NCBI GenBank assembly: GCA_017398045.1
Contig: JAFQHI010000004.1
Span: 1 to 64,000 of the forward strand
Direction of reading: 5' to 3'
Length of the DNA stretch: 64,000 bases
Source: Alistipes sp.
GTDB taxonomy: Bacteria; Bacteroidota; Bacteroidia; Bacteroidales; Rikenellaceae
Position 1 is the first letter of the stretch. Every line of letters begins with the position of its first letter. The position numbers and the translations under genes were made by a program. Below are positions 1 through 64,000 of the stretch, piece after piece. Under the pieces are notes generated by a model. The model was not told the DNA's origin and did not search any database. It saw only the letters and a program-made list of their open reading frames with translations.

Positions 1-68
1 AATATATCTAAAATGTAGTTCAGATACTTATAAAAAACTATCGAAATAATTCCTCGACAGCCTGTTTT

Positions 69-132
69 AGGTCTCCTTTTTGACTATTAAGTAATTTTAC
101 CCCCTCTCGCAGGTCTCTTTTTGACCATTAAG
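69..132. repeat. Imperfect direct repeat pair near left edge
   Basis: Two near-identical 22-23 base copies sit at 69-91 and 111-132, both of the form AGGTCTC(C)TTTTTGAC-ATTAAG, about 42 bases apart. The stretch 1-142 carries no gene that I can support. Any neighbour to the left is outside the window. Confidence 0.5.
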
Positions 133-142
133 CCAAAAAAAC

Positions 143-619
143 TTAATTGCGTTTTCCTGTCAGCTCGTCGAGCAGGTTTTGACACCCCTCCTCCAGCAGG
201 TCAAGGACAATTTCAAAGCCCTCACGACCCTCGTAGTAGGGGTCGGGAACGTAGTGATAACGCGACGAGGTGAAGAACTCGCGCATTCGATAAATTTTAT
301 GGGCCGCCTCCCGCGAGGGAGCCAACCGATGGACATCTTCGTAGTTGTAGTCGTCCATGACGATAATGCGGTCGAAACGCTCGAAATCCGCCTCGCGGAT
401 TTGGCGGGCGCGATGTGTCAGCTCGATGCCGCGTGCCGAGGCGGCTCGTCGCATTCGCGGGTCGGAGAGTTCGCCCGTATGGCCGGCATAGGTACCTGCC
501 GAATCGACCTCAATAAGGTCGGTCACTCCTCGACGGATGATAAGGTCGCGCAAAATACCCTCGGCCGCCGGCGACCGACAGATGTTTCCCAGACAGACAA
601 ACAAGATGCGTTGCTTCAT
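143..619 (-). CDS. Low-molecular-weight protein-tyrosine phosphatase
   Basis: The 158-residue protein has the full signature of the low-molecular-weight phosphatase family. The CX5R phosphate loop lies at Cys9-Arg15 (CLGNICRSP), and the general acid Asp126 is in VPDPYYEG close to the C-terminus. Family members remove phosphate from tyrosine residues (in bacteria often on exopolysaccharide kinases) or act as arsenate-reductase-like enzymes; the real substrate cannot be told here. Length is normal for the family. It is cytosolic, with no signal peptide. It lies downstream of the PorV/PorQ-like gene on the same strand, separated by a 99-base pyrimidine tract, so cotranscription is possible but not shown. 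Confidence 0.95.
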   Translation of the reverse strand: MKQRILFVCLGNICRSPAAEGILRDLIIRRGVTDLIEVDSAGTYAGHTGELSDPRMRRAASARGIELTHRARQIREADFERFDRIIVMDDYNYEDVHRLAPSREAAHKIYRMREFFTSSRYHYVPDPYYEGREGFEIVLDLLEEGCQNLLDELTGKRN

Positions 620-633
620 ATATAACTTTTCTC

Positions 634-720
634 TTCGCTCTCGCTAAAATTAACTCTTTGTCCCTCTTTGCTCTTCAAAATCGCTCTATCCTCTTCCCTC
701 TTTCCTCTCTCCTCTTTTTT
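634..720. repeat. Intergenic pyrimidine tract (CTCTTTCCTC type)
   Basis: This low-complexity tract is built from degenerate CTCTTTCCTCTTCGCTC units between the phosphatase and the PorV/PorQ-like gene. The same unit, in either orientation, recurs at about 28320-28387, 32920-33045, 33125-33157 and 43418-43455. Confidence 0.6.
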
Positions 721-1597
721 AGAAGTCCAGTCCGAAACTGATGCTGTAAGTATTGCGCAGCAACGACTCCTTTTCGGCAATGAGGTAGGCGAAATCGACG
801 CGGATGTGCAAGATGCGGATACCGGCACCGAGCGAGAAAAACGAGGGGTAGTAATCCTTTCTTTCGCCAACGTGATATCCTGCACGCAACTGAATGAGTT
901 GCATGAGGTTATACTCGGCACCTAAAGCAGCTTGGAAGCCACGAACATCCGACGGTGTGAAGTAATAACCGAGGTCTGCACCCACGGTCAGCTGGTGCTG
1001 GTCCGAGAAGAAGGTTTCGAGGGCGGCACCCGCCTTTACCTCCATCGGCAGCTCCAATTCCGAATGACCGAGAAAGCCTCCCAGGTTCGAGAGTTTGGCA
1101 CCCAGGCGCAGGGTGGAGTAGTGTTTCCAATCGGTCAGTGGTTGCACGTAGGCGGCCGCCAAATCCACGGCCAACGCCTCTGATTTCTCCTCATAGCGTT
1201 TGAGCATCAAATAGCGACCCGTTACGGCCAGCGAGGTGCGCTCGCCCAGACGACGGCCATAGCCCACATCGAGGGCCGAATCGTTGTTGCCCTTCTCGCG
1301 CAGGTATTGTCGCCAGCCGAGTTGCAGCGTGTTGTTCGGGTTGAATCGCCAATAGCCCGAAATGCCGTAGTAGTCGAAATCGGCCTGCCCGTAGTAGGAG
1401 GTCGATAGTTTAGCCGGAAAGAGCGAGAAGGAGGCCATTGCCGCGTTGTTGAACAGCGCGTGGGCATCCGATGTGGAGGTCATCGATACACCGCCCATAC
1501 CGAGCGTTTGGGCGTCGATGGTCGGCAGAGCCGACTCTTGTGCCTCGACCAGGGTGAAGGTTGCGAGGGCAAAAAGGGTCAAAAGCATACGTTTCAT
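719..1597 (-). CDS. PorV/PorQ family outer membrane beta-barrel protein
   Basis: The 292-residue protein begins with a clear signal peptide (MKRMLLTLFALATFTLVEAQ). The N-terminal stretch DAQTLGMGGVSMTST-DAHALFNNAA is the hallmark of the PorV/PorQ family (FadL-like barrels). The rest alternates aromatic and polar residues and ends in a barrel-closing Phe (SFGLDF). In Porphyromonas, PorV and PorQ assist type IX secretion, but many homologues in gut Bacteroidales stand alone and have no proven role; no other secretion gene is in this window. The start is fixed by a TATCTTTG promoter box only five bases upstream, which implies an almost leaderless mRNA. Confidence 0.8.
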   Translation of the reverse strand: MKRMLLTLFALATFTLVEAQESALPTIDAQTLGMGGVSMTSTSDAHALFNNAAMASFSLFPAKLSTSYYGQADFDYYGISGYWRFNPNNTLQLGWRQYLREKGNNDSALDVGYGRRLGERTSLAVTGRYLMLKRYEEKSEALAVDLAAAYVQPLTDWKHYSTLRLGAKLSNLGGFLGHSELELPMEVKAGAALETFFSDQHQLTVGADLGYYFTPSDVRGFQAALGAEYNLMQLIQLRAGYHVGERKDYYPSFFSLGAGIRILHIRVDFAYLIAEKESLLRNTYSISFGLDF

Positions 1598-1602
1598 GCT
1601 TA

Positions 1603-1610
1603 CAAAGATA
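1603..1610 (-). promoter_or_regulatory. Promoter -7 box (TATCTTTG) of PorV/PorQ-like gene
   Basis: A perfect TAnnTTTG box on the minus strand ends five bases before the ATG at 1597. With usual spacing the transcript would start at or one to two bases before the start codon. No clear -33 TTTG is visible. Confidence 0.6.
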
Positions 1611-1697
1611 GTAAAAAGCGGGCCATAAAATAAGAAGTGTGTAATCTTTGTCGAAAAAAATCCCCCGTTTTCGCATCTTTCTTTCCTTTTTAGGTTG

Positions 1698-1705
1698 TAT
1701 CTTTG
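1698..1705 (+). promoter_or_regulatory. Promoter -7 box (TATCTTTG) of glyA
   Basis: A perfect TAnnTTTG box lies 41 bases before the glyA ATG. No convincing -33 TTG is seen at the expected distance. Confidence 0.6.
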
Positions 1706-1746
1706 GCTTCAGAAAAAGAAAAAACACAAAATAATAACCACACATC

Positions 1747-3027
1747 ATGAAAAAAGACGCAGTTGTTTTTGAGTTGATTGAACGCGAGCGCAACCGCCAG
1801 ATGCATGGCATCGAGCTGATTGCCTCGGAGAACTTCGTGAGCGACGAGGTGATGCAGGCCATGGGTTCGGTTCTGACGAATAAGTATGCCGAGGGCTATC
1901 CCGCTGCCCGCTACTACGGTGGCTGCGAGGTGGTTGACGAGGTGGAGAAGCTGGCCATCGAGCGCATCTCGAAACTCTATGGTGCGGAGTACGCCAACGT
2001 ACAGCCCCACTCGGGCGCACAAGCCAACATGGCCGTATTCTTTGCCGTGATGCAGCCCGGTGACACTTTCCTCGGGTTGGATTTGGCACATGGCGGACAC
2101 CTCTCGCACGGTTCGCTGGTGAACTTCTCGGGTAAATATTTCAAGGCTGTCGGCTATCAGCTCGACGAGGCCACTGGTATGGTGGACTACGACCGCATGG
2201 AGGCCCTCGCCATGGAGCATAAGCCAAAACTCATCGTCGGTGGTGCTTCGGCCTATTCGCGCGAGTGGGACTACAAGCGTATGCGTGAGATTGCCGACAA
2301 GGTAGGCGCACTGCTCATGATTGATATGGCTCACACGGCCGGTCTGATTGCTGCCGGTCTCTTGGAGAACCCCGTCAAGTATGCCCACATCGTTACCTCG
2401 ACGACGCACAAGACCCTGCGCGGTCCGCGTGGCGGTATCATCCTTATGGGCAAGGATTTCGATAATCCGTGGGGGTTGACTACGCCGAAGGGTGTCGTAA
2501 AGAAGATGTCGCAGATTCTGAACTCGGCCGTCTTCCCCGGTATTCAGGGTGGTCCGCTCGAGCATGTGATTGCCGCCAAGGCCGTGGCGTTTGGCGAGGC
2601 CCTCGACCCCTCGTATGTGGAGTACCAGAAGCAGGTGCAGAAGAATGCCAAGGCAATGGCCGAGGCCTTCGTGAAGCGTGGCTATAAGATTGTTTCGGGC
2701 GGCACGGACAACCACCTGATGCTGGTTGATTTGCGCACGAAGTTCCCCGAACTGACGGGTAAGTTGGCCGAGAAGTGCTTGGTAGCCGCCGATATCACGA
2801 CCAATAAGAATATGGTACCGTTTGACAGCCGTTCGGCCTTCCAGACTTCGGGTCTTCGTTTCGGTACGCCCGCCATTACGACGCGCGGTGTGAAGGAGGA
2901 CAAGATGGACTACATCGTCGAGCTGATTGACCGCGTGCTGCACGACCCCGAAAACGAGGAGAATATTGCAGCCGTGCGCAAGGATGTCAATGCCATGATG
3001 GAGAACTATCCGCTCTTCGCGTGGTAA
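1747..3027 (+). CDS. glyA: Serine hydroxymethyltransferase
   Basis: This cytosolic PLP enzyme interconverts serine and glycine while charging tetrahydrofolate with a one-carbon unit. The 426-residue product has the family's N-terminal signature ([14 protein letters not shown]), the substrate-binding [13 protein letters not shown], and the PLP lysine Lys222 in [13 protein letters not shown]. Length is typical of bacterial GlyA. It is a single-gene unit: its own promoter lies upstream, and a strong bidirectional hairpin separates it from the convergent GH3 gene. Confidence 0.98.
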
Positions 3028-3055
3028 ACAGGCGCGTTGCACGCGAACAAGAAAA

Positions 3056-3080
3056 AGCGAGAAGAGTCACTCTTCTCGCT
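3056..3080. terminator. Bidirectional terminator between glyA and GH3 gene
   Basis: The 12-base arm AGCGAGAAGAGT and its reverse complement are separated by one base, with A-runs on the left and T-runs on the right. The hairpin can therefore end transcripts from both sides. Confidence 0.8.
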
Positions 3081-3083
3081 TTT

Positions 3084-5450
3084 CTATTCAACTACCTCGA
3101 ATGAACCCGTGAGCCGAATATCCTGCGACGAGGAGCCGACCATCACCTCGAATCGTCCGGGTTCAACCACAAAACGATTCTCGCGGTTCCACAATCCCAA
3201 ATCCTGCTTATCGAGGCGGAATGTCACGCACTGCGACTCATTCGGGCGGAGGGTGATGCGCTCAAAACCGCGCAAGACCTTCGTGTAGGTCGTCACCGAG
3301 CTATAGCAATCGTTCAGATAGAGCTGCACCACCTCGTCGCCCGTTCGGTCACCCGTATTGGTGATGGTACAACGAATCTCCAATTTCTCTTTAGGGCCAA
3401 TCTTTGCTTTGGAAATCCGGAGGTCGTCGTAACGGAATGTCGTGTAGCTTAATCCAAACCCGAAGGGGTAGAGCGCACCCGAAATAGAGCTTTCGGACGG
3501 CACATCAACCCCCGGTTTGAAGGGGAAGGCGTAGGGGAGTTGTCCCACCGTTTTAGGGAAGGTGACGGGCAGTTTACCGCCCGGATTGTAGTCGCCAAAG
3601 AGCGTTTCGGCCACGGCAAGTCCCATCTTCTCGCCCGGGAACCAGGCGTGCAGAATAGCCGGCGCGTGTGCCTGGGCATAGTTTATCGTGGCGGCACGAC
3701 CATCCACCATCACCAGCACCGTAGGTCGTCCGGTCTTAAGTACCGCCTTCAACAGCTCCTCTTGTCGCCCGGGAAGTCGCAAATCGGTGCGCGAACGACT
3801 TTCACGCACGGTACGCTCCGAGCCGCCCAAGACCAATACCACCACTTCGGAGGCTTGGGCAACCTCCACGGCTTCGTACAACAATCGCTCCTCGTCGCTC
3901 GTCATGGTGTACTCCATGATTTCGCTCATCGGGAAGTGCGGATCGACAATCTCGCACCCCTTGGCGTAGCGAATTTCGGTATTGGGAAGATATTGTCGCA
4001 GCCCCTCAAGAATCGTTATGATGGGCGGATTGGCCGGACCATAGCGGCAAATCAACTCCTTCACCTCGTCGGCATTGGGTCCGATGACGGCCAACGACGC
4101 AATCGTTTTATCGAGCGGCAGGAGATCCCCTTCGTTTTTGAGCAGGACGAGCGACTGCCGTGCCGCCTCAAGCGAGAGGGCCTGATGCGTTTCGCAATGG
4201 ACCAAGCGGTCGGCCTTCTCGGGGTCGCCCACATAGGGATTATCAAAGAGTCCGAGTTCAAATTTCACGCGCAGGATATCGCGCACGCGGTCGTCGATGG
4301 TCTGCTCCGCAACCAACCCCTCCTGCACGGCACGCCGCAAGGGAAGGACAAAATCGGTCGGTGGGGTAAAGTTGGTGCGGATGTTCAACCCCGCATTGAC
4401 CGCCTCGGCCACCATCTCCTCGTCGCGCTCGACGATGCGGTGCTTGGTTTTGATAAACTCCACCGCTTCGCTGTCCGACACCACATAGCCGCGAAAACCC
4501 CATCGTTCGCGCAACAGCTCGGTCAGAAAGTAGCGACTGCCCGTAATCGGGATGCCGTCATAATCGTTGTAGGAACTCATCACGCCCTTGGCTCCGGCCT
4601 CCTCGAAGGCCACACGGAAGGGTTCGAGATAGAGCGTGTGCATCTCGCGGGGAGCCACCTTCGGGTCGGTGCGTGTGTCGCCATCGCGCCCTCCGACCGG
4701 AATACTATAGACGCCAAAATGCTTCGGCGTGGAGACCACACCGCCACGTTGCAGACCGAGAATCATTTCACGTCCCAGCTCCGACACCAGATAGGGGTCT
4801 TCGCCATAGCACTCCACCACGCGCCCCCAACGCGGGTCTTGCGCCAGATCGAGAATCGGTGAATAGATGTTCGTGTAACCCAGCGCACGCGCCTCGGCAG
4901 CCTCGACCGCGGCAATTTGTGCAATCAACTGCCGATTCCAACTTGCACCCTGCCCGCATTGTGCAGGAAACGAGGTAGCGCGGTCGTGACAAAGGCCGCG
5001 AATACCCTCATTCGTAAAATCGACCGGAATACCCAGCCGTGTCTGCTCCACAAACCAGCGTTGCACGGCATGACGCGCCTCGACCGAGCGGGCGTAGGGG
5101 TAGGAGTAGGTCGAGCGGAATTTTCCGAGTCCGTTGTGTTGCTCGTCGATGTTGCCGATGCCATCCTTCCAGACCTCCTTTTTCCATGCATCGGTGGGCA
5201 GGGCATCCTTCAGCACGCGACCACTGCCATAGAGGGTTGCCATCTGGGCCGTCTTTTCGTCGAGGGTCATCTGTTGCAGGAGGTTCTCCACGCGCCGCTC
5301 GATGGGTTGTCGGCTGTCTTCGTAGATGTCCCGACGGCCGTTTTTATTCAGGTCAATCCAGCCGTTGTGGTATATATCAGTTGTGGTGGGTTGTGCCTCG
5401 ACAGTCCCCACCGCGCAGACCAGCAGGCAAAGCAGCAAAAAGTGTTTCAT
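3084..5450 (-). CDS. Glycoside hydrolase family 3 (beta-glucosidase/xylosidase type)
   Basis: The 788-residue secreted enzyme has a signal peptide (residues 1-19, cut near VEAQ). The GH3 N-terminal TIM barrel shows DPRWGR at 205-210 and the K243-H244-F245 substrate site. The catalytic nucleophile is Asp326 in GYVVSDSEAV. An alpha/beta sandwich follows, then a fibronectin III-like domain at the C-terminus. Such enzymes release terminal beta-linked sugars in the periplasm; specificity cannot be read from sequence alone. It has its own promoter (5473-5502) and sits alone, not in a polysaccharide utilisation locus. Confidence 0.93.
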   Translation of the reverse strand: MKHFLLLCLLVCAVGTVEAQPTTTDIYHNGWIDLNKNGRRDIYEDSRQPIERRVENLLQQMTLDEKTAQMATLYGSGRVLKDALPTDAWKKEVWKDGIGNIDEQHNGLGKFRSTYSYPYARSVEARHAVQRWFVEQTRLGIPVDFTNEGIRGLCHDRATSFPAQCGQGASWNRQLIAQIAAVEAAEARALGYTNIYSPILDLAQDPRWGRVVECYGEDPYLVSELGREMILGLQRGGVVSTPKHFGVYSIPVGGRDGDTRTDPKVAPREMHTLYLEPFRVAFEEAGAKGVMSSYNDYDGIPITGSRYFLTELLRERWGFRGYVVSDSEAVEFIKTKHRIVERDEEMVAEAVNAGLNIRTNFTPPTDFVLPLRRAVQEGLVAEQTIDDRVRDILRVKFELGLFDNPYVGDPEKADRLVHCETHQALSLEAARQSLVLLKNEGDLLPLDKTIASLAVIGPNADEVKELICRYGPANPPIITILEGLRQYLPNTEIRYAKGCEIVDPHFPMSEIMEYTMTSDEERLLYEAVEVAQASEVVVLVLGGSERTVRESRSRTDLRLPGRQEELLKAVLKTGRPTVLVMVDGRAATINYAQAHAPAILHAWFPGEKMGLAVAETLFGDYNPGGKLPVTFPKTVGQLPYAFPFKPGVDVPSESSISGALYPFGFGLSYTTFRYDDLRISKAKIGPKEKLEIRCTITNTGDRTGDEVVQLYLNDCYSSVTTYTKVLRGFERITLRPNESQCVTFRLDKQDLGLWNRENRFVVEPGRFEVMVGSSSQDIRLTGSFEVVE

Positions 5451-5472
5451 CGGAGTTTGGATTCTGTTTCTA

Positions 5473-5502
5473 CAAATGTACGAAAAAAGAGCGAAAAGAC
5501 AA
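5473..5502 (-). promoter_or_regulatory. Bacteroidetes-type promoter of GH3 gene
   Basis: The -7 box TACATTTG (5480-5473) and a -33 TTG (5502-5500) are 19 bases apart on the minus strand. The -33 element falls within the stem of the M20 peptidase terminator. Confidence 0.65.
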
Positions 5503-5518
5503 GGCTGTCTCTTCGCTC
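5489..5518 (-). terminator. Terminator of glmM-M20 operon
   Basis: On the minus strand GAGCGAAGAGACA pairs with TGTCTTTTCGCTC (one wobble or mismatch) around a four-base loop, followed by six T. Confidence 0.8.
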
Positions 5519-5541
5519 TTCGGCTGTTCGGCTCTAAAATG

Positions 5542-6900
5542 TTAGGCGAAATACTTATAGAAATAAGGTATCGTCTCTACGCCCTTGTAGAATTGGTTCA
5601 GCCCGTAGCTCTCGTTGGGCGAGTGGATAGCATCCTCTTGCAGACCAAAACCGATGAGCAACGATTTGATGCCGAGGATGGCCTCAAAACCGCTGATGAT
5701 GGGAATCGAACCGCCCGAATAGAAGGGGAGGGGCTTTTTGCCGAAGGTGGTCAGGATGGCCTTCTCGGCGGCTTTATAGGCCGGCATATCGGTGGGTGCC
5801 ACATAGGGCTGGCCTCCGTGCAGCGACTTAACGGTCACCTTCACGCTCTTCGGCGCGATGGCCTTGAAGTGCTTTTCGAAGAGTTTGGCAATCTCCTTGT
5901 GGTCCTGATTCGGCACGAGGCGCATCGAAATTTTGGCCGAGGCCTTCGAGGGAATCACCGTCTTGGTGCCTTCGCCCGTGTAACCGCCCCAGATACCGTT
6001 CACATCGAGCGAGGGACGTACACCCGTGCGCTCGATGGTCGTATAGCCGGCCTCGCCCTCCACGTCGCCAATCTCCAACGCCTTCTTGTATTTGCGCAGG
6101 CAGAAGGGGGCTTTGTTGAAGGCCTTGCGCTCGGCCGGAGTCAGCTCGCGCACCTTGTCATAGAAGCCCGGGATCGTTACACGACCCTCGTCGTCGATGA
6201 GCTGATTGACCAGACGTGCCAATACGTTGGCCGGATTGGCCACCGCGCCACCAAACAGACCCGAGTGCAGGTCTTTGTTCGGTCCCGTCACCTCCACCTC
6301 CATGTAGGCCAGACCACGCAGACCGCAGGTAATCGAGGGCTGCTCCATCGAAATCATCGAGGTGTCCGATACGAGGATGATGTCGGCTTTCAAAAGTTTC
6401 TTATTCTTTGCACAGAAACCGTAGAGGCTGGGCGAACCAATCTCCTCCTCGCCCTCCAACATAAATTTCACGTTGCAGGGGAGTGAATCCGTGGCACACA
6501 ACGCCTCAAAGGCCTTGGCGTGCATAAAGAGCTGGCCCTTATCGTCATCCGCGCCACGCCCCCAGATGCGACCATCCTTTACGACCGGCTCGAAAGGCTC
6601 GGTGCGCCACTCCTCCTTCGGGTCAACGGGCATCACGTCGTAGTGGCCATACACCAAAACAGTCTTGGCCTTCGGGTCGATGATTTTCTCGGCATAGACG
6701 ACGGGGTTGCCCTCCGTGGGCATCACCTCGGCACGGTCGGCACCCGATTTAACGAGCGAGGCGGCCAGCCACTCGGCACAACGCACCATGTCGGGCTTGT
6801 GGGCGGCAATCGCACTGATTGAGGGGATGCGCAACAACTCGAACAACTCCTCCAAAAAGCGGTCCTTGTTGGCTTCAATATAGGCTTGTACTTTTTCCAT
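5542..6900 (-). CDS. M20 family dipeptidase (zinc metallopeptidase)
   Basis: This 452-residue cytosolic M20 peptidase has metal-binding motifs GHYDVMPVD, GRGADDDKGQ and EGEEEIGSPS (catalytic Glu), plus an inserted dimerisation domain with HSGLFGG. It matches the dipeptidase branch that includes carnosinase-like enzymes. I start it at the ATG at 6900 (MEKVQAYIEANKD); a longer reading frame runs upstream into glmM but its extra residues do not look like protein family sequence. The gene follows glmM by 14 bases, so the two form an operon that ends in a clear terminator. Confidence 0.93.
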   Translation of the reverse strand: MEKVQAYIEANKDRFLEELFELLRIPSISAIAAHKPDMVRCAEWLAASLVKSGADRAEVMPTEGNPVVYAEKIIDPKAKTVLVYGHYDVMPVDPKEEWRTEPFEPVVKDGRIWGRGADDDKGQLFMHAKAFEALCATDSLPCNVKFMLEGEEEIGSPSLYGFCAKNKKLLKADIILVSDTSMISMEQPSITCGLRGLAYMEVEVTGPNKDLHSGLFGGAVANPANVLARLVNQLIDDEGRVTIPGFYDKVRELTPAERKAFNKAPFCLRKYKKALEIGDVEGEAGYTTIERTGVRPSLDVNGIWGGYTGEGTKTVIPSKASAKISMRLVPNQDHKEIAKLFEKHFKAIAPKSVKVTVKSLHGGQPYVAPTDMPAYKAAEKAILTTFGKKPLPFYSGGSIPIISGFEAILGIKSLLIGFGLQEDAIHSPNESYGLNQFYKGVETIPYFYKYFA

Positions 6901-6914
6901 ATAATATATGAGTT

Positions 6915-8306
6915 TTAGAGGTTGCAAATCGCTCTTAATTCGGCAATAAATCGCTCGGCCAACTGATCGGCCTCGGCTTGCGATTTTGCCTCCGTATAGA
7001 TGCGGATAATCGGCTCGGTGTTCGACTTGCGAAGGTGTACCCAATTCTCTTTGAAGTCGATTTTTACACCATCGATATCCGTTACATTTTCAGACGAGTA
7101 ACGCTCCTTCATCTCAACCAATACTTTATCCACGTCGATGGCCGGCGTAAGCTCGATTTTATTCTTCGACGCAAAGTAGGCGGGAAGCTCTGCCCGCAGC
7201 TCGGTCATCGTCTTGTTGAGACCGGCAAAATAGGTCAAAAAGAGGGCCACACCTACCAGCGCGTCGCGGCCATAATGCAGCTCGGGATAAATCACACCGC
7301 CATTGCCTTCACCGCCAATCACGGCACCCACCTCTTTCATCTTGGTCGTCACGTTCACTTCGCCCACAGCGGCGGCCGTGTAGCTGCCACCCAACGCCTC
7401 CGTCACATCGCGCAAAGCACGCGACGAGGAGAGGTTCGAAACCGTAGCACCGGCACCAAACTGCGAAAGGATGTATTTCGAGACGGCCACAAGCGTATAT
7501 TCCTCTCCAAACATAACGCCATTCTCCATGATGAAGGCCAAACGGTCCACATCGGGGTCAACCACCACACCCAGGTCGGCCTTCTCCTTCACGACAGCCG
7601 CACAAATCTCCGTCAGATTTTCGGCCAGCGGTTCGGGGTTGTGGGCAAACTCGCCCGTCGGGTCGCAATTCAGCTCCACGACCTCGCACCCCAACTCGCG
7701 CAGCAGAGCGGGAATTACCACGCCACCCACCGAATTGACGGCATCGACCACGACGCGGAATTTACGGGCCTTGACCGCCTCGACATCGACACCTTTGAGC
7801 GTCAGCACCTGGCGGATATGCTCCTCGTTGAAATCCGACGACTCCTCCATCTTGCCGATGTGGTCAATGGCGGGGTAGTTGTAAGCTATCTCTTCGGCCA
7901 TCTCCAGCACGCGCTTACCCTCCTTGTCCGAGAGAAACTCGCCTGCGCTGTTCAGCAACTTCAGGGCATTCCATTGGCGGGGGTTATGCGATGCGGTGAT
8001 GATGATACCGCCATCGGCCTGTTTGGTGATAACGGCCATCTCTGTACCCGGGGTGGTGCAGAGACCGACATCAATCACATCGGCTCCCGATGCCAGCAGT
8101 GTGCCGACAACCAGATTGCGAACCAGCTCACCCGAAAGACGGGCGTCGCGACCAACCACAATGCGGATGCGCTTTCCGGGGTTGCGCTCGGCAATCAGGC
8201 GGGTGTAAGCCGTGGTGAATTTTACCACATCAATCGGCGTAAGGTTTTCGCCTTGGGGGCCGCCGATGGTGCCTCGGATGCCCGAAATGGATTTGATAAG
8301 AGTCAT
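6915..8306 (-). CDS. glmM: Phosphoglucosamine mutase / phosphohexomutase
   Basis: The 463-residue enzyme belongs to the alpha-D-phosphohexomutase family. The phosphoserine loop is IIITASHNP with Ser106, metal is bound by DPDVDR, the sugar-binding loop is GGEGNGGVIYPE, and the C-terminal phosphate-binding loop is RKSNTEPIIRIYTEA. In Bacteroidetes such proteins serve as GlmM, making glucosamine-1-phosphate for peptidoglycan and LPS. A phosphomannomutase activity cannot be excluded. It is the first gene of an operon with the M20 dipeptidase. Confidence 0.88.
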   Translation of the reverse strand: MTLIKSISGIRGTIGGPQGENLTPIDVVKFTTAYTRLIAERNPGKRIRIVVGRDARLSGELVRNLVVGTLLASGADVIDVGLCTTPGTEMAVITKQADGGIIITASHNPRQWNALKLLNSAGEFLSDKEGKRVLEMAEEIAYNYPAIDHIGKMEESSDFNEEHIRQVLTLKGVDVEAVKARKFRVVVDAVNSVGGVVIPALLRELGCEVVELNCDPTGEFAHNPEPLAENLTEICAAVVKEKADLGVVVDPDVDRLAFIMENGVMFGEEYTLVAVSKYILSQFGAGATVSNLSSSRALRDVTEALGGSYTAAAVGEVNVTTKMKEVGAVIGGEGNGGVIYPELHYGRDALVGVALFLTYFAGLNKTMTELRAELPAYFASKNKIELTPAIDVDKVLVEMKERYSSENVTDIDGVKIDFKENWVHLRKSNTEPIIRIYTEAKSQAEADQLAERFIAELRAICNL

Positions 8307-8352
8307 ACGTTAGAATGTTTGATACTTATATAATATGATTTTTTTTGCTCGG

Positions 8353-8388
8353 TTTGTTTTGTTATTCGAGGTAAAATTAGTACTTTTA
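8353..8388 (+). promoter_or_regulatory. Putative promoter of nucleoside phosphorylase gene
   Basis: TTTG runs at 8353-8361 are followed about 20 bases later by TACTTTTA (8381-8388), one base off TAnnTTTG. The box covers a possible upstream ATG at 8388, which would be untranscribed, so translation should start at 8421. An opposing TAATTTTA (8379-8372) may serve glmM. Confidence 0.45.
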
Positions 8389-8420
8389 TGCCAAATATAA
8401 AAATAAAAAAACGACTAAAG

Positions 8421-9299
8421 ATGCGTACGATTCCCTCTTCCGAGTTGATTATCAACGATGACGGTTCGATTTTTCACCTCCATCTTCGCCCCGAGCAGCT
8501 GGCCGACACGGTGATTTTGGTGGGTGATCCGGGTCGCGTAGCGATGGTGTCGGAGTTCTTCGACGAAGTCGAATGTCGCGTTTCGAACCGCGAATTTAAC
8601 ACCGTGACGGGGCGTTACAAAGGAAAACGTATGACCGTTCTTTCGACCGGTATCGGCATCGGCAATATCGATATCTCGGTGACGGAGTTGGACGCATTGG
8701 CCAACATCGATTTTACGACGCGCCAGGTAAAACCCGAATTTCGCCAACTGACCCTCGTGCGACTCGGCACATCGGGTGCCATTCAGCCCGATATTAAGGT
8801 GGGCGAGGTGGTCTTTTCGCGTACATCGCTCGGCTTTGACGGCCTGCTGAACTACTATGCCGGCCGCAACGAGGTGTGTGATTTATCGCTCGAGGAGGCC
8901 TTTGTGGCGCATACGGGCTGGAATCCGCAGTTGCCGGCTCCCTATTTTATCGATGCCGATAAGCAACTCTTCGACCATTTTAAGGATGTGACGCGCGAAG
9001 GTATCACGATTGCCGCTCCGGGATTCTACGCACCGCAGGGGCGTTGGGTCAGACTGCAACCGCAGGATTTGAAGCTCAACGAAAAGGTCGAGTCGTTCGA
9101 CTTCGAGGGGCGCAAGATTACCAACTTCGAGATGGAGGGTTCGGCTCTGGCCGGCTTGGCTGCGTTGATGGGTCATCGCGCTGCGACCATCTGCACCATC
9201 ATCGCCCAGCGCATCGCCCTCGATGCCTGCACCGATTACAAGCCCTTCGTAAAGCGAATGATTCAAACGGCTCTCGATAAGTTGGCCACGCTGGATTAA
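8421..9299 (+). CDS. Nucleoside phosphorylase (uridine/purine phosphorylase family)
   Basis: The protein is a member of the NP-I phosphorylase family, which splits nucleosides with phosphate for base salvage. It shows the phosphate-binding GDPGRVAMV near the N-terminus, TGIGIGNIDISVTEL, the core LVRLGTSGAIQ, and the nucleoside-binding FEMEGSALAGLAALMG near the C-terminus. The sequence is closest in style to uridine phosphorylases, but base preference is not certain. I chose the ATG at 8421 (292 residues, MRTIPSSELI) over one at 8388 because the promoter box covers the latter. Confidence 0.9.
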   Translation: MRTIPSSELIINDDGSIFHLHLRPEQLADTVILVGDPGRVAMVSEFFDEVECRVSNREFNTVTGRYKGKRMTVLSTGIGIGNIDISVTELDALANIDFTTRQVKPEFRQLTLVRLGTSGAIQPDIKVGEVVFSRTSLGFDGLLNYYAGRNEVCDLSLEEAFVAHTGWNPQLPAPYFIDADKQLFDHFKDVTREGITIAAPGFYAPQGRWVRLQPQDLKLNEKVESFDFEGRKITNFEMEGSALAGLAALMGHRAATICTIIAQRIALDACTDYKPFVKRMIQTALDKLATLD

Positions 9300-9344
9300 G
9301 ACCAAAAAGCAAACAAAAGTATAACAAACAAAAATAGACAAACG

Positions 9345-10469
9345 ATGAAATTTACTGTATCAAGTTCGGCTCTGCTTTCGCTGCTGGCCACGACCGGCAA
9401 GGTGATTAGCAACAAAAACACGCTTCCCATCCTCGACTATTTCCTTATGGAGCTTTCGGGTACGGAACTTAAGGTGACCGCTTCGGACCTCGAGACGACC
9501 CTCGTGGGTTCGATTCAGGTGGAGAGCGTGGAGAGCGAGGGTACGATTGCCGCCCCCGTGAAGCAGATGCTCGACTCGCTGAAGGAGTTCCCCGAACTGC
9601 CCCTCACCATCGAGGTAAACGATAAGAATTGGGAGATTAAGATTAGCTGGAAGAGCGGTTCGCTCTCGATCCCCGGTGCTTCGGCCGTGAGCTATCCCGC
9701 CGTGCCGCAGTTGCAGGCCGAGCGCAAGGAGCTGACGCTCGATGTTGATGTGTTGGTGAACGGTATCAACAAGACCATCTTCGCCACGGCCGACGACGAG
9801 TTGCGCCCCGTGATGAATGGTGTCTATCTGAACCTCCAGCCCGCATCGCTCACCTTCGTAGGTACGGATGCCCACAAGTTGGTGAAGTATGAGGCCGAGT
9901 GCGAGAATGAGGTATCGGCCGCCTTCATCCTGCCGAAGAAGCCCGCCAACCTGCTGAAGACGGTGTTGCTGAAGGAGGAGGATGCCATCACCGTATCGTT
10001 TGACTCGAAGAATGTCCGTTTCGAGTTGAAGAACCACACGCTCGTTTGCCGCCTGATTGAAGGCAACTACCCGAACTACAACGCCGTTATTCCGGCCGCC
10101 AACCCCAACAAGTTGCTCGTTGACCGCATCGAGCTGGTAAACGGTATTAAGCGTGTAGCTGTCTGCTCGAACCCGACGACCAACCTGATTCGTATGGATA
10201 TTGCCGACAACAAGATTACGCTCACGGCCCAGGATATCGACTTCTCGATGTCGGCCAACGAGACCATCTCGTGCAGCTACGAGGGCCTGCCCATGTCGAT
10301 TGGTTTCAAATCGACCTTCCTGGTGGAGATTCTCTCGAATGTCGATACGCCGACCGTGCTGATTGAGCTGGCCGACTCGACCCGTGCCGGTGTCTTCAAG
10401 CCCGTCTATGACGACAAGCAAAGCTCTTCGACGCTCATGCTGTTGATGCCGATGATGATTAACGCCTAA
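9345..10469 (+). CDS. dnaN: DNA polymerase III beta subunit (sliding clamp)
   Basis: The 374-residue protein matches the beta clamp along its whole length. It has three repeated clamp folds, starting MKFTVSSSALLSLLATTGKVISNKNTLPIL (only partly quoted by family: the NTLPIL stretch is diagnostic) and ending VYDDKQSSSTLMLLMPM, which is close to the universal MPMR terminus. The clamp encircles DNA and tethers the polymerase. dnaN starts 45 bases after the phosphorylase and is followed at once by an exonuclease gene, so a replication-linked transcript is likely. Confidence 0.97.
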   Translation: MKFTVSSSALLSLLATTGKVISNKNTLPILDYFLMELSGTELKVTASDLETTLVGSIQVESVESEGTIAAPVKQMLDSLKEFPELPLTIEVNDKNWEIKISWKSGSLSIPGASAVSYPAVPQLQAERKELTLDVDVLVNGINKTIFATADDELRPVMNGVYLNLQPASLTFVGTDAHKLVKYEAECENEVSAAFILPKKPANLLKTVLLKEEDAITVSFDSKNVRFELKNHTLVCRLIEGNYPNYNAVIPAANPNKLLVDRIELVNGIKRVAVCSNPTTNLIRMDIADNKITLTAQDIDFSMSANETISCSYEGLPMSIGFKSTFLVEILSNVDTPTVLIELADSTRAGVFKPVYDDKQSSSTLMLLMPMMINA

Positions 10470-10478
10470 CAGAAGCCG

Positions 10479-11252
10479 ATGAAGCTGAAATTGAAACGCC
10501 CGCTCGTCTTCTTTGACCTGGAGACGACGGGCGTCGATACGTCCAAGGACCGCATCGTCGAGATTTCGATGATTAAGGTGATGCCCGATGGCGAGGAGCT
10601 GACGCGCACCCGACGCATCAACCCCGAGATGCCCATTCCGCCCGAAGCGACGGCCGTACACGGCATCACGGACGAAGATGTCAAAGACCAACCCACCTTC
10701 CGCCAGGTGGCCAAGTCGTTGGCCCAATTCATTCAGGGGTGCGACTTCGGAGGGTTCAACTCGAATCGTTTCGATTTGCCCGTGCTGGTCGAGGAGTTCC
10801 TGCGCGTGGGGGTGGATGTCGATTTGAAGCGTCGCAAATTTGTCGATGTGCAGAACATCTTCCACAAGAAGGAGCAGCGCACGCTCGTGGCGGCCTATAA
10901 GTTCTACTGCGACAAGGACCTCACGGATGCCCACTCGGCCGAGGCCGACACCCGCGCCACCTACGAGGTGCTGTGCGCACAGTTGGACCGCTACGACGAT
11001 TTGGAGAACGATATCGACTTTCTGTCCGCATATTCCGAGCGCGACAAGGCGGCCGACTATGCCGGTCGCATCCTCTACAACGACAAGGGCGAGGAGGTCT
11101 TCGGATTTGGTAAATATCGCGGTCAGCAGGTCGAGGAGGTCTTCCGTCGCGAACCGAGCTACTACGCTTGGATGATGGAGGGAGATTTCCCGCTCTACAC
11201 CAAAAAAGTGATTACCGAAATCAGGATGCGTGGTAACGCCTCCAAAAAATAA
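10479..11252 (+). CDS. DnaQ-type 3'-5' exonuclease with ExoX-like C-terminus
   Basis: The 257-residue protein carries the three DEDDh exonuclease motifs: FFDLETTGVD (ExoI), FNSNRFDLPVLVEEF (ExoII) and HSAEADTRATYEV (ExoIII). A C-terminal DUF3820/ExoX-like module follows, with FGFGKYRGQQVEEV and YYAWMMEGDFP. It probably proofreads or trims DNA ends; whether it is the replicative epsilon subunit or an ExoX-like repair enzyme is open. It starts nine bases after dnaN and ends five bases before the LysM gene, which argues for one operon. Confidence 0.88.
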   Translation: MKLKLKRPLVFFDLETTGVDTSKDRIVEISMIKVMPDGEELTRTRRINPEMPIPPEATAVHGITDEDVKDQPTFRQVAKSLAQFIQGCDFGGFNSNRFDLPVLVEEFLRVGVDVDLKRRKFVDVQNIFHKKEQRTLVAAYKFYCDKDLTDAHSAEADTRATYEVLCAQLDRYDDLENDIDFLSAYSERDKAADYAGRILYNDKGEEVFGFGKYRGQQVEEVFRREPSYYAWMMEGDFPLYTKKVITEIRMRGNASKK

Positions 11253-11272
11253 AAACAATGTTGCAAATGGGT

Positions 11273-13123
11273 ATGAAACGCATTCTCGTTTTGCTTATGC
11301 TGGTGCTGTCGGTATGGAGTGCATCGGCCATCGAACGCTCGACGACCATTGTCTATATCAACGGCACGAAATTCTATATCCATGCGGTGGCGCAGGGCGA
11401 AACGCTCTATGCCCTTGCAAAGAGTTACGCCGTAAGCGAGGAGCTGATTAAGCAGCACAACCCCTCGGTGGAGGGTGGCCTGAAAGCCGGAGCGAAGCTC
11501 AAGATTCCCGTTTCGGTGGCACTCGATGCACCAGCTACGCCCGTCAATAAAAAGAAGCTGAAGAAGAACTTCACGACCCACTATGTCGTGAAGGGCGAGA
11601 CGCTTTACTCGATTGCCCGCCAATACGAAATCCCCGTCCAGACAATTCTGGAGGACAATCCGAAGATTGACCCCTCGCGTTTAAGCCTCGGACAGAAATT
11701 GTTGCTGCGCAAGAAGGCCATCGGACAAGGTTCTGAAGAGGAGATTCATGAAGAGCTGACCGAGTATGCCGAGCAGTTAAGCAGCGTCACCGATGGCGAC
11801 GACTACTACGTGGTGCAGAAGGGCGATACCTTCTACGCGCTCTCGAAGCGTTTCAGCATCGACGAGAAGCAACTCTCGGAGCTTAATGGCGGACTGAAGG
11901 CGGCCGATTTGAAGGCCGGAGCGATGATTCGCGTGCCGGCCCGGAGCATCGAACCCGCGGAGGAGGAGCCGATTGCAGCGACAACACCGCTGGAAGAAAC
12001 GCAAGAGGAGCAACAGGTAAAGCCGGCCGAGAAGCTCGTGATTGATTTTCGCGCAGCCTGCAACTGCGACCCGTTGAAGGTTTCGCTCCTGCTCCCGATG
12101 ACCTCAAAAGGGCGGCCGAGTGCCAACTATTTGGAGTTCTACCAGGGATTCCTGCTCGGTTTGGATTCGCTCAAAACCAAGAAGGGCTACTCGATTGACC
12201 TCGACCTTTACGACACGAAACGCGACCCCGAAGAGGTGCGTGCCATCCTCGACGAGGAGCGTTTCCGTCGTTCGCAACTCGTCGTAGGCCCCGTCTATGA
12301 GGAGGAGATGGAGGAGGTCGTGAAGTTTGCCGAAGAGAAGCAGATTCCCGTCGTGTCGCCCCTGGCGCATATGACCCGCGTGGAGAGCGACGTCCTCTTT
12401 TTGATGGCTCCCGACCCGACGCAGAAGTATGCCAAGGCGGCCAATCTCATCGACGAGGGCAAGAGCGTTACGCTTATCTACACCGAATCGACCGATAAAG
12501 AGTTCGAGCAGGAGATGCTCACTCTGCTCGGTGAAACGCCCTACAAGCGACACGAGTACAAATACCTGCACCCTTCATTTAAGGTGAAGGAGGGCGAGCT
12601 GCATCCGAGCGACCTCACTCCGCTTCTGGACAACGAAAACGACAACCTCTTTATCATCCTTTCGGATAACGAGATTGACGTGGACCGCGTGTTGGCCGCC
12701 CTGGCTTCGGCCGATACGAACCTGCGCGCCCGTTCGCTTGGCTCACCGAAATATGCCGTGTTGGGCAACGCACGCTGGAATCGCTATCAGAATATCGACC
12801 GTTCGATTTTCTTCAAGAATCGCATCACCTTCTTCTCGACCTACCACGCCAAGCGCGACTCGGGGCGGATTGTTGCTTTCGACCGCGCCTATCTGCGTGC
12901 CTTCGGGTCACTGCCCTCGCTCTATGCCTATCGTGGCTACGATGCAGCGATGATTTTTGTGGATGGAATGTTCAACGACATCGAATACGATATGGAGGAC
13001 CGTCGTTACGCTCCGCTGCAAACCATCTATCGTTTCTCGCAGGAGGAGGAGCATAAGAACCACCGCAACAGCGACTGGATGCGCGTGAATTACAACTCCG
13101 ATTTCACGATTACGATTGAATAG
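11273..13123 (+). CDS. LysM-repeat protein fused to a type 1 periplasmic-binding domain
   Basis: A signal peptide (MKRILVLLMLVLSVWSASA) is followed by three LysM modules: FYIHAVAQGETLYALAK, HYVVKGETLYSIARQYEIP and YYVVQKGDTFYALSKRF. These modules usually bind peptidoglycan. After an acidic linker comes a domain starting KVSLLLPM that resembles periplasmic-binding proteins of the LivJ/LpoA type (YLEFYQGFLLGLDSL, VVGPVYEEEMEEV). The architecture suggests a periplasmic cell wall-associated protein, perhaps with a role like that of LpoA in activating wall synthases; that is inference. Start codons at 11258, 11267 and 11273 are all possible; 11273 gives the tidy signal peptide. Confidence 0.87.
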   Translation: MKRILVLLMLVLSVWSASAIERSTTIVYINGTKFYIHAVAQGETLYALAKSYAVSEELIKQHNPSVEGGLKAGAKLKIPVSVALDAPATPVNKKKLKKNFTTHYVVKGETLYSIARQYEIPVQTILEDNPKIDPSRLSLGQKLLLRKKAIGQGSEEEIHEELTEYAEQLSSVTDGDDYYVVQKGDTFYALSKRFSIDEKQLSELNGGLKAADLKAGAMIRVPARSIEPAEEEPIAATTPLEETQEEQQVKPAEKLVIDFRAACNCDPLKVSLLLPMTSKGRPSANYLEFYQGFLLGLDSLKTKKGYSIDLDLYDTKRDPEEVRAILDEERFRRSQLVVGPVYEEEMEEVVKFAEEKQIPVVSPLAHMTRVESDVLFLMAPDPTQKYAKAANLIDEGKSVTLIYTESTDKEFEQEMLTLLGETPYKRHEYKYLHPSFKVKEGELHPSDLTPLLDNENDNLFIILSDNEIDVDRVLAALASADTNLRARSLGSPKYAVLGNARWNRYQNIDRSIFFKNRITFFSTYHAKRDSGRIVAFDRAYLRAFGSLPSLYAYRGYDAAMIFVDGMFNDIEYDMEDRRYAPLQTIYRFSQEEEHKNHRNSDWMRVNYNSDFTITIE

Positions 13124-13131
13124 TGAAGGTT

Positions 13132-13776
13132 ATGGCAAACATTCCGAGCGGGATTCCCGAAAAGACCATCGAGCGATTGAGCGAGTATCGTCGCACCCTT
13201 CTTGCGTGCAGCAAGCAGGGCATTACGCACATCTTCTCGCACGTCCTGGCCGGCATCCACGGCATCACGGCCGTGCAGGTCAGACGCGATTTGATGCTTA
13301 TCGGCTTTTCGAGCGATACAAAGAAGGGCTACGATGTCGAGGTGCTGATTGACTACATCAGCCGCATTCTCGACAGCGAAACGCCCATCAACATCGCTAT
13401 TCTCGGCATGGGTCACCTGGGCCAGGCCATCACCAAATATTTCAACAGCAAGGGGCTGAAGCTAAAGATTACCGCCGCCTTCGATATCGACCCTGCGAAG
13501 GTGGGGCAGGAGATTGACGGTATTCCCTGCTACCACATGAACGACTTCGAGCAGAAGGCCGAGGAGTTGGACCTCACGATGGTGGTTGTCTCGTCACCTA
13601 CGAAGGTGGCTCCGAGTCTGGTGGTGCCAATCATCAACGCCGGTATTCGGGGTGTGCTGAACTTCACCTCTACGCCGCTCAACTTCCCGCAGGGCATCGT
13701 GGTCGAGAACTACGACATCACGACCCTCTTGGAGAAGGTGGCCTATTTTGTCAAGGAGAGCGATTTGAATGCATAA
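13132..13776 (+). CDS. rex: Redox-sensing transcriptional repressor Rex
   Basis: The protein has an N-terminal winged helix (IPEKTIERLSEYRRTLL, with THIFSHVLAGIHGITAVQVRRDL as recognition region split over family motifs) and a Rossmann domain with the NAD(H) loop ILGMGHLGQAI. Rex senses the NADH/NAD ratio and represses fermentative and respiratory genes when NAD is high. At 214 residues the length is normal. A GTG at 13123 overlaps the stop of the LysM gene, but the ATG at 13132 (MANIPSGIPEKT) looks better. The next gene starts at or overlaps its stop codon. Confidence 0.95.
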   Translation: MANIPSGIPEKTIERLSEYRRTLLACSKQGITHIFSHVLAGIHGITAVQVRRDLMLIGFSSDTKKGYDVEVLIDYISRILDSETPINIAILGMGHLGQAITKYFNSKGLKLKITAAFDIDPAKVGQEIDGIPCYHMNDFEQKAEELDLTMVVVSSPTKVAPSLVVPIINAGIRGVLNFTSTPLNFPQGIVVENYDITTLLEKVAYFVKESDLNA

Positions 13777-13780
13777 CGCC

Positions 13781-14344
13781 ATGCAGATACTCCACGGCAC
13801 AGCGACTTTTCCGCGCGACCGCGTTGCGGCCGTAACGGTCGGCTCGTTCGATGGGGTGCATCGGGGTCACCAAGCCCTGCTTCGTGCGCTCCGAGAAGAG
13901 GCCGACCGATTGGGTGGAGTTGCCGTGGTGGTCAGCTTCGACCCGCACCCGCGCGTTGCATTAGGACGAGGCGAGGGGCTGAAGCTCTTGACCGACACGG
14001 AGGAGAAGGCCACCTTGTTGGCTGCCTACGGGGTCGATTATTTGGTGGTGATGCACTTCGACGAGGCCTTTTCACGTATGAGCGGAGCTACGTTCGTCAG
14101 CTCGATTTTGATGGAGCAGATAGGGGCTAAATCGCTCATTGTGGGCTACAACCATCGTTTCGGCCACGACCGCATTACCGCAAACGAACTGCACATCGAG
14201 GGACTGGAAATCGTATGTGTCGAGCGATGCGAGGTCGAGGGGCGCAAAGTCAGCTCTTCGGAGATTCGCCGACTCCTTGCCGAGGGCAACAACACAGCGG
14301 CCGAACGTCTCTTGGGTCATAGCATAAACCGATTAAAACAATGA
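13781..14344 (+). CDS. FAD synthetase (RibF N-terminal half only)
   Basis: The protein matches the FMN adenylyltransferase half of RibF: VGSFDGVHRGHQALL (nucleotidyl transferase HxGH motif), VVSFDPHPR, VGYNHRFGHDR and VSSSEIRRLL. It ends at LLGHSINRLKQ, exactly where the riboflavin kinase domain begins in normal RibF proteins of about 310 residues. The stop is followed directly by the overlapping thioesterase, and no kinase remnant or frameshift is visible, so this looks like a clean one-domain enzyme of about 188 residues. An upstream ATG at 13769 overlaps rex; I prefer 13781 (MQILHG). Confidence 0.88.
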   Translation: MQILHGTATFPRDRVAAVTVGSFDGVHRGHQALLRALREEADRLGGVAVVVSFDPHPRVALGRGEGLKLLTDTEEKATLLAAYGVDYLVVMHFDEAFSRMSGATFVSSILMEQIGAKSLIVGYNHRFGHDRITANELHIEGLEIVCVERCEVEGRKVSSSEIRRLLAEGNNTAAERLLGHSINRLKQ

Positions 14345-14754
14345 TACAACACGATTGCAAAATACGGGTCTGGTATTGCGATACGGACCAGATGGGCATT
14401 GTTCACCATTCGAATTATATCCGCTACTACGAGGAGGCACGCAGCGATTTTCTGCGAGCGTTGGGACTTTCCTATGCCGAGGTGGAGCGTCGCGGCCTGA
14501 TGATGCCGATTTTGGAGGTGCAATCCAAATACCGCCGTGCGATTCGCTACGATGAGGAGGTCACGGTGCGCATCATGCTGAAGGAGCTGCCCTCGACCCG
14601 CATCAACTTCTTCTACGAGGTCTATAATGCCGAGGGGCTTTTGATGAATACGGGCATGACCCAGCTGGGCTTTATGCACAGCGAAACACGCCGCCCCTGC
14701 CGTTGCCCCGAGTGGTTCCTGGAGATTCTGCGCGGCCACGACACGGAGGAGTAA
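14341..14754 (+). CDS. Acyl-CoA thioesterase, 4HBT/YbgC family
   Basis: The 137-residue hotdog-fold protein has the 4-hydroxybenzoyl-CoA thioesterase signature WYCDTDQMGIVHHSNYIRYYEEAR, split here as DTDQMGIVHHSNY with the catalytic Asp. Such enzymes hydrolyse short- or medium-chain acyl-CoA in the cytosol. Its ATG overlaps the stop of the FAD synthetase by four bases (ATGA), so translation is coupled. It is the last gene of the dnaN-rex series before a strong terminator. Confidence 0.92.
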   Translation: MIQHDCKIRVWYCDTDQMGIVHHSNYIRYYEEARSDFLRALGLSYAEVERRGLMMPILEVQSKYRRAIRYDEEVTVRIMLKELPSTRINFFYEVYNAEGLLMNTGMTQLGFMHSETRRPCRCPEWFLEILRGHDTEE

Positions 14755-14756
14755 AA

Positions 14757-14882
14757 GGGTCACTAAAGGAAACTAAAGGAAACTAAAGGCAACTAAAGGA
14801 GATTAAAGGTTGCCAAAGGCCTGCGCCCAACCCCTTTCAGCCCCCTTCAATCGCCCTTAATAACCCTTAATCACCCTTAATA
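14757..14882. repeat. Intergenic TTAAAGG / CCCTTAA repeat tract
   Basis: The left part has four or more near-copies of AACTAAAGG; the right part has three copies of CCCTTAAT(A/C). Each half reads as the reverse complement of the other in style. Similar tracts occur at 36831-36945, 43455-43490 and 59478-59580. Confidence 0.6.
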
Positions 14883-14918
14883 AAAAATGCCCCGACCAAA
14901 CCATGGTCGGGGCATTTT
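14883..14918. terminator. Bidirectional terminator between thioesterase and htpG
   Basis: AAATGCCCCGACCA pairs with TGGTCGGGGCATTT around a five-base loop, flanked by A-rich and T-rich sides. It serves two convergent genes. Confidence 0.85.
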
Positions 14919-14938
14919 CATCATCGTACTAAATCGGC

Positions 14939-16999
14939 CTATTGCTCAATCAGCGAAATGGAACGCTGGATAAAGTCCGTGAGCGATTTGCCCTTCAGCA
15001 TGCCGTTCGAGAGCAGGGCCAGGTCGATAATCTGCTTCACGAGTTTGTTCTCCGAGCCAATCGCCTTCAGTCGCTCGTTGCGCTCATCACGCAGCTCGAC
15101 CACCTTCTTCGAAAGCTCCTCACGCATCGACTTCTCCTCGCTCGTCAGCTCCTCCTCTTTCTTGCCCTTTACGACCTCCTCGAAGCGGTTCTCCTCCGCC
15201 ACGGCAGCGTCAATCTTCTTGGTCATCGTGCGCAGACGCTCACCATACGACTTCTCGACCTGCTCCAGGATGTGAATCACAATGGGGTGGTTGCCATTGA
15301 CGGCAATCGTAAAGTTGTCGGGCATCTGGCCGTAGAATTGGCTCATGCCACCGCCACCCATGCGGGCCATCTCCTTCATACGACGCATAAACTCGTTCTG
15401 CGTAATCACCACGGGAGCCTCGTCGGCAGCCATGGCCTCGAACGAGATGTGGTAGTTAATCTGCTCATCTGCGGGCATCTGGCTCTCAAATACGGGGGTC
15501 AGCAACTCCTGCTGGGCCGTCGTGAGGGTCATCGTCAGCTGCTCCTCCTTCTGAATCAATTTCTCAATCACATCGCTATCGACACGCACAAAGCGGGTCT
15601 TCTCATTCTTCTGCTCGTACCAATTCACATAGTGGTTATCGAGCTGACCGTTCATCTCCAGCACATCGTACCCCTTCTGCTTGGCCGCCTCGACAAAGGC
15701 GTGTTTCTCGTTTACGTCATCCACGTAGAGCAGAATCAGCTCCTTGTTCTTGTCCGTCTGCTGCTCCTTGACCTTCTCGGTGTACTCCTTGGCGGTGAAA
15801 TAGTTGCCCTCGATGTTCTTCCAGAGCATGAAATCCTGCGCCTTTTCGGCAAATTTCTCATCCGTGAGGATGCCGTACTGGATGAAGACCTTCAAATCAT
15901 CCCACTTCTGCTCATAGTCCGTGCGCATCGTCTTGAACAGCTCTTGCAGGCGGTCGGCCACCTTGCGGGTGATGTAGTTCGAAATCTTCTTCACATTGGG
16001 GTCGCTTTGCAGGTAGCTGCGCGAGACATTGAGCGGAATATCGGGCGAGTCGATCACACCATGCAACAGCGTGAGGTACTCCGGCACGATGCCCTCGACC
16101 TGGTCCGTGACATAGACCTGGTTGCAGTAGAGCTGAATCTTGTTCTTCTGAATCTCGAAGTTGTTGTGAATCTTCGGGAAATAGAGAATACCCGTCAGGT
16201 TGAAGGGGTAGTCGATATTCAGGTGAATCGAGAACAGCGGCTCCTCCGACATGGGGTAGAGTTCGCTGTAAAACTCCTTGTACTGCTCCTCGGTAATCTC
16301 GGAGGGCATACGGGTCCAGAGCGGCTCGATGTTGTTAATCACGTTGTCCTTCTCCGTGTCCTGATACTTGCCATCCTTCCACTCCTTGACCTTGCCAAAG
16401 ACGATGGGTACGGGCAGGAAGCGGCAATATTTCTTCAAAAGGCCCTCAATGGTCGCGCTCTCGGCATACTCTTTCATCTCCTCCGAGAGGTGCAGCACGA
16501 TTTGCGTACCGCGCTCGAGCTTCTCCTCCAGCTCCTCCATCTCGAACTCGGGCGTACCCGTGCAGCTCCAATGCACCGACTTGGCCTCCTCGCGGTAGGA
16601 CTGCGAGAAAATCTCCACCTTGTCCGAGACCATGAACGACGAGTAGAAGCCCAAACCGAAGTGGCCGATGATGGCCTGGTCCTGATACTTGGCCATAAAC
16701 TCCTCGGCACCCGAGAAGGCGATTTGGTTGATGTAGCGGTCCACCTCGTCGGCCGTCATACCGATACCGTGGTCACGAATCGTCAGGATGCGCTTCTCGG
16801 TATCGACCTCCACCTCGACCTTCAGGTCGCCCGTCTCGCCCTGCCATGCGCCCTTCGACGAGAGCGTGCGCAACTTCTGCGAGGCATCGACGGCATTCGA
16901 AATCAGCTCGCGCAGGAAAATCTCGTGGTCCGAATACAAAAACTTTTTAATGACCGGAAAGATATTTTCCGTAGTCACTCCAATGGTTCCGTTTCTCAT
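14939..16999 (-). CDS. htpG: Molecular chaperone HtpG (Hsp90)
   Basis: The 686-residue Hsp90 starts with the typical GTIGVTTENIFPVIKKFLYS. The ATPase domain shows ELISNAVDAS, DHGIGMTADEV and GHFGLGFYSSFMV (GHKL fold). Middle-domain markers such as LNVSRSYLQSD follow, and the C-terminal dimer domain ends in ALLSNGMLKGKSLTDF. It acts as an ATP-driven cytosolic chaperone. It is transcribed alone, ending in the shared terminator at 14883-14918. Confidence 0.98.
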   Translation of the reverse strand: MRNGTIGVTTENIFPVIKKFLYSDHEIFLRELISNAVDASQKLRTLSSKGAWQGETGDLKVEVEVDTEKRILTIRDHGIGMTADEVDRYINQIAFSGAEEFMAKYQDQAIIGHFGLGFYSSFMVSDKVEIFSQSYREEAKSVHWSCTGTPEFEMEELEEKLERGTQIVLHLSEEMKEYAESATIEGLLKKYCRFLPVPIVFGKVKEWKDGKYQDTEKDNVINNIEPLWTRMPSEITEEQYKEFYSELYPMSEEPLFSIHLNIDYPFNLTGILYFPKIHNNFEIQKNKIQLYCNQVYVTDQVEGIVPEYLTLLHGVIDSPDIPLNVSRSYLQSDPNVKKISNYITRKVADRLQELFKTMRTDYEQKWDDLKVFIQYGILTDEKFAEKAQDFMLWKNIEGNYFTAKEYTEKVKEQQTDKNKELILLYVDDVNEKHAFVEAAKQKGYDVLEMNGQLDNHYVNWYEQKNEKTRFVRVDSDVIEKLIQKEEQLTMTLTTAQQELLTPVFESQMPADEQINYHISFEAMAADEAPVVITQNEFMRRMKEMARMGGGGMSQFYGQMPDNFTIAVNGNHPIVIHILEQVEKSYGERLRTMTKKIDAAVAEENRFEEVVKGKKEEELTSEEKSMREELSKKVVELRDERNERLKAIGSENKLVKQIIDLALLSNGMLKGKSLTDFIQRSISLIEQ

Positions 17000-17114
17000 A
17001 TTTTTTTGTGTTTTGTTGTTTGCGTTTTCTCGTTTCTTTCCAGCAAAGGGTGTGCCACACGGTTTTTTCTGCCATTCTGTCGGTCGTGGGTAACATCGAA
17101 GCCGAAAATTATAC

Positions 17115-17122
17115 TATCTTTG
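17115..17122 (+). promoter_or_regulatory. Promoter -7 box (TATCTTTG) of nitroreductase
   Basis: A perfect TAnnTTTG box sits 30 bases before the nitroreductase ATG at 17153. Confidence 0.55.
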
Positions 17123-17152
17123 CCCACATAGAACCAATAAAAGCGATACAAG

Positions 17153-17671
17153 ATGGATTTTTTGCAATTGGCAAAACGGCGATACGCCTGCCGTAAATAC
17201 ACCGACCGCAAGGTCGAGCGCGAGCAGTTGATGCAGATTTTGGAGGCGGGGCGCGTGGCCCCCACGGGAGCCAACCGACAACCGCAACGAATCGTTGTGG
17301 TCGAGTCGAAAGAGGGCATGGAGCGACTTGCACGCTGTACGCGCGACTTTGGCGCACCGCTTGCCTTTATCATCTGTGCCGACACCACGGAGGTATGGCG
17401 ACGCAAATACGACGGAAAGGAGATTTCGGACATCGACGCATCGATTGTCACCGACCACATGATGCTCGAAGCCGCCTCGCTGGGGCTGGATTCGCTTTGG
17501 ATATGTATGTTCAAGCCCGAGGCTGTGCGTGAGGAGTTCGGACTGCCGGAGCATATCGTACCGGTCAATATCCTGCTGGTCGGTTATGGGGATGGTGCGC
17601 CTGCCTCGCCCGACCGCCACGACGAGATGCGAAAGCCGCTCGAAGAGACCATCTTTTGGGAGCAATTTTAG
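17153..17671 (+). CDS. Nitroreductase family flavoprotein
   Basis: The 172-residue FMN-dependent oxidoreductase of the nitroreductase superfamily has the N-terminal phosphate/FMN site RRYACRKYTDRKV, the GRVAPTGANRQPQR motif, and the mid-protein MMLEAASLGLDSLWI with C-terminal LLVGYGDG. Natural substrates of these NAD(P)H-dependent enzymes are usually unknown. Length is at the short end of the family. It is transcribed alone and faces the YhhN gene. Confidence 0.92.
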   Translation: MDFLQLAKRRYACRKYTDRKVEREQLMQILEAGRVAPTGANRQPQRIVVVESKEGMERLARCTRDFGAPLAFIICADTTEVWRRKYDGKEISDIDASIVTDHMMLEAASLGLDSLWICMFKPEAVREEFGLPEHIVPVNILLVGYGDGAPASPDRHDEMRKPLEETIFWEQF

Positions 17672-17695
17672 ATGCTGACATTTTGACAGAAAAAA

Positions 17696-17720
17696 AACGG
17701 GAGGCCTTACACTTCCCGTT
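17696..17720 (-). terminator. Terminator overlapping the YhhN stop codon
   Basis: On the minus strand AACGGGA (17720-17714) pairs with TCCCGTT (17702-17696), followed by a run of eight T. The stop codon (17709-17707) is in the loop. Confidence 0.6.
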
Positions 17721-18294
17721 CTTGCTTTACCAGATACTGCCAAGCAAATATCGCTTGTGCCGCGTAGTAGGGTGGAAGGCACCACCAATCTACCGACGGA
17801 AGCGGCTCGACATACCGGCTGTAACCAATCACCCCATCCGAGAGGACAAAGAGCAGAGCCGCCACCACATACCAGCCCCATCGCGGGCGGTGCTGAATGA
17901 GCGTTACGGAGAGCATCGAGAGCAACACGACGGCATAGATTCCTACGCTAAAGGCCTCGATGGTCGAAGTGATTTTGACGATAAGGAATCCGAAGGCCGT
18001 ACAGAAGGCCAAAAAGGCGACAACCAACGGACGCACGCGCTCCTTGGTCAGCTTGCCATAGGCCGAAAAGTCGGCAATATAGCAACAAAGTGCCAGGGCG
18101 AAGAGACCCATTTGAGGCTTAAAGGCCCCCATCGCACCGCAGAGGTCACCACCGGCCGCGAGGAGCAGGCCGAGCGGAATCCACCAACCGTTGCGCTTGG
18201 CACGACACAAGCACAAAAGGGCCAACAGAAGGGTAGGTATTGCAATCATAAATCGAAAGTTTCGCAATGCAAGATACAAAAAAAGGTGTTTCAT
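17707..18294 (-). CDS. YhhN family (lysoplasmalogenase-like) membrane protein
   Basis: This small integral membrane protein has about seven hydrophobic segments. Family features are visible: GLLLAAGGDLCGAMG, the C-terminal ALLFVLSDGVIGYSRYV, and the closing YYAAQAIFAW. Eukaryotic relatives cleave lysoplasmalogen; the bacterial role is uncertain. The annotated ATG at 18294 lies inside the terminator hairpin of the upstream operon. An internal ATG at 18249 (MIAIPTLLL) gives a 180-residue protein and could be the real start; a TATCTTGC box lies at 18276-18269 just ahead of it. Confidence 0.75.
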   Translation of the reverse strand: MKHLFLYLALRNFRFMIAIPTLLLALLCLCRAKRNGWWIPLGLLLAAGGDLCGAMGAFKPQMGLFALALCCYIADFSAYGKLTKERVRPLVVAFLAFCTAFGFLIVKITSTIEAFSVGIYAVVLLSMLSVTLIQHRPRWGWYVVAALLFVLSDGVIGYSRYVEPLPSVDWWCLPPYYAAQAIFAWQYLVKQEREV

Positions 18295-18317
18295 GCGTTC
18301 AGCCGAAACACCTTTTT
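18280..18317 (-). terminator. Terminator of dnaE-trxA-mutarotase operon
   Basis: AAAAAGGTGTTTC and GAAACACCTTTTT form a 13-bp stem around a 12-base loop. On the minus strand the 3' arm and T-run encode the first codons of the next gene (MKHLFL). Confidence 0.75.
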
Positions 18318-18338
18318 AATGGTTGAAAAGCGCAAATG

Positions 18339-19331
18339 CTACTTGCAGTAGAGCTTGTAGGTAGCCTTCCACTTCTCACCCGGCTCAATGGCTACGAAAC
18401 CTGCGGCCTTCGGATTGGCAGCATTCGGGGCGTTGGTCGTCCACGACTGCGGCTCGGGGCAGCAGTAGTTCACCTTGCCACCGTTGTTCCAGATGGTCCA
18501 ATAGGTCGTCTTATCATCAACCTCGTAGAAGACCTTTACACCCGTCTTCAGGTTCTCGACCACGGCACCGCGATACGACTTACCGTCCACCTCAATCTCG
18601 CGGAGCGTAAAGCCAGCCTCCAACGGTTCGCAATCGGTCACCTGCAAGCCACCCTCGCGGAGCTTGGCCCACTGCTCGTTGAGTGGCAGGGTCTTACCCG
18701 TCGGAAGGTTACGCTCGCTCAGCTCCACCTGCTCGCCGACGGCTACGCGCATACGGTAATCGGCCGCCTCACCACCTGCAAAGGGAACCACAATCGGGGT
18801 GTGGAAACCGACACCGACGGGCATATTCTGCTCGCTGCGGTTCGAGAATACCACCTCCTGCTTCAGCCCCTTGGCCGAGAGCTTATAGACAATCTTGCAC
18901 TTGAAGGCGTGCGGGAAGTCCTTGTAAATAGCGTCGTTGGCTACGTTCGAATAGTAGCGGCACTCCACCTTCACCGTTTCGTCATCCTCCTCGACCTTCG
19001 ACACCACAAACGGCTCACCCTTGATGATGCCATGGTGGTAGTTCTGCTCCTTCTCAATCGTGATGGGGTACTGGTAGGTACGCCCCTCAAACTCGTAGCG
19101 ACCATTCTCGATACGGTTGGGCGGGAACAACAGGGGCAGACCGAAAATCTGCGGGCGCGACTTGAAGGTCTCCATCTCCTCCTCGGTCGGCGTGCGAAGA
19201 ATCTCCACACCGAGTTTCGTATTGGCCAGACGTACCAAATTGGCACCCACCGAAGGAATCAGCAGAGCCGTGTAGTCGCCCTTCGAAAACTCGACGGCAT
19301 CCAAGCCGTACCAATTCGTCTTGCGAATCAT
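18339..19331 (-). CDS. Aldose 1-epimerase (galactose mutarotase-like)
   Basis: The 330-residue protein fits the galactose mutarotase-like beta-sandwich superfamily. It has the N-terminal FGLPLLFPPNRIENGRYEF, the His-containing NYHHGII and VGFHTPIVVPF, and a late acidic site VAIEPGE. Such enzymes interconvert alpha and beta anomers of sugars in the cytosol. The sequence is a divergent branch, so the substrate sugar is unknown. It starts three bases after trxA and is the last gene of the dnaE-trxA transcript. Confidence 0.85.
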   Translation of the reverse strand: MIRKTNWYGLDAVEFSKGDYTALLIPSVGANLVRLANTKLGVEILRTPTEEEMETFKSRPQIFGLPLLFPPNRIENGRYEFEGRTYQYPITIEKEQNYHHGIIKGEPFVVSKVEEDDETVKVECRYYSNVANDAIYKDFPHAFKCKIVYKLSAKGLKQEVVFSNRSEQNMPVGVGFHTPIVVPFAGGEAADYRMRVAVGEQVELSERNLPTGKTLPLNEQWAKLREGGLQVTDCEPLEAGFTLREIEVDGKSYRGAVVENLKTGVKVFYEVDDKTTYWTIWNNGGKVNYCCPEPQSWTTNAPNAANPKAAGFVAIEPGEKWKATYKLYCK

Positions 19332-19334
19332 GGT

Positions 19335-19649
19335 TTAGAGCAGTTTTTCGATTTTCTCTACCAAAGCGGCCTTCTGGCAGGCACCAACCTGCTTGTCAAC
19401 CACCTGGCCACCCTTGACGAAGATAATCGTCGGGATGTTTCTCACACCATACTTCATCGTAATCTCGTCGTTCTCCTCGACGTCGCACTTACCGATGTTC
19501 ACCTTGCCGGCATACTCCTCGGCCAACTCCTCGATAATAGGCGTAATCGTGCGGCAGGGACCACACCACTCTGCCCAAAAATCAATCACCAACGGCTGCT
19601 CCGATGCGAGCAGGGCCTCAATGTTCTCCTTGTTAATTTCCATTGCCAT
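19335..19649 (-). CDS. trxA: Thioredoxin
   Basis: The 104-residue classical thioredoxin has the active site WAEWCGPC (Cys29, Cys32) and the cis-proline region NIPTIIFVKGG. It has no signal peptide, so it works in the cytosol reducing disulfides. It lies 21 bases after dnaE and is followed almost directly by the mutarotase gene. It is shorter than the secreted TlpA-type proteins common in this phylum. Confidence 0.97.
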   Translation of the reverse strand: MAMEINKENIEALLASEQPLVIDFWAEWCGPCRTITPIIEELAEEYAGKVNIGKCDVEENDEITMKYGVRNIPTIIFVKGGQVVDKQVGACQKAALVEKIEKLL

Positions 19650-19670
19650 AGCTGTACAGTTTTTTTTTGT

Positions 19671-22600
19671 TTATGAAATTGTGTATGTTAACTCTTGTTC
19701 GTTCAAATAATCGACCAACTCCTGCGACACATCTACGCGGAATCGTTTCGAGAAGAGGCGCAACGAAACACCCTCACGGTCGTAGAGCATCATGCGCAAG
19801 GTCGTATTGCCCTTGTTCTTCTTCACCAAGGCGGTAAAGTCCTCGATAAAGCGGTCCGAAAGTTGCTCAATCGGCATCCCAACGTGCAGCTCATGAATCA
19901 TCGTCTCTCGCACCTCCTGGAGCTGGGTAATCGCCAGCACCTTCACCTCCAGACGCTCCTCCTCGCCCTCCTTTTGATAGGGGCGCGGCTGAATCTTGCA
20001 GCGCACCATGAGGTAGTAGTTCGGATAGATGAACTTGCGGAAATTCTCATAATCCTTGCCAAAGAAGGCAAACTCGAAGGAGGAGTTGTAATCCTCGAGC
20101 GTGAGTTTTCCGAAGCTCTTGCCCGTGCGGGTGGTCAGCTCGGCCTGTGCATTAACCACCAGGCCCGCCACGCAGACCTCCTGCCCACGCAACGCGTTCA
20201 GGTCCGTGAGAGCCGACAGGGGCGTCTTGCACATATTGTCGATGATGAGCTTGTACTCATCGAGCGGGTGGGCCGTCAGATAGAGTCCCATCATCTCGCG
20301 CTCATAGTTGAGCGTCTGTATCTGCGACCAATCGAGGCTGACGGGGACCGTGGGTGGCTGAATATCGACCATGCCGCCACCTCCGAAGAGGCTCTGCTGG
20401 GCATTGTTGCGCTCGGCCTGCACGCGCTGTCCGTAGCGAATCAGGGCCTCGATAAAGGTTCCGCCCGACGAATCGCGCTGGTCGGGAGCGAAGAATTTCG
20501 AACGGTGGAAATCGGCAATCGAGGAGAAGGCTCCGGCATAGGCCAGGTTCTCCAACGCCTTGCGGTTCACCACGCTATAATTGACACGCTCGAAGAAGTC
20601 GTAGATATTTTTGTAGGGTCCGTTCTTTTCGCGCTCGGCGATGATGCTCTCGGCTGCCGCTTCACCCATACCCTTGATGGCCGCCATACCGAAACGAATA
20701 TCGCCCTGGCGGTTGGCCGAGAAGGTCTTCATCGACTCGTTCACATCCGAACCAAGCACATTGATACCCATGCGCTTGCACTCGTTCATGTAAATCGTCA
20801 GCTGACCTACGTTGGTCAAGTTTCGGCTCAACACCGCAGCCATATACTCCGAGGGGTAGTTGGCCTTCAGGTAGGCCGTCTGGAAGGCCACCCACGAATA
20901 GCACGTAGCGTGCGACTTATTGAAGGCGTAGGAGGCAAATTTCTCCCACTCGCCCCAAATCTTCTCCAGCACATTCCGATCGTGACCATTCTTCTCACCG
21001 CGCTTGAGGAATTCGGGCTTCAGCTCGTCCAGCTTCGATTTGATTTTTTTACCCATCGCCTTACGCAGCGTATCCGACTCACCGCGCGTAAAGCTACCCA
21101 ACAGACGCGAGAGCAACATGACCTGCTCCTGATAGACCGTAATACCATACGTATCCTTCAGGTAACGCTCCATAATCGGAATGTCATAGACGATGGGGGA
21201 GCGACCATGCTTGCGGGCAATAAAGTCGGGGATGTTGTCCATCGGTCCCGGACGATAGAGGGCATTCATGGCAATCAGGTCCTCGAAGGTCGAGGGCTGC
21301 AATTCGCGCAGGTATTTCTGCATACCGGGCGACTCGAATTGGAACGTACCCACCGTGCGACCCTCGCAATAGAGGTCGTAGGTCTTCTTGTCGGTGATGA
21401 TGGAGAAGTCGTCGATATCAACCTTGACGCCCTTCGTCTGAACGATGTTCGCCACGGCATCCTTCAATATCGAGAGGGTCTTCAGACCCAGGAAGTCCAT
21501 CTTAATCAGACCCGTATCCTCGATGACCGAACCTTCATACTGCGTCACGAGCATCTTTTCGCCCGTCTCCTTATCGTCGGCAGTCGATACCGGTACCCAA
21601 TCCGTAATATCGTCGCGGCAGATAATCGTACCGCAGGCATGAACACCCGTGTTGCGCACGTTACCCTCCAACATCTTGGCATACTGAATCGTATCGTGCA
21701 TGATGGGGTCTTCCGACTCCTCCGCAGCTTTCAAATCGGGGACCAGTTCGATGGCGTGTGTAAGGTTCTTCACCTTCTTGCCTTCGGGCGTCTTATCGGG
21801 GACAAGTTTGCACAGACGGTCCGACTCGGGTAGGGGCAGTTTCTGTACGCGTGCCACATCCTTGATGGCCAATTTGGTGGCCATCGTGCCGTAGGTGATG
21901 ATGTGTGCCACCTTCTCCTTGCCATATTTCTCGGTCACCCAATTCAGCACACGTCCGCGACCGTCGTCATCGAAATCGACATCGATATCGGGCAGCGAAA
22001 TACGGTCGGGATTCAGGAAACGCTCGAACAGCAGGTCGTAGGCAATCGGGTCGATTTGCGTAATGCCGAGGCAGTAGGCTACGGCCGAACCGGCAGCCGA
22101 ACCACGACCCGGACCCACCGACACATCCAGCTCTTCGCGGGCTGCGCGGATAAAGTCCTGCACGATGAGGAAGTAGCCCGGGAAACCCATCGTCTTCATG
22201 ATGTGCAACTCGAATTTCAATCGCTCCATCACCTCCTCCGAGAGGGGGTCGCCGTAGCGTTTCTTGGCACCAATCATCGTCAGATGGGCCAGGTAATCGG
22301 CCTCGAATTTGATGCGGTAGAGCTTGTCGTAGCCGCCCAACTTTTCGATTTTCTTCTGGGCCGCCTTCTCCTCCAGCACCACATTGCCGTTCTCGTCGCG
22401 CGTAAATTCGTCGAAGAGGTCCTTTTCGGTCAGGCGGGCGCGATACTCCTCCTCCGTACCAAACTCCTTCGGAATCTCGAAGTTGGGCATGATGGGGGGA
22501 TTATCAATCGAGTACAGCTCCACCTTATCGCAAATCTCGAGCGTGGTGGCCATCGCTTCGGGGTCCGACTCGCCAAAGATGGCGGCCATCTCATCGGTCG

Positions 22601-23507
22601 TTTTGAGCCACTCCTGCTTCGAGTAGAGCATACGTTTCGGGTCGTCGAGGTCTTTACCCGTCGAGAGGCAAATCAGACGGTCGTGCGCCTCGGCATCAGC
22701 CTCATCGACGAAATGGACATCATTCGTGCAGATGGTCTTTACGTGGTGTTTCTCGGCCAGGTCGCGGATGCCGTCATTGACCTTGAGCTGCATACCGTAG
22801 GCCTCGTGGTTGGCACGCTCGACCGTTGCACGGTGCAGCTGCAATTCGAGGTAGAAATCCTCGCCAAAGAGATGCTTATACCAGCGTATCGCTTCATCGG
22901 CACGCTCCATATCGTCGGCCATAATCGCACGTGGCACCTCACCGGCCAGACAGGCCGAGCAGCAAATCAGCCCCTCGTGGTACTTCTCCAACTCGTGGCG
23001 GTCGGTACGCGGACGCATATAGAAGCCCTCGGTCCAGGCCTTGGAGACAATCTTAATCAGGTTGTGGTAGCCTTTGAGATTCTTGGCCAGGAGAATGAGG
23101 TGATAACCGCTCTGGTCCTGCTTACCCTCCTTGTCATGCAGCGTGCGACGCGCCACATAGACCTCGCAACCGATGATGGGCTTAAAGGCTGCCTTGCGTT
23201 GCCATTCGGCAAGTTTTTGCTCCTCGGCGCGGATGTCGCCTTCGGGCGTTGCCGACTCAATCGAGCCATCCTTCAGCCCCGCGATGCGTTTTTCGCACTC
23301 GGCGATGGCATCTTTGCACTTGCCCTTAAACTTTTTGACGTAGTTCGTAAACTCCTTCACGCCAAACATATTGCCGTGGTCCGTAATGGCAATACCTGGC
23401 TGATGGTCGGCCACAGCCTTATCGACCAGGCGTTGAATCGAGGCCTGGCCGTCAAGAATCGAGTATTGCGAGTGTACGTGCAGATGGACAAATCGGCTCA
23501 TCGTCAT
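19671..23507 (-). CDS. dnaE: DNA polymerase III alpha subunit
   Basis: This is the 1278-residue replicative polymerase of the DnaE1 type. It opens with a PHP domain (FVHLHVHSQYSILDG, ITDHGNMFG), continues through the palm with GPGRGSAAGSAVAYCLGI and the catalytic PDIDVDFDDDGR, then the beta-binding region, and ends with an OB fold (VCVAGLVVNAQAELT). Extra length over the E. coli protein (1160 residues) is spread through the PHP region, as in other Bacteroidetes. No intein is visible. Start codons at 23507 and 23501 are both possible. It heads an operon with trxA and a mutarotase. Confidence 0.98.
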   Translation of the reverse strand: MTMSRFVHLHVHSQYSILDGQASIQRLVDKAVADHQPGIAITDHGNMFGVKEFTNYVKKFKGKCKDAIAECEKRIAGLKDGSIESATPEGDIRAEEQKLAEWQRKAAFKPIIGCEVYVARRTLHDKEGKQDQSGYHLILLAKNLKGYHNLIKIVSKAWTEGFYMRPRTDRHELEKYHEGLICCSACLAGEVPRAIMADDMERADEAIRWYKHLFGEDFYLELQLHRATVERANHEAYGMQLKVNDGIRDLAEKHHVKTICTNDVHFVDEADAEAHDRLICLSTGKDLDDPKRMLYSKQEWLKTTDEMAAIFGESDPEAMATTLEICDKVELYSIDNPPIMPNFEIPKEFGTEEEYRARLTEKDLFDEFTRDENGNVVLEEKAAQKKIEKLGGYDKLYRIKFEADYLAHLTMIGAKKRYGDPLSEEVMERLKFELHIMKTMGFPGYFLIVQDFIRAAREELDVSVGPGRGSAAGSAVAYCLGITQIDPIAYDLLFERFLNPDRISLPDIDVDFDDDGRGRVLNWVTEKYGKEKVAHIITYGTMATKLAIKDVARVQKLPLPESDRLCKLVPDKTPEGKKVKNLTHAIELVPDLKAAEESEDPIMHDTIQYAKMLEGNVRNTGVHACGTIICRDDITDWVPVSTADDKETGEKMLVTQYEGSVIEDTGLIKMDFLGLKTLSILKDAVANIVQTKGVKVDIDDFSIITDKKTYDLYCEGRTVGTFQFESPGMQKYLRELQPSTFEDLIAMNALYRPGPMDNIPDFIARKHGRSPIVYDIPIMERYLKDTYGITVYQEQVMLLSRLLGSFTRGESDTLRKAMGKKIKSKLDELKPEFLKRGEKNGHDRNVLEKIWGEWEKFASYAFNKSHATCYSWVAFQTAYLKANYPSEYMAAVLSRNLTNVGQLTIYMNECKRMGINVLGSDVNESMKTFSANRQGDIRFGMAAIKGMGEAAAESIIAEREKNGPYKNIYDFFERVNYSVVNRKALENLAYAGAFSSIADFHRSKFFAPDQRDSSGGTFIEALIRYGQRVQAERNNAQQSLFGGGGMVDIQPPTVPVSLDWSQIQTLNYEREMMGLYLTAHPLDEYKLIIDNMCKTPLSALTDLNALRGQEVCVAGLVVNAQAELTTRTGKSFGKLTLEDYNSSFEFAFFGKDYENFRKFIYPNYYLMVRCKIQPRPYQKEGEEERLEVKVLAITQLQEVRETMIHELHVGMPIEQLSDRFIEDFTALVKKNKGNTTLRMMLYDREGVSLRLFSKRFRVDVSQELVDYLNEQELTYTIS

Positions 23508-23527
23508 TCAGGGCATTTTATGTGAAA

Positions 23528-23535
23528 CAAAGATA
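23528..23535 (-). promoter_or_regulatory. Promoter -7 box (TATCTTTG) of dnaE
   Basis: A perfect TAnnTTTG box lies 20 bases before the dnaE start at 23507. Confidence 0.55.
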
Positions 23536-23570
23536 CGTATATTTTTATATAAAAAAGCGTGGCAGGGTGG

Positions 23571-23601
23571 TTGTATTTTTCAACATTATTTCGTATATTT
23601 A
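23571..23601 (+). promoter_or_regulatory. Bacteroidetes-type promoter of DUF2007 gene
   Basis: TTG (23571-23573), 20 bases, then TATATTTA (23594-23601, one base off consensus). The ATG follows at 23636. Confidence 0.6.
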
Positions 23602-23635
23602 CAAAGCAGAGAAAACACCCTTAACACTCAACGAT

Positions 23636-23842
23636 ATGCAACAGGAACAGTTTGTGGTGCTGGCCGAGTACAACACCTTGGCCGAGGCCGAAATCACGAA
23701 GTCAATTTTGCAAAGTGCCGGTTTGTGGGTCGATATCCGCAACGAGTACATGTCGAGTCTGAACCCCATTTCGGGAGCTGCCCGCGTCGTAGTCCGCTCC
23801 GAAGATAAAGCCGAAGCGGAGACGCTGCTCAAGCAGCGATAG
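23636..23842 (+). CDS. DUF2007 domain protein (putative signal-transducing protein)
   Basis: The 68-residue cytosolic protein matches DUF2007: FVVLAEYNTLAEAEITKSIL, then VDIRNEY and ARVVVRSEDKAEAETLL. The fold is related to small ferredoxin-like regulatory domains resembling PII; function is unknown. The reading frame is open further upstream, but the promoter at 23571-23601 shows that the ATG at 23636 (MQQEQFVVL) is the start. Confidence 0.85.
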   Translation: MQQEQFVVLAEYNTLAEAEITKSILQSAGLWVDIRNEYMSSLNPISGAARVVVRSEDKAEAETLLKQR

Positions 23843-23844
23843 CA

Positions 23845-23884
23845 AGAGAAGAGGGTGTCCAACAATGCGGACACCCTCTTCTCT
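23845..23884. terminator. Bidirectional terminator between DUF2007 gene and aroE
   Basis: A perfect 16-bp stem (23845-23860 with 23869-23884, core GAGGGTGTCC/GGACACCCTC) around an eight-base loop, followed by T on the plus side. Confidence 0.9.
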
Positions 23885-23901
23885 TTTTGTTCACAGAACG
23901 C

Positions 23902-24633
23902 CTATTCATTCCAAATCTTCCAGCCGGCAGCGGCTTGGCCGATAAACATTCTTTCACCGTTCATAATCTTCGCGCCGCGCTGTTGTCCATAATCGAGGAA
24001 CTGCGTGAGGGGCGGATTATAGACTAAATCCAACAGATGATGTTCGGGCGTCAGGTAGGCGTAGGGGATGCGGGGAGCCTCCTCCACGTTGGGCCATGTG
24101 CCGACGGGGGTCGCATTGACGATGAGTTTCGACTCGGCCACCACCTCGACGGGCAGGTTGTCGTAGGTGCAGTTACCCTTGGCCGCATCGCGCGAAATCA
24201 AATCGTAGGGAATTCCCAACTCCGTGAGGGCATACTGCACCGCCTGCGAGGCACCTCCCGTACCCAGCACCAGGGCGTGTTCGGGCGTAACACCGTCCAG
24301 CAGTTCGGCCAACGCGACACGCAGGCCAATGATGTCGGTATTGTGGCCAATCATGCGACCATCCGCATAGCGACGCACGCAGTTCACCGCGCCAATTTTA
24401 GCCGCCTCATCCGACAGGCCGTCCAGATAGCGCATCACCTGCTGTTTGTAGGGAATCGTCACATTGAAACCTTCGAGCGGCACACGCTCCAGGAGTTCGG
24501 GTAGCGACTCAATCGAGGGAAGTTCATACTGTTCGAAGTGGCAATCCAGCCCTTCGTTTTCGAATTTGGCCGTAAAATGGCGGGCCGAAGCCGAGTGGCC
24601 GAGCGGGCGGCCGATAATACCGAATTGACGCAT
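23902..24633 (-). CDS. aroE: Shikimate dehydrogenase
   Basis: The 243-residue enzyme reduces 3-dehydroshikimate with NADPH in aromatic amino acid synthesis. It shows the substrate-binding GRPLGHSASARHF, the catalytic lysine in GFNVTIPYKQQVM, and the NADPH loop VLGTGGASQAVQYAL. It is a little shorter than E. coli AroE (272) as is common in Bacteroidetes. It is the last gene of the hisS-S41-DedA-aroE series and lies 24 bases after the DedA gene. Confidence 0.95.
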   Translation of the reverse strand: MRQFGIIGRPLGHSASARHFTAKFENEGLDCHFEQYELPSIESLPELLERVPLEGFNVTIPYKQQVMRYLDGLSDEAAKIGAVNCVRRYADGRMIGHNTDIIGLRVALAELLDGVTPEHALVLGTGGASQAVQYALTELGIPYDLISRDAAKGNCTYDNLPVEVVAESKLIVNATPVGTWPNVEEAPRIPYAYLTPEHHLLDLVYNPPLTQFLDYGQQRGAKIMNGERMFIGQAAAGWKIWNE

Positions 24634-24657
24634 CTTGTTTGGAAAGTTTTGTTCGTG

Positions 24658-25266
24658 TTAAAGTACGTAGCCCAGGAGGAAGAACGAGCCGACCAGCAGC
24701 ACCGTAAATGCAACGGCCAGCAGGTTGAAATATTTATCAATGAAGCCCTTGATGGGCGCACCAAATTTCCAGATAAGTCCCGCAATGAGGAAAAAGCGCA
24801 GACCGCGCGAAATAATCGAGGCGATGATAAACATCACAAAATTGATGTGGAACAGACCGCCCGTGATGGTGAAAATCTTGTACGGAAGCGGGGTAAAGCC
24901 GGCCGTAAAGACAATCCAGAAATTGTATTGGTCATAGAGCGCACCCACCTTTTCGAAAGCCTCCATCGAGAAGACATGATTGAAGAAGAAGTGCGCCAAG
25001 GCGGTATATTCGCCGGTTGTGGTCTGCCAGGCAAAGAAACCAATCCCGTAGCCGAGCATGGCTCCCAATATCGAACCCAACGTACAGATGGCTGCAAAGC
25101 GGAACGAGCGCGTCACAGCACCCAGGCAAAGGGCGATGAGCAGCACATCGGGCGGAATGGGGAAAAAGCTCGATTCGGCAAAGGCAAACAGAAAAAGAGC
25201 CAACGCTCCCCAGCGCGACTCGCCCCACGAGAGCATCCAATCGTATAGGCGTTTAATAATATTCAT
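24658..25266 (-). CDS. DedA/VTT-domain membrane protein (YqaA type)
   Basis: The 202-residue inner membrane protein has the SNARE-associated/VTT domain: FAESSFFPIPPDVLLIALCLGA near the N-terminus (split here as FAESSFFPIPPDVLL), LGSILGAMLGYGIG, and a central FTAGFTPLPYKIFTITGG. Four or five membrane helices are visible. Family members have been linked to lipid scrambling and membrane homeostasis; the substrate here is unknown. It lies between an S41 protease and aroE with short gaps. Confidence 0.9.
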   Translation of the reverse strand: MNIIKRLYDWMLSWGESRWGALALFLFAFAESSFFPIPPDVLLIALCLGAVTRSFRFAAICTLGSILGAMLGYGIGFFAWQTTTGEYTALAHFFFNHVFSMEAFEKVGALYDQYNFWIVFTAGFTPLPYKIFTITGGLFHINFVMFIIASIISRGLRFFLIAGLIWKFGAPIKGFIDKYFNLLAVAFTVLLVGSFFLLGYVL

Positions 25267-25295
25267 CTTTTAATTGATATAACTTTCTTAAACTC

Positions 25296-26831
25296 TTATT
25301 TATCAAGCAAATCCAACGCCTTTTTATAAGCCTCGTTGTAGGTGGGATTTATCACCCGATAAAACCCTTCGACCCCGTAGAGCCGTTGCGCCAAAAGGGC
25401 CTTCAGTTGCGTTTCGAGCAACGGTTTCGACCGCTCGAAGTCCGACTCCACAAAGGCTATTTTATGCTGCTCACCCTCCTTTATGAGTGCCTCCATCAAG
25501 GCTTCGGAGGGGGTAAAGGCGGCTAAAAAATCTGCCAATGCGGGGTAGGTGGCTTTCAACGCATCACGCTCCGTATCGAGGTAATCGGTCACCGTCTGCT
25601 GCAACACACCGCGACGCACCAAATGGGCATAGTAGGTCGAATAGTGGGTCGTATCGCTCTCCACCTTCACATCGGGACGAATACCGCCACCGCCATAAAT
25701 CGTGCGACCCTTTTCGAGCGAACGATGGCGCGGGGTGGCATCGGTAATCGAATCGGCATAGCCGCGCAGGTGGTCGAGGTAGTATTCCTGCCGTTTCCCG
25801 GCCTCATACGGTCGTTGAATGGCACGCCCCGAAGGGGTCAGATAGCGCGATGTAGTGATACGCATTGCCGAACCGTCACCCAGCGGTATTTGTCGCTGCA
25901 CCAGCCCTTTACCGAAACTCGTGCGGCCGATAATCGTGGCGCGGTCCCAATCCTGCAACGCTCCGGCAACAATCTCCGAAGCGGATGCCGAGATTTCGTC
26001 AATCAGGACAGCCACACGCCCCGTCAGCATTTCGCCATCGCGTCGAGCGTGGTAGTGTTGCGTCGGTTCGATGCGTCCCTCGGTCGTCAGCAACAACGCC
26101 CCCTTTGGCAGGAAAAATTCGGCCAACGCAATCGCCTGGTCGAGCAATCCGCCACCGTTACCGCGCAAATCGAGTATCAATCTCCGCGGTCGGCCCAACC
26201 GCTCGTAAGCCTCCTTAAACTCCTCGTAGGTAGTGCGACCAAAACGATTCACCTTAACGTATCCAACGCGCGGAGTGGCCATATAGGCGGCATCCACGGT
26301 TGTCAGGGGAATTTTGTCGCGCGTCAGGGTGAAATGGAGCAGTTCGTTCACACCTCGGCGATAGACGGTTAAATCGACCTTCGACCCCTGCTTGCCACGC
26401 AACAATTTCGGCACCTCGTTGAGTCTCAACCCGACGGCCGAGAGGGTATCAATTCGAACGATGCGGTCACCGGGCAACATTCCGACCCCTTCGGCCGGAC
26501 CACCCACCACGGTGCTGTTCACCGTAATCGTGTCGCGGTTGATTTGGTATTGGATGCCGACACCGCTGAATTCGCCCTCCATCTCCACTTCGACCTCCTC
26601 CATGGCCTCCTTCGGCAGGTAGGCCGAGTGGGGGTCGAGCGTCGAGAGCATCCCCGTCAAAGCACCATCGACCAACTGCTCCATGCGCAGCGTATCAAGG
26701 TAGTATCGCTCCGTCAAACGCACCGCACGCGCCAACTTTTGCAGTTGGCGCACCGTCTCGTCGTAGGATTGGGCAGCGAGCTGTGCCGCCCCGACTACCA
26801 AGAGCGCAAGGATGAGCAGAAGTCGTTTCAT
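25296..26831 (-). CDS. S41 family C-terminal processing protease
   Basis: The secreted or periplasmic serine protease is of the CtpA/Prc type. After a signal peptide (MKRLLLILALLVVGAAQLAAQ) come a PDZ domain (GVGIQYQINRDTITV, LPGDRIVRIDT) and the catalytic domain with LILDLRGNGGG, the nucleophile serine in DEISASASEIVAGALQD, and the lysine in GRTSFGKGLVQ. It cleaves unfolded or tagged proteins near their C-terminus. Starts at 26843 and 26831 are possible; 26831 gives the cleaner signal peptide. It follows hisS by 16 bases, so the two are cotranscribed. Confidence 0.94.
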   Translation of the reverse strand: MKRLLLILALLVVGAAQLAAQSYDETVRQLQKLARAVRLTERYYLDTLRMEQLVDGALTGMLSTLDPHSAYLPKEAMEEVEVEMEGEFSGVGIQYQINRDTITVNSTVVGGPAEGVGMLPGDRIVRIDTLSAVGLRLNEVPKLLRGKQGSKVDLTVYRRGVNELLHFTLTRDKIPLTTVDAAYMATPRVGYVKVNRFGRTTYEEFKEAYERLGRPRRLILDLRGNGGGLLDQAIALAEFFLPKGALLLTTEGRIEPTQHYHARRDGEMLTGRVAVLIDEISASASEIVAGALQDWDRATIIGRTSFGKGLVQRQIPLGDGSAMRITTSRYLTPSGRAIQRPYEAGKRQEYYLDHLRGYADSITDATPRHRSLEKGRTIYGGGGIRPDVKVESDTTHYSTYYAHLVRRGVLQQTVTDYLDTERDALKATYPALADFLAAFTPSEALMEALIKEGEQHKIAFVESDFERSKPLLETQLKALLAQRLYGVEGFYRVINPTYNEAYKKALDLLDK

Positions 26832-26847
26832 CGTACCCCGCAACGGT

Positions 26848-28191
26848 CTATTTCAGCACCTCGGCAAGCATTTCGAACGACACCTTCTGCTGCTCGCCCG
26901 AAACCATATTCTTCACCGTAGCCTCGCGGGCTGCCAACTCCTCCGAGCCGATGATGACCACAAAAGGAATCTGACGACGGTTGGCATACTCCATCTGCTT
27001 CTTCATCTTCGCAGGCTCGGGATAAATCTCGGCCGGAATACCTTCCGAACGCAGTGTGCGCAACAGATTCAGCGATGCAGCCTGCTCCTCTTCGCCCAGG
27101 TTGAGGAAGATGGCGCGGGTCGAGGAGTTCAGTTCCTCGGGGAAGAGGTTCAGTCCCAGCATCACGTCGTAGATGCGGTCGGCACCGAACGAAATTCCCA
27201 CGCCCGACACGTTTTGCAGGCCAAAGATACCCGTCAGGTTGTCATAACGACCACCACCCGAGATAGAGCCAATCTGGAAATCGAGGGCTTTCACCTCGAA
27301 GATGGCACCCGTATAGTAGTTCAAGCCACGCGCCAACGAGAGGTCAAGCTCCACTTGCAGGTCGATACCGAGCGTATCGACATGATGGAAGATGGTCTCC
27401 ATCTCGGCAACACCCTTCAGACCCGTCTCCGAAGCCGCCAACACCTCACGAAGGGTGGCCATCTTCTCCTTGTTCGTACCACCAAGCTCGAGAATCGGTT
27501 GCAACTTCTCGATGGCCTCCTCCTCCAAGCCACGCTCGCGCAGTTCGGCTTTCACGTTATCCAGACCAATCTTGTCGAGCTTGTCGATTGCCACCGTGAT
27601 ATCCATCATCTTGTCGGCATGACCGATACACTCGGCAATGCCGTAGAGGATTTTGCGGTTGTTCATCTTCAGTGCAACGCGGATGCCGAGCGAACGGAAT
27701 ACGCGCTCGACAATCTCCACCAACTCCACCTCACAGAGGAGCGATTTGGTGCCGATGACATCGACATCACACTGGTAGAACTCGCGGTAGCGACCCTTCT
27801 GCGGGCGGTCGGCACGCCATACGGGCTGCACCTGATAACGCTTGAAGGGGAAGGTCAGCTCGTTCTGATGCTGCACGACATAGCGGGCAAAGGGGACCGT
27901 AAGGTCGTAACGCAGACCCTTCTCCGAAATCTTCGAGGCTTGACGCACCTCCTCGTCCGAGAGGCCTGCGGCGTAGTCGCCCGAATTCAGAATCTTAAAG
28001 AGAAGTTTATCACCCTCCTCGCCATATTTACCCAGCAGGGTAGAGAGGTTCTCCATCGAGGGAGTCTCGAGCGGAGCAAAACCATAGAGGCGGAAGACCG
28101 ACTTAACGGTATCGAAAATATAGTTACGACGCATCATCTCAACGGGCGAGAAGTCGCGTGTTCCCTTTGGAATCGAAGGTTTTTGAGCCAT
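26848..28191 (-). CDS. hisS: Histidine--tRNA ligase
   Basis: The 447-residue class II synthetase has motif 1 around [13 protein letters not shown], motif 2 ([10 protein letters not shown]), the histidine-specific [15 protein letters not shown], and an anticodon-binding C-terminal domain. It charges tRNA-His. It heads the hisS-S41-DedA-aroE operon. The region upstream is a repeat tract; a TAATTTTA box at about 28239-28232 could be its promoter. Confidence 0.97.
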
Positions 28192-28199
28192 AATGACTA

Positions 28200-28387
28200 A
28201 TTCAAAATTTAGAATTTAGAATGTAGAATGTAAAATTAGCATGTAGAGGGCGAGGGGCTAAAAGAGATGAAAGGAATTAAGGATATTAAAGACATTAAGG
28301 ATAAACCCATCTTAAAATCTTTACTCTCTAATATTTATATTTCCTCTTTACTCTTTCCTCTTTCCTATTTCCTCTTTCCTCTTTATT
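28200..28387. repeat. Composite intergenic repeat tract
   Basis: Reading left to right: degenerate AAATTTAGAATTTAGAATG units, then AAGGAATTAAGGATATTAAAG units, then CTCTTTCCTC pyrimidine units. All three unit types recur elsewhere in the window (see 43418-43546 for another composite tract). Confidence 0.6.
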
Positions 28388-30061
28388 TTACTCTACCAAC
28401 TTCTTGTATTTTACTCTTTTGGGGGTCGTATCCTCGCCCTGGGCCTTCTTCCAGGCCTCATACTCGGAGTAGGTACCCTCGTAGAAGACTACGCGCGAAT
28501 CGCCCTCGAACGAGAGGATGTGCGTAGCGATACGGTCGAGGAACCAACGGTCGTGCGAGATGACCACGGCACAACCGGCGAAATGCTCCAGACCCTCCTC
28601 CAACGCACGCAGCGTATTAACATCGATATCGTTGGTCGGCTCATCCAAGAGAATCACGTTGCCCTCCTCCTTAAGCGCAAGGGCGAGGTGCAGACGATTT
28701 CTCTCACCACCCGACAACACACCGCACTTCTTCTCCTGGTCGGCACCCGAGAAGTTGAAGCGACCGACATAGGCGCGGGCATTGACCTGACGGTTGCCGA
28801 GCGTAATAAGGTCGGCACCCTGCGAAATCACCTCATAGACCGTCTTTTCGGGGTCAATCGACTTGTGCTGCTGGTCCACATAGGCGAGCTTCACGGTAGG
28901 ACCTACGCGGAACGAACCGCTCGTCGGCTCGTCAAGCCCCATAATCATACGGAAAAGGGTGGTCTTACCCGTACCGTTCGGGCCAATCACACCCACAATG
29001 CCGGCAGGGGGCAACGAGAAATTCAGCCCCTCGTACAGCACGCGGTCACCAAAGGCCTTCGTAACGTCGTGCGCCTCGATGACAATATCGCCCAGACGCG
29101 GACCATTCGGGATGTAAATCTCCAGACGCTCCTCCTTCTGCTTCGTATCCTCGTTGAGCATCTTATCGTAGGCCGACAGACGCGCCTTCGACTTGGCATG
29201 ACGACCGGCAGGCGACATACGCACCCACTCCAACTCGCGCTCGAGGGTCTTTCTGCGTTTCGACTCCTGCTTCTCCTCCATGGCCATACGGGCGGTCTTC
29301 TGCTCCAACCAACCCGAGTAGTTACCCTTCCAGGGAATACCCTCACCGCGGTCAAGCTCCAGAATCCAGCCGGCCACGTTATCGAGGAAGTAACGGTCGT
29401 GCGTTACGGCAATCACCGTACCCTTATACTGCTGGAGGTGCTGCTCCAACCAATCAATCGACTCGGCATCGAGGTGGTTCGTCGGCTCGTCCAAGAGCAA
29501 CACATCAGGCTGCTGCAACAACAGACGGCAGAGGGCTACACGACGACGCTCGCCACCCGAAAGCACCTTCACCGACTGCTCGCCATCGGGACAGCGCAGG
29601 GCATCCATGGCGCGATTCAGCACCTGGTCCAGCTCCCAGCCGTTCACATGGTCAATCTTCTCGTACAGCTCACCCTGACGCTCGATGAGGGCGTTCATCT
29701 CATCGTCCGACATCGGCTCGCAGAGCTTCATGTTAATCTCCTCGTACTCCTTCATCAGGGCTACGGTCTCGGCGCAACCCTCCTCGACCACCTCGCGAAC
29801 GGTCTTCGTATCATCGAGCTTCGGCTCCTGCTCCAGGTAGCCCACCGAGTAGCCGGGCGAGAAGACCACCTCGCCTTCGAAGTTCTTGTCCAGACCTGCG
29901 ATAATCTTCATCAGGGTCGATTTACCCGAACCGTTCATACCCACGATACCAATCTTGGCACCATAGAAGAAAGAGAGGTAGATGTTGTTCAAAACACGCT
30001 TTTGATTGGTGAAGGTCTTCGAGACACCCACCATCGAAAAGATAATTTTTTCGTCTGCCAT
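28388..30061 (-). CDS. ettA: Energy-dependent translational throttle protein EttA (ABC-F)
   Basis: The 557-residue cytosolic ABC-F protein has two ATPase cassettes and no membrane segment. Cassette 1: GMNGSGKST, LSGGERRRVAL, LLDEPTNHLDAES. The arm/linker comes next. Cassette 2: GPNGTGKTT, LSGGERNRLHLAL, LLDEPTNDIDVNT. Length and overall sequence (opening IIFSMVGVSKTF) match EttA, which binds the ribosomal E site and gates the first peptide bond by ATP level. It is transcribed alone from a promoter box at 30103-30096. Confidence 0.95.
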   Translation of the reverse strand: MADEKIIFSMVGVSKTFTNQKRVLNNIYLSFFYGAKIGIVGMNGSGKSTLMKIIAGLDKNFEGEVVFSPGYSVGYLEQEPKLDDTKTVREVVEEGCAETVALMKEYEEINMKLCEPMSDDEMNALIERQGELYEKIDHVNGWELDQVLNRAMDALRCPDGEQSVKVLSGGERRRVALCRLLLQQPDVLLLDEPTNHLDAESIDWLEQHLQQYKGTVIAVTHDRYFLDNVAGWILELDRGEGIPWKGNYSGWLEQKTARMAMEEKQESKRRKTLERELEWVRMSPAGRHAKSKARLSAYDKMLNEDTKQKEERLEIYIPNGPRLGDIVIEAHDVTKAFGDRVLYEGLNFSLPPAGIVGVIGPNGTGKTTLFRMIMGLDEPTSGSFRVGPTVKLAYVDQQHKSIDPEKTVYEVISQGADLITLGNRQVNARAYVGRFNFSGADQEKKCGVLSGGERNRLHLALALKEEGNVILLDEPTNDIDVNTLRALEEGLEHFAGCAVVISHDRWFLDRIATHILSFEGDSRVVFYEGTYSEYEAWKKAQGEDTTPKRVKYKKLVE

Positions 30062-30095
30062 ATATGCTTATTTTTGTTTATTTCGCTTTATCTGG

Positions 30096-30103
30096 CAAAG
30101 ATA
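30096..30103 (-). promoter_or_regulatory. Promoter -7 box (TATCTTTG) of ettA
   Basis: A perfect TAnnTTTG box 34 bases upstream of the ettA start on the minus strand. Confidence 0.55.
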
Positions 30104-30145
30104 CTAAATTAAATTCAAAATTTAGAATCTATAATTCAAAATTAC
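30104..30145. repeat. AATTCAAAATTTAGAAT repeat tract
   Basis: AT-rich units AATTCAAAATTTAGAAT and ATAATTCAAAATTA lie between the divergent ettA and TonB-C-like genes. The same unit is seen at 28200-28240 and 43493-43545. Confidence 0.55.
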
Positions 30146-30203
30146 GCTTCGTATGATTGGTCGGTGCCGACACAGAAAAATCAAACTTTTTTGCCGATTT
30201 ATT

Positions 30204-30232
30204 TGCGGGGATGGGATTTTTTCTAACTTTGT
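30204..30232 (+). promoter_or_regulatory. Bacteroidetes-type promoter of TonB-C-like gene
   Basis: TTG (30204-30206) and a perfect -7 box TAACTTTG (30225-30232) are 18 bases apart; the ATG follows at 30264. Confidence 0.7.
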
Positions 30233-30263
30233 ATCACGAACACACCTAAAACCCATAAATAAC

Positions 30264-30737
30264 ATGAAAAGAGTAGTATGTCTGTGTCTGCTGTTGGCGG
30301 TTTGTGCGATGGGCATCCAGGCTCAACCGACACGCGAGCATGAAAAGGAAAAGCGCGTGATGCCCGTATGGCCGAAATGCGAGAACTATAAAGAGTCGGT
30401 CTCTTATTTTCGCGCATGGTTCAACAAGGAGTACGACCGTCAGCTCAACTCGTATCGCAAGGCGCATAAAGAGTTATACAAGCTCCAGCGTCATGATTTA
30501 CAGGCTTGCACGATGCGCATTATCATCGACAAAACGGGCCACATGACCCTCGACTCCACCAAGCCGGAAACTATCTGCGAGATGCAACGCACCGTCATCG
30601 TCAACACGTTGCGCGAAGCCCCCGTGTGGCAACCGGCCACCATCGGCGACAGGGCAGTCAATTTTCCCATCATCCTTCCGATTAGCCATTCGACCGAATA
30701 CGAAAACAGCCACAAATACCCCGGGCGCACCGAGTAG
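30264..30737 (+). CDS. Secreted protein with a TonB C-terminal-like domain
   Basis: The 157-residue protein has a cleavable signal peptide (MKRVVCLCLLLAVCAMGIQAQ). Its C-terminal part resembles the TonB C-terminal fold: CTMRIIIDKTGHMTLD, then VIVNTLREAPVWQPATIGDRAV and a final IILPI (consensus V-F-I-DG-V, W-PA-G-V). Unlike true TonB there is no membrane anchor or proline-rich stretch, so it may be free in the periplasm. The role is unknown. The open frame continues upstream, but the promoter places the start at 30264. Confidence 0.7.
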   Translation: MKRVVCLCLLLAVCAMGIQAQPTREHEKEKRVMPVWPKCENYKESVSYFRAWFNKEYDRQLNSYRKAHKELYKLQRHDLQACTMRIIIDKTGHMTLDSTKPETICEMQRTVIVNTLREAPVWQPATIGDRAVNFPIILPISHSTEYENSHKYPGRTE

Positions 30738-30783
30738 TCATGCGCAATAGGAAAGTGGTTATTGAATGATAATTGGCAAGAAA

Positions 30784-30810
30784 AAAAGCGACCTTCATCA
30801 GGTCGCTTTT
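30784..30810. terminator. Bidirectional terminator between TonB-C-like gene and rubrerythrin
   Basis: AAAAGCGACCT (30784-30794) pairs with AGGTCGCTTTT (30800-30810) around a five-base loop with A-runs before and T-runs after. Confidence 0.85.
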
Positions 30811-30816
30811 CTTTTT

Positions 30817-31395
30817 TTAGTAGTTCTGCCTCATCGGCTCGAAGTAGGCCTGCGGATGCAGGCAGGCGGGGCAAGCCTTCGGAGCATTCTCGGCCTCGAT
30901 GATGAAACCGCAGTTGCGGCACTGCCACCAAATCTTACCGTCGCGGTGGAAGAAGTCGCCATCCGTCAGGCGGCTCAGCAGCTTCAGGTAGCGACGCTCA
31001 TGCTCGGCCTCGACCTTGGCAATGTTGCGGAATGCGGCAGCCACTGCGGGGAAACCCTCCTCGTCGGCCACGGCAGCAAAAGCGGGGTAGAGTACATCCC
31101 ACTCCTCGTTCTCGCCCTGGGCAGCAGCCAGCAGGTTCTCCTGCGTCGTGCCAATCTTACCGGCGGGGTAGGTGGCCGTAATCTCCAAATCGCCACCCTC
31201 AAGGAACTTGAAGAAACGCTTTGCATGCTCCTTCTCCTGCTCGGCCGTCTCCATAAAGAGGCCTGCAATCTGCTCGTAGCCCTCCTTCTTGGCTACCGAT
31301 GCGAAGAACGTATAGCGGGTGCGAGCCTGGCTCTCACCGGCAAATGCTTTGAGCAGATTCTGCTCGGTCTTGGTACCTTTCAAACTCTTTTCCAT
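30817..31395 (-). CDS. Rubrerythrin
   Basis: The 192-residue protein has a ferritin-like diiron domain (ESQARTRYTFFASVAKKEGYEQ split over EQIAGLFMETAEQEKEHAKRF and AAFRNIAKVEAEHERRY), then a C-terminal rubredoxin-like Fe(SCys)4 domain with CRNCGFI and CPACLHPQ. Rubrerythrins reduce hydrogen peroxide in the cytosol of anaerobes. I start it at 31395 (MEKSLKGTKTEQNLL). It is transcribed alone from a strong promoter and fits an anaerobic lifestyle. Confidence 0.97.
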   Translation of the reverse strand: MEKSLKGTKTEQNLLKAFAGESQARTRYTFFASVAKKEGYEQIAGLFMETAEQEKEHAKRFFKFLEGGDLEITATYPAGKIGTTQENLLAAAQGENEEWDVLYPAFAAVADEEGFPAVAAAFRNIAKVEAEHERRYLKLLSRLTDGDFFHRDGKIWWQCRNCGFIIEAENAPKACPACLHPQAYFEPMRQNY

Positions 31396-31440
31396 GGTTA
31401 TTGTCTGTGAATGTGTTTGTGTAAATTCAATTTGCGAGAG

Positions 31441-31471
31441 CAAAATTACACTTTTTTTCGAATCCTGCAAA
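31441..31471 (-). promoter_or_regulatory. Bacteroidetes-type promoter of rubrerythrin gene
   Basis: -7 box TAATTTTG (31448-31441) and -33 TTTG (31471-31468) are 19 bases apart on the minus strand, an almost ideal match. Confidence 0.75.
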
Positions 31472-31512
31472 CGAAATCGAATCAAGAGTTTTTATACGAC
31501 CATAAACAAGAC

Positions 31513-32574
31513 TTATAACCCTTTTTCGAGTAGCGTCTCCGTATCGGCAAAGAAGGTGCGGGCTGCCGGGTGGGTGGTCAAAGAATCGGCCGCATCGCGC
31601 GTCAGGATGCGATAACGATGTGCGCGGTCCACCCAGACAGGAATCGGCTCGTAAGCCATCGTAAGCGGCTCTTCACCCCGTTTTGAAAGCTCCACACGCA
31701 CCAACAAGCCGCCATCGGTGTAGCGTTTCTGCTGATTCGAGAGGAGGTTACCGAGCGAATAGAGGACGAGGGTCCGACAAAGCGAATCCTGCTCGATGGG
31801 TTGCACCACGTGGGGATGTGAACCGATGATGAGTTGTACCCCCTCACGACGCAGAAAATCGGCCATAAGGCGTTGCTCCCGATTCGGTTTGCGCTCATAC
31901 TCCACGCCCCAATGCGGCGCCACAGCCAGGCAGTCGGGCATCCACTCGCGGGCGCGACGCAAATCCTCCTTCATCTGCACCGTATCGAGCCGATTGACCA
32001 CCGCAGGTTTCACAACGGGCATACCGTTGGTGCCGTAGGTGTAGTTGAGCAGCAAAATCCTTAATCCGTCAATCTCGAATCGGCAATGGGGCATGGCCTG
32101 CCGTTCGGCCGAGGAGCTGAAGACGCCCGTATGGGCAATGCCGCATCTATCCAACGCCTCGATGGTTTCACGCGCACCACGCGCCCCAAAATCCATACAA
32201 TGGTTATTGGCCAGCAAGGCGACATCAAAGCCCGCATCACGCATCGCATCGGCCACCGCAGCCGGAGAACGGAAGAGCGGATAACCCGTATAGGCACCCT
32301 TCGCGGCCAGCGTGGTTTCGAGATTTACAACCGCCAGGTCTGCCTCCTCGATGAGGGGTTTAATATAGGTAAACGAGGGGCTGAAGTCGTAACCATCCGA
32401 GGTGCGGGCAGCGGTTAGCTGGGGTGTATGCACCATCAAATCGCCTGCAAAGAGGAGCGTAGCACGACGTGTCGGCAGCTCACTCTCGGTCGGGTCGGCT
32501 ACAGGCGTCGGTTGCGGTTGTCCGACACAGGCAACCAACAACATCGCAACACCATACATCCACCCGCCACGCAT
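31513..32574 (-). CDS. CapA family lipoprotein (PgsA-type metallophosphatase fold)
   Basis: The 353-residue protein begins with a short lipoprotein signal (MLLVAC) and then carries the CapA/PgsA fold: LLFAGDLMVHTPQL, VNLETTL, LLANNHCMDFGARG and IIGSHPHVVQPIE. The family is named after poly-gamma-glutamate capsule synthesis, but many members occur alone and their role is unproven; no other capsule gene is nearby. It follows the DUF4491 gene by six bases and is probably cotranscribed with it. Confidence 0.9.
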   Translation of the reverse strand: MRGGWMYGVAMLLVACVGQPQPTPVADPTESELPTRRATLLFAGDLMVHTPQLTAARTSDGYDFSPSFTYIKPLIEEADLAVVNLETTLAAKGAYTGYPLFRSPAAVADAMRDAGFDVALLANNHCMDFGARGARETIEALDRCGIAHTGVFSSSAERQAMPHCRFEIDGLRILLLNYTYGTNGMPVVKPAVVNRLDTVQMKEDLRRAREWMPDCLAVAPHWGVEYERKPNREQRLMADFLRREGVQLIIGSHPHVVQPIEQDSLCRTLVLYSLGNLLSNQQKRYTDGGLLVRVELSKRGEEPLTMAYEPIPVWVDRAHRYRILTRDAADSLTTHPAARTFFADTETLLEKGL

Positions 32575-32580
32575 GCGAAA

Positions 32581-32904
32581 TTACTTTTCTACGCGGTTGT
32601 ACTTACGCTTCGGATTGGCCGGAAACCAACCCTTCTCGACGCGCCGACGCTGGTGAAACAACTCGCCAATCGACCAGAACGACGAGGCTCCCCACACAGC
32701 CAGCAGGGTAGAATAGAAGAGGTGTGATATTAGCACAGAGCCGATAATCGAGGCCACACCCATCAGGGCAAAGACCCACCAACATCCGACACCGAAATAG
32801 TATTCTCCCTTAATCACTAAGGGGTGGAAAAGGCCGATAATCAAGAATGTAGCTACGCCAATCGTGAGGCCTAAAAGGTTGTATGTCTCCAAAAATTCCA
32901 TCAT
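32581..32904 (-). CDS. DUF4491 family membrane protein
   Basis: The 107-residue protein has three membrane helices and the DUF4491 pattern: LLGLTIGVATFLIIGLFHPLVIK, EYYFGVGCWWVF, WSIGELFHQRRRVEKGWFP. Function is unknown. The ATG pair at 32904/32901 lies only six bases after a perfect -7 box, so the mRNA is close to leaderless. Longer upstream frames run into the purine repeat tract and are not real. It is followed six bases later by the CapA gene. Confidence 0.85.
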   Translation of the reverse strand: MMEFLETYNLLGLTIGVATFLIIGLFHPLVIKGEYYFGVGCWWVFALMGVASIIGSVLISHLFYSTLLAVWGASSFWSIGELFHQRRRVEKGWFPANPKRKYNRVEK

Positions 32905-32910
32905 AGACAG

Positions 32911-32941
32911 CAAAGATAAAGAGGAAAGAGGAAAGAGCAAA
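32911..32941 (-). promoter_or_regulatory. Promoter of DUF4491-CapA operon
   Basis: -7 box TATCTTTG (32918-32911) and -33 TTTG (32941-32938) are 19 bases apart. The -33 element is supplied by the first unit of the purine tandem repeat. The start codon follows the -7 box by six bases. Confidence 0.7.
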
Positions 32942-33014
32942 ATTTTTGAAGAGGAAAGAGGAGAGAGCGAAGAGGAAAGAGCAAAATTTTTGAAGAGAAA
33001 AGAGGAGAGAGCGA
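32928..33014. repeat. 44-base tandem purine repeat (two copies)
   Basis: Copies at 32928-32970 and 32972-33014 differ at one position or so and have the form GAGGAAAGAGCAAAATTTTT plus GAAGAGGAAAGAGGAGAGAG. Degenerate GAGGAAAGAG units extend on both sides to about 33045. Confidence 0.85.
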
Positions 33015-33054
33015 AGAGCAAAGAGGATTTTAGAGAACAAGAGGGACCATAAAA

Positions 33055-33094
33055 GAGAGCGTCATCCTTTGCCTACGCTCGGGATGACGCTCTT
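33055..33094 (-). terminator. Terminator of DcaP-like gene
   Basis: GAGCGTCATCC and GGATGACGCTC form an 11-bp stem (33057-33067 with 82-92), followed on the minus strand by CTCTTTT. It lies 64 bases after the DcaP-like stop. Confidence 0.65.
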
Positions 33095-33157
33095 CGTTAA
33101 ACTCGTTAATTTCTTTAATCTCTTTATCTTTCCTCTTCGCTCTTTCCTCTTTCCACT

Positions 33158-34474
33158 TTAGAAGTGATAGCAGAGCTGTACATTGATGCGGTTGGCGTGG
33201 CCCTTCACATCATTCATATTCTTGCGCGAACCGTAGAGATACTCCGCACCAATCGTGCAACGGGGCGTGAGGGCATAGAAGATATTGCCGAAGATATAGC
33301 GACCCTGGTGATACATATCGTTCAACGTGAAGCTGTCGTCATGGTCCACCTGCGCCATCGAGAAGCCGCCCGAGAGCCACATACGGGGCGAGAGGTTCAT
33401 GCGGGCGGCAGCCTGCCAGCCCCACATCGTCAGAGCCGAAATCTCCTCGCCCGAGCTATCGGGGACAAGGTCCAGCCCCGAACCCGTCAAATCTTGGATA
33501 TAGGGGGTGATGCCCTTACCATAGACACCGTTCATGTAGAGACGCAACCAATCCCAGACCTTAATCGTACCGCTAAACTGCACGCCCCAACCAAAGAGGC
33601 TCTTGTTATCCGCCACGACCGCATTGCGCACATACATATTGCGGAAGACGGCCGACGCACGCAGATGGCTCGAACGCTCCTCATCCCAGGCATACTGCAC
33701 ATAAATCGGGAAGTCGGGGATACGCTGACGCATCTTGAGGAATTTCTCGTTGTAGGTGGCCGATACGGAGGGCATCTCGGCCGCCGCTCCGAGCGTGAAG
33801 TGCTGACCGGGGAAGGTGTATTCGTAGCGAATCATCGTGGCGAAATTGAAATTGTAGGCATTCGGGCCTTGGAAATCAATCGTCAGCGGGGCAGCTGAAA
33901 GGTCGCAGAAGGTGGTCACATCACGACCCAGCGTAAAGCCCAACATCGAGACATAGGCCGAACGCACGCGGGGCGTATAACTATTCTCCGCGCCACCGCG
34001 GAAATCGGCATCAACATAAATCACCACGCGACCCAACGTGTTGGAGTTGGCCACACCTTTGAAATAAAGGCGCGAGGTGGAGGCATCCATCATCAGCTGC
34101 TGGCGATTGTTATAGTCGGCCGTCAGCGGGATGTCGTAGGGGATAAAGTCGAGGTTGTCCGAAATGCCGTCGAAGTCGTACGCGGCACGCAGGGCGATAA
34201 AGCCGCCCAAGGCCAACGAAAAGCGGTTGTCGCGCGTGGCAAAGACAAACATCGGACGCTCGGTCTGCTGGAAGCCGTGGCGATGGGTTTCGAGGTAGTC
34301 CTGCGTGGCATCGCTCATCAGTTCGAGTTTGTCGCACGCATCGTCCACGGTGACGCTCTCCTCGACACCAATCAAATAGACGGTGGGGTTATACTCCTCG
34401 GCAGGTTGCAGAGGCTGTGCCATTGCGGCCGAAGAGAGAACGAGGGCCGCCAATAAGAGTCGAATGTGTTTCAT
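33158..34474 (-). CDS. DcaP-like trimeric outer membrane porin
   Basis: The 438-residue protein has a signal peptide (MKHIRLLLAALVLSSAAMAQ), then a short helical stretch and a 16-strand-like barrel with alternating residues. Stretches such as RFSLALGGFIALRAAYDFDG, STSRLYFKGVAN and GRDVTTFCDLSAAP are typical of the DcaP-like family, and it ends with aromatic YHF. DcaP porins take up negatively charged small molecules in other bacteria; the substrate here is unknown. The start at 34474 replaces a longer frame without signal features. Confidence 0.8.
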   Translation of the reverse strand: MKHIRLLLAALVLSSAAMAQPLQPAEEYNPTVYLIGVEESVTVDDACDKLELMSDATQDYLETHRHGFQQTERPMFVFATRDNRFSLALGGFIALRAAYDFDGISDNLDFIPYDIPLTADYNNRQQLMMDASTSRLYFKGVANSNTLGRVVIYVDADFRGGAENSYTPRVRSAYVSMLGFTLGRDVTTFCDLSAAPLTIDFQGPNAYNFNFATMIRYEYTFPGQHFTLGAAAEMPSVSATYNEKFLKMRQRIPDFPIYVQYAWDEERSSHLRASAVFRNMYVRNAVVADNKSLFGWGVQFSGTIKVWDWLRLYMNGVYGKGITPYIQDLTGSGLDLVPDSSGEEISALTMWGWQAAARMNLSPRMWLSGGFSMAQVDHDDSFTLNDMYHQGRYIFGNIFYALTPRCTIGAEYLYGSRKNMNDVKGHANRINVQLCYHF

Positions 34475-34605
34475 AAGCCGAATGTAATTTGGTTGAATGT
34501 TTTTCAATAGCAATGTCTTTTAGCCCGCAAGGGCCGTTTCGGCTGTGATTTTTGCAAGATATGTGCCAAACACACCGTTTCGCCCCGCAAGCCGAGGGTG
34601 CGATT

Positions 34606-34635
34606 TTTGAAGAAGCGATTTTTTCCGTATCTTTG
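34606..34635 (+). promoter_or_regulatory. Bacteroidetes-type promoter of metallophosphoesterase
   Basis: -33 TTTG (34606-34609) and perfect -7 box TATCTTTG (34628-34635) are 18 bases apart. The ATG at 34641 begins only five bases after the -7 box, implying a leaderless mRNA. Confidence 0.7.
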
Positions 34636-34640
34636 TCGCT

Positions 34641-35798
34641 ATGGTACAAGTGCTTTTCATGCTCGTCGTCTTTGGCCTGCTCCTACGCGACTTTCGACTG
34701 TTGCGTCGGGAGCATCACGCTGCCCAACCATCGGGTAGAGGTCATCGGCTACGCCTGTGGATAGCCATCGACCTGCTGCCCATAGTCCTGATGGTGGGCT
34801 ACCTGATTGACAATCCGCCCGTAATAATCCGCACCTCGATGTGGATTACTTGGTTTTGGATAGTGGTGTCGTCGGCACGTCTTGCGTATGGCTTTTTCGC
34901 CTATTTCGGTTGGCGCAAAACGGGTGTTATCGTGGCATCGATGGCCGTCGGAACACTCCTCTATGGCGTCATTTGGGGACGTTGCAACCTCCGCACCGAG
35001 CAGGTGGAGGTCTGCTCTTCGCGGCTTCCCGCATCCTTCGACGGGATGCGCATCGCCCTCTTTTCGGACCTTCATCTTGGGGCTTTGGTCGATACGGACC
35101 ATGAGGTAGGCCAAGTTGTTGAGCGCATCAATGCGTTGCAACCCGACGTGGTCTTCTTCGGGGGCGATTTGGTCAATATTCGCCACTCGGAGCTGGACGA
35201 ACGCGCCACGCGCCTGCTCGAGGGTATTCACGCTCCGGTCTATGCGGTCATCGGCAACCACGATGTCGGCACCTATATCGGTGACTCTGTCGCACTTCCC
35301 TTCGAGGTGAGCTACCGTCGCCTCGTTGAGCAACAACGGGCAATGGGGTGGTGTGTATTGCAGGATACCACGCTCTATTTAAGGCGCGGAGCCGATTCGA
35401 TTTCGCTCTCCGGTTTTGCCTACAACCCCGACTTTAAGGAGGAGCGTCACGACCGCGACCTGCCGATGTCGGGGGCCGATGAGGGCTATCGCAACGTACC
35501 GACAGACCTATATAATATTACGCTGATTCACGTGCCGCAACATTGGGAGGAGATTCTGCGTCGCGGCTATGGCGATTTGACCCTGGCGGGTCACACCCAT
35601 TCGATGCAGTTTAAACTCCGCACGGGCAAAGGGCGTGGCATCTCGCCTGCACGCCTTATCTATCCGCGCTGGAGCGGCCGTTACGACCACAACGGACGCA
35701 CCCTCTATATCAACGACGGCATTGGCTATGTGGCCTATCCGATGCGCATTGGCGCACGACCCGAAGTGACACTCATAACCCTCAAACGATGCGAATAA
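34641..35798 (+). CDS. Membrane-anchored metallophosphoesterase
   Basis: The 385-residue protein has about three N-terminal membrane helices (residues 1-110) followed by a calcineurin-like phosphoesterase domain with all metal motifs: FSDLHLGALVD, FFGGDLVNIRH, VIGNHDVG and LTLAGHTHSMQF. It resembles YkuE/YaeI-type enzymes; the substrate is unknown and may be a lipid or envelope phosphodiester. Its stop overlaps the start of the RibD-like gene by ten bases, so the two genes are translationally coupled. Confidence 0.92.
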   Translation: MVQVLFMLVVFGLLLRDFRLLRREHHAAQPSGRGHRLRLWIAIDLLPIVLMVGYLIDNPPVIIRTSMWITWFWIVVSSARLAYGFFAYFGWRKTGVIVASMAVGTLLYGVIWGRCNLRTEQVEVCSSRLPASFDGMRIALFSDLHLGALVDTDHEVGQVVERINALQPDVVFFGGDLVNIRHSELDERATRLLEGIHAPVYAVIGNHDVGTYIGDSVALPFEVSYRRLVEQQRAMGWCVLQDTTLYLRRGADSISLSGFAYNPDFKEERHDRDLPMSGADEGYRNVPTDLYNITLIHVPQHWEEILRRGYGDLTLAGHTHSMQFKLRTGKGRGISPARLIYPRWSGRYDHNGRTLYINDGIGYVAYPMRIGARPEVTLITLKRCE

Positions 35799-36814
35799 CC
35801 CTTTCATACGCAACCTCCAAGGACGGTTACCTCGATGATTGCTCGAAGTGCCGTTTAACGCTCTCCACCTCGGCCGATTGGGAGGCCGTCTATCGTCTGC
35901 GCAGTGAGCAGGATGCCATCTTAATCGGAGCCGAGACGCTCCGACGCGACAACCCCTCGCTCAAGCTCGTGCCGATGCGTGTGGTGATTTCTCGTTCGGG
36001 AAATCTCGACCCCGAAGCCCGCTTTTTCACCGTGGGCGAAGCACAGCGTGTGGTCTTCACCGAGCGGCCCAATCCGGCTCTGGAGCGCGTGGCGGAGGTG
36101 ATTCTCTGCGAGGAGGGCATCACGGCGCGTCGCGTGGTGACCGAGTTGGAGCGTCGCGGTGTCAATCGCCTGATGGTGGAGGGGGGAGCCAAGACCCTGC
36201 AACTCTTTCTCGATGAGGGGTTGGCCGATGAGGTACGCGAGGCCGTCAATCCGACGATTACGGTCGGCGAGGAGGGCTATGCACATTTTCAATTTACACC
36301 GCCCAACGATGCCGTGATTCGCCATGAGGAGTTGGAGGGGATGCAGGTAACGACCACTACGCTCCATCCCGACACGACAGAGGAGGATATGCGCGAATTA
36401 AAGGCGGCCATTGACGAGAGTCGGAAATGCACCCCCGATATGGGTTCTTATTGTGTCGGGGCGGTGGTGCTTACGGCCGACGGAAGCCGTTTTACGGGCT
36501 ACACGCACGAAACATCGCCCACCCATCATGCCGAGCAGGAGGCCCTGAAAAAGGCCATTGAAGCGGGTGCCGTGTTGCGTGGAGCCACGATTTACGCCTC
36601 GATGGAGCCATGCTCCACGCGTAAAAGCGAACCCAAAAGTTGTACGCAACTGATTTTGGAGCATGGGCTGAAACGGGTTGTCTTTGCCTGCTACGAGCCG
36701 AGTAAATTTGTGCGGTGCGACGGTGCCTGCACACTCCGAGCAGCCGGTGTGGATGTCAGGGTCTATCCGGACCTTGCCGAGGAGGTGCTGAACATCAACG
36801 GACACCTCTTCTAA
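35789..36814 (+). CDS. RibD-like bifunctional reductase-deaminase with reversed domain order
   Basis: The N-terminal half (about 1-200) is a RibD_C/DHFR-like reductase domain: LSYATSKDGYL, IGAETLRRDNPSL, and the NADPH loop VEGGAKTLQLFLDEGL. The C-terminal half (about 205-335) is a zinc deaminase: HAE at 247-249 and PC(X9)C with Cys275 and Cys285. These are the two steps that turn the first riboflavin intermediate into 5-amino-6-ribitylaminouracil phosphate. In normal RibD the deaminase comes first. Here the order is reversed in one uninterrupted frame. The gene overlaps the phosphoesterase. Other pyrimidine or pterin substrates are possible. Confidence 0.85.
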   Translation: MRITLSYATSKDGYLDDCSKCRLTLSTSADWEAVYRLRSEQDAILIGAETLRRDNPSLKLVPMRVVISRSGNLDPEARFFTVGEAQRVVFTERPNPALERVAEVILCEEGITARRVVTELERRGVNRLMVEGGAKTLQLFLDEGLADEVREAVNPTITVGEEGYAHFQFTPPNDAVIRHEELEGMQVTTTTLHPDTTEEDMRELKAAIDESRKCTPDMGSYCVGAVVLTADGSRFTGYTHETSPTHHAEQEALKKAIEAGAVLRGATIYASMEPCSTRKSEPKSCTQLILEHGLKRVVFACYEPSKFVRCDGACTLRAAGVDVRVYPDLAEEVLNINGHLF

Positions 36815-36950
36815 AGAGGAAAGAAGCATAAAAGTCAGCTCCCTTTAGCTCCCTTTTTGCCTTTCTCGCCCTTAAGCACCCTTAAGCACCCTTAAGGCAC
36901 CTTATCCCCCTCCCATCAGATTCCTTTAACAACCTTTAGCAACTCTCAAC
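36815..36950. repeat. Intergenic CCCTTAAGCA / CTCCCTTTAG tract
   Basis: After a short GAGGAAAGAAG unit come CTCCCTTTAGCTCCCTTT and CCCTTAAGCACCCTTAAGCA and then CCTTTAACAACCTTTAGCAA, all variations on the CCTTTAA theme also found at 14757-14882 and 59478-59580. Confidence 0.6.
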
Positions 36951-36957
36951 TAAAAAA

Positions 36958-36988
36958 GCGAAGGGCAAGCAGCACGCTTGCCCTTCTG
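36958..36988 (-). terminator. Terminator of TonB-type receptor gene
   Basis: GAAGGGCAAGC (36960-36970) pairs with GCTTGCCCTTC (36976-36986); six T follow on the minus strand. It may also stop the RibD-like transcript from the other side. Confidence 0.85.
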
Positions 36989-37000
36989 TTCGAGACCCTG

Positions 37001-40000
37001 TTAGCGAGGACCGAAGCCACCGCCACCTCCCGGAGGAGGCCCCATCATCCGGCGATGTGCGCGGAACTCTTGTTGTCCCGAAGTTTCATAATCCGACATA
37101 TTGCGCGAACCCTTCTTGCCGAAGATGCGCAGGTTGTAGGTAAATTGCAGCATATAGTAGCGACCCATCGAAAGGTTGGTCGTATTCTGCGTATAACCCG
37201 AGCCGGTCGTGCGCGAGAAGGCGACGCTGTTCTGGTTCAGCAGGTCGTTCACGCCCACCATAATCTCGCCACGCTTGTTCTTAAAGACCTTCTTACCCAG
37301 CCACAAGTTGCAGAACAGATAATCCTCGTTGTAGTCGTTCGTAATACCGAGGTACTGCGAATAGGCGGCCGAAGCGGTAAAGGTCAAATCCCACGGCAAG
37401 ACAAACTTCATCGAGGCATTGGCCGTGTGGCTGAAATACTTATTCTTTGCATTATCCGTAGCCAGCGAGTTCTTGGCTTCGTTGTAGTTGCCGTTCCACG
37501 AAAGGGTGAAATCGACCTTCTCGGAGATATTCGAACCCAACACGGCGCGGAAGAAGTAGCCCATATTCTCGGCATCATTTCTCTCGCCGCCCGTAATCGT
37601 GCCATCCGACGCCACCTGACCACCAATCATCGAGGGGGTCTTCGAGTAGTTCACACCACCCATCATATTGAAGTTCGACTTCAGGAACGAAATCGGCAAA
37701 CCATACATCAACATCGTATTGATGCTCCATTGGCCATCGAGGTTGACCGGCATCGAGTAGTAGTTGGGGGTATAGGTTATCGTCTCCCCCTCCGAGTCGC
37801 TCAACGTAATCGAGATCGGATTCTCACGCGTGGATTGCACGGTGTGTGTAGCCGCAAAATCCTGTGTCTTGTTCCACGAGAACATCCACATAAAGGTACG
37901 ACCCTTCTCCAAACTCGAATGGGTGTAATGGAAATTGATATTATGGTTATAGGAGGGTTTCAAATAGGGATTACCGCGTGAAATGTTCTGGGCATCCGAC
38001 ACATCGAATACATTTTGCAGATTCTGAATCGACGGGGTATTGGTATTTGAACGCACGAACAGACGCAACGAGTTCTGCTGATTGGGCTGCAACTGACCCA
38101 TCATAAAATAGGTAAAGTTGTCATAGTGGTGCTTGATAGGTTTCTGCTCGCCAACCACCTGACCACTCAAAACCTGCCCCTCCAACTCCGACATTTGGTA
38201 ATAGACGTTTGCAACGAACGTATTGCGATTCTTCGAGTAGCGGAAACCCGGGCCGATGCGATGCTCCATATTCGTACTCTCGTAGTTGTTCGACAGCGAA
38301 GGATCGGGGATACGTCCATCGATCGACCAATCCTCACCGGTAACATAGGAGGCCTTATCTCGGCTTTCATCGTCATAATCGGCACGATATTGCAAGCTGA
38401 CCTGTGCATACTTGGCCACCGGCTCGGTGTATGTAATCTCGCCTTGCAGGTCTAAGCTCTCCGACGGAGCAAGGTTACGCAGGTAGCGAAGTTCGGTATA
38501 GTTTGTGGGATCCCATCCCCAAATATCATCACCCTCGGGACGCTCCTCCTGCTTACCGAGCTGATTCGACCACGAGCTGGTCTTATTCGTTTGATCCGAA
38601 TAGCGCACATTACCATTCACGGTCAGCGTACGCCCATCCTTGCCGAGCTTGGCACGATACACAACACGCGTACCGAGATTATAGCCGTGGCGCAAGCCAT
38701 CGCTGAAGTTATCCGTATAGCTATAACCGCTACCGCCTTCACTCGGTGCTCCAAACTGCCAACCATAGGTATTCGAGAAGGGATCGTTCGACTGGAAGCT
38801 GAACGAAGGACGGATCATCAGGTTGTGATTCTCGCTAATCTTCCACTCAATGCGGGCATTGAAACGGTGGTTGTTCGAGAGGGTCTCCGACTCACCGCGC
38901 GTGAGCAACGTATCGGGCAGCATCGGTGCCTCGTACCACTTCTCGACCGTCGTGCGGTTGTGCGTATTGGTGTTATTGAAGAAGTAGCTGCCTTGGAACG
39001 ACACCTGGTCGCGTTTGCCCCATTGGTCCGAGTAGTTCAGACCGATGGCATTGACCTTCGCCACACCGCTCTGCGGACGCATCATATAGGCACCCACACC
39101 GCCTCGACGATTGCCACCGCCACCACCTGCAACACCCAGAATATCCTCAAACGAGAAGTTCTGCTGATTGACGTTGTTAAACAGAGCCAACACCGACAAG
39201 CGGCTGCTGCCGTTGAAGATATTGACATTACCTCCGGCCAGATACTTAAAGCGGTCATCGGCACCATCCTCGGCATCGTAACCGACACCGGCATAGACCT
39301 TACCGAATTTACCCTGACGCATATTGCTGCGCGTAACGATATTCAGAGCCTTGAAGCCCTCGCCATCGTCCATGCCCGAGAACTCGGCAGCATCCGAAAG
39401 TTTGTTATAGATCTCGATGCGGTCCACCGTCTCGGCCGGCAGCGATTTGATGGCCGTGGTGACATCCTCACCGAAGAACTCCTTGCCATCGACAAAGATT
39501 TTCTTCACCTCCTCGCCCTGGGTCTCGACCTTGCCGTCGGTCACCGTAATACCGGGCATCTTCTTCAACAGGCCCTCCACGTCGGCATCCTGCGTCACCT
39601 TGAAGGCCGAGGCATTATAACTGATGGTATCGCCCTTCGACGAGGCGCGAATCGCCTTCACCTCTTTTACGACCGACTCAATCTCGACACCGGCTTTCAG
39701 CTCGATTTTTCCCAAATCGATCTTCGCCTTATCCACCTTCACTTCGGCTTCGTGGTTGTTGTAACCCATGAACGAAACGACGAGTTTATAGTTGCCATAG
39801 GGGAGTGCCTGCGTAGTGAATTTACCACCATAGCCCGTTGTCGTATGTTGTGCCTTATCGGGTTGTTCGACCGGAGCGGCCGAAACCACTGCTCCAATAA
39901 CCGATTCTCCGGTTTCAGCATCGAATACCGTGGCCGAAATCGTACCGCGTTGAGCAAAGCCCAACGTAGCAATCAGCATCAGACAGCAAGTAAAAAAATA

Positions 40001-40009
40001 CCTCTTCAT
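37001..40009 (-). CDS. TonB-dependent receptor-like outer membrane beta-barrel protein
   Basis: The 1002-residue protein has a signal peptide (MKRYFFTCCLMLIATLGFAQ), a CarboxypepD_reg-like domain (GTISATVFDAETGESVIGAVV), a plug-like region (LKKMPGITVTDGKVETQGE, VDGKEFFGEDV) and a large barrel. It fits the outer membrane beta-barrel family (OMP_b-brl_3) rather than the SusC type. The C-terminus is unusual: Gly/Pro-rich GPPPGGGGGFGPR after the last strand. The substrate is unknown. The gene lies next to a DUF4890 gene and a LytTR system. The start at 40009 gives the signal peptide; the extra upstream frame is noncoding. Confidence 0.9.
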   Translation of the reverse strand: MKRYFFTCCLMLIATLGFAQRGTISATVFDAETGESVIGAVVSAAPVEQPDKAQHTTTGYGGKFTTQALPYGNYKLVVSFMGYNNHEAEVKVDKAKIDLGKIELKAGVEIESVVKEVKAIRASSKGDTISYNASAFKVTQDADVEGLLKKMPGITVTDGKVETQGEEVKKIFVDGKEFFGEDVTTAIKSLPAETVDRIEIYNKLSDAAEFSGMDDGEGFKALNIVTRSNMRQGKFGKVYAGVGYDAEDGADDRFKYLAGGNVNIFNGSSRLSVLALFNNVNQQNFSFEDILGVAGGGGGNRRGGVGAYMMRPQSGVAKVNAIGLNYSDQWGKRDQVSFQGSYFFNNTNTHNRTTVEKWYEAPMLPDTLLTRGESETLSNNHRFNARIEWKISENHNLMIRPSFSFQSNDPFSNTYGWQFGAPSEGGSGYSYTDNFSDGLRHGYNLGTRVVYRAKLGKDGRTLTVNGNVRYSDQTNKTSSWSNQLGKQEERPEGDDIWGWDPTNYTELRYLRNLAPSESLDLQGEITYTEPVAKYAQVSLQYRADYDDESRDKASYVTGEDWSIDGRIPDPSLSNNYESTNMEHRIGPGFRYSKNRNTFVANVYYQMSELEGQVLSGQVVGEQKPIKHHYDNFTYFMMGQLQPNQQNSLRLFVRSNTNTPSIQNLQNVFDVSDAQNISRGNPYLKPSYNHNINFHYTHSSLEKGRTFMWMFSWNKTQDFAATHTVQSTRENPISITLSDSEGETITYTPNYYSMPVNLDGQWSINTMLMYGLPISFLKSNFNMMGGVNYSKTPSMIGGQVASDGTITGGERNDAENMGYFFRAVLGSNISEKVDFTLSWNGNYNEAKNSLATDNAKNKYFSHTANASMKFVLPWDLTFTASAAYSQYLGITNDYNEDYLFCNLWLGKKVFKNKRGEIMVGVNDLLNQNSVAFSRTTGSGYTQNTTNLSMGRYYMLQFTYNLRIFGKKGSRNMSDYETSGQQEFRAHRRMMGPPPGGGGGFGPR

Positions 40010-40105
40010 GTTTATCTTCTTGTTTTGTTCGCGTAGCGAATTGTTCTGCGAAAATAACGAAATTCGCGAAATTTTAGTATTTACGAGGGGTGAATCGCCC
40101 AAAAA

Positions 40106-40130
40106 AGGGTGTCAATCGACCGACACCCTT
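40106..40130 (-). terminator. Terminator of DUF4890 gene
   Basis: AAGGGTGTC and GACACCCTT form a 9-bp stem around a seven-base loop, with TTTTTT following on the minus strand (the stem begins to the right). It separates the DUF4890 gene from the receptor gene. Confidence 0.85.
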
Positions 40131-40146
40131 CTATTCCGAGGTTTAA

Positions 40147-40632
40147 TTACCACCGCTTACCATCCTTTTTTCCTGCGTGGGGGCGATGACCACCCATTGC
40201 GCCGCCCTTTTTTGCCGAGGGACGCACCCCCTGATGATGCATTTGCGGACGATGCTTTTTCGCATAGCTCTGCTCCAACTGCTGCCATTTGGCGAACTGC
40301 ATCGGTGAGAGAATCTTGCGATAGGCCTCGGTGCGCTCGCGGCGTGCCTTAAGCATCTCGCTCGGCATCGGCTCACGATGTCCCTCTACGGCCTGCATCC
40401 TGCCTCGCATGGCCATCATGCGTCTTAACTGCTTCAATTGCAGTTTATAGATTTTATCGGCCTGCTTTTTCGAGAGCGCAAGCTCCTTGCTTAAACGCAT
40501 CGTCTGACGCTCGGCCATCTGCTCGGGAGTCATTCCTCTGCGCCACTCACCACGCTGTACGGGTTGTGCCATCGACTCGACACCCAACATCATCATCACG
40601 GCCACGAAGGCCATCCATACCATCTTTTTCAT
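40147..40632 (-). CDS. DUF4890 periplasmic protein (Spy/CpxP-like)
   Basis: The 161-residue protein has a signal peptide (to about residue 22, SMAQ) and a basic helical body rich in Arg, Met and Lys: MTPEQMAERQTMRLSKELALSKKQ, MRGRMQAVEGHRE, LSPMQFAKWQQLEQ. This is the DUF4890 pattern, which is related in style to LTXXQ proteins of the Spy/CpxP type (periplasmic chaperones or stress sensors). The tail is rich in His and Lys (HHQGVRPSAKKGG) and may bind metal; that is inference. It lies just after the LytTR regulator on the same strand. Confidence 0.75.
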   Translation of the reverse strand: MKKMVWMAFVAVMMMLGVESMAQPVQRGEWRRGMTPEQMAERQTMRLSKELALSKKQADKIYKLQLKQLRRMMAMRGRMQAVEGHREPMPSEMLKARRERTEAYRKILSPMQFAKWQQLEQSYAKKHRPQMHHQGVRPSAKKGGAMGGHRPHAGKKDGKRW

Positions 40633-40737
40633 TGTTCCAAAGTGTTAAGTGAAACCTGCTTGTCACTAAACAAACGCGGTATGCACCCCCGATATTTCGA
40701 GAGAGCCGTCAAACGCCCGTTTCACAGGGTAAAGTGG

Positions 40738-41505
40738 CTATTCGGCCGCGCGAACCGACCGCAGCCAGGCCTTAAATTCGGGAACACGCGCCTTCGAAAT
40801 GATGATTCGTTCGGGTGTTGGGACGGTCAGCGACAACGACAAACGGCTGCCGAACCAAACCGTAATCTCATGCACGGCGCGACGCGAAATGATGAACTGA
40901 CGATTGGCACGGAAGAAATCCGTAGCGGGCAGTTGCGATTGCAGTGTCTCGAGCGTGCGGTCGATGGGGTAGCTCTCGCCCTGAAAATCGTAGGCGGCCA
41001 CCCGCTCGTTGGCCGTGTAGCAGAAGGCTATCTGGTCGCGGTGCAGGGGGATGATTTTATCGCGCTGATGAATCAGGAAGGTCTCATCGTACTCCTTCAC
41101 CGCCTGCTTGATGCGAGGGGTATAGGCCGCACGCTCCGTGCCGGTCATCCGCTCCAGCTTTTCGAGCGCACGACGCACACTCTCGGCCGAAAGGGGCTTA
41201 AGCAGATAGTCGATGCTGCACAGGCGGAAGGCATCCAGGGCATATTGGTCATAGGCCGTAGTGAAGATGACCGGAGCCGTAATCTCCACGCGGTCCAGAA
41301 TACGGAACGAGACACCATCGGCCAGGTGGATATCCATAAAGACAAGGTCGGGCTGCGGGTTGCTTTGCAGGTATTCGGCACTCTCCTCGATACTCTCCAA
41401 AACCTGAATCACCCGAATCGAGGGGGCTACCTCATGCAGAATCGATTGCAGGTTCTGTGCAGCAGCCGTTTCGTCTTCGATAATGAGAACTTTCATCGTA
41501 TCCAT
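40738..41505 (-). CDS. LytTR-type response regulator
   Basis: The 255-residue protein has a receiver domain (KVLIIEDETAAAQNL, phospho-acceptor Asp in LVFMDIHLADGVSF, conserved Lys in IDYLLKPLSAE) and a C-terminal LytTR DNA-binding domain (FRANRQFIISRRAVHEI). It is activated by the adjacent membrane histidine kinase encoded 13 bases upstream. Start codons at 41505 and 41496 are both possible. Likely targets include nearby envelope genes, but no operator could be identified. Confidence 0.94.
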   Translation of the reverse strand: MDTMKVLIIEDETAAAQNLQSILHEVAPSIRVIQVLESIEESAEYLQSNPQPDLVFMDIHLADGVSFRILDRVEITAPVIFTTAYDQYALDAFRLCSIDYLLKPLSAESVRRALEKLERMTGTERAAYTPRIKQAVKEYDETFLIHQRDKIIPLHRDQIAFCYTANERVAAYDFQGESYPIDRTLETLQSQLPATDFFRANRQFIISRRAVHEITVWFGSRLSLSLTVPTPERIIISKARVPEFKAWLRSVRAAE

Positions 41506-41518
41506 ACTTTATACAATA

Positions 41519-42826
41519 TTATTCGTGGGTGGGAGCTTGCAGGGGCATACGTACCACAAAGGTACGCTCGTCGTTCAGCACTTCGATTTCGTGGCCGGTG
41601 ATGAGTCGCCAACGATTGCGCAGATTCTCCAGACCGATACCGGTCGAGGGTTCCGATTCGAGCTTCGGGCTGATGGGGTTGGAGATTTCAAGCCACCCGT
41701 CGGCCGTCGTGCGAATGGTGACGTGGAGCGGTTTTGATTTGGTAATCGTATTGTGTTTCACCGTATTACCAATCAACGGCTGCAACGAAAGTGCCGGCAG
41801 CGACCAATTCAGGAAACGCTCCTCAATCTGGAAATCGAAGAAGAGCTTATCGGCATAGCGGATGCTGTATTGGTAGGAGTAGGCCTCGGCAAACTTCAAC
41901 TCTTCGGCCAGCGGAATAAGCGTATTCTGGCCGTTTTGGATGATGTAGCGGAAGGTGTAGGAGAGCTGCTCGATGTAGCGCAGGGCCGTATCCGACTGCT
42001 TATCGCGCACCAGCATCGAGAGCGAGTTGAGCGAATTGAAGAAGAAGTGGGGCGAAATCTGGCCCATCAACATATTGTATTTCGAGGTCAGCGACTCGTT
42101 TTTGAGCTGTTCGAGCTGCATCTCGACATCCTGCTGGCGCGAGACAAGCAGGCGCACCCAAGCATAGAGAATCGAGACGAACGAGGCCATCGAACACTTT
42201 AGAATCAGCTGTGCATCAATCTTATCCTGGCGCATAAAATTGAGCTTGATGACCCCTTCGTGCCAATCGGTATAGGGGGCCAGCAGATACATCACAACCA
42301 CAATAACGGCACACAACGCACAGGCCAACATCACACTCCGCGTACCGAAACGACTCCGACGGATGGTGCGCTGAACGGCCGTCATCAGCAGGAACGAGAG
42401 CAGGATGTAGAACAACATCTGCGAGGCAATCTCGATATTGCGGGAGGGGTAGTTGAAGTATTTGTTGTAGTCGAACGCCATCCCGTTGAGCATATAGATG
42501 CGGTTCAGGCGATAGTGGCCGCCCTCACGACGCGGTGCATTGACATCGACCTCCATGCGGTCGCCATGCTGAAGATGGAACCAGCGAATACGCTCCTGGG
42601 GGACATAGACCGAGTCACGGTCCTGATAGACCAGGTAGCCGTGGCCATCGGGCGAGAGGGAGAGTTCAGCCACACCCGGATACTCGATGTTGCGCCCAGG
42701 GATGCGCGGACGCCACTCATTGTGCTGGTCGCCAAAGAGGAGCATCAGGTAGGAAAAATTGACCACAAGGGAGATGGCGACCGCCACCATGAGGTTTATC
42801 CACAGGTCGGTCCGGGTTCGTTTCAT
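41519..42826 (-). CDS. LytS-like sensor histidine kinase
   Basis: The 435-residue membrane kinase has N-terminal transmembrane helices (first at about residues 10-30, more near 130-200), a coiled linker (VSRQQDVEMQLEQLKNES), and the His_kinase domain with the phosphorylated histidine in MGQISPHFFFNSLNSLSML. An ATP-binding domain follows (LQPLIGNTVKHNT, GIGLENLRNRW). Such kinases pair with LytTR regulators, as here with the next gene. The sensed signal is unknown. Confidence 0.94.
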   Translation of the reverse strand: MKRTRTDLWINLMVAVAISLVVNFSYLMLLFGDQHNEWRPRIPGRNIEYPGVAELSLSPDGHGYLVYQDRDSVYVPQERIRWFHLQHGDRMEVDVNAPRREGGHYRLNRIYMLNGMAFDYNKYFNYPSRNIEIASQMLFYILLSFLLMTAVQRTIRRSRFGTRSVMLACALCAVIVVVMYLLAPYTDWHEGVIKLNFMRQDKIDAQLILKCSMASFVSILYAWVRLLVSRQQDVEMQLEQLKNESLTSKYNMLMGQISPHFFFNSLNSLSMLVRDKQSDTALRYIEQLSYTFRYIIQNGQNTLIPLAEELKFAEAYSYQYSIRYADKLFFDFQIEERFLNWSLPALSLQPLIGNTVKHNTITKSKPLHVTIRTTADGWLEISNPISPKLESEPSTGIGLENLRNRWRLITGHEIEVLNDERTFVVRMPLQAPTHE

Positions 42827-42876
42827 ATCAGGCAGTAAGTTAAGTAACAGTGTTTAAGAGGCTTCGTTTCAGCGAT

Positions 42877-43410
42877 TTATTCTTCCTCGGAGTACCACGA
42901 AGCATAAAGCATATAATCACGCGCCGTGCGCTTGACGATTTGCTCGCTCTGCTCCTTGGATATCTCCTTCACCTTCTTGGCCGGCACACCGGCATAAATC
43001 GAGTTCGGCTCCAGCTCGGCATTCGACAACACAAGCGCATTGGCTGCAATGATACAGCCCGAAGGAACGTGGGCATTATCCAACACCGTGGCACCCATGC
43101 CAATCAGTACGCCATCGTCGATTCTCGCGCCATGAATCGTTGCGTTGTGGCCAATCGAGACATCGCTGCCGATGATGGTTTGGGAGGGTTTGGGCGATTT
43201 GTCATAGAGGGTGTGCAACACCGCGCCATCCTGGATGTTGGTACGGTCGCCGATAACGATTTTGTTCACATCGCCACGCAACACCGCGCCATACCAAATC
43301 GAGCAGTCGCGCCCAACGGTTACATCGCCCAACAATACGGCCGTCTCGGCCAAAAAGGTATTTTCACCCACCTGCGGTTCGTGACCGCGCACTTTACGAA
43401 TAATAGCCAT
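42877..43410 (-). CDS. Gamma carbonic anhydrase family protein (hexapeptide repeat)
   Basis: The 177-residue protein has a left-handed beta-helix made of hexapeptide repeats (GDVTVGRDCSIWYGAVLRGDV, SIGHNATIHGARI) and metal-binding His residues in NIQDGAVLH and GHNATIHG, in the style of YrdA/PaaY. The family contains zinc carbonic anhydrases and acyltransferase-like proteins; true activity is uncertain. It is cytosolic, with normal length. It lies 50 bases upstream of the kinase gene on the same strand. Confidence 0.92.
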   Translation of the reverse strand: MAIIRKVRGHEPQVGENTFLAETAVLLGDVTVGRDCSIWYGAVLRGDVNKIVIGDRTNIQDGAVLHTLYDKSPKPSQTIIGSDVSIGHNATIHGARIDDGVLIGMGATVLDNAHVPSGCIIAANALVLSNAELEPNSIYAGVPAKKVKEISKEQSEQIVKRTARDYMLYASWYSEEE

Positions 43411-43417
43411 GATTTTT

Positions 43418-43546
43418 TTAAGTGGAAAGAGGTAAGAGCAAAGAGGAAAGAATCTTAAAATTCCCTTAACGCCCTTCTCGCCCTTTATGCCTTTGAATTT
43501 TGAATTTTGAATTTTGAATTCTAAATTCTAAATTTTGAATTTCTAC
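43418..43546. repeat. Composite intergenic repeat tract
   Basis: Three unit types sit side by side: GAAAGAGGTAAGAGCAAAGAGG purines (43421-43445), CCCTTAACGCCCTTCTCGCCC (about 43462-43485), and AATTTTGAATTTTGAATT with AATTCTAAATTC (43493-43545). All occur elsewhere in the window. Confidence 0.65.
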
Positions 43547-43548
43547 AA

Positions 43549-44328
43549 TTACTCCGATTTTTTCGCCTCCTGCCAAATGGCCTCCATCTCGTCGAGCGAG
43601 AGTTCGCGAAGCGATTTTCCACGTTTTTCGGCCGTCTCTTCAATCGTCGTAAAACGGTGCAGGAATTTCTTATTGGTTCGCTCCAGAGCCGATTCGGGGT
43701 CCACGCCATAAAGCCGGCAGGCGTTAATCAGCGCGAAGAACAGGTCGCCAAACTCGGCTTCGAGGTTGGCCTGATTACCGGCCTTCATCTCCGTCTCCAC
43801 CTCGGCAACCTCCTCGCGTACCTTGTCCCAGACATCCTCCTTTTTCTCCCAATCGAAGCCCGCTCCGGCAGCCTTCTCGCCCATGCGGTAGGCCTTCACC
43901 ATGGCCGGCAAGGAGGTCGGCACTCCGCCCAGCGTACCGCTCTTGCGATGCTTCTTTTTCAGTTTCAGGGCCTCCCAATTGGCCTTCACCTCTTCGGGCG
44001 TGTTGGCGTGGATATCGCCGTAGATATGCGGATGGCGATAAATCAGCTTGTCGCACAACGCATTGGCCACATCGGCATAGTCGAAAGCTCCCTCCTCGTC
44101 GCCCAACTTCGAGTAAAAGACAACGTGCAACAGCAAATCGCCCAGCTCCTCCTTGATACCCTCCAGATTGTGGTCCGTAATGGCATCGGCCAGCTCGTAG
44201 GTCTCCTCGATGGTGTTGTTGCGCAACGTATCAAAGGTCTGCTTTCGGTCCCAGGGACACTCTCTACGCAAGGTATCCATCACCTCCAAAAGGCGGGCCG
44301 TAGCCTCCAATTTCTTCTCCATGGACAT
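43549..44328 (-). CDS. mazG: Nucleoside triphosphate pyrophosphohydrolase MazG
   Basis: The 259-residue enzyme with two tandem MazG domains hydrolyses noncanonical NTPs to NMP and pyrophosphate. The first domain shows CPWDRKQTFDTLRNNTIEETYEL and EELGDLLLHVVFYSKL (EExxD metal site); the second shows KVREEVAEVETE and FGDLFFALINACRL. Length and order match E. coli MazG (263). Start codons at 44328 and 44322 are both possible. It has its own promoter (44373-44403). Confidence 0.96.
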   Translation of the reverse strand: MSMEKKLEATARLLEVMDTLRRECPWDRKQTFDTLRNNTIEETYELADAITDHNLEGIKEELGDLLLHVVFYSKLGDEEGAFDYADVANALCDKLIYRHPHIYGDIHANTPEEVKANWEALKLKKKHRKSGTLGGVPTSLPAMVKAYRMGEKAAGAGFDWEKKEDVWDKVREEVAEVETEMKAGNQANLEAEFGDLFFALINACRLYGVDPESALERTNKKFLHRFTTIEETAEKRGKSLRELSLDEMEAIWQEAKKSE

Positions 44329-44372
44329 CGTTATTTTTTTATCTTTTAGTTTGCTTTTCAGGGTTTATCAAG

Positions 44373-44403
44373 CAAAGTTACATTTTTAGCAGAACTTTTC
44401 CAA
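44373..44403 (-). promoter_or_regulatory. Bacteroidetes-type promoter of mazG
   Basis: -7 box TAACTTTG (44380-44373) and a -33 TTG (44403-44401) 20 bases apart on the minus strand. Confidence 0.65.
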
Positions 44404-44492
44404 TTTTGCACCCCTTTTTTCGGCGAGGTTTCGGTGAGTGGCCAAAAGCAGGGGGTGAAACGCCTCAAAGCCTCACGCCCGCACAAAAAAAA

Positions 44493-44518
44493 GCGATTCC
44501 CCAAAATGAGGGAATCGC
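44493..44518 (-). terminator. Terminator of pheT
   Basis: GCGATTCCC and GGGAATCGC form a 9-bp stem; a run of eight or nine T follows on the minus strand. It lies 29 bases after the pheT stop. Confidence 0.9.
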
Positions 44519-44546
44519 CTTTACATATTATATAATAGATGCGGAC

Positions 44547-47012
44547 CTACGAGCGAACCACGGCTCCGCACTTCTGCTCGAATTGGCGTTGCAGGTTCGA
44601 CATCACGCGCTCGATGGTCTTTTCATCCAACGTGCGGCTCTTATCCTCCAGCAGGAAGCTCAACGCATACGATTTCTTACCTGCGGGCAGTTTGTCACCC
44701 TCGTAAATATCGAACAGTGCGACACGCTTCAGGAGTTTGCGCTCGCTCTGGAGAGCCACCTCGCGGAGTTGCGCAAAGCTTACCGAGCGGTCAACAAGCA
44801 GGGCCAAATCGCGCTTCACCTCGGGGAACTTCGAAAGCTCCTCGGCCTGGATACGATGCTTCTTCGTACTCTTGACCAAGAGGTCGAAATTCAGCTCCAT
44901 GTAGTAAACCTCCTGCTTCACGTCGAGCTTCTTTCTGAGTTTTGCACTCACTACACCGATTTCGAGCAGGCGTTTCCCGTTCATCTGCACCTCGACAGCC
45001 TCACCGTAGAGGTCGCTCTTGAGCGGCTCACACTTCAGGGAGTAGATATCCTGACCGAAACGCTTCAGCAATTTCTCGGCCATGGCACGCAGGGTGAAGA
45101 ACGAGGCCTTCATCGGCTTCGTGTCCCACGACTGCGGCACGGCTACACCCGTCACGGCCATCGCCAGGCGATACTCCTCGCTGTAGGCCGCCAAGGGATT
45201 CTCCTCGGTCGAACGCTCGGCATTGTAGAAATAGCAGTTACCGAACTCGTAGAGTTTCAAATCGCCGTGCTTGTGGTTGATGTTCAGGGCCATCGCCTCC
45301 AGCATATTGAAGAGCAGCGTCTGACGCATCACATTCAAATCGGCACTCAGCGGATTCATGATTTTTACGCAGTTTTCCGCCTTGTAGCTCTCCAGACCCT
45401 CGTAGTAGGCCGCCTTGGTGAGCGAGTTGGACATAATCTCCGTATAGCCGTTCGCGGTCAGGTAGTCGGCCGCCATGTTCATCAACTTCGTGCGGTCGGG
45501 ACGCGGTGCATACGAAAGGGTCGAGCGTACCTGCTGCGGAATCTCGATGTTGTTGTAACCATAGATGCGCAGGACATCCTCCACGAGGTCGGCCTCACGC
45601 TGTACATCGACGCGGTAGGGCGGTACGGCCACAGTCAAAACACCGTTCTCCTCCTTCAGAATCTTCACCTCGAGAGCCTCCAAAATCGTGCGCACGGTTG
45701 CCTCGGGAATCTCCTTGCCGGCCAACATCGTCAGACGACGAAGCGAGAAGTCGAATACAAAATCCTCGGCCGGTGCATCGCACACATCGACCACCTCGGA
45801 GGAGATTTTACCACCGGCCAGCTCCTTCATCAACAGGGCGGCACGCTTCAGGGCGAAGAGCTGCATACGGGGGTCCACGCCACGCTCAAAGCGGAACGAA
45901 GAGTCGGTATTCAGGCCGAAACGCTTGGCCGTCTTACGCACCCAGACGGGGTTGAAATAGGCACTCTCCAAGAAGACATTGACCGTCTCGTCGCTCACGC
46001 CCGAATCCAGACCGCCAAAGACGCCACCGATGCACATCGGACGCTCGGCGGAGCAAATCATCAAATCCTTCTCGGTGAGCTTGCGCTCCACGCCATCGAG
46101 CGTCACGAAGGACGTACCCTCCGCGCAGGTGCGGACAACCACCTCATTTCCCTCAATCTTATCGGCATCGAAGGCGTGCAGGGGCTGACCCAGCTCGAAG
46201 AGGACAAAATTCGTGATATCGACCAGGTTGTTCTTCGGGTTGATGCCGGCTGCACGCAGGGCATTCTGCATCCACTCGGGCGAGGGGGCAATTTTGCAAC
46301 CCGTCACCGTGACGCCCGTATAGCGCGGTGCAGCCTCCTTGTTCTCAACCGTCACCTTGATTTCGAGGTCGTGGTTATCGACCTTGAACTCCTCGACCGA
46401 AGGCCATACCAGTTCGGCCGGCATATTGTTGGCCTTGAGGTAGGCGTAGAGGTCACGCGCCACACCGATATGCGATGCGGCATCCACGCGGTTGGGCGTC
46501 AGACCTACGACAATCAGGTAATCGTCCTCGATGTGCAGATACTCCTTGGCCGTCGTGCCGACTACGGCATCGGCCGGAAGCTCCATGATGCCGTCGTGCG
46601 ACGAGCCGATACCCAGCTCATCCTCGGCACACAACATACCGAGCGACTCGACACCGCGAATCTTCGAGCGTTTGATTTTGAACTCCTCGTCGCCACCGTT
46701 GGGGTAGAGTACCGTACCCACCGTAGCGCAGAGGACCTTCAGCCCCTGACGGCAGTTCGGCGCACCGCAGACAATGCCCAGCGGAGCCTCACCGCCCACA
46801 TCGACGGTCGTGATGTGGAGGTGGTCCGAATCGGGATGCTCGACGCAGGTCAGCACCTCACCGACTACGACACCTTGCAGACCGCCCTTGATGGTTTCGA
46901 TTTTCTCGAAGCCCTCGACCTCCAGGCCGATATCGGTCAAAATTTTAGCAATCTCCTCGGCCGAAAGGTCGGTCTTGAGATAGCGTTTGAGCCAATTGTA
47001 GGAAATATTCAT
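44547..47012 (-). CDS. pheT: Phenylalanine--tRNA ligase beta subunit
   Basis: The 821-residue beta subunit begins MNISYNWLKRYLKTDLSAEE and contains the EMAP-like tRNA-binding domain (VGEVLTCVEHPDSDHLHI), B3/B4 editing region, B5 domain, the catalytic-like core, and a C-terminal ferredoxin-fold anticodon domain (KFPEVKRDLALLVD). It works with PheS, which is not in this window. Length is standard. I start it at 47012; the longer upstream frame includes the promoter box. The gene is transcribed alone and ends in a strong terminator. Confidence 0.97.
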   Translation of the reverse strand: MNISYNWLKRYLKTDLSAEEIAKILTDIGLEVEGFEKIETIKGGLQGVVVGEVLTCVEHPDSDHLHITTVDVGGEAPLGIVCGAPNCRQGLKVLCATVGTVLYPNGGDEEFKIKRSKIRGVESLGMLCAEDELGIGSSHDGIMELPADAVVGTTAKEYLHIEDDYLIVVGLTPNRVDAASHIGVARDLYAYLKANNMPAELVWPSVEEFKVDNHDLEIKVTVENKEAAPRYTGVTVTGCKIAPSPEWMQNALRAAGINPKNNLVDITNFVLFELGQPLHAFDADKIEGNEVVVRTCAEGTSFVTLDGVERKLTEKDLMICSAERPMCIGGVFGGLDSGVSDETVNVFLESAYFNPVWVRKTAKRFGLNTDSSFRFERGVDPRMQLFALKRAALLMKELAGGKISSEVVDVCDAPAEDFVFDFSLRRLTMLAGKEIPEATVRTILEALEVKILKEENGVLTVAVPPYRVDVQREADLVEDVLRIYGYNNIEIPQQVRSTLSYAPRPDRTKLMNMAADYLTANGYTEIMSNSLTKAAYYEGLESYKAENCVKIMNPLSADLNVMRQTLLFNMLEAMALNINHKHGDLKLYEFGNCYFYNAERSTEENPLAAYSEEYRLAMAVTGVAVPQSWDTKPMKASFFTLRAMAEKLLKRFGQDIYSLKCEPLKSDLYGEAVEVQMNGKRLLEIGVVSAKLRKKLDVKQEVYYMELNFDLLVKSTKKHRIQAEELSKFPEVKRDLALLVDRSVSFAQLREVALQSERKLLKRVALFDIYEGDKLPAGKKSYALSFLLEDKSRTLDEKTIERVMSNLQRQFEQKCGAVVRS

Positions 47013-47048
47013 ATCGTTCTGTTTTTGTATTTGCGTTGAAAAAGCGCG

Positions 47049-47056
47049 TAAAGATA
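47049..47056 (-). promoter_or_regulatory. Promoter -7 box (TATCTTTA) of pheT
   Basis: One base off TAnnTTTG, 36 bases upstream of the pheT start; no -33 match at normal spacing. Confidence 0.45.
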
Positions 47057-47114
47057 CAAAAAAGAATCGAGAAAACAGCACGCAAAGTTAAAACTTTGCA
47101 TCCCGACAAAAAAA

Positions 47115-47146
47115 TGAGGGCGTCGGCCACAAAACCGACACCCTCA
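47115..47146 (-). terminator. Terminator of trpB2
   Basis: TGAGGGTGTCGG and CCGACGCCCTCA on the minus strand form a 12-bp stem with one mismatch, followed by seven T. It lies 24 bases after the trpB2 stop. Confidence 0.85.
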
Positions 47147-47170
47147 TAGCGTCTTAAACGGGCGAAAAGC

Positions 47171-48532
47171 CTACATAATCGGCTCCAACATCTGCACCGT
47201 GCGCATAATCTCCTCATCGGAGGGGACATAATCCTGCAAATGACCGCCCAGATACTGCTCGTAGGCGTAGAGGTCGATGGTTCCGTGGCCCGACAGGTTG
47301 AAGAGAATCGTCCGCTCGCGTCCCTCGATTTTGGCACGCAACGCCTCTCGAATGGCCACCGCAATGGCGTGGGTCGATTCTGGGGCGGGGATGATGCCCT
47401 CGGTTTGGGCAAACAGCACACCGGCACGCATCGTCTCGGTCTGTGCAACCGACTGTGCCTCAATCGAACCCTCGTGCAAGAGCTGGCTGATGATGGCACC
47501 TGCACCGTGGTAACGCAAACCACCTGCATGGATGGCCGAAGGCTGGAATTCGTGGCCGAGCGTGTACATCGGAATCAGGGGCGTATAACCCGAGAAGTCG
47601 CCAATATCGTATTGGAAGACACCGCGCGTCAGTTTCGGACAACTTTCCGGCTCGACCGCAACGATGCGGGTCTTTTTACCCTCGCAGAAATTACCGCGCA
47701 GGAAGGGGAAGGCGATGCCGCCAAAGTTGCTACCGCCACCGATGCAACCAATCACCACATCGGCCTCGGCATCAGCCATCTGCATCTGCAACAACGCCTC
47801 CTCACCGGTGATGGTCTGGTGCAGCAGCACGTGGTTCATCACACTACCCAGACAGTAGCGCGTTCCGGTGGGGTCCTCCAAGGCACGCTCGACGGCCTCC
47901 GAAATGGCCAGACCAAGGCTTCCGGGCGTATGGGGGTCGGCCATGCGGGCGGCTCGTCCCGAGGGGGTCAGCGTGGTAGGCGAGGCGTAGCACTCCGCAC
48001 CCCACGTATTCATCATCAGGCGACGATAGGGCTTTTGGTCGTAGCTCACGCGCACCATAAAGACCTCGACATCGAGGCCGAAATGGTTACCGGCAAACGA
48101 AAGGGCCGAACCCCATTGACCGGCTCCGGTCTCGGTCGTCAGGCGACGAATACCCTGCTTATAGTTGTAGTAGGCCTGCGGCACGGCACTGTTCGGTTTG
48201 TGCGACCCGACGGGCGAAACGCCCTCGTTCTTAAAGAAGATTTTGGCCGGCGTATCGAGTGCCTTCTCCAGCCCCACGGCACGTACCAAGGGGGCGGGAC
48301 GCCAGATGCGGTAAATCTCCTGCACCTCCTCCGGAATCTCGATATAACGCTCCGTAGAAAGCTCCTGACGCGCCAACTCATCGGCCAGAATCACGCGCAG
48401 GTCATCTTCCGTGATTGGTTGGCGCGTTTTGGGGTTGAGGTAGGGGCGCGGACGGGTGGGCATATCGGCCACCAGGTTATACCACGCTGTCGGCATCTGG
48501 TTTTCGGGCAGGATAAATTTCTTGGTCTTCAT
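47171..48532 (-). CDS. trpB: Tryptophan synthase beta chain, TrpB2 type
   Basis: The 453-residue PLP enzyme joins indole to serine. It carries the PLP lysine in VGSHKPNSAVPQAYYN, the glycine-rich GCIGGGSNFGGIAFPF, and GAGQWGSALSFAGNHFGLDVEVFM split over family motifs. Length (about 450 versus 400) and sequence place it in the TrpB2 branch, which often acts without a TrpA partner. No other trp gene is nearby. The start at 48532 (MKTKKFILPENQMP) is set by the leader region upstream, which holds a Trp-rich leader peptide and an attenuator, so expression is probably released when charged tRNA-Trp is low. Confidence 0.95.
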   Translation of the reverse strand: MKTKKFILPENQMPTAWYNLVADMPTRPRPYLNPKTRQPITEDDLRVILADELARQELSTERYIEIPEEVQEIYRIWRPAPLVRAVGLEKALDTPAKIFFKNEGVSPVGSHKPNSAVPQAYYNYKQGIRRLTTETGAGQWGSALSFAGNHFGLDVEVFMVRVSYDQKPYRRLMMNTWGAECYASPTTLTPSGRAARMADPHTPGSLGLAISEAVERALEDPTGTRYCLGSVMNHVLLHQTITGEEALLQMQMADAEADVVIGCIGGGSNFGGIAFPFLRGNFCEGKKTRIVAVEPESCPKLTRGVFQYDIGDFSGYTPLIPMYTLGHEFQPSAIHAGGLRYHGAGAIISQLLHEGSIEAQSVAQTETMRAGVLFAQTEGIIPAPESTHAIAVAIREALRAKIEGRERTILFNLSGHGTIDLYAYEQYLGGHLQDYVPSDEEIMRTVQMLEPIM

Positions 48533-48577
48533 CACACAAAGTTTTTTAGGGGGGATGTTTCGGTTTGTTTGCTCTTC

Positions 48578-48668
48578 AAAAAAAAAGAACCGTTGCCTAC
48601 TTTTCGTAAACAACGGTGCTTGTATCGGGTCGGTTTCATACACGGCTCAATGGCCCTCATTGTTCACG
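48578..48668 (-). promoter_or_regulatory. Tryptophan attenuator (antiterminator/terminator switch)
   Basis: Two exclusive RNA pairings are visible on the minus strand. Terminator: ACCGTTGTTTAC (48617-48606) with GTAGGCAACGGT (48600-48589), 12 pairs including two G-U, loop GAAAA, then TC and nine T. Antiterminator: CGTGAACAATG (48668-48658, the last codons of the leader ORF) with CGTTGTTTACG (48615-48605), 11 pairs including two G-U. The Trp codons end at 48684, 15 bases before the antiterminator arm. A ribosome stalled there would leave that arm free; a ribosome at the stop codon would cover it. Confidence 0.82.
48589..48617 (-). terminator. Intrinsic terminator in the trpB2 leader
   Basis: A 12-bp stem with a five-base GAAAA loop and nine consecutive T (A at 48578-48586 on the plus strand). 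It lies between the leader peptide and the trpB2 start, so it can only serve as an attenuator. Confidence 0.88.
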
Positions 48669-48719
48669 AGAGAGAAGCGGACGCCACCACCAAGCCTGCA
48701 TAAAACTGTTCGAAGTCAT
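48657..48719 (-). CDS. trp leader peptide (three consecutive Trp)
   Basis: The 20-codon ORF reads MTSNSFMQAWWWRPLLSREQ with Trp at positions 10-12 (TGG TGG TGG at 48692-48684) and a TGA stop at 48659-48657. It starts 22 bases after the end of a consensus promoter -7 box, and is followed by a terminator before trpB2. Trp is the rarest amino acid, so three in a row in a 20-residue peptide upstream of a tryptophan synthase gene is strong evidence for an attenuation leader. There is no Shine-Dalgarno sequence, as usual in this phylum. An internal ATG (codon 7) would still include all three Trp codons. Confidence 0.85.
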   Translation of the reverse strand: MTSNSFMQAWWWRPLLSREQ

Positions 48720-48740
48720 CTTGCGTTTTCTTTGTTATTG

Positions 48741-48771
48741 CAAATATAGCACATCGCGGGCTAATCTGCAA
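48741..48771 (-). promoter_or_regulatory. Bacteroidetes-type promoter of trp leader/trpB2
   Basis: -7 box TATATTTG (48748-48741) and -33 TTG (48771-48769) are 20 bases apart. The predicted transcript would begin near 48737, about 17 bases before the leader ATG. Confidence 0.75.
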
Positions 48772-48815
48772 GAAAAATCTGCTCTAATTTTACGATAGAG
48801 CCGCCCTGCAACGCT

Positions 48816-49397
48816 TTAATCGTTATCCTCGACATCGTAGCCGCCATTCGGGTCGCGCTTGACGACATAGGCAAAGGTGCGGTTCCACAGAGCCAGCTCC
48901 GCCTTCAGTGCAGCCTCGAAGGTCTCGGGCGACGAGCTGTCGTAGGGTAGGGTTACGCTGTGACGCTCCACATCGGGCGTCTCCATCCAATGCACCTTGC
49001 CGTCCGACTGGTACTCCTTAAACTCCTCCATGCGGGTCACCTGCAACGTGTAGCTCGCCTTATCGTAATTGACATCGGCCTTGGGGGTCACACTGACCTG
49101 AATCGAGAAATCGGCCGGCAGGGTGGTCGCACTCATCTGCTTCACCCACTTGGTAGTGGTGAGCGTTTCGGTCACGGGGGCCACCACACCCTCGGCATTC
49201 GCCTCCTCGTAGCTGAAGCTGATGTCGGCCACCTTCAAAACATCGTCGCTCACCTCATAGGTAAAGGTCAGCTCCATCTTTTCGAAGTCATACTGCTTGC
49301 CCGCGTCGTCGGACGAATCACACGCCACGACCACGACCGTAGCCACAAGCATCACCACGCAGGCCAAAAAGGCACTTTTCCATACATTTCTTTTCAT
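48816..49397 (-). CDS. Hypothetical lipoprotein
   Basis: I do not recognise the family. The 193-residue protein has a lipoprotein signal (hydrophobic core then VVVACDSSDD, lipidated Cys near residue 26) and a beta-rich acidic body (LTFTYEVSDDVLKVADISFSY, FSIQVSVTPKADVNYD) that ends in a Tyr/Asp-rich tail. It looks like a periplasm- or surface-facing single-domain lipoprotein. It is divergent from the NigD-like lipoprotein at 49592. The start at 49397 is chosen because the signal peptide begins there (MKRNVWKSAFLACVV). Confidence 0.7.
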   Translation of the reverse strand: MKRNVWKSAFLACVVMLVATVVVVACDSSDDAGKQYDFEKMELTFTYEVSDDVLKVADISFSYEEANAEGVVAPVTETLTTTKWVKQMSATTLPADFSIQVSVTPKADVNYDKASYTLQVTRMEEFKEYQSDGKVHWMETPDVERHSVTLPYDSSSPETFEAALKAELALWNRTFAYVVKRDPNGGYDVEDND

Positions 49398-49520
49398 ACG
49401 CTGTAACAAATTAAGTATTGCAACCACTCGTTGTGCAAATATCGGGCAAAAGCAACCTCCGCGGATATGTTAATTCTACATTAAATCGGTCAAGACGGCA
49501 CATAATCCCAAAACTTTCGC

Positions 49521-49528
49521 TATCTTTG
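49521..49528 (+). promoter_or_regulatory. Promoter -7 box (TATCTTTG) of NigD-like gene
   Basis: A perfect TAnnTTTG box 63 bases before the ATG at 49592; no -33 match at normal spacing. Confidence 0.5.
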
Positions 49529-49591
49529 CACGCGAAAACGGGGCATACATCCGTTTATTGGGAGAAAACAATTAAAAACAATAGAAACGCT

Positions 49592-50302
49592 ATGAAGAAA
49601 TTTGCATTTTTGATGATGGGTCTCATCGCAGCATTTACGATGACGGCCTGCATTGATTCGGATTCGGACTCGGATATGTACGAGGCTGCCGACTTCGGTA
49701 ATGTCACGGGTCTTGCACCGCTGACCATTTCGACGGACACCTTCGGCACGCTCTACGTAGCCGATACGGATGCCGCTATTGCCGATTACAAGGACTACGA
49801 GTACGGCGACCGTCTGCTGCTCTATTTCAAGCAGCTCGTTGCAGCCGAGACGGGTCAGAAGACCAACCAGATTAAGCTCTACGGCTTCATCAAGTTCGAT
49901 GGTGGCGAGACCGCTACGCTCACCGAGGGTGAGGTGAACAACTACGGCGAACTCGATATCGACATCTCGCGCAGTGGTACGTACTACGACCTGGTACACC
50001 TGACCAAGTCGGTACTCGATTTGCAGGTAATGATTAAGGGTACGAAGATTGAAGGCCACGAGGTAACGCTCGTGCTGGACGAGACGGACCCCACTACCGA
50101 GGATGGCTACCTGAAGTTGCAGCTCTGCCACTCGGCTCCCGAGTCGGAGTCGTCGGCCACGAAGTACGGCTATATGTACTACACCTTCGATATGGTTGAG
50201 TTCATGCCCTACATGGATGGCACGAAGGGTGTACAGTTTACGGCCGTGGGTCTGAATTCGAAGGACCCCGTCGAGCATAAGTTCGAGTGGCCCAAGATAT
50301 AG
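49592..50302 (+). CDS. NigD-like lipoprotein
   Basis: The 236-residue lipoprotein has a signal ending in TACIDSDSDSD (lipidated Cys near residue 20, followed by Asp residues). The body resembles the NigD-like family of Bacteroidales: an N-terminal barrel-like part (DTFGTLYVADTDAAI, GDRLLLYFKQL) and a C-terminal beta part with LQVMIKGTKIEGHEVTLVLDE. Named after a Prevotella bacteriocin locus, most members have no proven function. The frame is open upstream, but the signal peptide and promoter place the start at 49592. It ends in a clear terminator. Confidence 0.78.
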   Translation: MKKFAFLMMGLIAAFTMTACIDSDSDSDMYEAADFGNVTGLAPLTISTDTFGTLYVADTDAAIADYKDYEYGDRLLLYFKQLVAAETGQKTNQIKLYGFIKFDGGETATLTEGEVNNYGELDIDISRSGTYYDLVHLTKSVLDLQVMIKGTKIEGHEVTLVLDETDPTTEDGYLKLQLCHSAPESESSATKYGYMYYTFDMVEFMPYMDGTKGVQFTAVGLNSKDPVEHKFEWPKI

Positions 50303-50333
50303 GGTCCCGAGCCTTGCAATCAACCAATCAAGA

Positions 50334-50362
50334 GAGGGTGTTCAACAAGTTTGGACACCCTC
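50334..50362 (+). terminator. Terminator of NigD-like gene
   Basis: GAGGGTGT (50334-50341) pairs with ACACCCTC (50355-50362), extended by two more pairs; ATTTTTTC follows. Confidence 0.85.
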
Positions 50363-50477
50363 ATTTTTTCCCGAGTCGGTCCCACAAGAGCCATTTTGAA
50401 GCCCCTCGCAACGCGAAAAGCGGGGTCGGTCGGGGCATTTTTTAAGCCGTGGCAGGGCGTTTTCGGAAAATAAATCG

Positions 50478-50485
50478 TATCTTTG
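50478..50485 (+). promoter_or_regulatory. Promoter -7 box (TATCTTTG) of serine hydrolase gene
   Basis: A perfect TAnnTTTG box 20 bases before the ATG at 50506; no clear -33. Confidence 0.55.
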
Positions 50486-50505
50486 TGCCTAAACCCTGAC
50501 TACCG

Positions 50506-51819
50506 ATGCAACGCTATAAACTTTTCATTGTTCTTGCAATGCTTATCGCCGGCCTGACGCTTACGATTCGCTCCTGCCAACCCGCCTCCACCGGCCATAT
50601 TTTGACCGAAGAGGAGGAGATTCTCTACCGCCTGAACGACTCGATTCGTAACGCCTTCTGCGACTTCAAGGAGACCGAGCGCATGGAACGCTACATCCGC
50701 AACTGGATGGCCCGCTACAACATTCGCGGTGCGCAACTCGCCATCATGAACAACGAACGGCTCATTTACGCCAAGGGGTTCGGTTGGGCCGACCAGCAGG
50801 ACAGCGTGGCACTCGAAGCGGGCGATATTCTGCGCATCGCCTCGGCCTCGAAACTCATCACCGCCATCGGCATCATGAAGCTCTGCGAGGAGGGAAAACT
50901 CACGACCGACAGCCCCGTATTCGGTCCTCAAGGCATCCTAAACGATTCGATTTTCCTCGCCTATAAGGATAAACGTGTCCCGAAAATCACCGTACATCAC
51001 CTCCTGAACCACACTTCGGGTTTCAGCCGTCGCATGGGCGACGCGATGTTTCGCTCGGCCGACCTGATTCGCTGGACGGGGCGCAACCGCAAACTCACGG
51101 AAGATGAGGTGATTGCCTTCCAATTGGGGTTGCGTTTGAGGGATAATCCGGGCGGTTCGGCGCAATACTCGAATGTGGGTTATCTGGTGCTTTCGCGCGT
51201 GATTGAAGAGGCCTCGGGGATGACCTACGAGGATTATATCCGCAAACACGTGCTGGAGCCTGCGGGGTGCTACGATATGCAGATTGCCCGCAATTTCCAC
51301 CACGAAAAACACCCCCGCGAGACAACCTATTACGGCCACGCACCCGAAGATTTAATCGAATCGTATGACGGTTCGGGGTTGATGCGTCCGCGCGAGTATG
51401 GCGGCCACAACATCGAGGGGTTGCAGGGGGCAGGTGCGTGGGTATGCTCGGCCGCCGAGCTGTTGCGCCTGGTGGCCTCGATTGATGGTCGGGAGGGCGT
51501 ACCCGATATTTTGACCAAGGAGAGCATCCAAAAGATGACCACCACCCTCCGCAAGGGCGACTTTCCCTACGGCTGGGCGCGTATGCAGGCCAAGGGTGGG
51601 GTATTGACCCGCACAGGTACCATGTCCGGCACGTCGGCCTACATCAAAAGCCGCCCGGGAGGAATTAGTTACGTACTGATTACCAACACATCGAGCTACC
51701 GCGGAGCTTCGTTTACGAACCGCATCGGACAGATGGTCGATAACGCCCTGACCCGCGTCAAAGAGTGGCCCAAAACGGTCGATTTGTTCAACGAAACACC
51801 GAAGAATGTGGCGAATTAA
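50506..51819 (+). CDS. Beta-lactamase-fold serine hydrolase (class C/EstB type)
   Basis: The 437-residue exported protein has a hydrophobic N-terminal segment ending in TIRSCQPAS, which could be a weak lipobox. The class C beta-lactamase fold follows, with the nucleophile in IASASKLITAIG (SxxK) and the tyrosine motif QYSNVGYLVL (YxN). Such proteins are usually esterases, D-aminopeptidases or penicillin-binding-like enzymes, and seldom resistance enzymes; the substrate is not known. It is transcribed alone. Confidence 0.9.
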   Translation: MQRYKLFIVLAMLIAGLTLTIRSCQPASTGHILTEEEEILYRLNDSIRNAFCDFKETERMERYIRNWMARYNIRGAQLAIMNNERLIYAKGFGWADQQDSVALEAGDILRIASASKLITAIGIMKLCEEGKLTTDSPVFGPQGILNDSIFLAYKDKRVPKITVHHLLNHTSGFSRRMGDAMFRSADLIRWTGRNRKLTEDEVIAFQLGLRLRDNPGGSAQYSNVGYLVLSRVIEEASGMTYEDYIRKHVLEPAGCYDMQIARNFHHEKHPRETTYYGHAPEDLIESYDGSGLMRPREYGGHNIEGLQGAGAWVCSAAELLRLVASIDGREGVPDILTKESIQKMTTTLRKGDFPYGWARMQAKGGVLTRTGTMSGTSAYIKSRPGGISYVLITNTSSYRGASFTNRIGQMVDNALTRVKEWPKTVDLFNETPKNVAN

Positions 51820-51968
51820 AAGTTGAAAGTTGAGAGTTGAAAGTTAAAAGTTAGCTCTACAAAAAGGGAGATAGCCAACGGTTCAGGCTATCTCCCATAA
51901 TTTTTGTTGAGCGGATGAAAGCACAAAAAAAACTTTCAACTCTCAACTTTCAACTCTCAACTTTCAAC
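51820..51968. repeat. Inverted AAAGTTGAGAGTTGAAAG tracts around a terminator
   Basis: The left tract (about 51821-51852) has units of GTTGAAAGTTGAGAGTTGAA; the right tract (about 51929-51968) has the reverse complement TTCAACTCTCAACTTTCAAC. The two flank the terminator at 51866-51896 and begin or end right at the stop codons of the convergent genes. Confidence 0.75.
51866..51896. terminator. Bidirectional terminator between serine hydrolase and DMT transporter
   Basis: GGGAGATAGCC and GGCTATCTCCC form a perfect 11-bp stem; A-run on the left and T-run on the right. Confidence 0.88.
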
Positions 51969-52868
51969 TCATCTCGAGCCTATCCACAGGAAGAGCATAC
52001 CGACCAGAATCAGGGCCAAATCCAACGCCTTGGCTTTCAGGTTGCGCTCGTGGAAGAGCATCGCACCGCAGAGGAACGAGACGATGACCGAGCCGCGACG
52101 AATCATCGAGACGACCGAAATCATCGAATCGGCCTCGCTCAAGGCGTAGAAATAGGCAAAGTCGGCCGCCGAAAGGAAAATGGAGATAAGCGGAATGGCC
52201 CACGACCAATGAAACGGAGTCGTCGTCTTGCGTTTCGGCCACCACAAAAGGGCTACAATCACCGTCATGATGAGCAGCTGATAGAGGTTGTACCAGCTCT
52301 GCACAAAGACCGGCTCCAATCGCCCCATGATGAACTTATCATACAGTCCGCTCAACGCCCCCGTCAAGGCCGAGAGGGCGACAAAGAGAATCCAAATATT
52401 GTGCGTAAAATTAACCCCTTCGCGCTTGGAGGAGCGGCTCAAAAGGAACAACGAAAAGAGAGCGAGCAGCACACCGACCCACTGATAGAGGTTCAATCGT
52501 TCGCCAAAAAAGAGGAAGGCTCCGACCAGCACCATCACGGGGCGCGTGGCGTTAATCGGCCCCACGATTGTCAGCGGAAGATGCTTAATACCGAAGTATC
52601 CGAAAATCCACGATGTGAGGACAATAACCGCCTTCAACGCAACCAATGCGTGAGCTTTCATATCCCCATTCGGAGCGTGAAAAATCGTCCCTTCGAACCA
52701 CCCTGCATCGAAGGCCGAGGAGAGTATCATCGGCACGAGAATCAGCGTCGAGAAGAGGGTATTCAAAAGCAACACCGGCAACACGGCGTTACCGGTGAGT
52801 GATTGCTTTTTGGCCGCATCATACAGACCCAGCAGCGCGGCCGAGAGAAATGCTAACGAGAGCCACAT
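51969..52868 (-). CDS. EamA/DMT family transporter
   Basis: The 299-residue inner membrane protein has about ten helices in two EamA repeats (first AALLGLYDAAKKQSL, ILTSWIFGYFGIKHLPLTIVGPINATRPVMV split by family motif; second ALTGALSGLYDKFIMG, ... VVSMIRRGSVIVSFLCGAML). DMT transporters often export amino acids or other metabolites. It follows lysA by six bases on the same strand, which suggests, but does not prove, a link to lysine or diaminopimelate export. Confidence 0.9.
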   Translation of the reverse strand: MWLSLAFLSAALLGLYDAAKKQSLTGNAVLPVLLLNTLFSTLILVPMILSSAFDAGWFEGTIFHAPNGDMKAHALVALKAVIVLTSWIFGYFGIKHLPLTIVGPINATRPVMVLVGAFLFFGERLNLYQWVGVLLALFSLFLLSRSSKREGVNFTHNIWILFVALSALTGALSGLYDKFIMGRLEPVFVQSWYNLYQLLIMTVIVALLWWPKRKTTTPFHWSWAIPLISIFLSAADFAYFYALSEADSMISVVSMIRRGSVIVSFLCGAMLFHERNLKAKALDLALILVGMLFLWIGSR

Positions 52869-52874
52869 AATGGA

Positions 52875-54032
52875 TTAAAGTTCGTCGCTATATACAGCCC
52901 CCGGCAGGTCGTGCAGGTTGTAGCGCGAGGCCATCGACATACCGTAAGCACCGGCCGATTTCAACGCGAGCAAATCGCCACGTTTCGTGCGCTTCAGGCT
53001 CACATTCTCCTGGAACACGTCGGTCGATTCGCAGGCCGTACCCACGACCGTATATTTGGTCATGATATCCGATTCGGAGGTGATGTTCTCGATGTTGTGG
53101 TACGACCCATAGAGGGCGGGGCGAATCAGCTCGGTCATCGAGGCATCGACAATCACCAGACGACGACCCGTAGCGGTCGTTTTGTTGAACAGAACCGAGG
53201 TAATCAACTCGCCACACTCGGCCACAATGGCGCGCCCAAACTCGAAATGAACCTCGCGGTCGCCCACCGAAAGGTGGTTGTGGATAATGGCAAAGAGCGA
53301 GGCGAAGTTCGGAATCGGCTCATTCTCCGGCACATCGTAATTCACACCCAGGCCACCGCCCACATCCACGAAGCGGAACGAGAAGCCCAGACGCTCCATA
53401 TTTTCGACAATCACATTGACCTTGTTGCACATATTCTCAAAGACGTGCAACTCACGAATCTGCGAACCGATGTGGAGGTGGATACCAATCAGTTTGAGGT
53501 TTTGCAACTTCTTCAACTCCTCGGCATGCTCCAGAATCTCCTCATACGAGATACCGAACTTACTGTCGGCCTGACCCGTGTCGATGCAATGGTTCGTTTT
53601 GGGGTCGATATCGGGATTGACACGCAGGGCAACCTCCGTCACCTTGCCCATTTCACCCGAAAGGCGGTCCAAGAGGAAAAGCTCCTCGAGCGACTCGACA
53701 TTGATGGCCAAAATCTCCTGCTCGATGGCATACTTCAGCTCCTTATCCTTTTTGCCGACACCGGCATAGACAATCTTTTTAGGGTCAAAGCCCGCCTCGA
53801 TGGCCTTCTTCAGCTCGTTGCCCGAAGCGCAGTCGATACCGAGTCCAAACTCGCGGATGGTGGCTAAAATACGGTCGTCGTAGTTGGCCTTAATGGCGTA
53901 GTGGAGGTGGTAGCCGTAGCGTTTCGATTCGTAAACAACACTTTCGAGCGTTTGGCGCAAAAGGGCCATATCGTAGAGGTAGAAGGGCGTTTCATAAGCG
54001 CGGAGCTTGGCCGCAACCTGTCTTGACAGCAT
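52875..54032 (-). CDS. lysA: Diaminopimelate decarboxylase
   Basis: The 385-residue PLP enzyme of the alanine racemase fold converts meso-diaminopimelate to lysine. The PLP lysine is in YAIKANYDDRIL; HLHIGSQI and DVGGGLGVNYD bind phosphate; a late ACESTDVF contains the active-site Cys-Glu. Lysine-decarboxylase-like or carboxynorspermidine enzymes have the same fold, but CEStDvf fits LysA. The start at 54032 (MLSRQVAAKLRAYETPF) follows a consensus promoter. It is divergent from lepA and cotranscribed with a DMT transporter. Confidence 0.95.
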   Translation of the reverse strand: MLSRQVAAKLRAYETPFYLYDMALLRQTLESVVYESKRYGYHLHYAIKANYDDRILATIREFGLGIDCASGNELKKAIEAGFDPKKIVYAGVGKKDKELKYAIEQEILAINVESLEELFLLDRLSGEMGKVTEVALRVNPDIDPKTNHCIDTGQADSKFGISYEEILEHAEELKKLQNLKLIGIHLHIGSQIRELHVFENMCNKVNVIVENMERLGFSFRFVDVGGGLGVNYDVPENEPIPNFASLFAIIHNHLSVGDREVHFEFGRAIVAECGELITSVLFNKTTATGRRLVIVDASMTELIRPALYGSYHNIENITSESDIMTKYTVVGTACESTDVFQENVSLKRTKRGDLLALKSAGAYGMSMASRYNLHDLPGAVYSDEL

Positions 54033-54064
54033 ACTGAATGTGGTATTAAAGTGTAAGTTGGCGG

Positions 54065-54096
54065 CAAATATAACGCTTTTTCCTTGTCCGCGCAAA
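54065..54096 (-). promoter_or_regulatory. Bacteroidetes-type promoter of lysA
   Basis: -7 box TATATTTG (54072-54065) and -33 TTTG (54096-54093) are 20 bases apart on the minus strand. Confidence 0.75.
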
Positions 54097-54128
54097 CCGG
54101 AAGAGTTCGGTATTTCATTTTTTTTGCG

Positions 54129-54136
54129 TATATTTG
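54129..54136 (+). promoter_or_regulatory. Promoter -7 box (TATATTTG) of lepA
   Basis: A perfect TAnnTTTG box, 24 bases before the lepA ATG. It covers an upstream TTG codon, which excludes that codon as a start. Confidence 0.6.
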
Positions 54137-54160
54137 CGCGGATATACGAATAGGAAAGGA

Positions 54161-55951
54161 ATGAAAAACATTCGCAATTTTTGCATCATAGCCCATATCG
54201 ACCACGGAAAGAGTACGTTGGCCGACCGACTTTTGGAGTTCACCAACACGCTGGGACAGCGCGAAATGCAGTCGCAGGTGCTGGACGACATGGAGTTGGA
54301 GCGTGAAAAGGGCATCACGATTAAGAGCCACGCCATCCAGATGGAGTACAAGGCCAAGGATGGCGAAACCTATACGCTGAATCTGATTGACACCCCGGGA
54401 CACGTCGATTTTTCGTACGAGGTCTCGCGTGCCATCGCTTCGTGCGAGGGCGCACTGCTGATTGTCGATGCCACGCAGGGTATTCAGGCGCAGACCATCT
54501 CGAACCTCTATCTCGCGGTAGGCAACGACCTGGAGATTGTCCCCGTGCTGAACAAGATTGACATGGATTCGGCCATGATTGACGAGGTGAAAGACCAGGT
54601 AATCGACCTCATCGGTTGCAAGGAGGAGGATATCCTGCTCGCCTCGGGCAAGACGGGTCAGGGTGTGGAGGATATTCTGGAGGCCATCGTAGCGCGGATT
54701 CCCGCCCCCAAAGGCGACCCCGAGGCTCCGTTGCAGGCCCTGATTTTCGACTCGGTGTTCAACCCCTTCCGCGGCATTATTGCCTACTACCGCGTCTTCA
54801 ACGGCTCGATTAAGAAGGGACAGCAGGTCAAATTCTTCAACACCGGCTCGGAGTACGATGCCGACGAGGTGGGCGTGCTGAAGCTGAAGATGGTACCCCG
54901 CCAGGAGGTCAAGACGGGCGATGTAGGCTACATCTGCTCGGGCATCAAGACCTCGGCCGACGTGAAGGTGGGCGATACGATTACGGCCGTTGCCAACCCC
55001 TGCACGGAGGGCATTGCCGGTTTCGAGGATGTCAAGCCGATGGTCTTTGCCGGTGTCTATCCCGTCGAGGCCGACCGCTACGAAGATTTGCGTGCTTCGC
55101 TCGAAAAGTTACAGCTGAACGATGCTTCGCTCACCTTCGAGCCGGAGTCGTCGCTCGCCCTCGGATTCGGTTTCCGTTGCGGATTCTTGGGGCTGCTGCA
55201 CATGGAGATTATCCAGGAGCGTCTCTACCGCGAGTTTGATATGGACGTCATCACGACCGTCCCCAACGTATCGTACCGCATCACGACCACCGATGGACAG
55301 GAGCTGGAGGTACACAACCCCTCCGGTTTGCCCGAAGTGACCAAGATTGCCAAAATCGAGGAGCCGTATATCGAGGCACAAATCATCACCAAGGCCGACT
55401 TCCTGGGCAACGTGATTAAACTCTGCATCGACAAGCGTGGCACGCTGAAGAACCAGACCTATCTGACGACCGACCGCGTGGAGGTCAATTTCGATATGCC
55501 CCTTTCGGAGATTGTCTTCGACTTCTACGACAAGCTGAAGTCGATTTCGAAGGGTTACGCCTCGTTTGACTACCACCGCACGGGTTTCCAGCCCAGCAAG
55601 CTCGTCAAGCTCGACATTCTCTTAAATGGCGAGCAGGTCGATGCGCTCTCGTCGCTTATCTATGCCGACCACGCCTACGATTTCGGTCGTAAGATGTGCG
55701 AGAAGCTCAAGGAGCTGATTCCGCGTCAGCAGTTCGATATCGCCATTCAGGCGGCCATCGGTGCGAAGATTATCGCCCGCGAGACGGTGAAGGCCGTGCG
55801 TAAGGATGTGACGGCCAAGTGCTACGGTGGTGATATTTCGCGTAAGCGCAAGCTCTTGGAGAAGCAGAAGAAGGGCAAGAAGCGTATGCGCCAGATTGGT
55901 AACGTGGAGGTGCCGCAGTCGGCCTTCCTTGCCGTACTTAAAATGGACTAA
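54161..55951 (+). CDS. lepA: Elongation factor 4 (LepA), back-translocase GTPase
   Basis: The 596-residue GTPase has G1 [17 protein letters not shown]3 [13 protein letters not shown]4 NKID and the LepA-specific C-terminal domain ([37 protein letters not shown]). It acts on the ribosome, remobilising stalled or mistranslocated complexes. Length and order match the family (about 600). The start at 54161 ([16 protein letters not shown]) is the usual one. It is followed 28 bases later by an acyl-CoA ligase gene and could be cotranscribed with it. Confidence 0.98.
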
Positions 55952-55979
55952 TAGTAACTCCCAAAATAAACAAGAAGTT

Positions 55980-57890
55980 ATGAAGAAAACACTTATCGAC
56001 CTCTTTGAGGAATCGGTTGCCAAGTATGGTAACAACACCTTCCTCCTGGAGAAAAAGACCACAAAGTTTGAACCGACGACCTATGCCGAGGCTCACGAGC
56101 AGGCATTGGCCATCGGTGGCGGTTTGATGGCCATGGGCATTGAGCCGAAAGAGCGCATCTCGATTCTTTCGGAGGGCTGCAACGACTGGATTGTCTCGGA
56201 GCTGGGTCTGCTCTATGCCGCCTGCATCAGTGTCCCCCTTTCGATTAAGCTGGAGGAGGCCAACGACCTCTATTTCCGCCTGTGGCACGCCGAGGTTTCG
56301 ACCATCTTCGTATCGCCGACGCAGATTCACAAGATTCGCGCTATCCGCAGCCGTCTGCCGCTGCTGAAGAACGTGATTATCATGGGTTCGAAGGCCAAGG
56401 CCGAAGAGGAGGGCGAGATTTTGCTCTCGGAGTTAATGGAGAAGGGCCGCGAGTGGCTCAAGACGGGCAAGGAGAAGCTCATCGCCCTCAGCCAGTCGAT
56501 TCAGAACGACGACTATGCGACGATTACCTACACCTCGGGGACGACGGCCGACCCGAAGGGTGTGGTCCTCACGCACCGCAACTACACCTCGAATGTGGAG
56601 CAGGCTCTGACCCGCATCACGATTCCCGAGGGTTGGCGCACGCTGATTATCCTCCCGCTCGACCACTGCTTTGCCCACGTAGCCGGCTTCTATATCATGA
56701 TTGCCCGTGGTGCTGCCGTGGCTACGACGCAGGTAGGTGCTACGCCGATGGAGACGCTGCGTAACGTACCGCTCAACATCCGCGAGGTGAAGCCGCACTT
56801 CCTGCTTTCAGTACCGGCTCTGGCCAAGAACTTCCGCAAGAACATCGAGTCGTCGATTCGTGCCAAGGGTCCCACGACCGAGAAGCTCTTCAACCTGGCT
56901 CTCAAGACGGCCTACTGCTACAACCAGGATGCCTTCACGAAGGGCAAGGGTTGGCGTTTCATCCTCAAGCCTGCCGTGTGGTTCTTCGACAAGATTCTCT
57001 TCTCGAAGGTACGCGAGGCCTTTGGTGGCGAGTTGCGTTTCTTCGTAGGTGGTGGCGCACTGCTCGATTCGGAGTTGCAGCGTTTCTTCTACGCCATCGG
57101 TATTCCGATGTTCCAGGGCTATGGTCTGTCGGAGGCTACGCCGATTATCTCGGCTAACTCACCGTGGCCCAAGTCGTGCCGCTTCGGTTCGTCGGGTAAG
57201 GTGCTGAAGGGCATCGACCTCAAGATTAAGGATGCCGACGGCAACGACCTGCCCGTAGGCGAGAAGGGCGAGATTGTCATCTACGGCGAGAACGTGATGG
57301 CCGGCTACTGGAAGAATCCCGATTCGACGGCCGACACCGTGCGTGACGGCTGGCTCTACACGGGCGACATGGGTTACATGGGTAAGGATGGTTTCCTCTA
57401 TGTATTGGGTCGTTTCAAGAGCCTGCTGATTTCGAGCGACGGCGAGAAGTACAGCCCCGAAGGTATGGAGGAGGCGATTGTCGATAAGTCGCCCCTGATT
57501 GACCAGATTATCCTCTACAACAACCAATGCCCCTATACGACGGCTGTCGTAGTGCCGAACAAGGATGCCCTGAAGCGTGAGCTGAAGGAGGTACCTGCCG
57601 AGGAACAGGCCGAGGCTGCTGCCAAGCTCATCGGTGGTGAGATTGACAAGTACCGCAAGGGTGGCATCTATGGCGACGAGTTCCCGCATCGCTGGTTGCC
57701 GGGTGCGTTGGCCATTGTGGATGAGGCCTTCACCGAGAAGAATGGTCTGGTGAACTCGACCATGAAGATTGTCCGCAACAAGGTGGAGAGCTACTTCAAG
57801 GCCCGCATCGACGACCTCTACACGGCCGAGGGCAAGAAACTCACGAGCGCAGCCAACATCACTTCGATTAAGAAGTTGCTGGGTCTGTAA
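55980..57890 (+). CDS. Long-chain fatty acid--CoA ligase (AMP-forming)
   Basis: The 636-residue enzyme of the ANL superfamily has the P-loop YTSGTTADPKGVVLTHRN, GYGLSEATPIIS, the ATP-binding DGWLYTGDMGYMG, and the hinge LGRFKSLLISSDGEKYSPEGMEE split by family motif. These enzymes activate fatty acids to acyl-CoA for lipid use. There is no signal peptide. The N-terminus MKKTLIDLFEESVAKYGNNT fits homologues. The gene lies 28 bases after lepA and ends in a clear terminator. Confidence 0.95.
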   Translation: MKKTLIDLFEESVAKYGNNTFLLEKKTTKFEPTTYAEAHEQALAIGGGLMAMGIEPKERISILSEGCNDWIVSELGLLYAACISVPLSIKLEEANDLYFRLWHAEVSTIFVSPTQIHKIRAIRSRLPLLKNVIIMGSKAKAEEEGEILLSELMEKGREWLKTGKEKLIALSQSIQNDDYATITYTSGTTADPKGVVLTHRNYTSNVEQALTRITIPEGWRTLIILPLDHCFAHVAGFYIMIARGAAVATTQVGATPMETLRNVPLNIREVKPHFLLSVPALAKNFRKNIESSIRAKGPTTEKLFNLALKTAYCYNQDAFTKGKGWRFILKPAVWFFDKILFSKVREAFGGELRFFVGGGALLDSELQRFFYAIGIPMFQGYGLSEATPIISANSPWPKSCRFGSSGKVLKGIDLKIKDADGNDLPVGEKGEIVIYGENVMAGYWKNPDSTADTVRDGWLYTGDMGYMGKDGFLYVLGRFKSLLISSDGEKYSPEGMEEAIVDKSPLIDQIILYNNQCPYTTAVVVPNKDALKRELKEVPAEEQAEAAAKLIGGEIDKYRKGGIYGDEFPHRWLPGALAIVDEAFTEKNGLVNSTMKIVRNKVESYFKARIDDLYTAEGKKLTSAANITSIKKLLGL

Positions 57891-57915
57891 CGAGCCTCAC
57901 CTCATAAGACGAAGC

Positions 57916-57944
57916 GAGGGTGATTCCTTAATGGAGTCACCCTC
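57916..57944. terminator. Terminator between acyl-CoA ligase and GH43 gene
   Basis: GAGGGTGATTCC (57916-57927) pairs with GGAGTCACCCTC (57933-57944) with one G-U, loop TTAAT, then TTTGTTT on the plus strand. The genes are convergent. Confidence 0.8.
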
Positions 57945-57949
57945 TTTGT

Positions 57950-59476
57950 TTACGCATCAAATCGCTCGTAGGTAAACGAATCGACATCGACCCAACCGCC
58001 TGCCGACTCGGTCGCATAGTTGAATATCGCAAAGCGGTTACCCATGAAGTGGACGAGGTTGTAAATCATCCGAAACTCTCCACCGAGGGGTTGCCAGCTT
58101 TCGCCATCGCAACTGAAGAGGAAACGCGCCTTGTCGGTCACAAAGTCGCACTCGGCACGTAGCCAGACACAATCCGCGTGCAGCGTCACGGCATCCACCA
58201 CCTCCCCACGGTCGGTCATCGAGAGGGTAGTTGCAGTCTCCTCGCGGCGAATGGTCAGCGTACCCGGCTCGGAGCAATAGATGGCAAGTCCTGCACAATC
58301 ACCCTGCCGCATGGCCGAAATATCGAGTTTGACCGTACCGCGTGAGCGAGGGCCTTCGGTGCGTTGGGAGAGGGTATTGCGTGCTTCGAAAATCGATGCT
58401 ACGACCTTTCCGGTCTTTAGGCGCATAAATCCGGGACGCTCTGTGAGCGACCAAAGGCGATTATCGGGATTGTGATTCCACTGCCACGTCAGGCCCAGGG
58501 TCGGACTGCTGAAATCGTCGCTCACGACCATGGCACCCTTCGGTGCTACACCCTGCACGGGAACGGCCATCGTGTGGGGTACTTTGCCCTCCGCATCGCC
58601 CAGCATCGGCCAACCATCGACCCAACGACACGGCACCAGGACCGGCACGCGTCCCACCGCTTCGTGGTCCTGGAAGAGCATGGCATACCAATCGCCCGCC
58701 TCGGTGTCAATCAGGCAACCTTGGGCAACACCGTGATGCTCAAAACCGAGGTCATCGGACAAGACCACCTGCATCTCGTAAGGCCCTTCGAGTTGTTTCG
58801 AGCGGAAGCAGAGTTGGGTGCGGATGCCCCCTTTCGGCCACCAAATCAGCATCATATAATAGGTATCTCCGAATTTGTAGAGGTGCGTCCCCTCCAACAA
58901 GCCGGCGGGCTGGCGGTCGATAACCAGGGCATTTACGCCATCCGTCTTAAGCCCCGAAAAGTCCTCTTTCAGCTCCACGATACGAATCTGCCCTGCGCCA
59001 TAGGCGATATAGATATGCCCCTCGTCGAAAAGCAGCGAGGCATCGTGCAGGTACTCCTCCAACACGCATCGTTGCTCCCACTTTGTGTGCGGGTCGCGGG
59101 TCGTATAAATATAGGTGCGGTTGCCCGTCCCGAAGAGGACATAGAAGACCCCTTCATGGTAGCGAATCGAGGAGGCCCATTGGCCCTTGCCGTAGATGTG
59201 ACCACCCTCCAAATCATTCATGGGGCTTTCATCGAGACGGTCGAAGAGGTAGCTCACTGTCTCCCAATGCACAAGGTCTTTCGAGTGCATGATGGGCGCA
59301 CCGGGCGAGAGGTGCATCGTGGTGCTGACCATGTAGTAATCGCCTCCGACACGCACAATATCGACATCGGGTACATCGGCAAAAATCACGGGATTTTGGA
59401 AGGTCGCAACCTCCTGCTGCTTGGGCGCACAGCCCCAAAGAAGGAGAGCAAGAAAAAGGGTTAGAAGTTGTTTCAT
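57950..59476 (-). CDS. Glycoside hydrolase family 43 lipoprotein
   Basis: The 508-residue lipoprotein (signal MKQLLTLFLALLLWGC, lipidated Cys16) has an N-terminal five-bladed propeller of GH43: the catalytic base Asp in ADVPDVDIVRVGGDYYM, HDASLLFDEGHIYIAYG with the pKa-modulating Asp, and the acid Glu in AGLLEGTHLYKF. A C-terminal beta-sandwich resembling the beta-xylosidase/DUF1349 concanavalin-like domain follows (SDDFSSPTLGLTWQW). It would cut arabinoxylan-like sugars outside or at the surface of the cell. It is not beside the SusCD pair directly; tRNA-Gly and a nitroreductase separate them. Confidence 0.92.
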   Translation of the reverse strand: MKQLLTLFLALLLWGCAPKQQEVATFQNPVIFADVPDVDIVRVGGDYYMVSTTMHLSPGAPIMHSKDLVHWETVSYLFDRLDESPMNDLEGGHIYGKGQWASSIRYHEGVFYVLFGTGNRTYIYTTRDPHTKWEQRCVLEEYLHDASLLFDEGHIYIAYGAGQIRIVELKEDFSGLKTDGVNALVIDRQPAGLLEGTHLYKFGDTYYMMLIWWPKGGIRTQLCFRSKQLEGPYEMQVVLSDDLGFEHHGVAQGCLIDTEAGDWYAMLFQDHEAVGRVPVLVPCRWVDGWPMLGDAEGKVPHTMAVPVQGVAPKGAMVVSDDFSSPTLGLTWQWNHNPDNRLWSLTERPGFMRLKTGKVVASIFEARNTLSQRTEGPRSRGTVKLDISAMRQGDCAGLAIYCSEPGTLTIRREETATTLSMTDRGEVVDAVTLHADCVWLRAECDFVTDKARFLFSCDGESWQPLGGEFRMIYNLVHFMGNRFAIFNYATESAGGWVDVDSFTYERFDA

Positions 59477-59477
59477 A

Positions 59478-59580
59478 GGATGGTTAAAGGGAATTAAAGG
59501 GTACTAAAGGCGAAAAGGGCGGTCAAGGCTTTCCTTAAGATACTTTAAGCCCCCTTAAGCAACCTTCAGGCACCTTAATC
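59478..59580. repeat. Intergenic TTAAAGG / CCTTAAG tract
   Basis: Units of GGTTAAAGGGAATTAAAGGG and ACTAAAGG are followed by CTTTCCTTAAGATACTTTAAG and CCCCCTTAAGCAACC. It matches the tracts at 14757-14882 and 36815-36950. Confidence 0.6.
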
Positions 59581-59589
59581 GCCAACACA

Positions 59590-59633
59590 AAAAGACAAAA
59601 GAACCGAAATTATTCTCGGTTCTTTTGTCTTTT
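59590..59633 (-). terminator. Terminator of tRNA-Gly transcript
   Basis: An 18-bp perfect stem: AAAAGACAAAAGAACCGA (59590-59607) with TCGGTTCTTTTGTCTTTT (59616-59633) around an eight-base loop. It lies right after the tRNA on the minus strand. Confidence 0.88.
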
Positions 59634-59637
59634 CGCG

Positions 59638-59710
59638 AGCGGTAGACGGGATTCGAACCCGCGACCCTCAGCTTGGGAAGCTGATGCTCTACCAACTGAG
59701 CTACTACCGC
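59638..59710 (-). tRNA. tRNA-Gly (anticodon CCC)
   Basis: On the minus strand the 73-base gene folds as a full cloverleaf: acceptor GCGGTAG with CTACCGC plus discriminator T, D-arm GTAGCTCAGTTGGTAGAGC, anticodon stem TCAGC/GCTGA with loop TTCCCAA (anticodon CCC, reads GGG), and T-arm GCGGGTTCGAATCCCGT. The CCA end is not encoded. A strong terminator follows five bases later. Confidence 0.97.
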
Positions 59711-59753
59711 GTTGGTGTGACAAAGATAAGCCGAGAAAATGAATTTTGCAACC

Positions 59754-60389
59754 CTATTTCAAGATTAAATCTTCGAGGCACACTTTCGGGACGTAATGCA
59801 CACCCTTTTCGTCTCGATAGTAGGCGCGAGGCTCATCAGCCCGAATATCGACCAGCTCAATCTGCTCGATACCCTTGCCGATGGCAATGACCAGAATCGG
59901 AGCCGACTCCAGCCCCAAAGCCTGTCGCACGGCCTCCTTATCAAACGCGCCAATCATGATGCCGTTCAGACCGATTTCGGCCGCCTGCAACAGCATACTC
60001 TGGGCAGCAATGCCGAGGTCAATCCAGACGTAATGGTCCGGCTCTACGGCCGAGCAGACCACAATGAAGGCCTCGGGCTGTGTCCCGGGATAGGGCAGGT
60101 GAAGGTGGGGTAGCGCACCCCCTAAACGAATGTGGGGCAAGACCTTATGCGCTTCATCGCGCAACACGGGGCGAAAACGCAGGGCTTGCAGATTGCGTGC
60201 CGAGGGGACAAGGCGGCACACCTCAATCAGGCGGCGCAGCTGGTCCTCGCGCACCTCGAACGTAGGGTCGTAACCGCGATGGCTGCGGTTTTTGCGCAGG
60301 AGTTTCAAGAGCGTCGTGCGGCTCTTTGCGGGGGCTGCACTACGGGCTTTGTAATCCTCCATCTTCTTCTCCAAATAGTTATCGGCCAT
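59754..60389 (-). CDS. Nitroreductase family flavoprotein
   Basis: The 211-residue FMN-dependent oxidoreductase carries RKNRSHRGYDPTFEV near residue 32, the LVPSARNLQALRFRPV binding loop, and IDLGIAAQSMLLQAAEIGLNG. It is similar to small NADH-dependent flavin reductases of anaerobes; the substrate is unknown. It differs clearly from the 172-residue nitroreductase at 17153. The start at 60389 (MADNYLEKKMED) follows a -7 promoter box; a longer upstream frame crosses the SusD terminator and is not real. Confidence 0.9.
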   Translation of the reverse strand: MADNYLEKKMEDYKARSAAPAKSRTTLLKLLRKNRSHRGYDPTFEVREDQLRRLIEVCRLVPSARNLQALRFRPVLRDEAHKVLPHIRLGGALPHLHLPYPGTQPEAFIVVCSAVEPDHYVWIDLGIAAQSMLLQAAEIGLNGIMIGAFDKEAVRQALGLESAPILVIAIGKGIEQIELVDIRADEPRAYYRDEKGVHYVPKVCLEDLILK

Positions 60390-60409
60390 AGTCGAAAATT
60401 TGTTTTCTA

Positions 60410-60417
60410 CAAAGATA
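60410..60417 (-). promoter_or_regulatory. Promoter -7 box (TATCTTTG) of nitroreductase
   Basis: A perfect TAnnTTTG box 20 bases upstream of the start at 60389 on the minus strand. Confidence 0.55.
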
Positions 60418-60458
60418 CACTTTTTGTCGATAATCGGCCACCTTGCGCCACAAAAAAA

Positions 60459-60485
60459 GCAACCTCCCCGCGTGGGAGAGGTTGC
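60459..60485 (-). terminator. Terminator of SusC-SusD operon
   Basis: GCAACCTC and GAGGTTGC form the base of a hairpin with extra pairs inside; seven T follow on the minus strand. It lies 33 bases after the SusD stop. Confidence 0.85.
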
Positions 60486-60518
60486 CATCTTGTGTTGTGA
60501 CCCGAAGGTCGCAAGCGA

Positions 60519-62288
60519 CTAATAACCCGGGTTCTGGTCCTCCTCGGTCATCGCGGCGTTAGCATCGATAGCAGCCTGCGGGATAGGCCACAGGAGCTTC
60601 TCGCCAATGATCGAAGCAGCGTTGCCCTTCAGGTGCTCGTTGTAGAGGTTGTTGTACTCTACGAGCTTCTGCGTGCGGCGCAAATCCATGCGACGCTGGC
60701 CGTTACCGAACATCTCACGAGCCGACTCCTCCAGAATCTTGTCAATCGTTACCGTCGTCTCCTTGGCCAGACCGGCACGCACGCGCGTAGCGTTCAGGCG
60801 GTCCAGAGCCTTCGCACTGTCACCGGCCTTGAGGTAAGCCTCGGCAGCCACGAAGAAAATCTCGGGCAGCGTGATGAGGTGCACGTCACGGAACGACTTG
60901 CTGTAATAGTTCGGGTTGGTGCAGTCATCAAACTTGCGGCAGGGCTGCGTCGACCAGGTCTTGGCCAGGGCATCCGTCGTATCGAACTTACGCGTACCCT
61001 CCTTATCGGGATCGTACTCATCGTGGTAAACGCCCCACGGCTCCATTACCCACGTCTTCTCCTGCTGAGGAATAATGAAGGTATTCTTGCGGTTCTCGGG
61101 ATCCTGGGCACGCCAAGCCTTGATATCCTCCAGCGTATCCCACCAAGCGGGGTAGTAAACAGCTACGATCTTACCCATAGCCGAGTTGCCATTGGCATAC
61201 CAGCCAAAGTAATCACCGATTGCGGCACCCGTCTTGTCGTTCTTGAACAACGTCGTCGAAACCTGCGAGAAGTCCTCCTTCACGAGCAGCTCACGCATGA
61301 AGGTAGCGTCGTAGCGCTTATCCTCCTTCGTGAAGAGCTTGAGCATACGCAGCGTCGGCAGACCGGCCGAACGACCCTGCTTCATACCCTCCTCGACACC
61401 ACCGTAGTAGTTCGAGAAGTAGGCCTGGTAGTTGTTGTTGAAACCATCGGGGTCGTGCGAAGCGTCCGTGAACTCGATATCGAAGATGAACTCCTCGTTA
61501 TCGTCACCCGAACGGTCGGCAGCCCACAGGTCTGCGAACTCGGTCTTGAGCTGGCGGCCGGCGATCACCTGATCAGCCAACTTGGCAGCCTCACCGAAGT
61601 ACGACGTGTTGTTCAAGTCCCATGCAGCCGACAGATAGGTCTTGGCCAAGAGAGCCTTCGCAGCCTCGATCGAAGCCTCGCCACCACCGGCCGTAGCGGT
61701 CTGAGCCTTGAGGTTGTTGTTCGAAATAATCTCGGTCAGCTCGCCGATAATGTGCTCATACACCTCCTGTGCCGTAGCGCGGGGATAACCCGACACCGCC
61801 GATGCAGCGAACTCGGTTACCAGCGGTACACCACCAAAGTTGTTTACCAGCAGATAGTAGTAGTAGGCAGCCACGAAGCGAGCCTCGTCAATAGCCTTGG
61901 CCTTTACCTCCTCCGAAACGAGCGCAGAGGCAGCGTAATGCTTCACGGCGTAGCACGAGCGAATGGCATCGTAACTCTCGAGGTAGAAGTTCTTAACCGT
62001 ACCGTTCTCGGGCGTGAGGTTCGACCAACGGTGTAGAGCCTCGTTGATGTTACCACGGCCATCACCGTACATATCCGTTCCCGCAATAAAGTAGTTATCC
62101 TCGTCACCCGAGTCGTAGATGGACAGCAGCTGGCTGTAAGCATCGTTGACGAGCGACTGGAAACCGGCAGCCGTCTTGAAATAGTCGGCATCGGTCACGT
62201 TGCTCTTATTGTCGGCCGTCAGGAAGTCGTCGCATGCGGTGAGCGACAACGTAGCCATCAGAACGACCAGATATACTAATTTTTTCAT
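60519..62288 (-). CDS. RagB/SusD family nutrient uptake lipoprotein
   Basis: The 589-residue outer surface lipoprotein has the signal MKKLVYLVVLMATLSLTACDDFL (split; lipidated Cys near residue 19) followed by the SusD fold: helical TPR-like units with SYDAIRSCYAVKHYA and VAAYYYYLLVNNFGGVPLV, and a C-terminal part with EESAREMFGNGQRRMDLRR and LLWPIPQAAIDANAAMTEEDQNPGY (typical ending). SusD binds oligosaccharide or other nutrients over the SusC channel. It follows SusC by 20 bases. The substrate is unknown; no specific enzyme gene is adjacent. Confidence 0.95.
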   Translation of the reverse strand: MKKLVYLVVLMATLSLTACDDFLTADNKSNVTDADYFKTAAGFQSLVNDAYSQLLSIYDSGDEDNYFIAGTDMYGDGRGNINEALHRWSNLTPENGTVKNFYLESYDAIRSCYAVKHYAASALVSEEVKAKAIDEARFVAAYYYYLLVNNFGGVPLVTEFAASAVSGYPRATAQEVYEHIIGELTEIISNNNLKAQTATAGGGEASIEAAKALLAKTYLSAAWDLNNTSYFGEAAKLADQVIAGRQLKTEFADLWAADRSGDDNEEFIFDIEFTDASHDPDGFNNNYQAYFSNYYGGVEEGMKQGRSAGLPTLRMLKLFTKEDKRYDATFMRELLVKEDFSQVSTTLFKNDKTGAAIGDYFGWYANGNSAMGKIVAVYYPAWWDTLEDIKAWRAQDPENRKNTFIIPQQEKTWVMEPWGVYHDEYDPDKEGTRKFDTTDALAKTWSTQPCRKFDDCTNPNYYSKSFRDVHLITLPEIFFVAAEAYLKAGDSAKALDRLNATRVRAGLAKETTVTIDKILEESAREMFGNGQRRMDLRRTQKLVEYNNLYNEHLKGNAASIIGEKLLWPIPQAAIDANAAMTEEDQNPGY

Positions 62289-62308
62289 ATTTCTCAACTA
62301 TTTTAGGA

Positions 62309-64000
62309 TTAGAACTTCAGGTTGGCACCGAACTGATAGGTTACCGAAGCGGGACCACCGTTCACAAGACCGGCGCTTGCCCACTCAGGATCGAAGCCCT
62401 CGTAATCGGTCCAGCAGAACGGATTCAGTACGTTCACGTAGAGGCGCAAGCTCTTTACGTGAATCTTCTTCATCCAAGCCTTCGGGAAGGTGTAACCCAA
62501 GCAGATGTTCTTCACCTTCACGAACGACGTGTCGTGGTACTGGTAACCCTCCTGCTTGGCGCTACCCTTCGACGAGAACCAACCACCAGCCGTCTTGTCG
62601 GCATTGGTCGGGTAGGGGTACTTACCCGGCTTCGACTCGGTCAGCTGAATGATATCGCCGTTGTCATCCAATACATAGGCACCTGCGGGGATGTAGTAGT
62701 CGAAGTTGAACTTCTGACGACCGCGGTCGTTGTAGTCCATATACTGCTCGTGGAAGTACGAACGGCTCCACTGACCCTGCTTCGTGTAAATCGTGAACGA
62801 GAAGTCAAAGCCCTTGAAGGCCATCGACGACAAGAGGCTACCCATCCACTTCGGGTCGGTGCAACCGAAAATCTGCTTGTCGTCGTCCGAAATCTTACCG
62901 TCGTTGTTCCAGTCGTGAACACCCATCTCGCCTTCCATCCAGCCGTACTTGTCATAGACCTCCTGGAGGGTGTAGTTAATCGGGCCGTCCTTCGTAATCA
63001 TCGTTACGCCCTTGTCCGAAATCACGTCGGTGTGCTTGTAGTCGCGCAGCACGTTGATACGCTCGCCGATGAACCAGTTCTTACCGTAGTCGTCACCGTT
63101 CGGCAGCTCCTTAATCTTGCTCCAGTTGCGCGAGTAGTTCACGTTCACATCCCAGGTGAAGTTCTTCGAACGAATCACACCAAACTTGAAGCCCAGCTCG
63201 ATACCGGCATTGCGAATCGAACCGATGTTGGTCGTGATGCTCGTCTCACCCGTCTCAACAGGAACCGTCGAGTTCATAATCTGGCCATCCGAAAGACGCG
63301 AATAGACGTCAGCCGTCAAACCGAGGCGACCGTTGAAGGCCGAGAAATCGACACCGGCGTCGAACTCCTTAACCTCCTCCCAAACCAGACCTGCATCAAT
63401 CAGGCCGTTGGGGTAGTAACCCTGAACCTCCGAGCCACCGATAATTACATACGAGGGACCCGAAGCGGTCGAAGCCGTCACATAGTCACCTACGTTGTTG
63501 TTACCCGTCACACCGTACGATACGCGGAGCTTCAGGTTATCGAGCCACGAGGCGTTCTTCATCCAATTCTCCTCCGACATACGCCATGCCAAAGCGGCCG
63601 AGGGGAAGTAACCCCAGCGGTTGTCCTTTGCAAAGCGCGACGAACCATCGGCACGGAAGGTAACCGTAGCCATGTACTTACCCTTGTACGAGTAGTTGGC
63701 ACGAGCAGCGAACGATACGAGCGACGACTCGGTATAGCCCGAATCGATAGCCATACCCTCCGAACCGGCCTTACCCAGTGCATGGTAGGACAGCTTGTCG
63801 TCCGAAATGTTGCGACCCGACATCTCGTAGGTCTCCTTGTTCGAAGCATACATCGAGAAGAGACCCATTGCATTGAGCGAGTGGTCACCCCAGGTCTTCG
63901 CGTAGTCAATCTGGTTATCCCACGTCCAATCCAGACGGTCGGTATTGACCACCGAAGCCGAGTTGTACTTCTTGTTCTGGAAGTAGGCCGAACCCTTCGG
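62309..64000 (-). CDS. SusC/RagA family TonB-linked outer membrane protein (partial, 5' end outside window)
   Basis: Only the C-terminal 563 residues or so are in the window; the frame is open to the right edge. It shows SusC-type barrel sequences: FRADGSSRFAKDNRWGYFPSAALAWRMSEENW (as separate motifs RADGSSRFA and GYFPSAALAWR), LRVSYGVTGNNNVGDY, DVYSRLSDGQIMNSTVP, and the ending LRLYVNVLNPFCWTDYEGFDPEW with a final aromatic-rich strand GANLKF. It forms the channel half of a SusCD pump with the following SusD gene. The plug and signal regions must lie to the right. Confidence 0.96.
   Translation of the reverse strand, partial: PKGSAYFQNKKYNSASVVNTDRLDWTWDNQIDYAKTWGDHSLNAMGLFSMYASNKETYEMSGRNISDDKLSYHALGKAGSEGMAIDSGYTESSLVSFAARANYSYKGKYMATVTFRADGSSRFAKDNRWGYFPSAALAWRMSEENWMKNASWLDNLKLRVSYGVTGNNNVGDYVTASTASGPSYVIIGGSEVQGYYPNGLIDAGLVWEEVKEFDAGVDFSAFNGRLGLTADVYSRLSDGQIMNSTVPVETGETSITTNIGSIRNAGIELGFKFGVIRSKNFTWDVNVNYSRNWSKIKELPNGDDYGKNWFIGERINVLRDYKHTDVISDKGVTMITKDGPINYTLQEVYDKYGWMEGEMGVHDWNNDGKISDDDKQIFGCTDPKWMGSLLSSMAFKGFDFSFTIYTKQGQWSRSYFHEQYMDYNDRGRQKFNFDYYIPAGAYVLDDNGDIIQLTESKPGKYPYPTNADKTAGGWFSSKGSAKQEGYQYHDTSFVKVKNICLGYTFPKAWMKKIHVKSLRLYVNVLNPFCWTDYEGFDPEWASAGLVNGGPASVTYQFGANLKF

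Follow-up and report, generated by a model that had tools for sequence, protein, structure and literature searches.

Sequence evidence for a probable tRNA-Trp-sensing transcription attenuator ahead of a stand-alone trpB2 gene in Alistipes and related Rikenellaceae

On the minus strand of a 64,000-nucleotide window from Alistipes sp., a short open reading frame with three consecutive Trp codons and a T-tailed hairpin precede a gene for a tryptophan synthase beta-like protein, which raises the question of whether expression of this gene is set by tryptophan supply and, if so, by what means and for which metabolic step. In the trp attenuator of enterobacteria (Trp_leader, RF00513), Trp codons in a short ORF, a protector, an antiterminator and a terminator form a switch that is thrown by the position of the ribosome. 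The same elements, and apparently the same use of ribosome position, were noted in the present leader, which very probably attenuates transcription of a lone TrpB2 gene by way of a ribosome that responds to the level of charged tRNA-Trp. This was also the reading of a preliminary description of the sequence, and it is supported by conservation of the Trp codons and by covariation of the stems in related genomes.

The architecture of the leader was confirmed by reading of the minus strand, and the positions assigned in the preliminary description to promoter, ORF, Trp codons, terminator and antiterminator, as well as the spacing between them, proved correct (Table 1). We take the promoter-like element to be of the -33/-7 type of Bacteroidetes promoters. 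The sequence upstream of the leader ORF is A-rich and no Shine-Dalgarno sequence was seen at the leader. Fifteen bases lie between the last Trp codon and the antiterminator arm, which on base-by-base inspection forms 11 pairs, two of them G-U, with strand 3. The terminator hairpin (-16.4 kcal/mol) is followed by TC and then by nine T (48586-48578). In the minimum-energy fold of 48736-48533 (-60.1 kcal/mol, z -3.51, with none of 200 shuffles equally stable), the 3' strand of a protector helix sits just past the leader stop codon and the antiterminator arm is enclosed by this helix.

Table 1. Features of the trpB2 leader and the gene that follows it (window coordinates)
Feature	Position	Strand	Details	Basis
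Promoter-like element	48741..48771	-	TTG 48771-48769, 20 bases, -7 element TATATTTG 48748-48741	sequence reading
Leader ORF	48657..48719	-	MTSNSFMQAWWWRPLLSREQ, 20 codons, ATG 48719, stop TGA 48659-48657	
Trp codons	48692-48684	-	codons 10-12 of leader ORF	
Protector helix	48633..48706	-	48706-48687 (within leader ORF, covers Trp codons 10 and 11) paired to 48653-48633	minimum-energy fold
Antiterminator arm (strand 2)	48658..48668	-	CGUGAACAAUG, pairs with 48615-48605	
Strand 3	48605..48615	-	terminator 5' arm plus first loop base, common to antiterminator	
Intrinsic terminator	48578..48617	-	12-bp stem 48617-48606/48600-48589, 5-nt loop	
TrpB2 gene (controlled gene)	47171..48532	-	stand-alone tryptophan synthase beta-like enzyme, ATG 48532, stop codon 47173-47171	profile scores

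Conservation of the leader ORF was evident from a set of 83 distinct trpB2 upstream regions (the present one included) for which 400 nt were available, identical regions having been collapsed and shorter ones dropped. All 27 distinct leaders with a TrpB2 identity of 72-100%, again with the present one included, had an ORF of 8-45 codons with an ATG start and WWW, as did 12/21, 2/17 and 11/18 regions at 64-72%, 59-64% and 54-59% identity, respectively. No such ORF was found in 1660 dinucleotide shuffles of the upstream regions or upstream of 273 other ORFs of at least 200 aa from the same loci, two of which were preceded by WW. The nine loci of the 64-72% band without a WWW ORF (L030, L052, L055, L063, L064, L065, L067, L068 and L070) include two possible degenerate forms, i.e., L070, with WSW in place of WWW and the same antiterminator, and L055, with a terminator and an ORF with a single Trp. 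Many distant TrpB2 loci have no leader, which is a point against the attenuator reading. Of the 27 close leaders (including the present one), 26 had the promoter-like motif TAnnTTTG no more than 70 nt ahead of the leader ATG, as compared with 3.5% of mononucleotide shuffles, and in 23 of these 26 the motif preceded the ATG by 25-30 nt, a spacing that suggests a very short 5' untranslated region. The 15 bases preceding the leader ATG were 49% A on average. In five leaders of environmental Bacteroidales (L078, L084, L087, L088 and L092), two terminators or T-tracts apparently stand in tandem before trpB2.

Covariation of the RNA helices was assessed in an alignment (A1) of 39 leaders, own included, from loci with TrpB2 identity of at least 64% in which TGGTGGTGG and the terminator-arm motif were required; invariance of the Trp codons in this set therefore follows from selection on TGGTGGTGG, from which the count of 27/27 given above is free, and the nine loci without a WWW ORF were left out. 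The antiterminator helix was paired in 98.6% of 428 cells, with two-sided changes in 4 of 11 pairs and a covariation score of 0.261 as compared with 0.187 ± 0.007 in shuffles, none of 500 of which reached this score, and the terminator stem was paired in 94.5% of 451 cells, with two-sided changes in 7 of 12 pairs and a score of 0.300 as compared with 0.182 ± 0.008 (0/500), although such comparisons overstate independence since the aligned leaders are related. Covariation of the antiterminator fell to 0.034-0.075 when the helix was slid out of register, and the number of further pair types was unexceptional (12 as compared with 10.5 in shuffles, 87/500). As strand 3 is shared by the two helices, variants of it, such as GUCUGC (L024) and GUUUGCC (L072), are matched in the partner strands. 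The protector helix kept its position while its sequence changed (duplex z averaged -1.94 and was below -1.5 in 25 of 39 leaders) and was weak or absent (z above -0.6) in L003, L013, L018, L022, L023, L024, L028, L057 and L072. Terminators that an automatic finder missed or misplaced (L002, L003, L004, L006 and L058, the last without a T-tract by the rule of the finder) were plain in the alignments. Thus, both the conserved Trp codons and the compensatory changes in both stems that the preliminary description had predicted for related genomes were found, and the observation that it had named as contrary to its reading, i.e., homologous leaders without Trp codons or hairpin pairings, was not made among the close relatives.

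The relationship between the antiterminator arm and the leader reading frame varied among the 39 aligned leaders. With frame counted from the Trp codons, the 9-nt core of the arm was in frame 1 in 23 leaders, frame 2 in 14 and frame 0 in two, and in all three frames the core began 15-20 nt after the last Trp codon. The stop codon was a TGA within the arm in frame 2 leaders and a TAA at the arm in frame 0 leaders, while 22 of the frame 1 leaders read on to a stop 8-26 nt past the arm and one stopped ahead of the core. An arm that occurs in every reading frame, yet at an almost constant distance from the Trp codons, appears to be kept as RNA rather than as peptide, and this conservation provides what we regard as the strongest argument that ribosome position would act as the switch. 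It also shows that a stop codon inside the arm would not be required, with the counterpoint that a ribosome at the stop codon would not directly mask the arm in the 22 leaders whose stop codon is 8-26 nt past it.

Folding of the leader in different states, with assumed values for the edges of the ribosome, was consistent with such a switch. Thus, the antiterminator formed (-19.9 kcal/mol) when the arm was free and the 3' arm of the terminator not yet made, the terminator formed when a ribosome was placed at the stop codon, and the protector and terminator formed together when the entire leader was free. When the 3' arm was added to the state with a free antiterminator arm, the terminator fold became the better one by about 4 kcal/mol (-30.4 versus -26.6), and the switch must therefore be kinetic, with antitermination won in time. 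The same holds for the classical case of attenuation. The two exclusive structures of the preliminary description were accordingly both recovered, to which a third, the protector helix, has to be added, by which termination would be favored in the absence of a ribosome. In the proposed mechanism, a ribosome supplied with charged tRNA-Trp would pass the Trp codons and reach the stop inside the arm (or, in other species, 8-26 nt beyond it), leaving strand 3 to its 3' partner so that transcription would end before trpB2. Under a shortage of charged tRNA-Trp, a ribosome stalled at codons 10-12 would open the protector helix. The arm, which begins 15 nt further downstream, would stay accessible and could capture strand 3 ahead of synthesis of the 3' arm, with read-through by RNA polymerase into trpB2 as the result. 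Control by tRNA charging would thus hold TrpB2 off while Trp is plentiful. The features that define this class of attenuator are all present at this locus, namely a run of Trp codons in a short ORF, an intrinsic terminator, a competing antiterminator pairing and, as the next gene, one for a predicted enzyme of Trp metabolism; exposure of the arm upon stalling is what we infer from them.

Three other explanations of the leader were weighed against these results. The hairpin could merely terminate transcription of the upstream gene (48816-49427, minus strand), with the WWW ORF incidental, as a same-strand ORF does end at 48816 and intrinsic terminators are common between genes; conservation of the WWW ORF, covariation of the antiterminator and the conserved promoter-like element between the upstream ORF and the leader make this very improbable. 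It is equally hard to credit a leader that responds to any slowing of translation, or that acts through coupling of leader and trpB2 translation, rather than one specific to Trp. Slowing at other leader codons could add to the response, but the run of Trp codons was kept in 27/27 close relatives while flanking residues varied, the gene product is a Trp-making enzyme and a terminator stands ahead of trpB2 in the aligned leaders.

A leader like TnaC, in which free Trp would stall the ribosome on the nascent peptide and high Trp would be the inducer, comes to mind because TnaC is likewise a Trp-sensing leader peptide of a gene of Trp-indole metabolism. An arrest peptide is nevertheless exceedingly improbable here, as the peptide following WWW is not conserved and all three frames of the RNA are used in this region, consecutive Trp codons are the mark of tRNA sensing, and there would be little point in raising the level of a Trp-forming enzyme when Trp is high. 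Control by charged tRNA-Trp through ribosome position thus remains the preferred reading.

The identity of the controlled enzyme was indicated by profile scores. The predicted protein scored 692.1 bits against NF009057 (cut-off 366) and 582.2 bits against TIGR01415 (cut-off 518.85), which by curated cut-offs places this predicted enzyme in the TrpB2 subfamily, and 132.1 bits against the canonical trpB model TIGR00263, i.e., under the cut-off of 392.45. Its top PDB matches were named tryptophan synthase beta chain 1 and 2. The closest named relatives were metagenome-assembled genomes of Alistipes sp. and Rikenellaceae, with TrpB2 identity of up to 92%. In the 2.36-Mb draft of the genome, on which the following absences rest and which is 91.5% complete, the TrpB2 query matched only itself at E ≤ 0.001, i.e., no second TrpB (TrpB1) was detected, and neither TrpA nor indole-3-glycerol phosphate synthase (IGPS/TrpC) was found. 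In a 200-genome sample of the family, 47 other genomes of the genus had a strong TrpB2 match (E below 1e-100), only one of which (G128) had TrpA over cut-off together with IGPS, both by hand count.

Because TrpA, TrpC and TrpB1 were not detected, TrpB2 probably uses indole, a substrate that is suggested by its family, and the step controlled here is probably one of indole reuse, in which Trp would be made from serine and indole, the latter of external origin or supplied by the cell's own tryptophanase. Precedent exists in indole salvage by TrpB2 of the archaeon Thermococcus kodakarensis, as cited in PMC11085991, which also describes conversion of exogenous indole into Trp by gut bifidobacteria. 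A tryptophanase (TnaA) gene is present in the same genome (L168:223-1602, contig C15; 919.3 bits against NF053783, cut-off 750), and the occurrence of tryptophanase together with TrpB2 where TrpA, TrpC and TrpB1 were not detected points to a possible Trp-indole cycle. An exclusive link between tryptophanase and TrpB2 was considered and rejected; TIGR02617 matches, none over cut-off, were counted by hand in 30 of the 47 TrpB2 genomes of the genus and were also noted in many genomes without TrpB2.

The leader is not the first Trp leader from this phylum, as RF01692 (Bacteroid-trp; Rfam name 'Bacteroidete tryptophan peptide leader RNA') is already known and is listed in Weinberg et al. 2010 (PMC2864571). 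Leaders of both types have WWW in the leader ORF, leader codons paired with a strand that follows the ORF and a terminator next. No match to RF01692, a family with a gathering threshold of 49 bits, was found at E ≤ 0.001 in the present genome (the control, Bacteroides ihuae, matched), at E up to 5 in 48300-48900 or at E up to 10 in nine other Bacteroidales TrpB2 loci. Rfam scans at gathering thresholds detected only a tRNA in the window and no leader family there or in 20 TrpB2 loci, and matches from permissive scans of the window region and TrpB2 loci were all far under family cut-offs. Among 149 genomes of the order, scanned with stricter filters, 11 had an RF01692 match at E ≤ 0.001, seven of them over cut-off. 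The gene that follows RF01692, scored at 10 loci, was TrpB1 in seven (over the TIGR00263 cut-off), TrpE-like below cut-off in two and unnamed in one. As aligned, the RF01692 model ends within the 5' arm of the terminator.

A model built on the 39 TrpB2 leaders (R1), the E-values of which are rough, matched 10 of the 11 RF01692 loci at full length with 29-40 bits, part of which is contributed by Trp codons and terminator alone. In the present genome, the only R1 match at E ≤ 0.001 was this leader (stricter filters, 15 of 329 candidates scored), and 99 genomes of the 200-genome family sample were matched, terminator-only matches included. By hand count, a full-length match lay directly upstream of TrpB2 in the present genome and in 42 of the 47 TrpB2 genomes of the genus, 24 of these 42 matches having supplied rows of the model or being identical to one and 18 not, and G134, where match and TrpB2 are on different contigs of a split assembly, being counted among the 42. 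The five misses comprised two genomes with little or no contig upstream (G121 and G192), two with WWW (G104) or WW (G169) recognized by eye and one with neither (G089). The WW leader of G169 (L171) has a AGAACAAUG/CAUUGUUCU antiterminator, and the device thus drifts past the reach of the model. Weak matches of 18-24 bits at L162, L163 and L164, near which no Trp gene was recognized by eye, were set aside as probable chance terminators.

R1 also matched leaders ahead of TrpB1, and by hand count at least nine genomes (G009, G012, G018, G029, G032, G058, G061, G067 and G128) had a full-length match before both trpB genes. Differences between the two types of leader were evident from the partner of the segment that follows WWW. 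In 38 TrpB2 leaders (L058, without a terminator by the rule used, was excluded), this segment paired better with the 5' arm and loop of the terminator in 35 (mean z -3.09 versus -0.54), whereas in 20 TrpB1 leaders (L111-L116, L118, L152-L161 and L165-L167, with L117, L119, L120 and L121 not included) the loop and 3' arm were its better partner in 17, all but L112, L158 and L161 (mean z -1.83 versus 0.04). Three of these 20 leaders (L152, L160 and L161) are from the nine genomes with leaders of both types. The next gene passed the TIGR00263 cut-off for 19 of the 20, and that of L157, which was cut by the stretch of contig taken, scored 383.3 against 392.45. In the TrpB1 leaders, an 8-bp helix GUCGUGAG/CUCACGAC was paired in 89.9% of 159 cells (4/500 shuffles as high), with two-sided changes in 3 of 8 pairs (13/500) and a covariation score of 0.175 as compared with 0.113 ± 0.016 (2/500), which is less strong than for the TrpB2 helix. 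Because the antiterminators differ in what they capture (5' arm versus loop and 3' arm), we call the TrpB2 leader a putative diverged sister of RF01692 with a different antiterminator topology; by the family's own threshold it is not a member.

Taken together with the indole hypothesis, these differences allow a wider reading, to which we would give somewhat less than an even chance. Thus, in gut Rikenellaceae without a detected trp operon, charging of tRNA-Trp might set the direction of a Trp-indole cycle through an attenuated indole-reclaiming enzyme, in a cell whose own tryptophanase may also produce indole, while sister Trp leaders of Bacteroidales might carry mirror-image antiterminators, formed with the 5' arm at trpB2 and with the loop and 3' arm at trpB1, the RNA switch having changed the strand that it captures. 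Apart from this wider reading, the attenuator would put a stand-alone, probably salvage, enzyme under the control of tRNA sensing, a device otherwise seen at biosynthetic operons, and it would predict when these gut commensals, for whose community and host indole is a signal, remove indole. The leaders also form a natural series in which frame, captured terminator strand and location of the stop codon (-13 to +26 nt relative to the end of the arm) vary while the antiterminator RNA is kept, and which may be useful for testing the tolerance of an attenuator to change where translation starts without Shine-Dalgarno signals.

Compared with the enterobacterial trp attenuator, the TrpB2 leader differs in that its protector helix has the antiterminator arm in the loop, a lone TrpB2 gene follows and no Shine-Dalgarno sequence was seen; RF00513 gave no match in Rfam scans of the window. 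Candidate trp attenuators of Actinobacteria described in PMC1262725 include that of Corynebacterium diphtheriae trpB2A, where a leader with Trp codons and a terminator precede a gene called trpB2. That gene is in an operon with trpA, whereas the TrpB2 gene studied here (TIGR01415/NF009057) stands alone, with no detected trpA. In the open-access literature, no paper on trpB2 with Bacteroidetes was found, none joined Bacteroidetes, transcription attenuation, leader peptide and tryptophan, and no description of this TrpB2 leader was noted from titles and the beginnings of abstracts. As far as this literature goes, target, lineage spread and antiterminator variant are new, while the class of mechanism is textbook.

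Leader ORFs with WWW, mostly of the form WWWQ...CP, were also noted at 13 TrpB2 loci of Deltaproteobacteria (Syntrophaceae, Smithella and others; L090, L091, L096, L099, L100, L101, L102, L104, L105, L107, L108, L109 and L110). In 11 of the 13 the terminator contained CC(A/G)TGGGAA, accompanied in most cases by a CUUCCC antiterminator segment, a form that differs from that of the Bacteroidales leaders, and R1 scored at most 13.7 bits against ten such leaders. These leaders apparently represent an independent Trp attenuator on the same gene.
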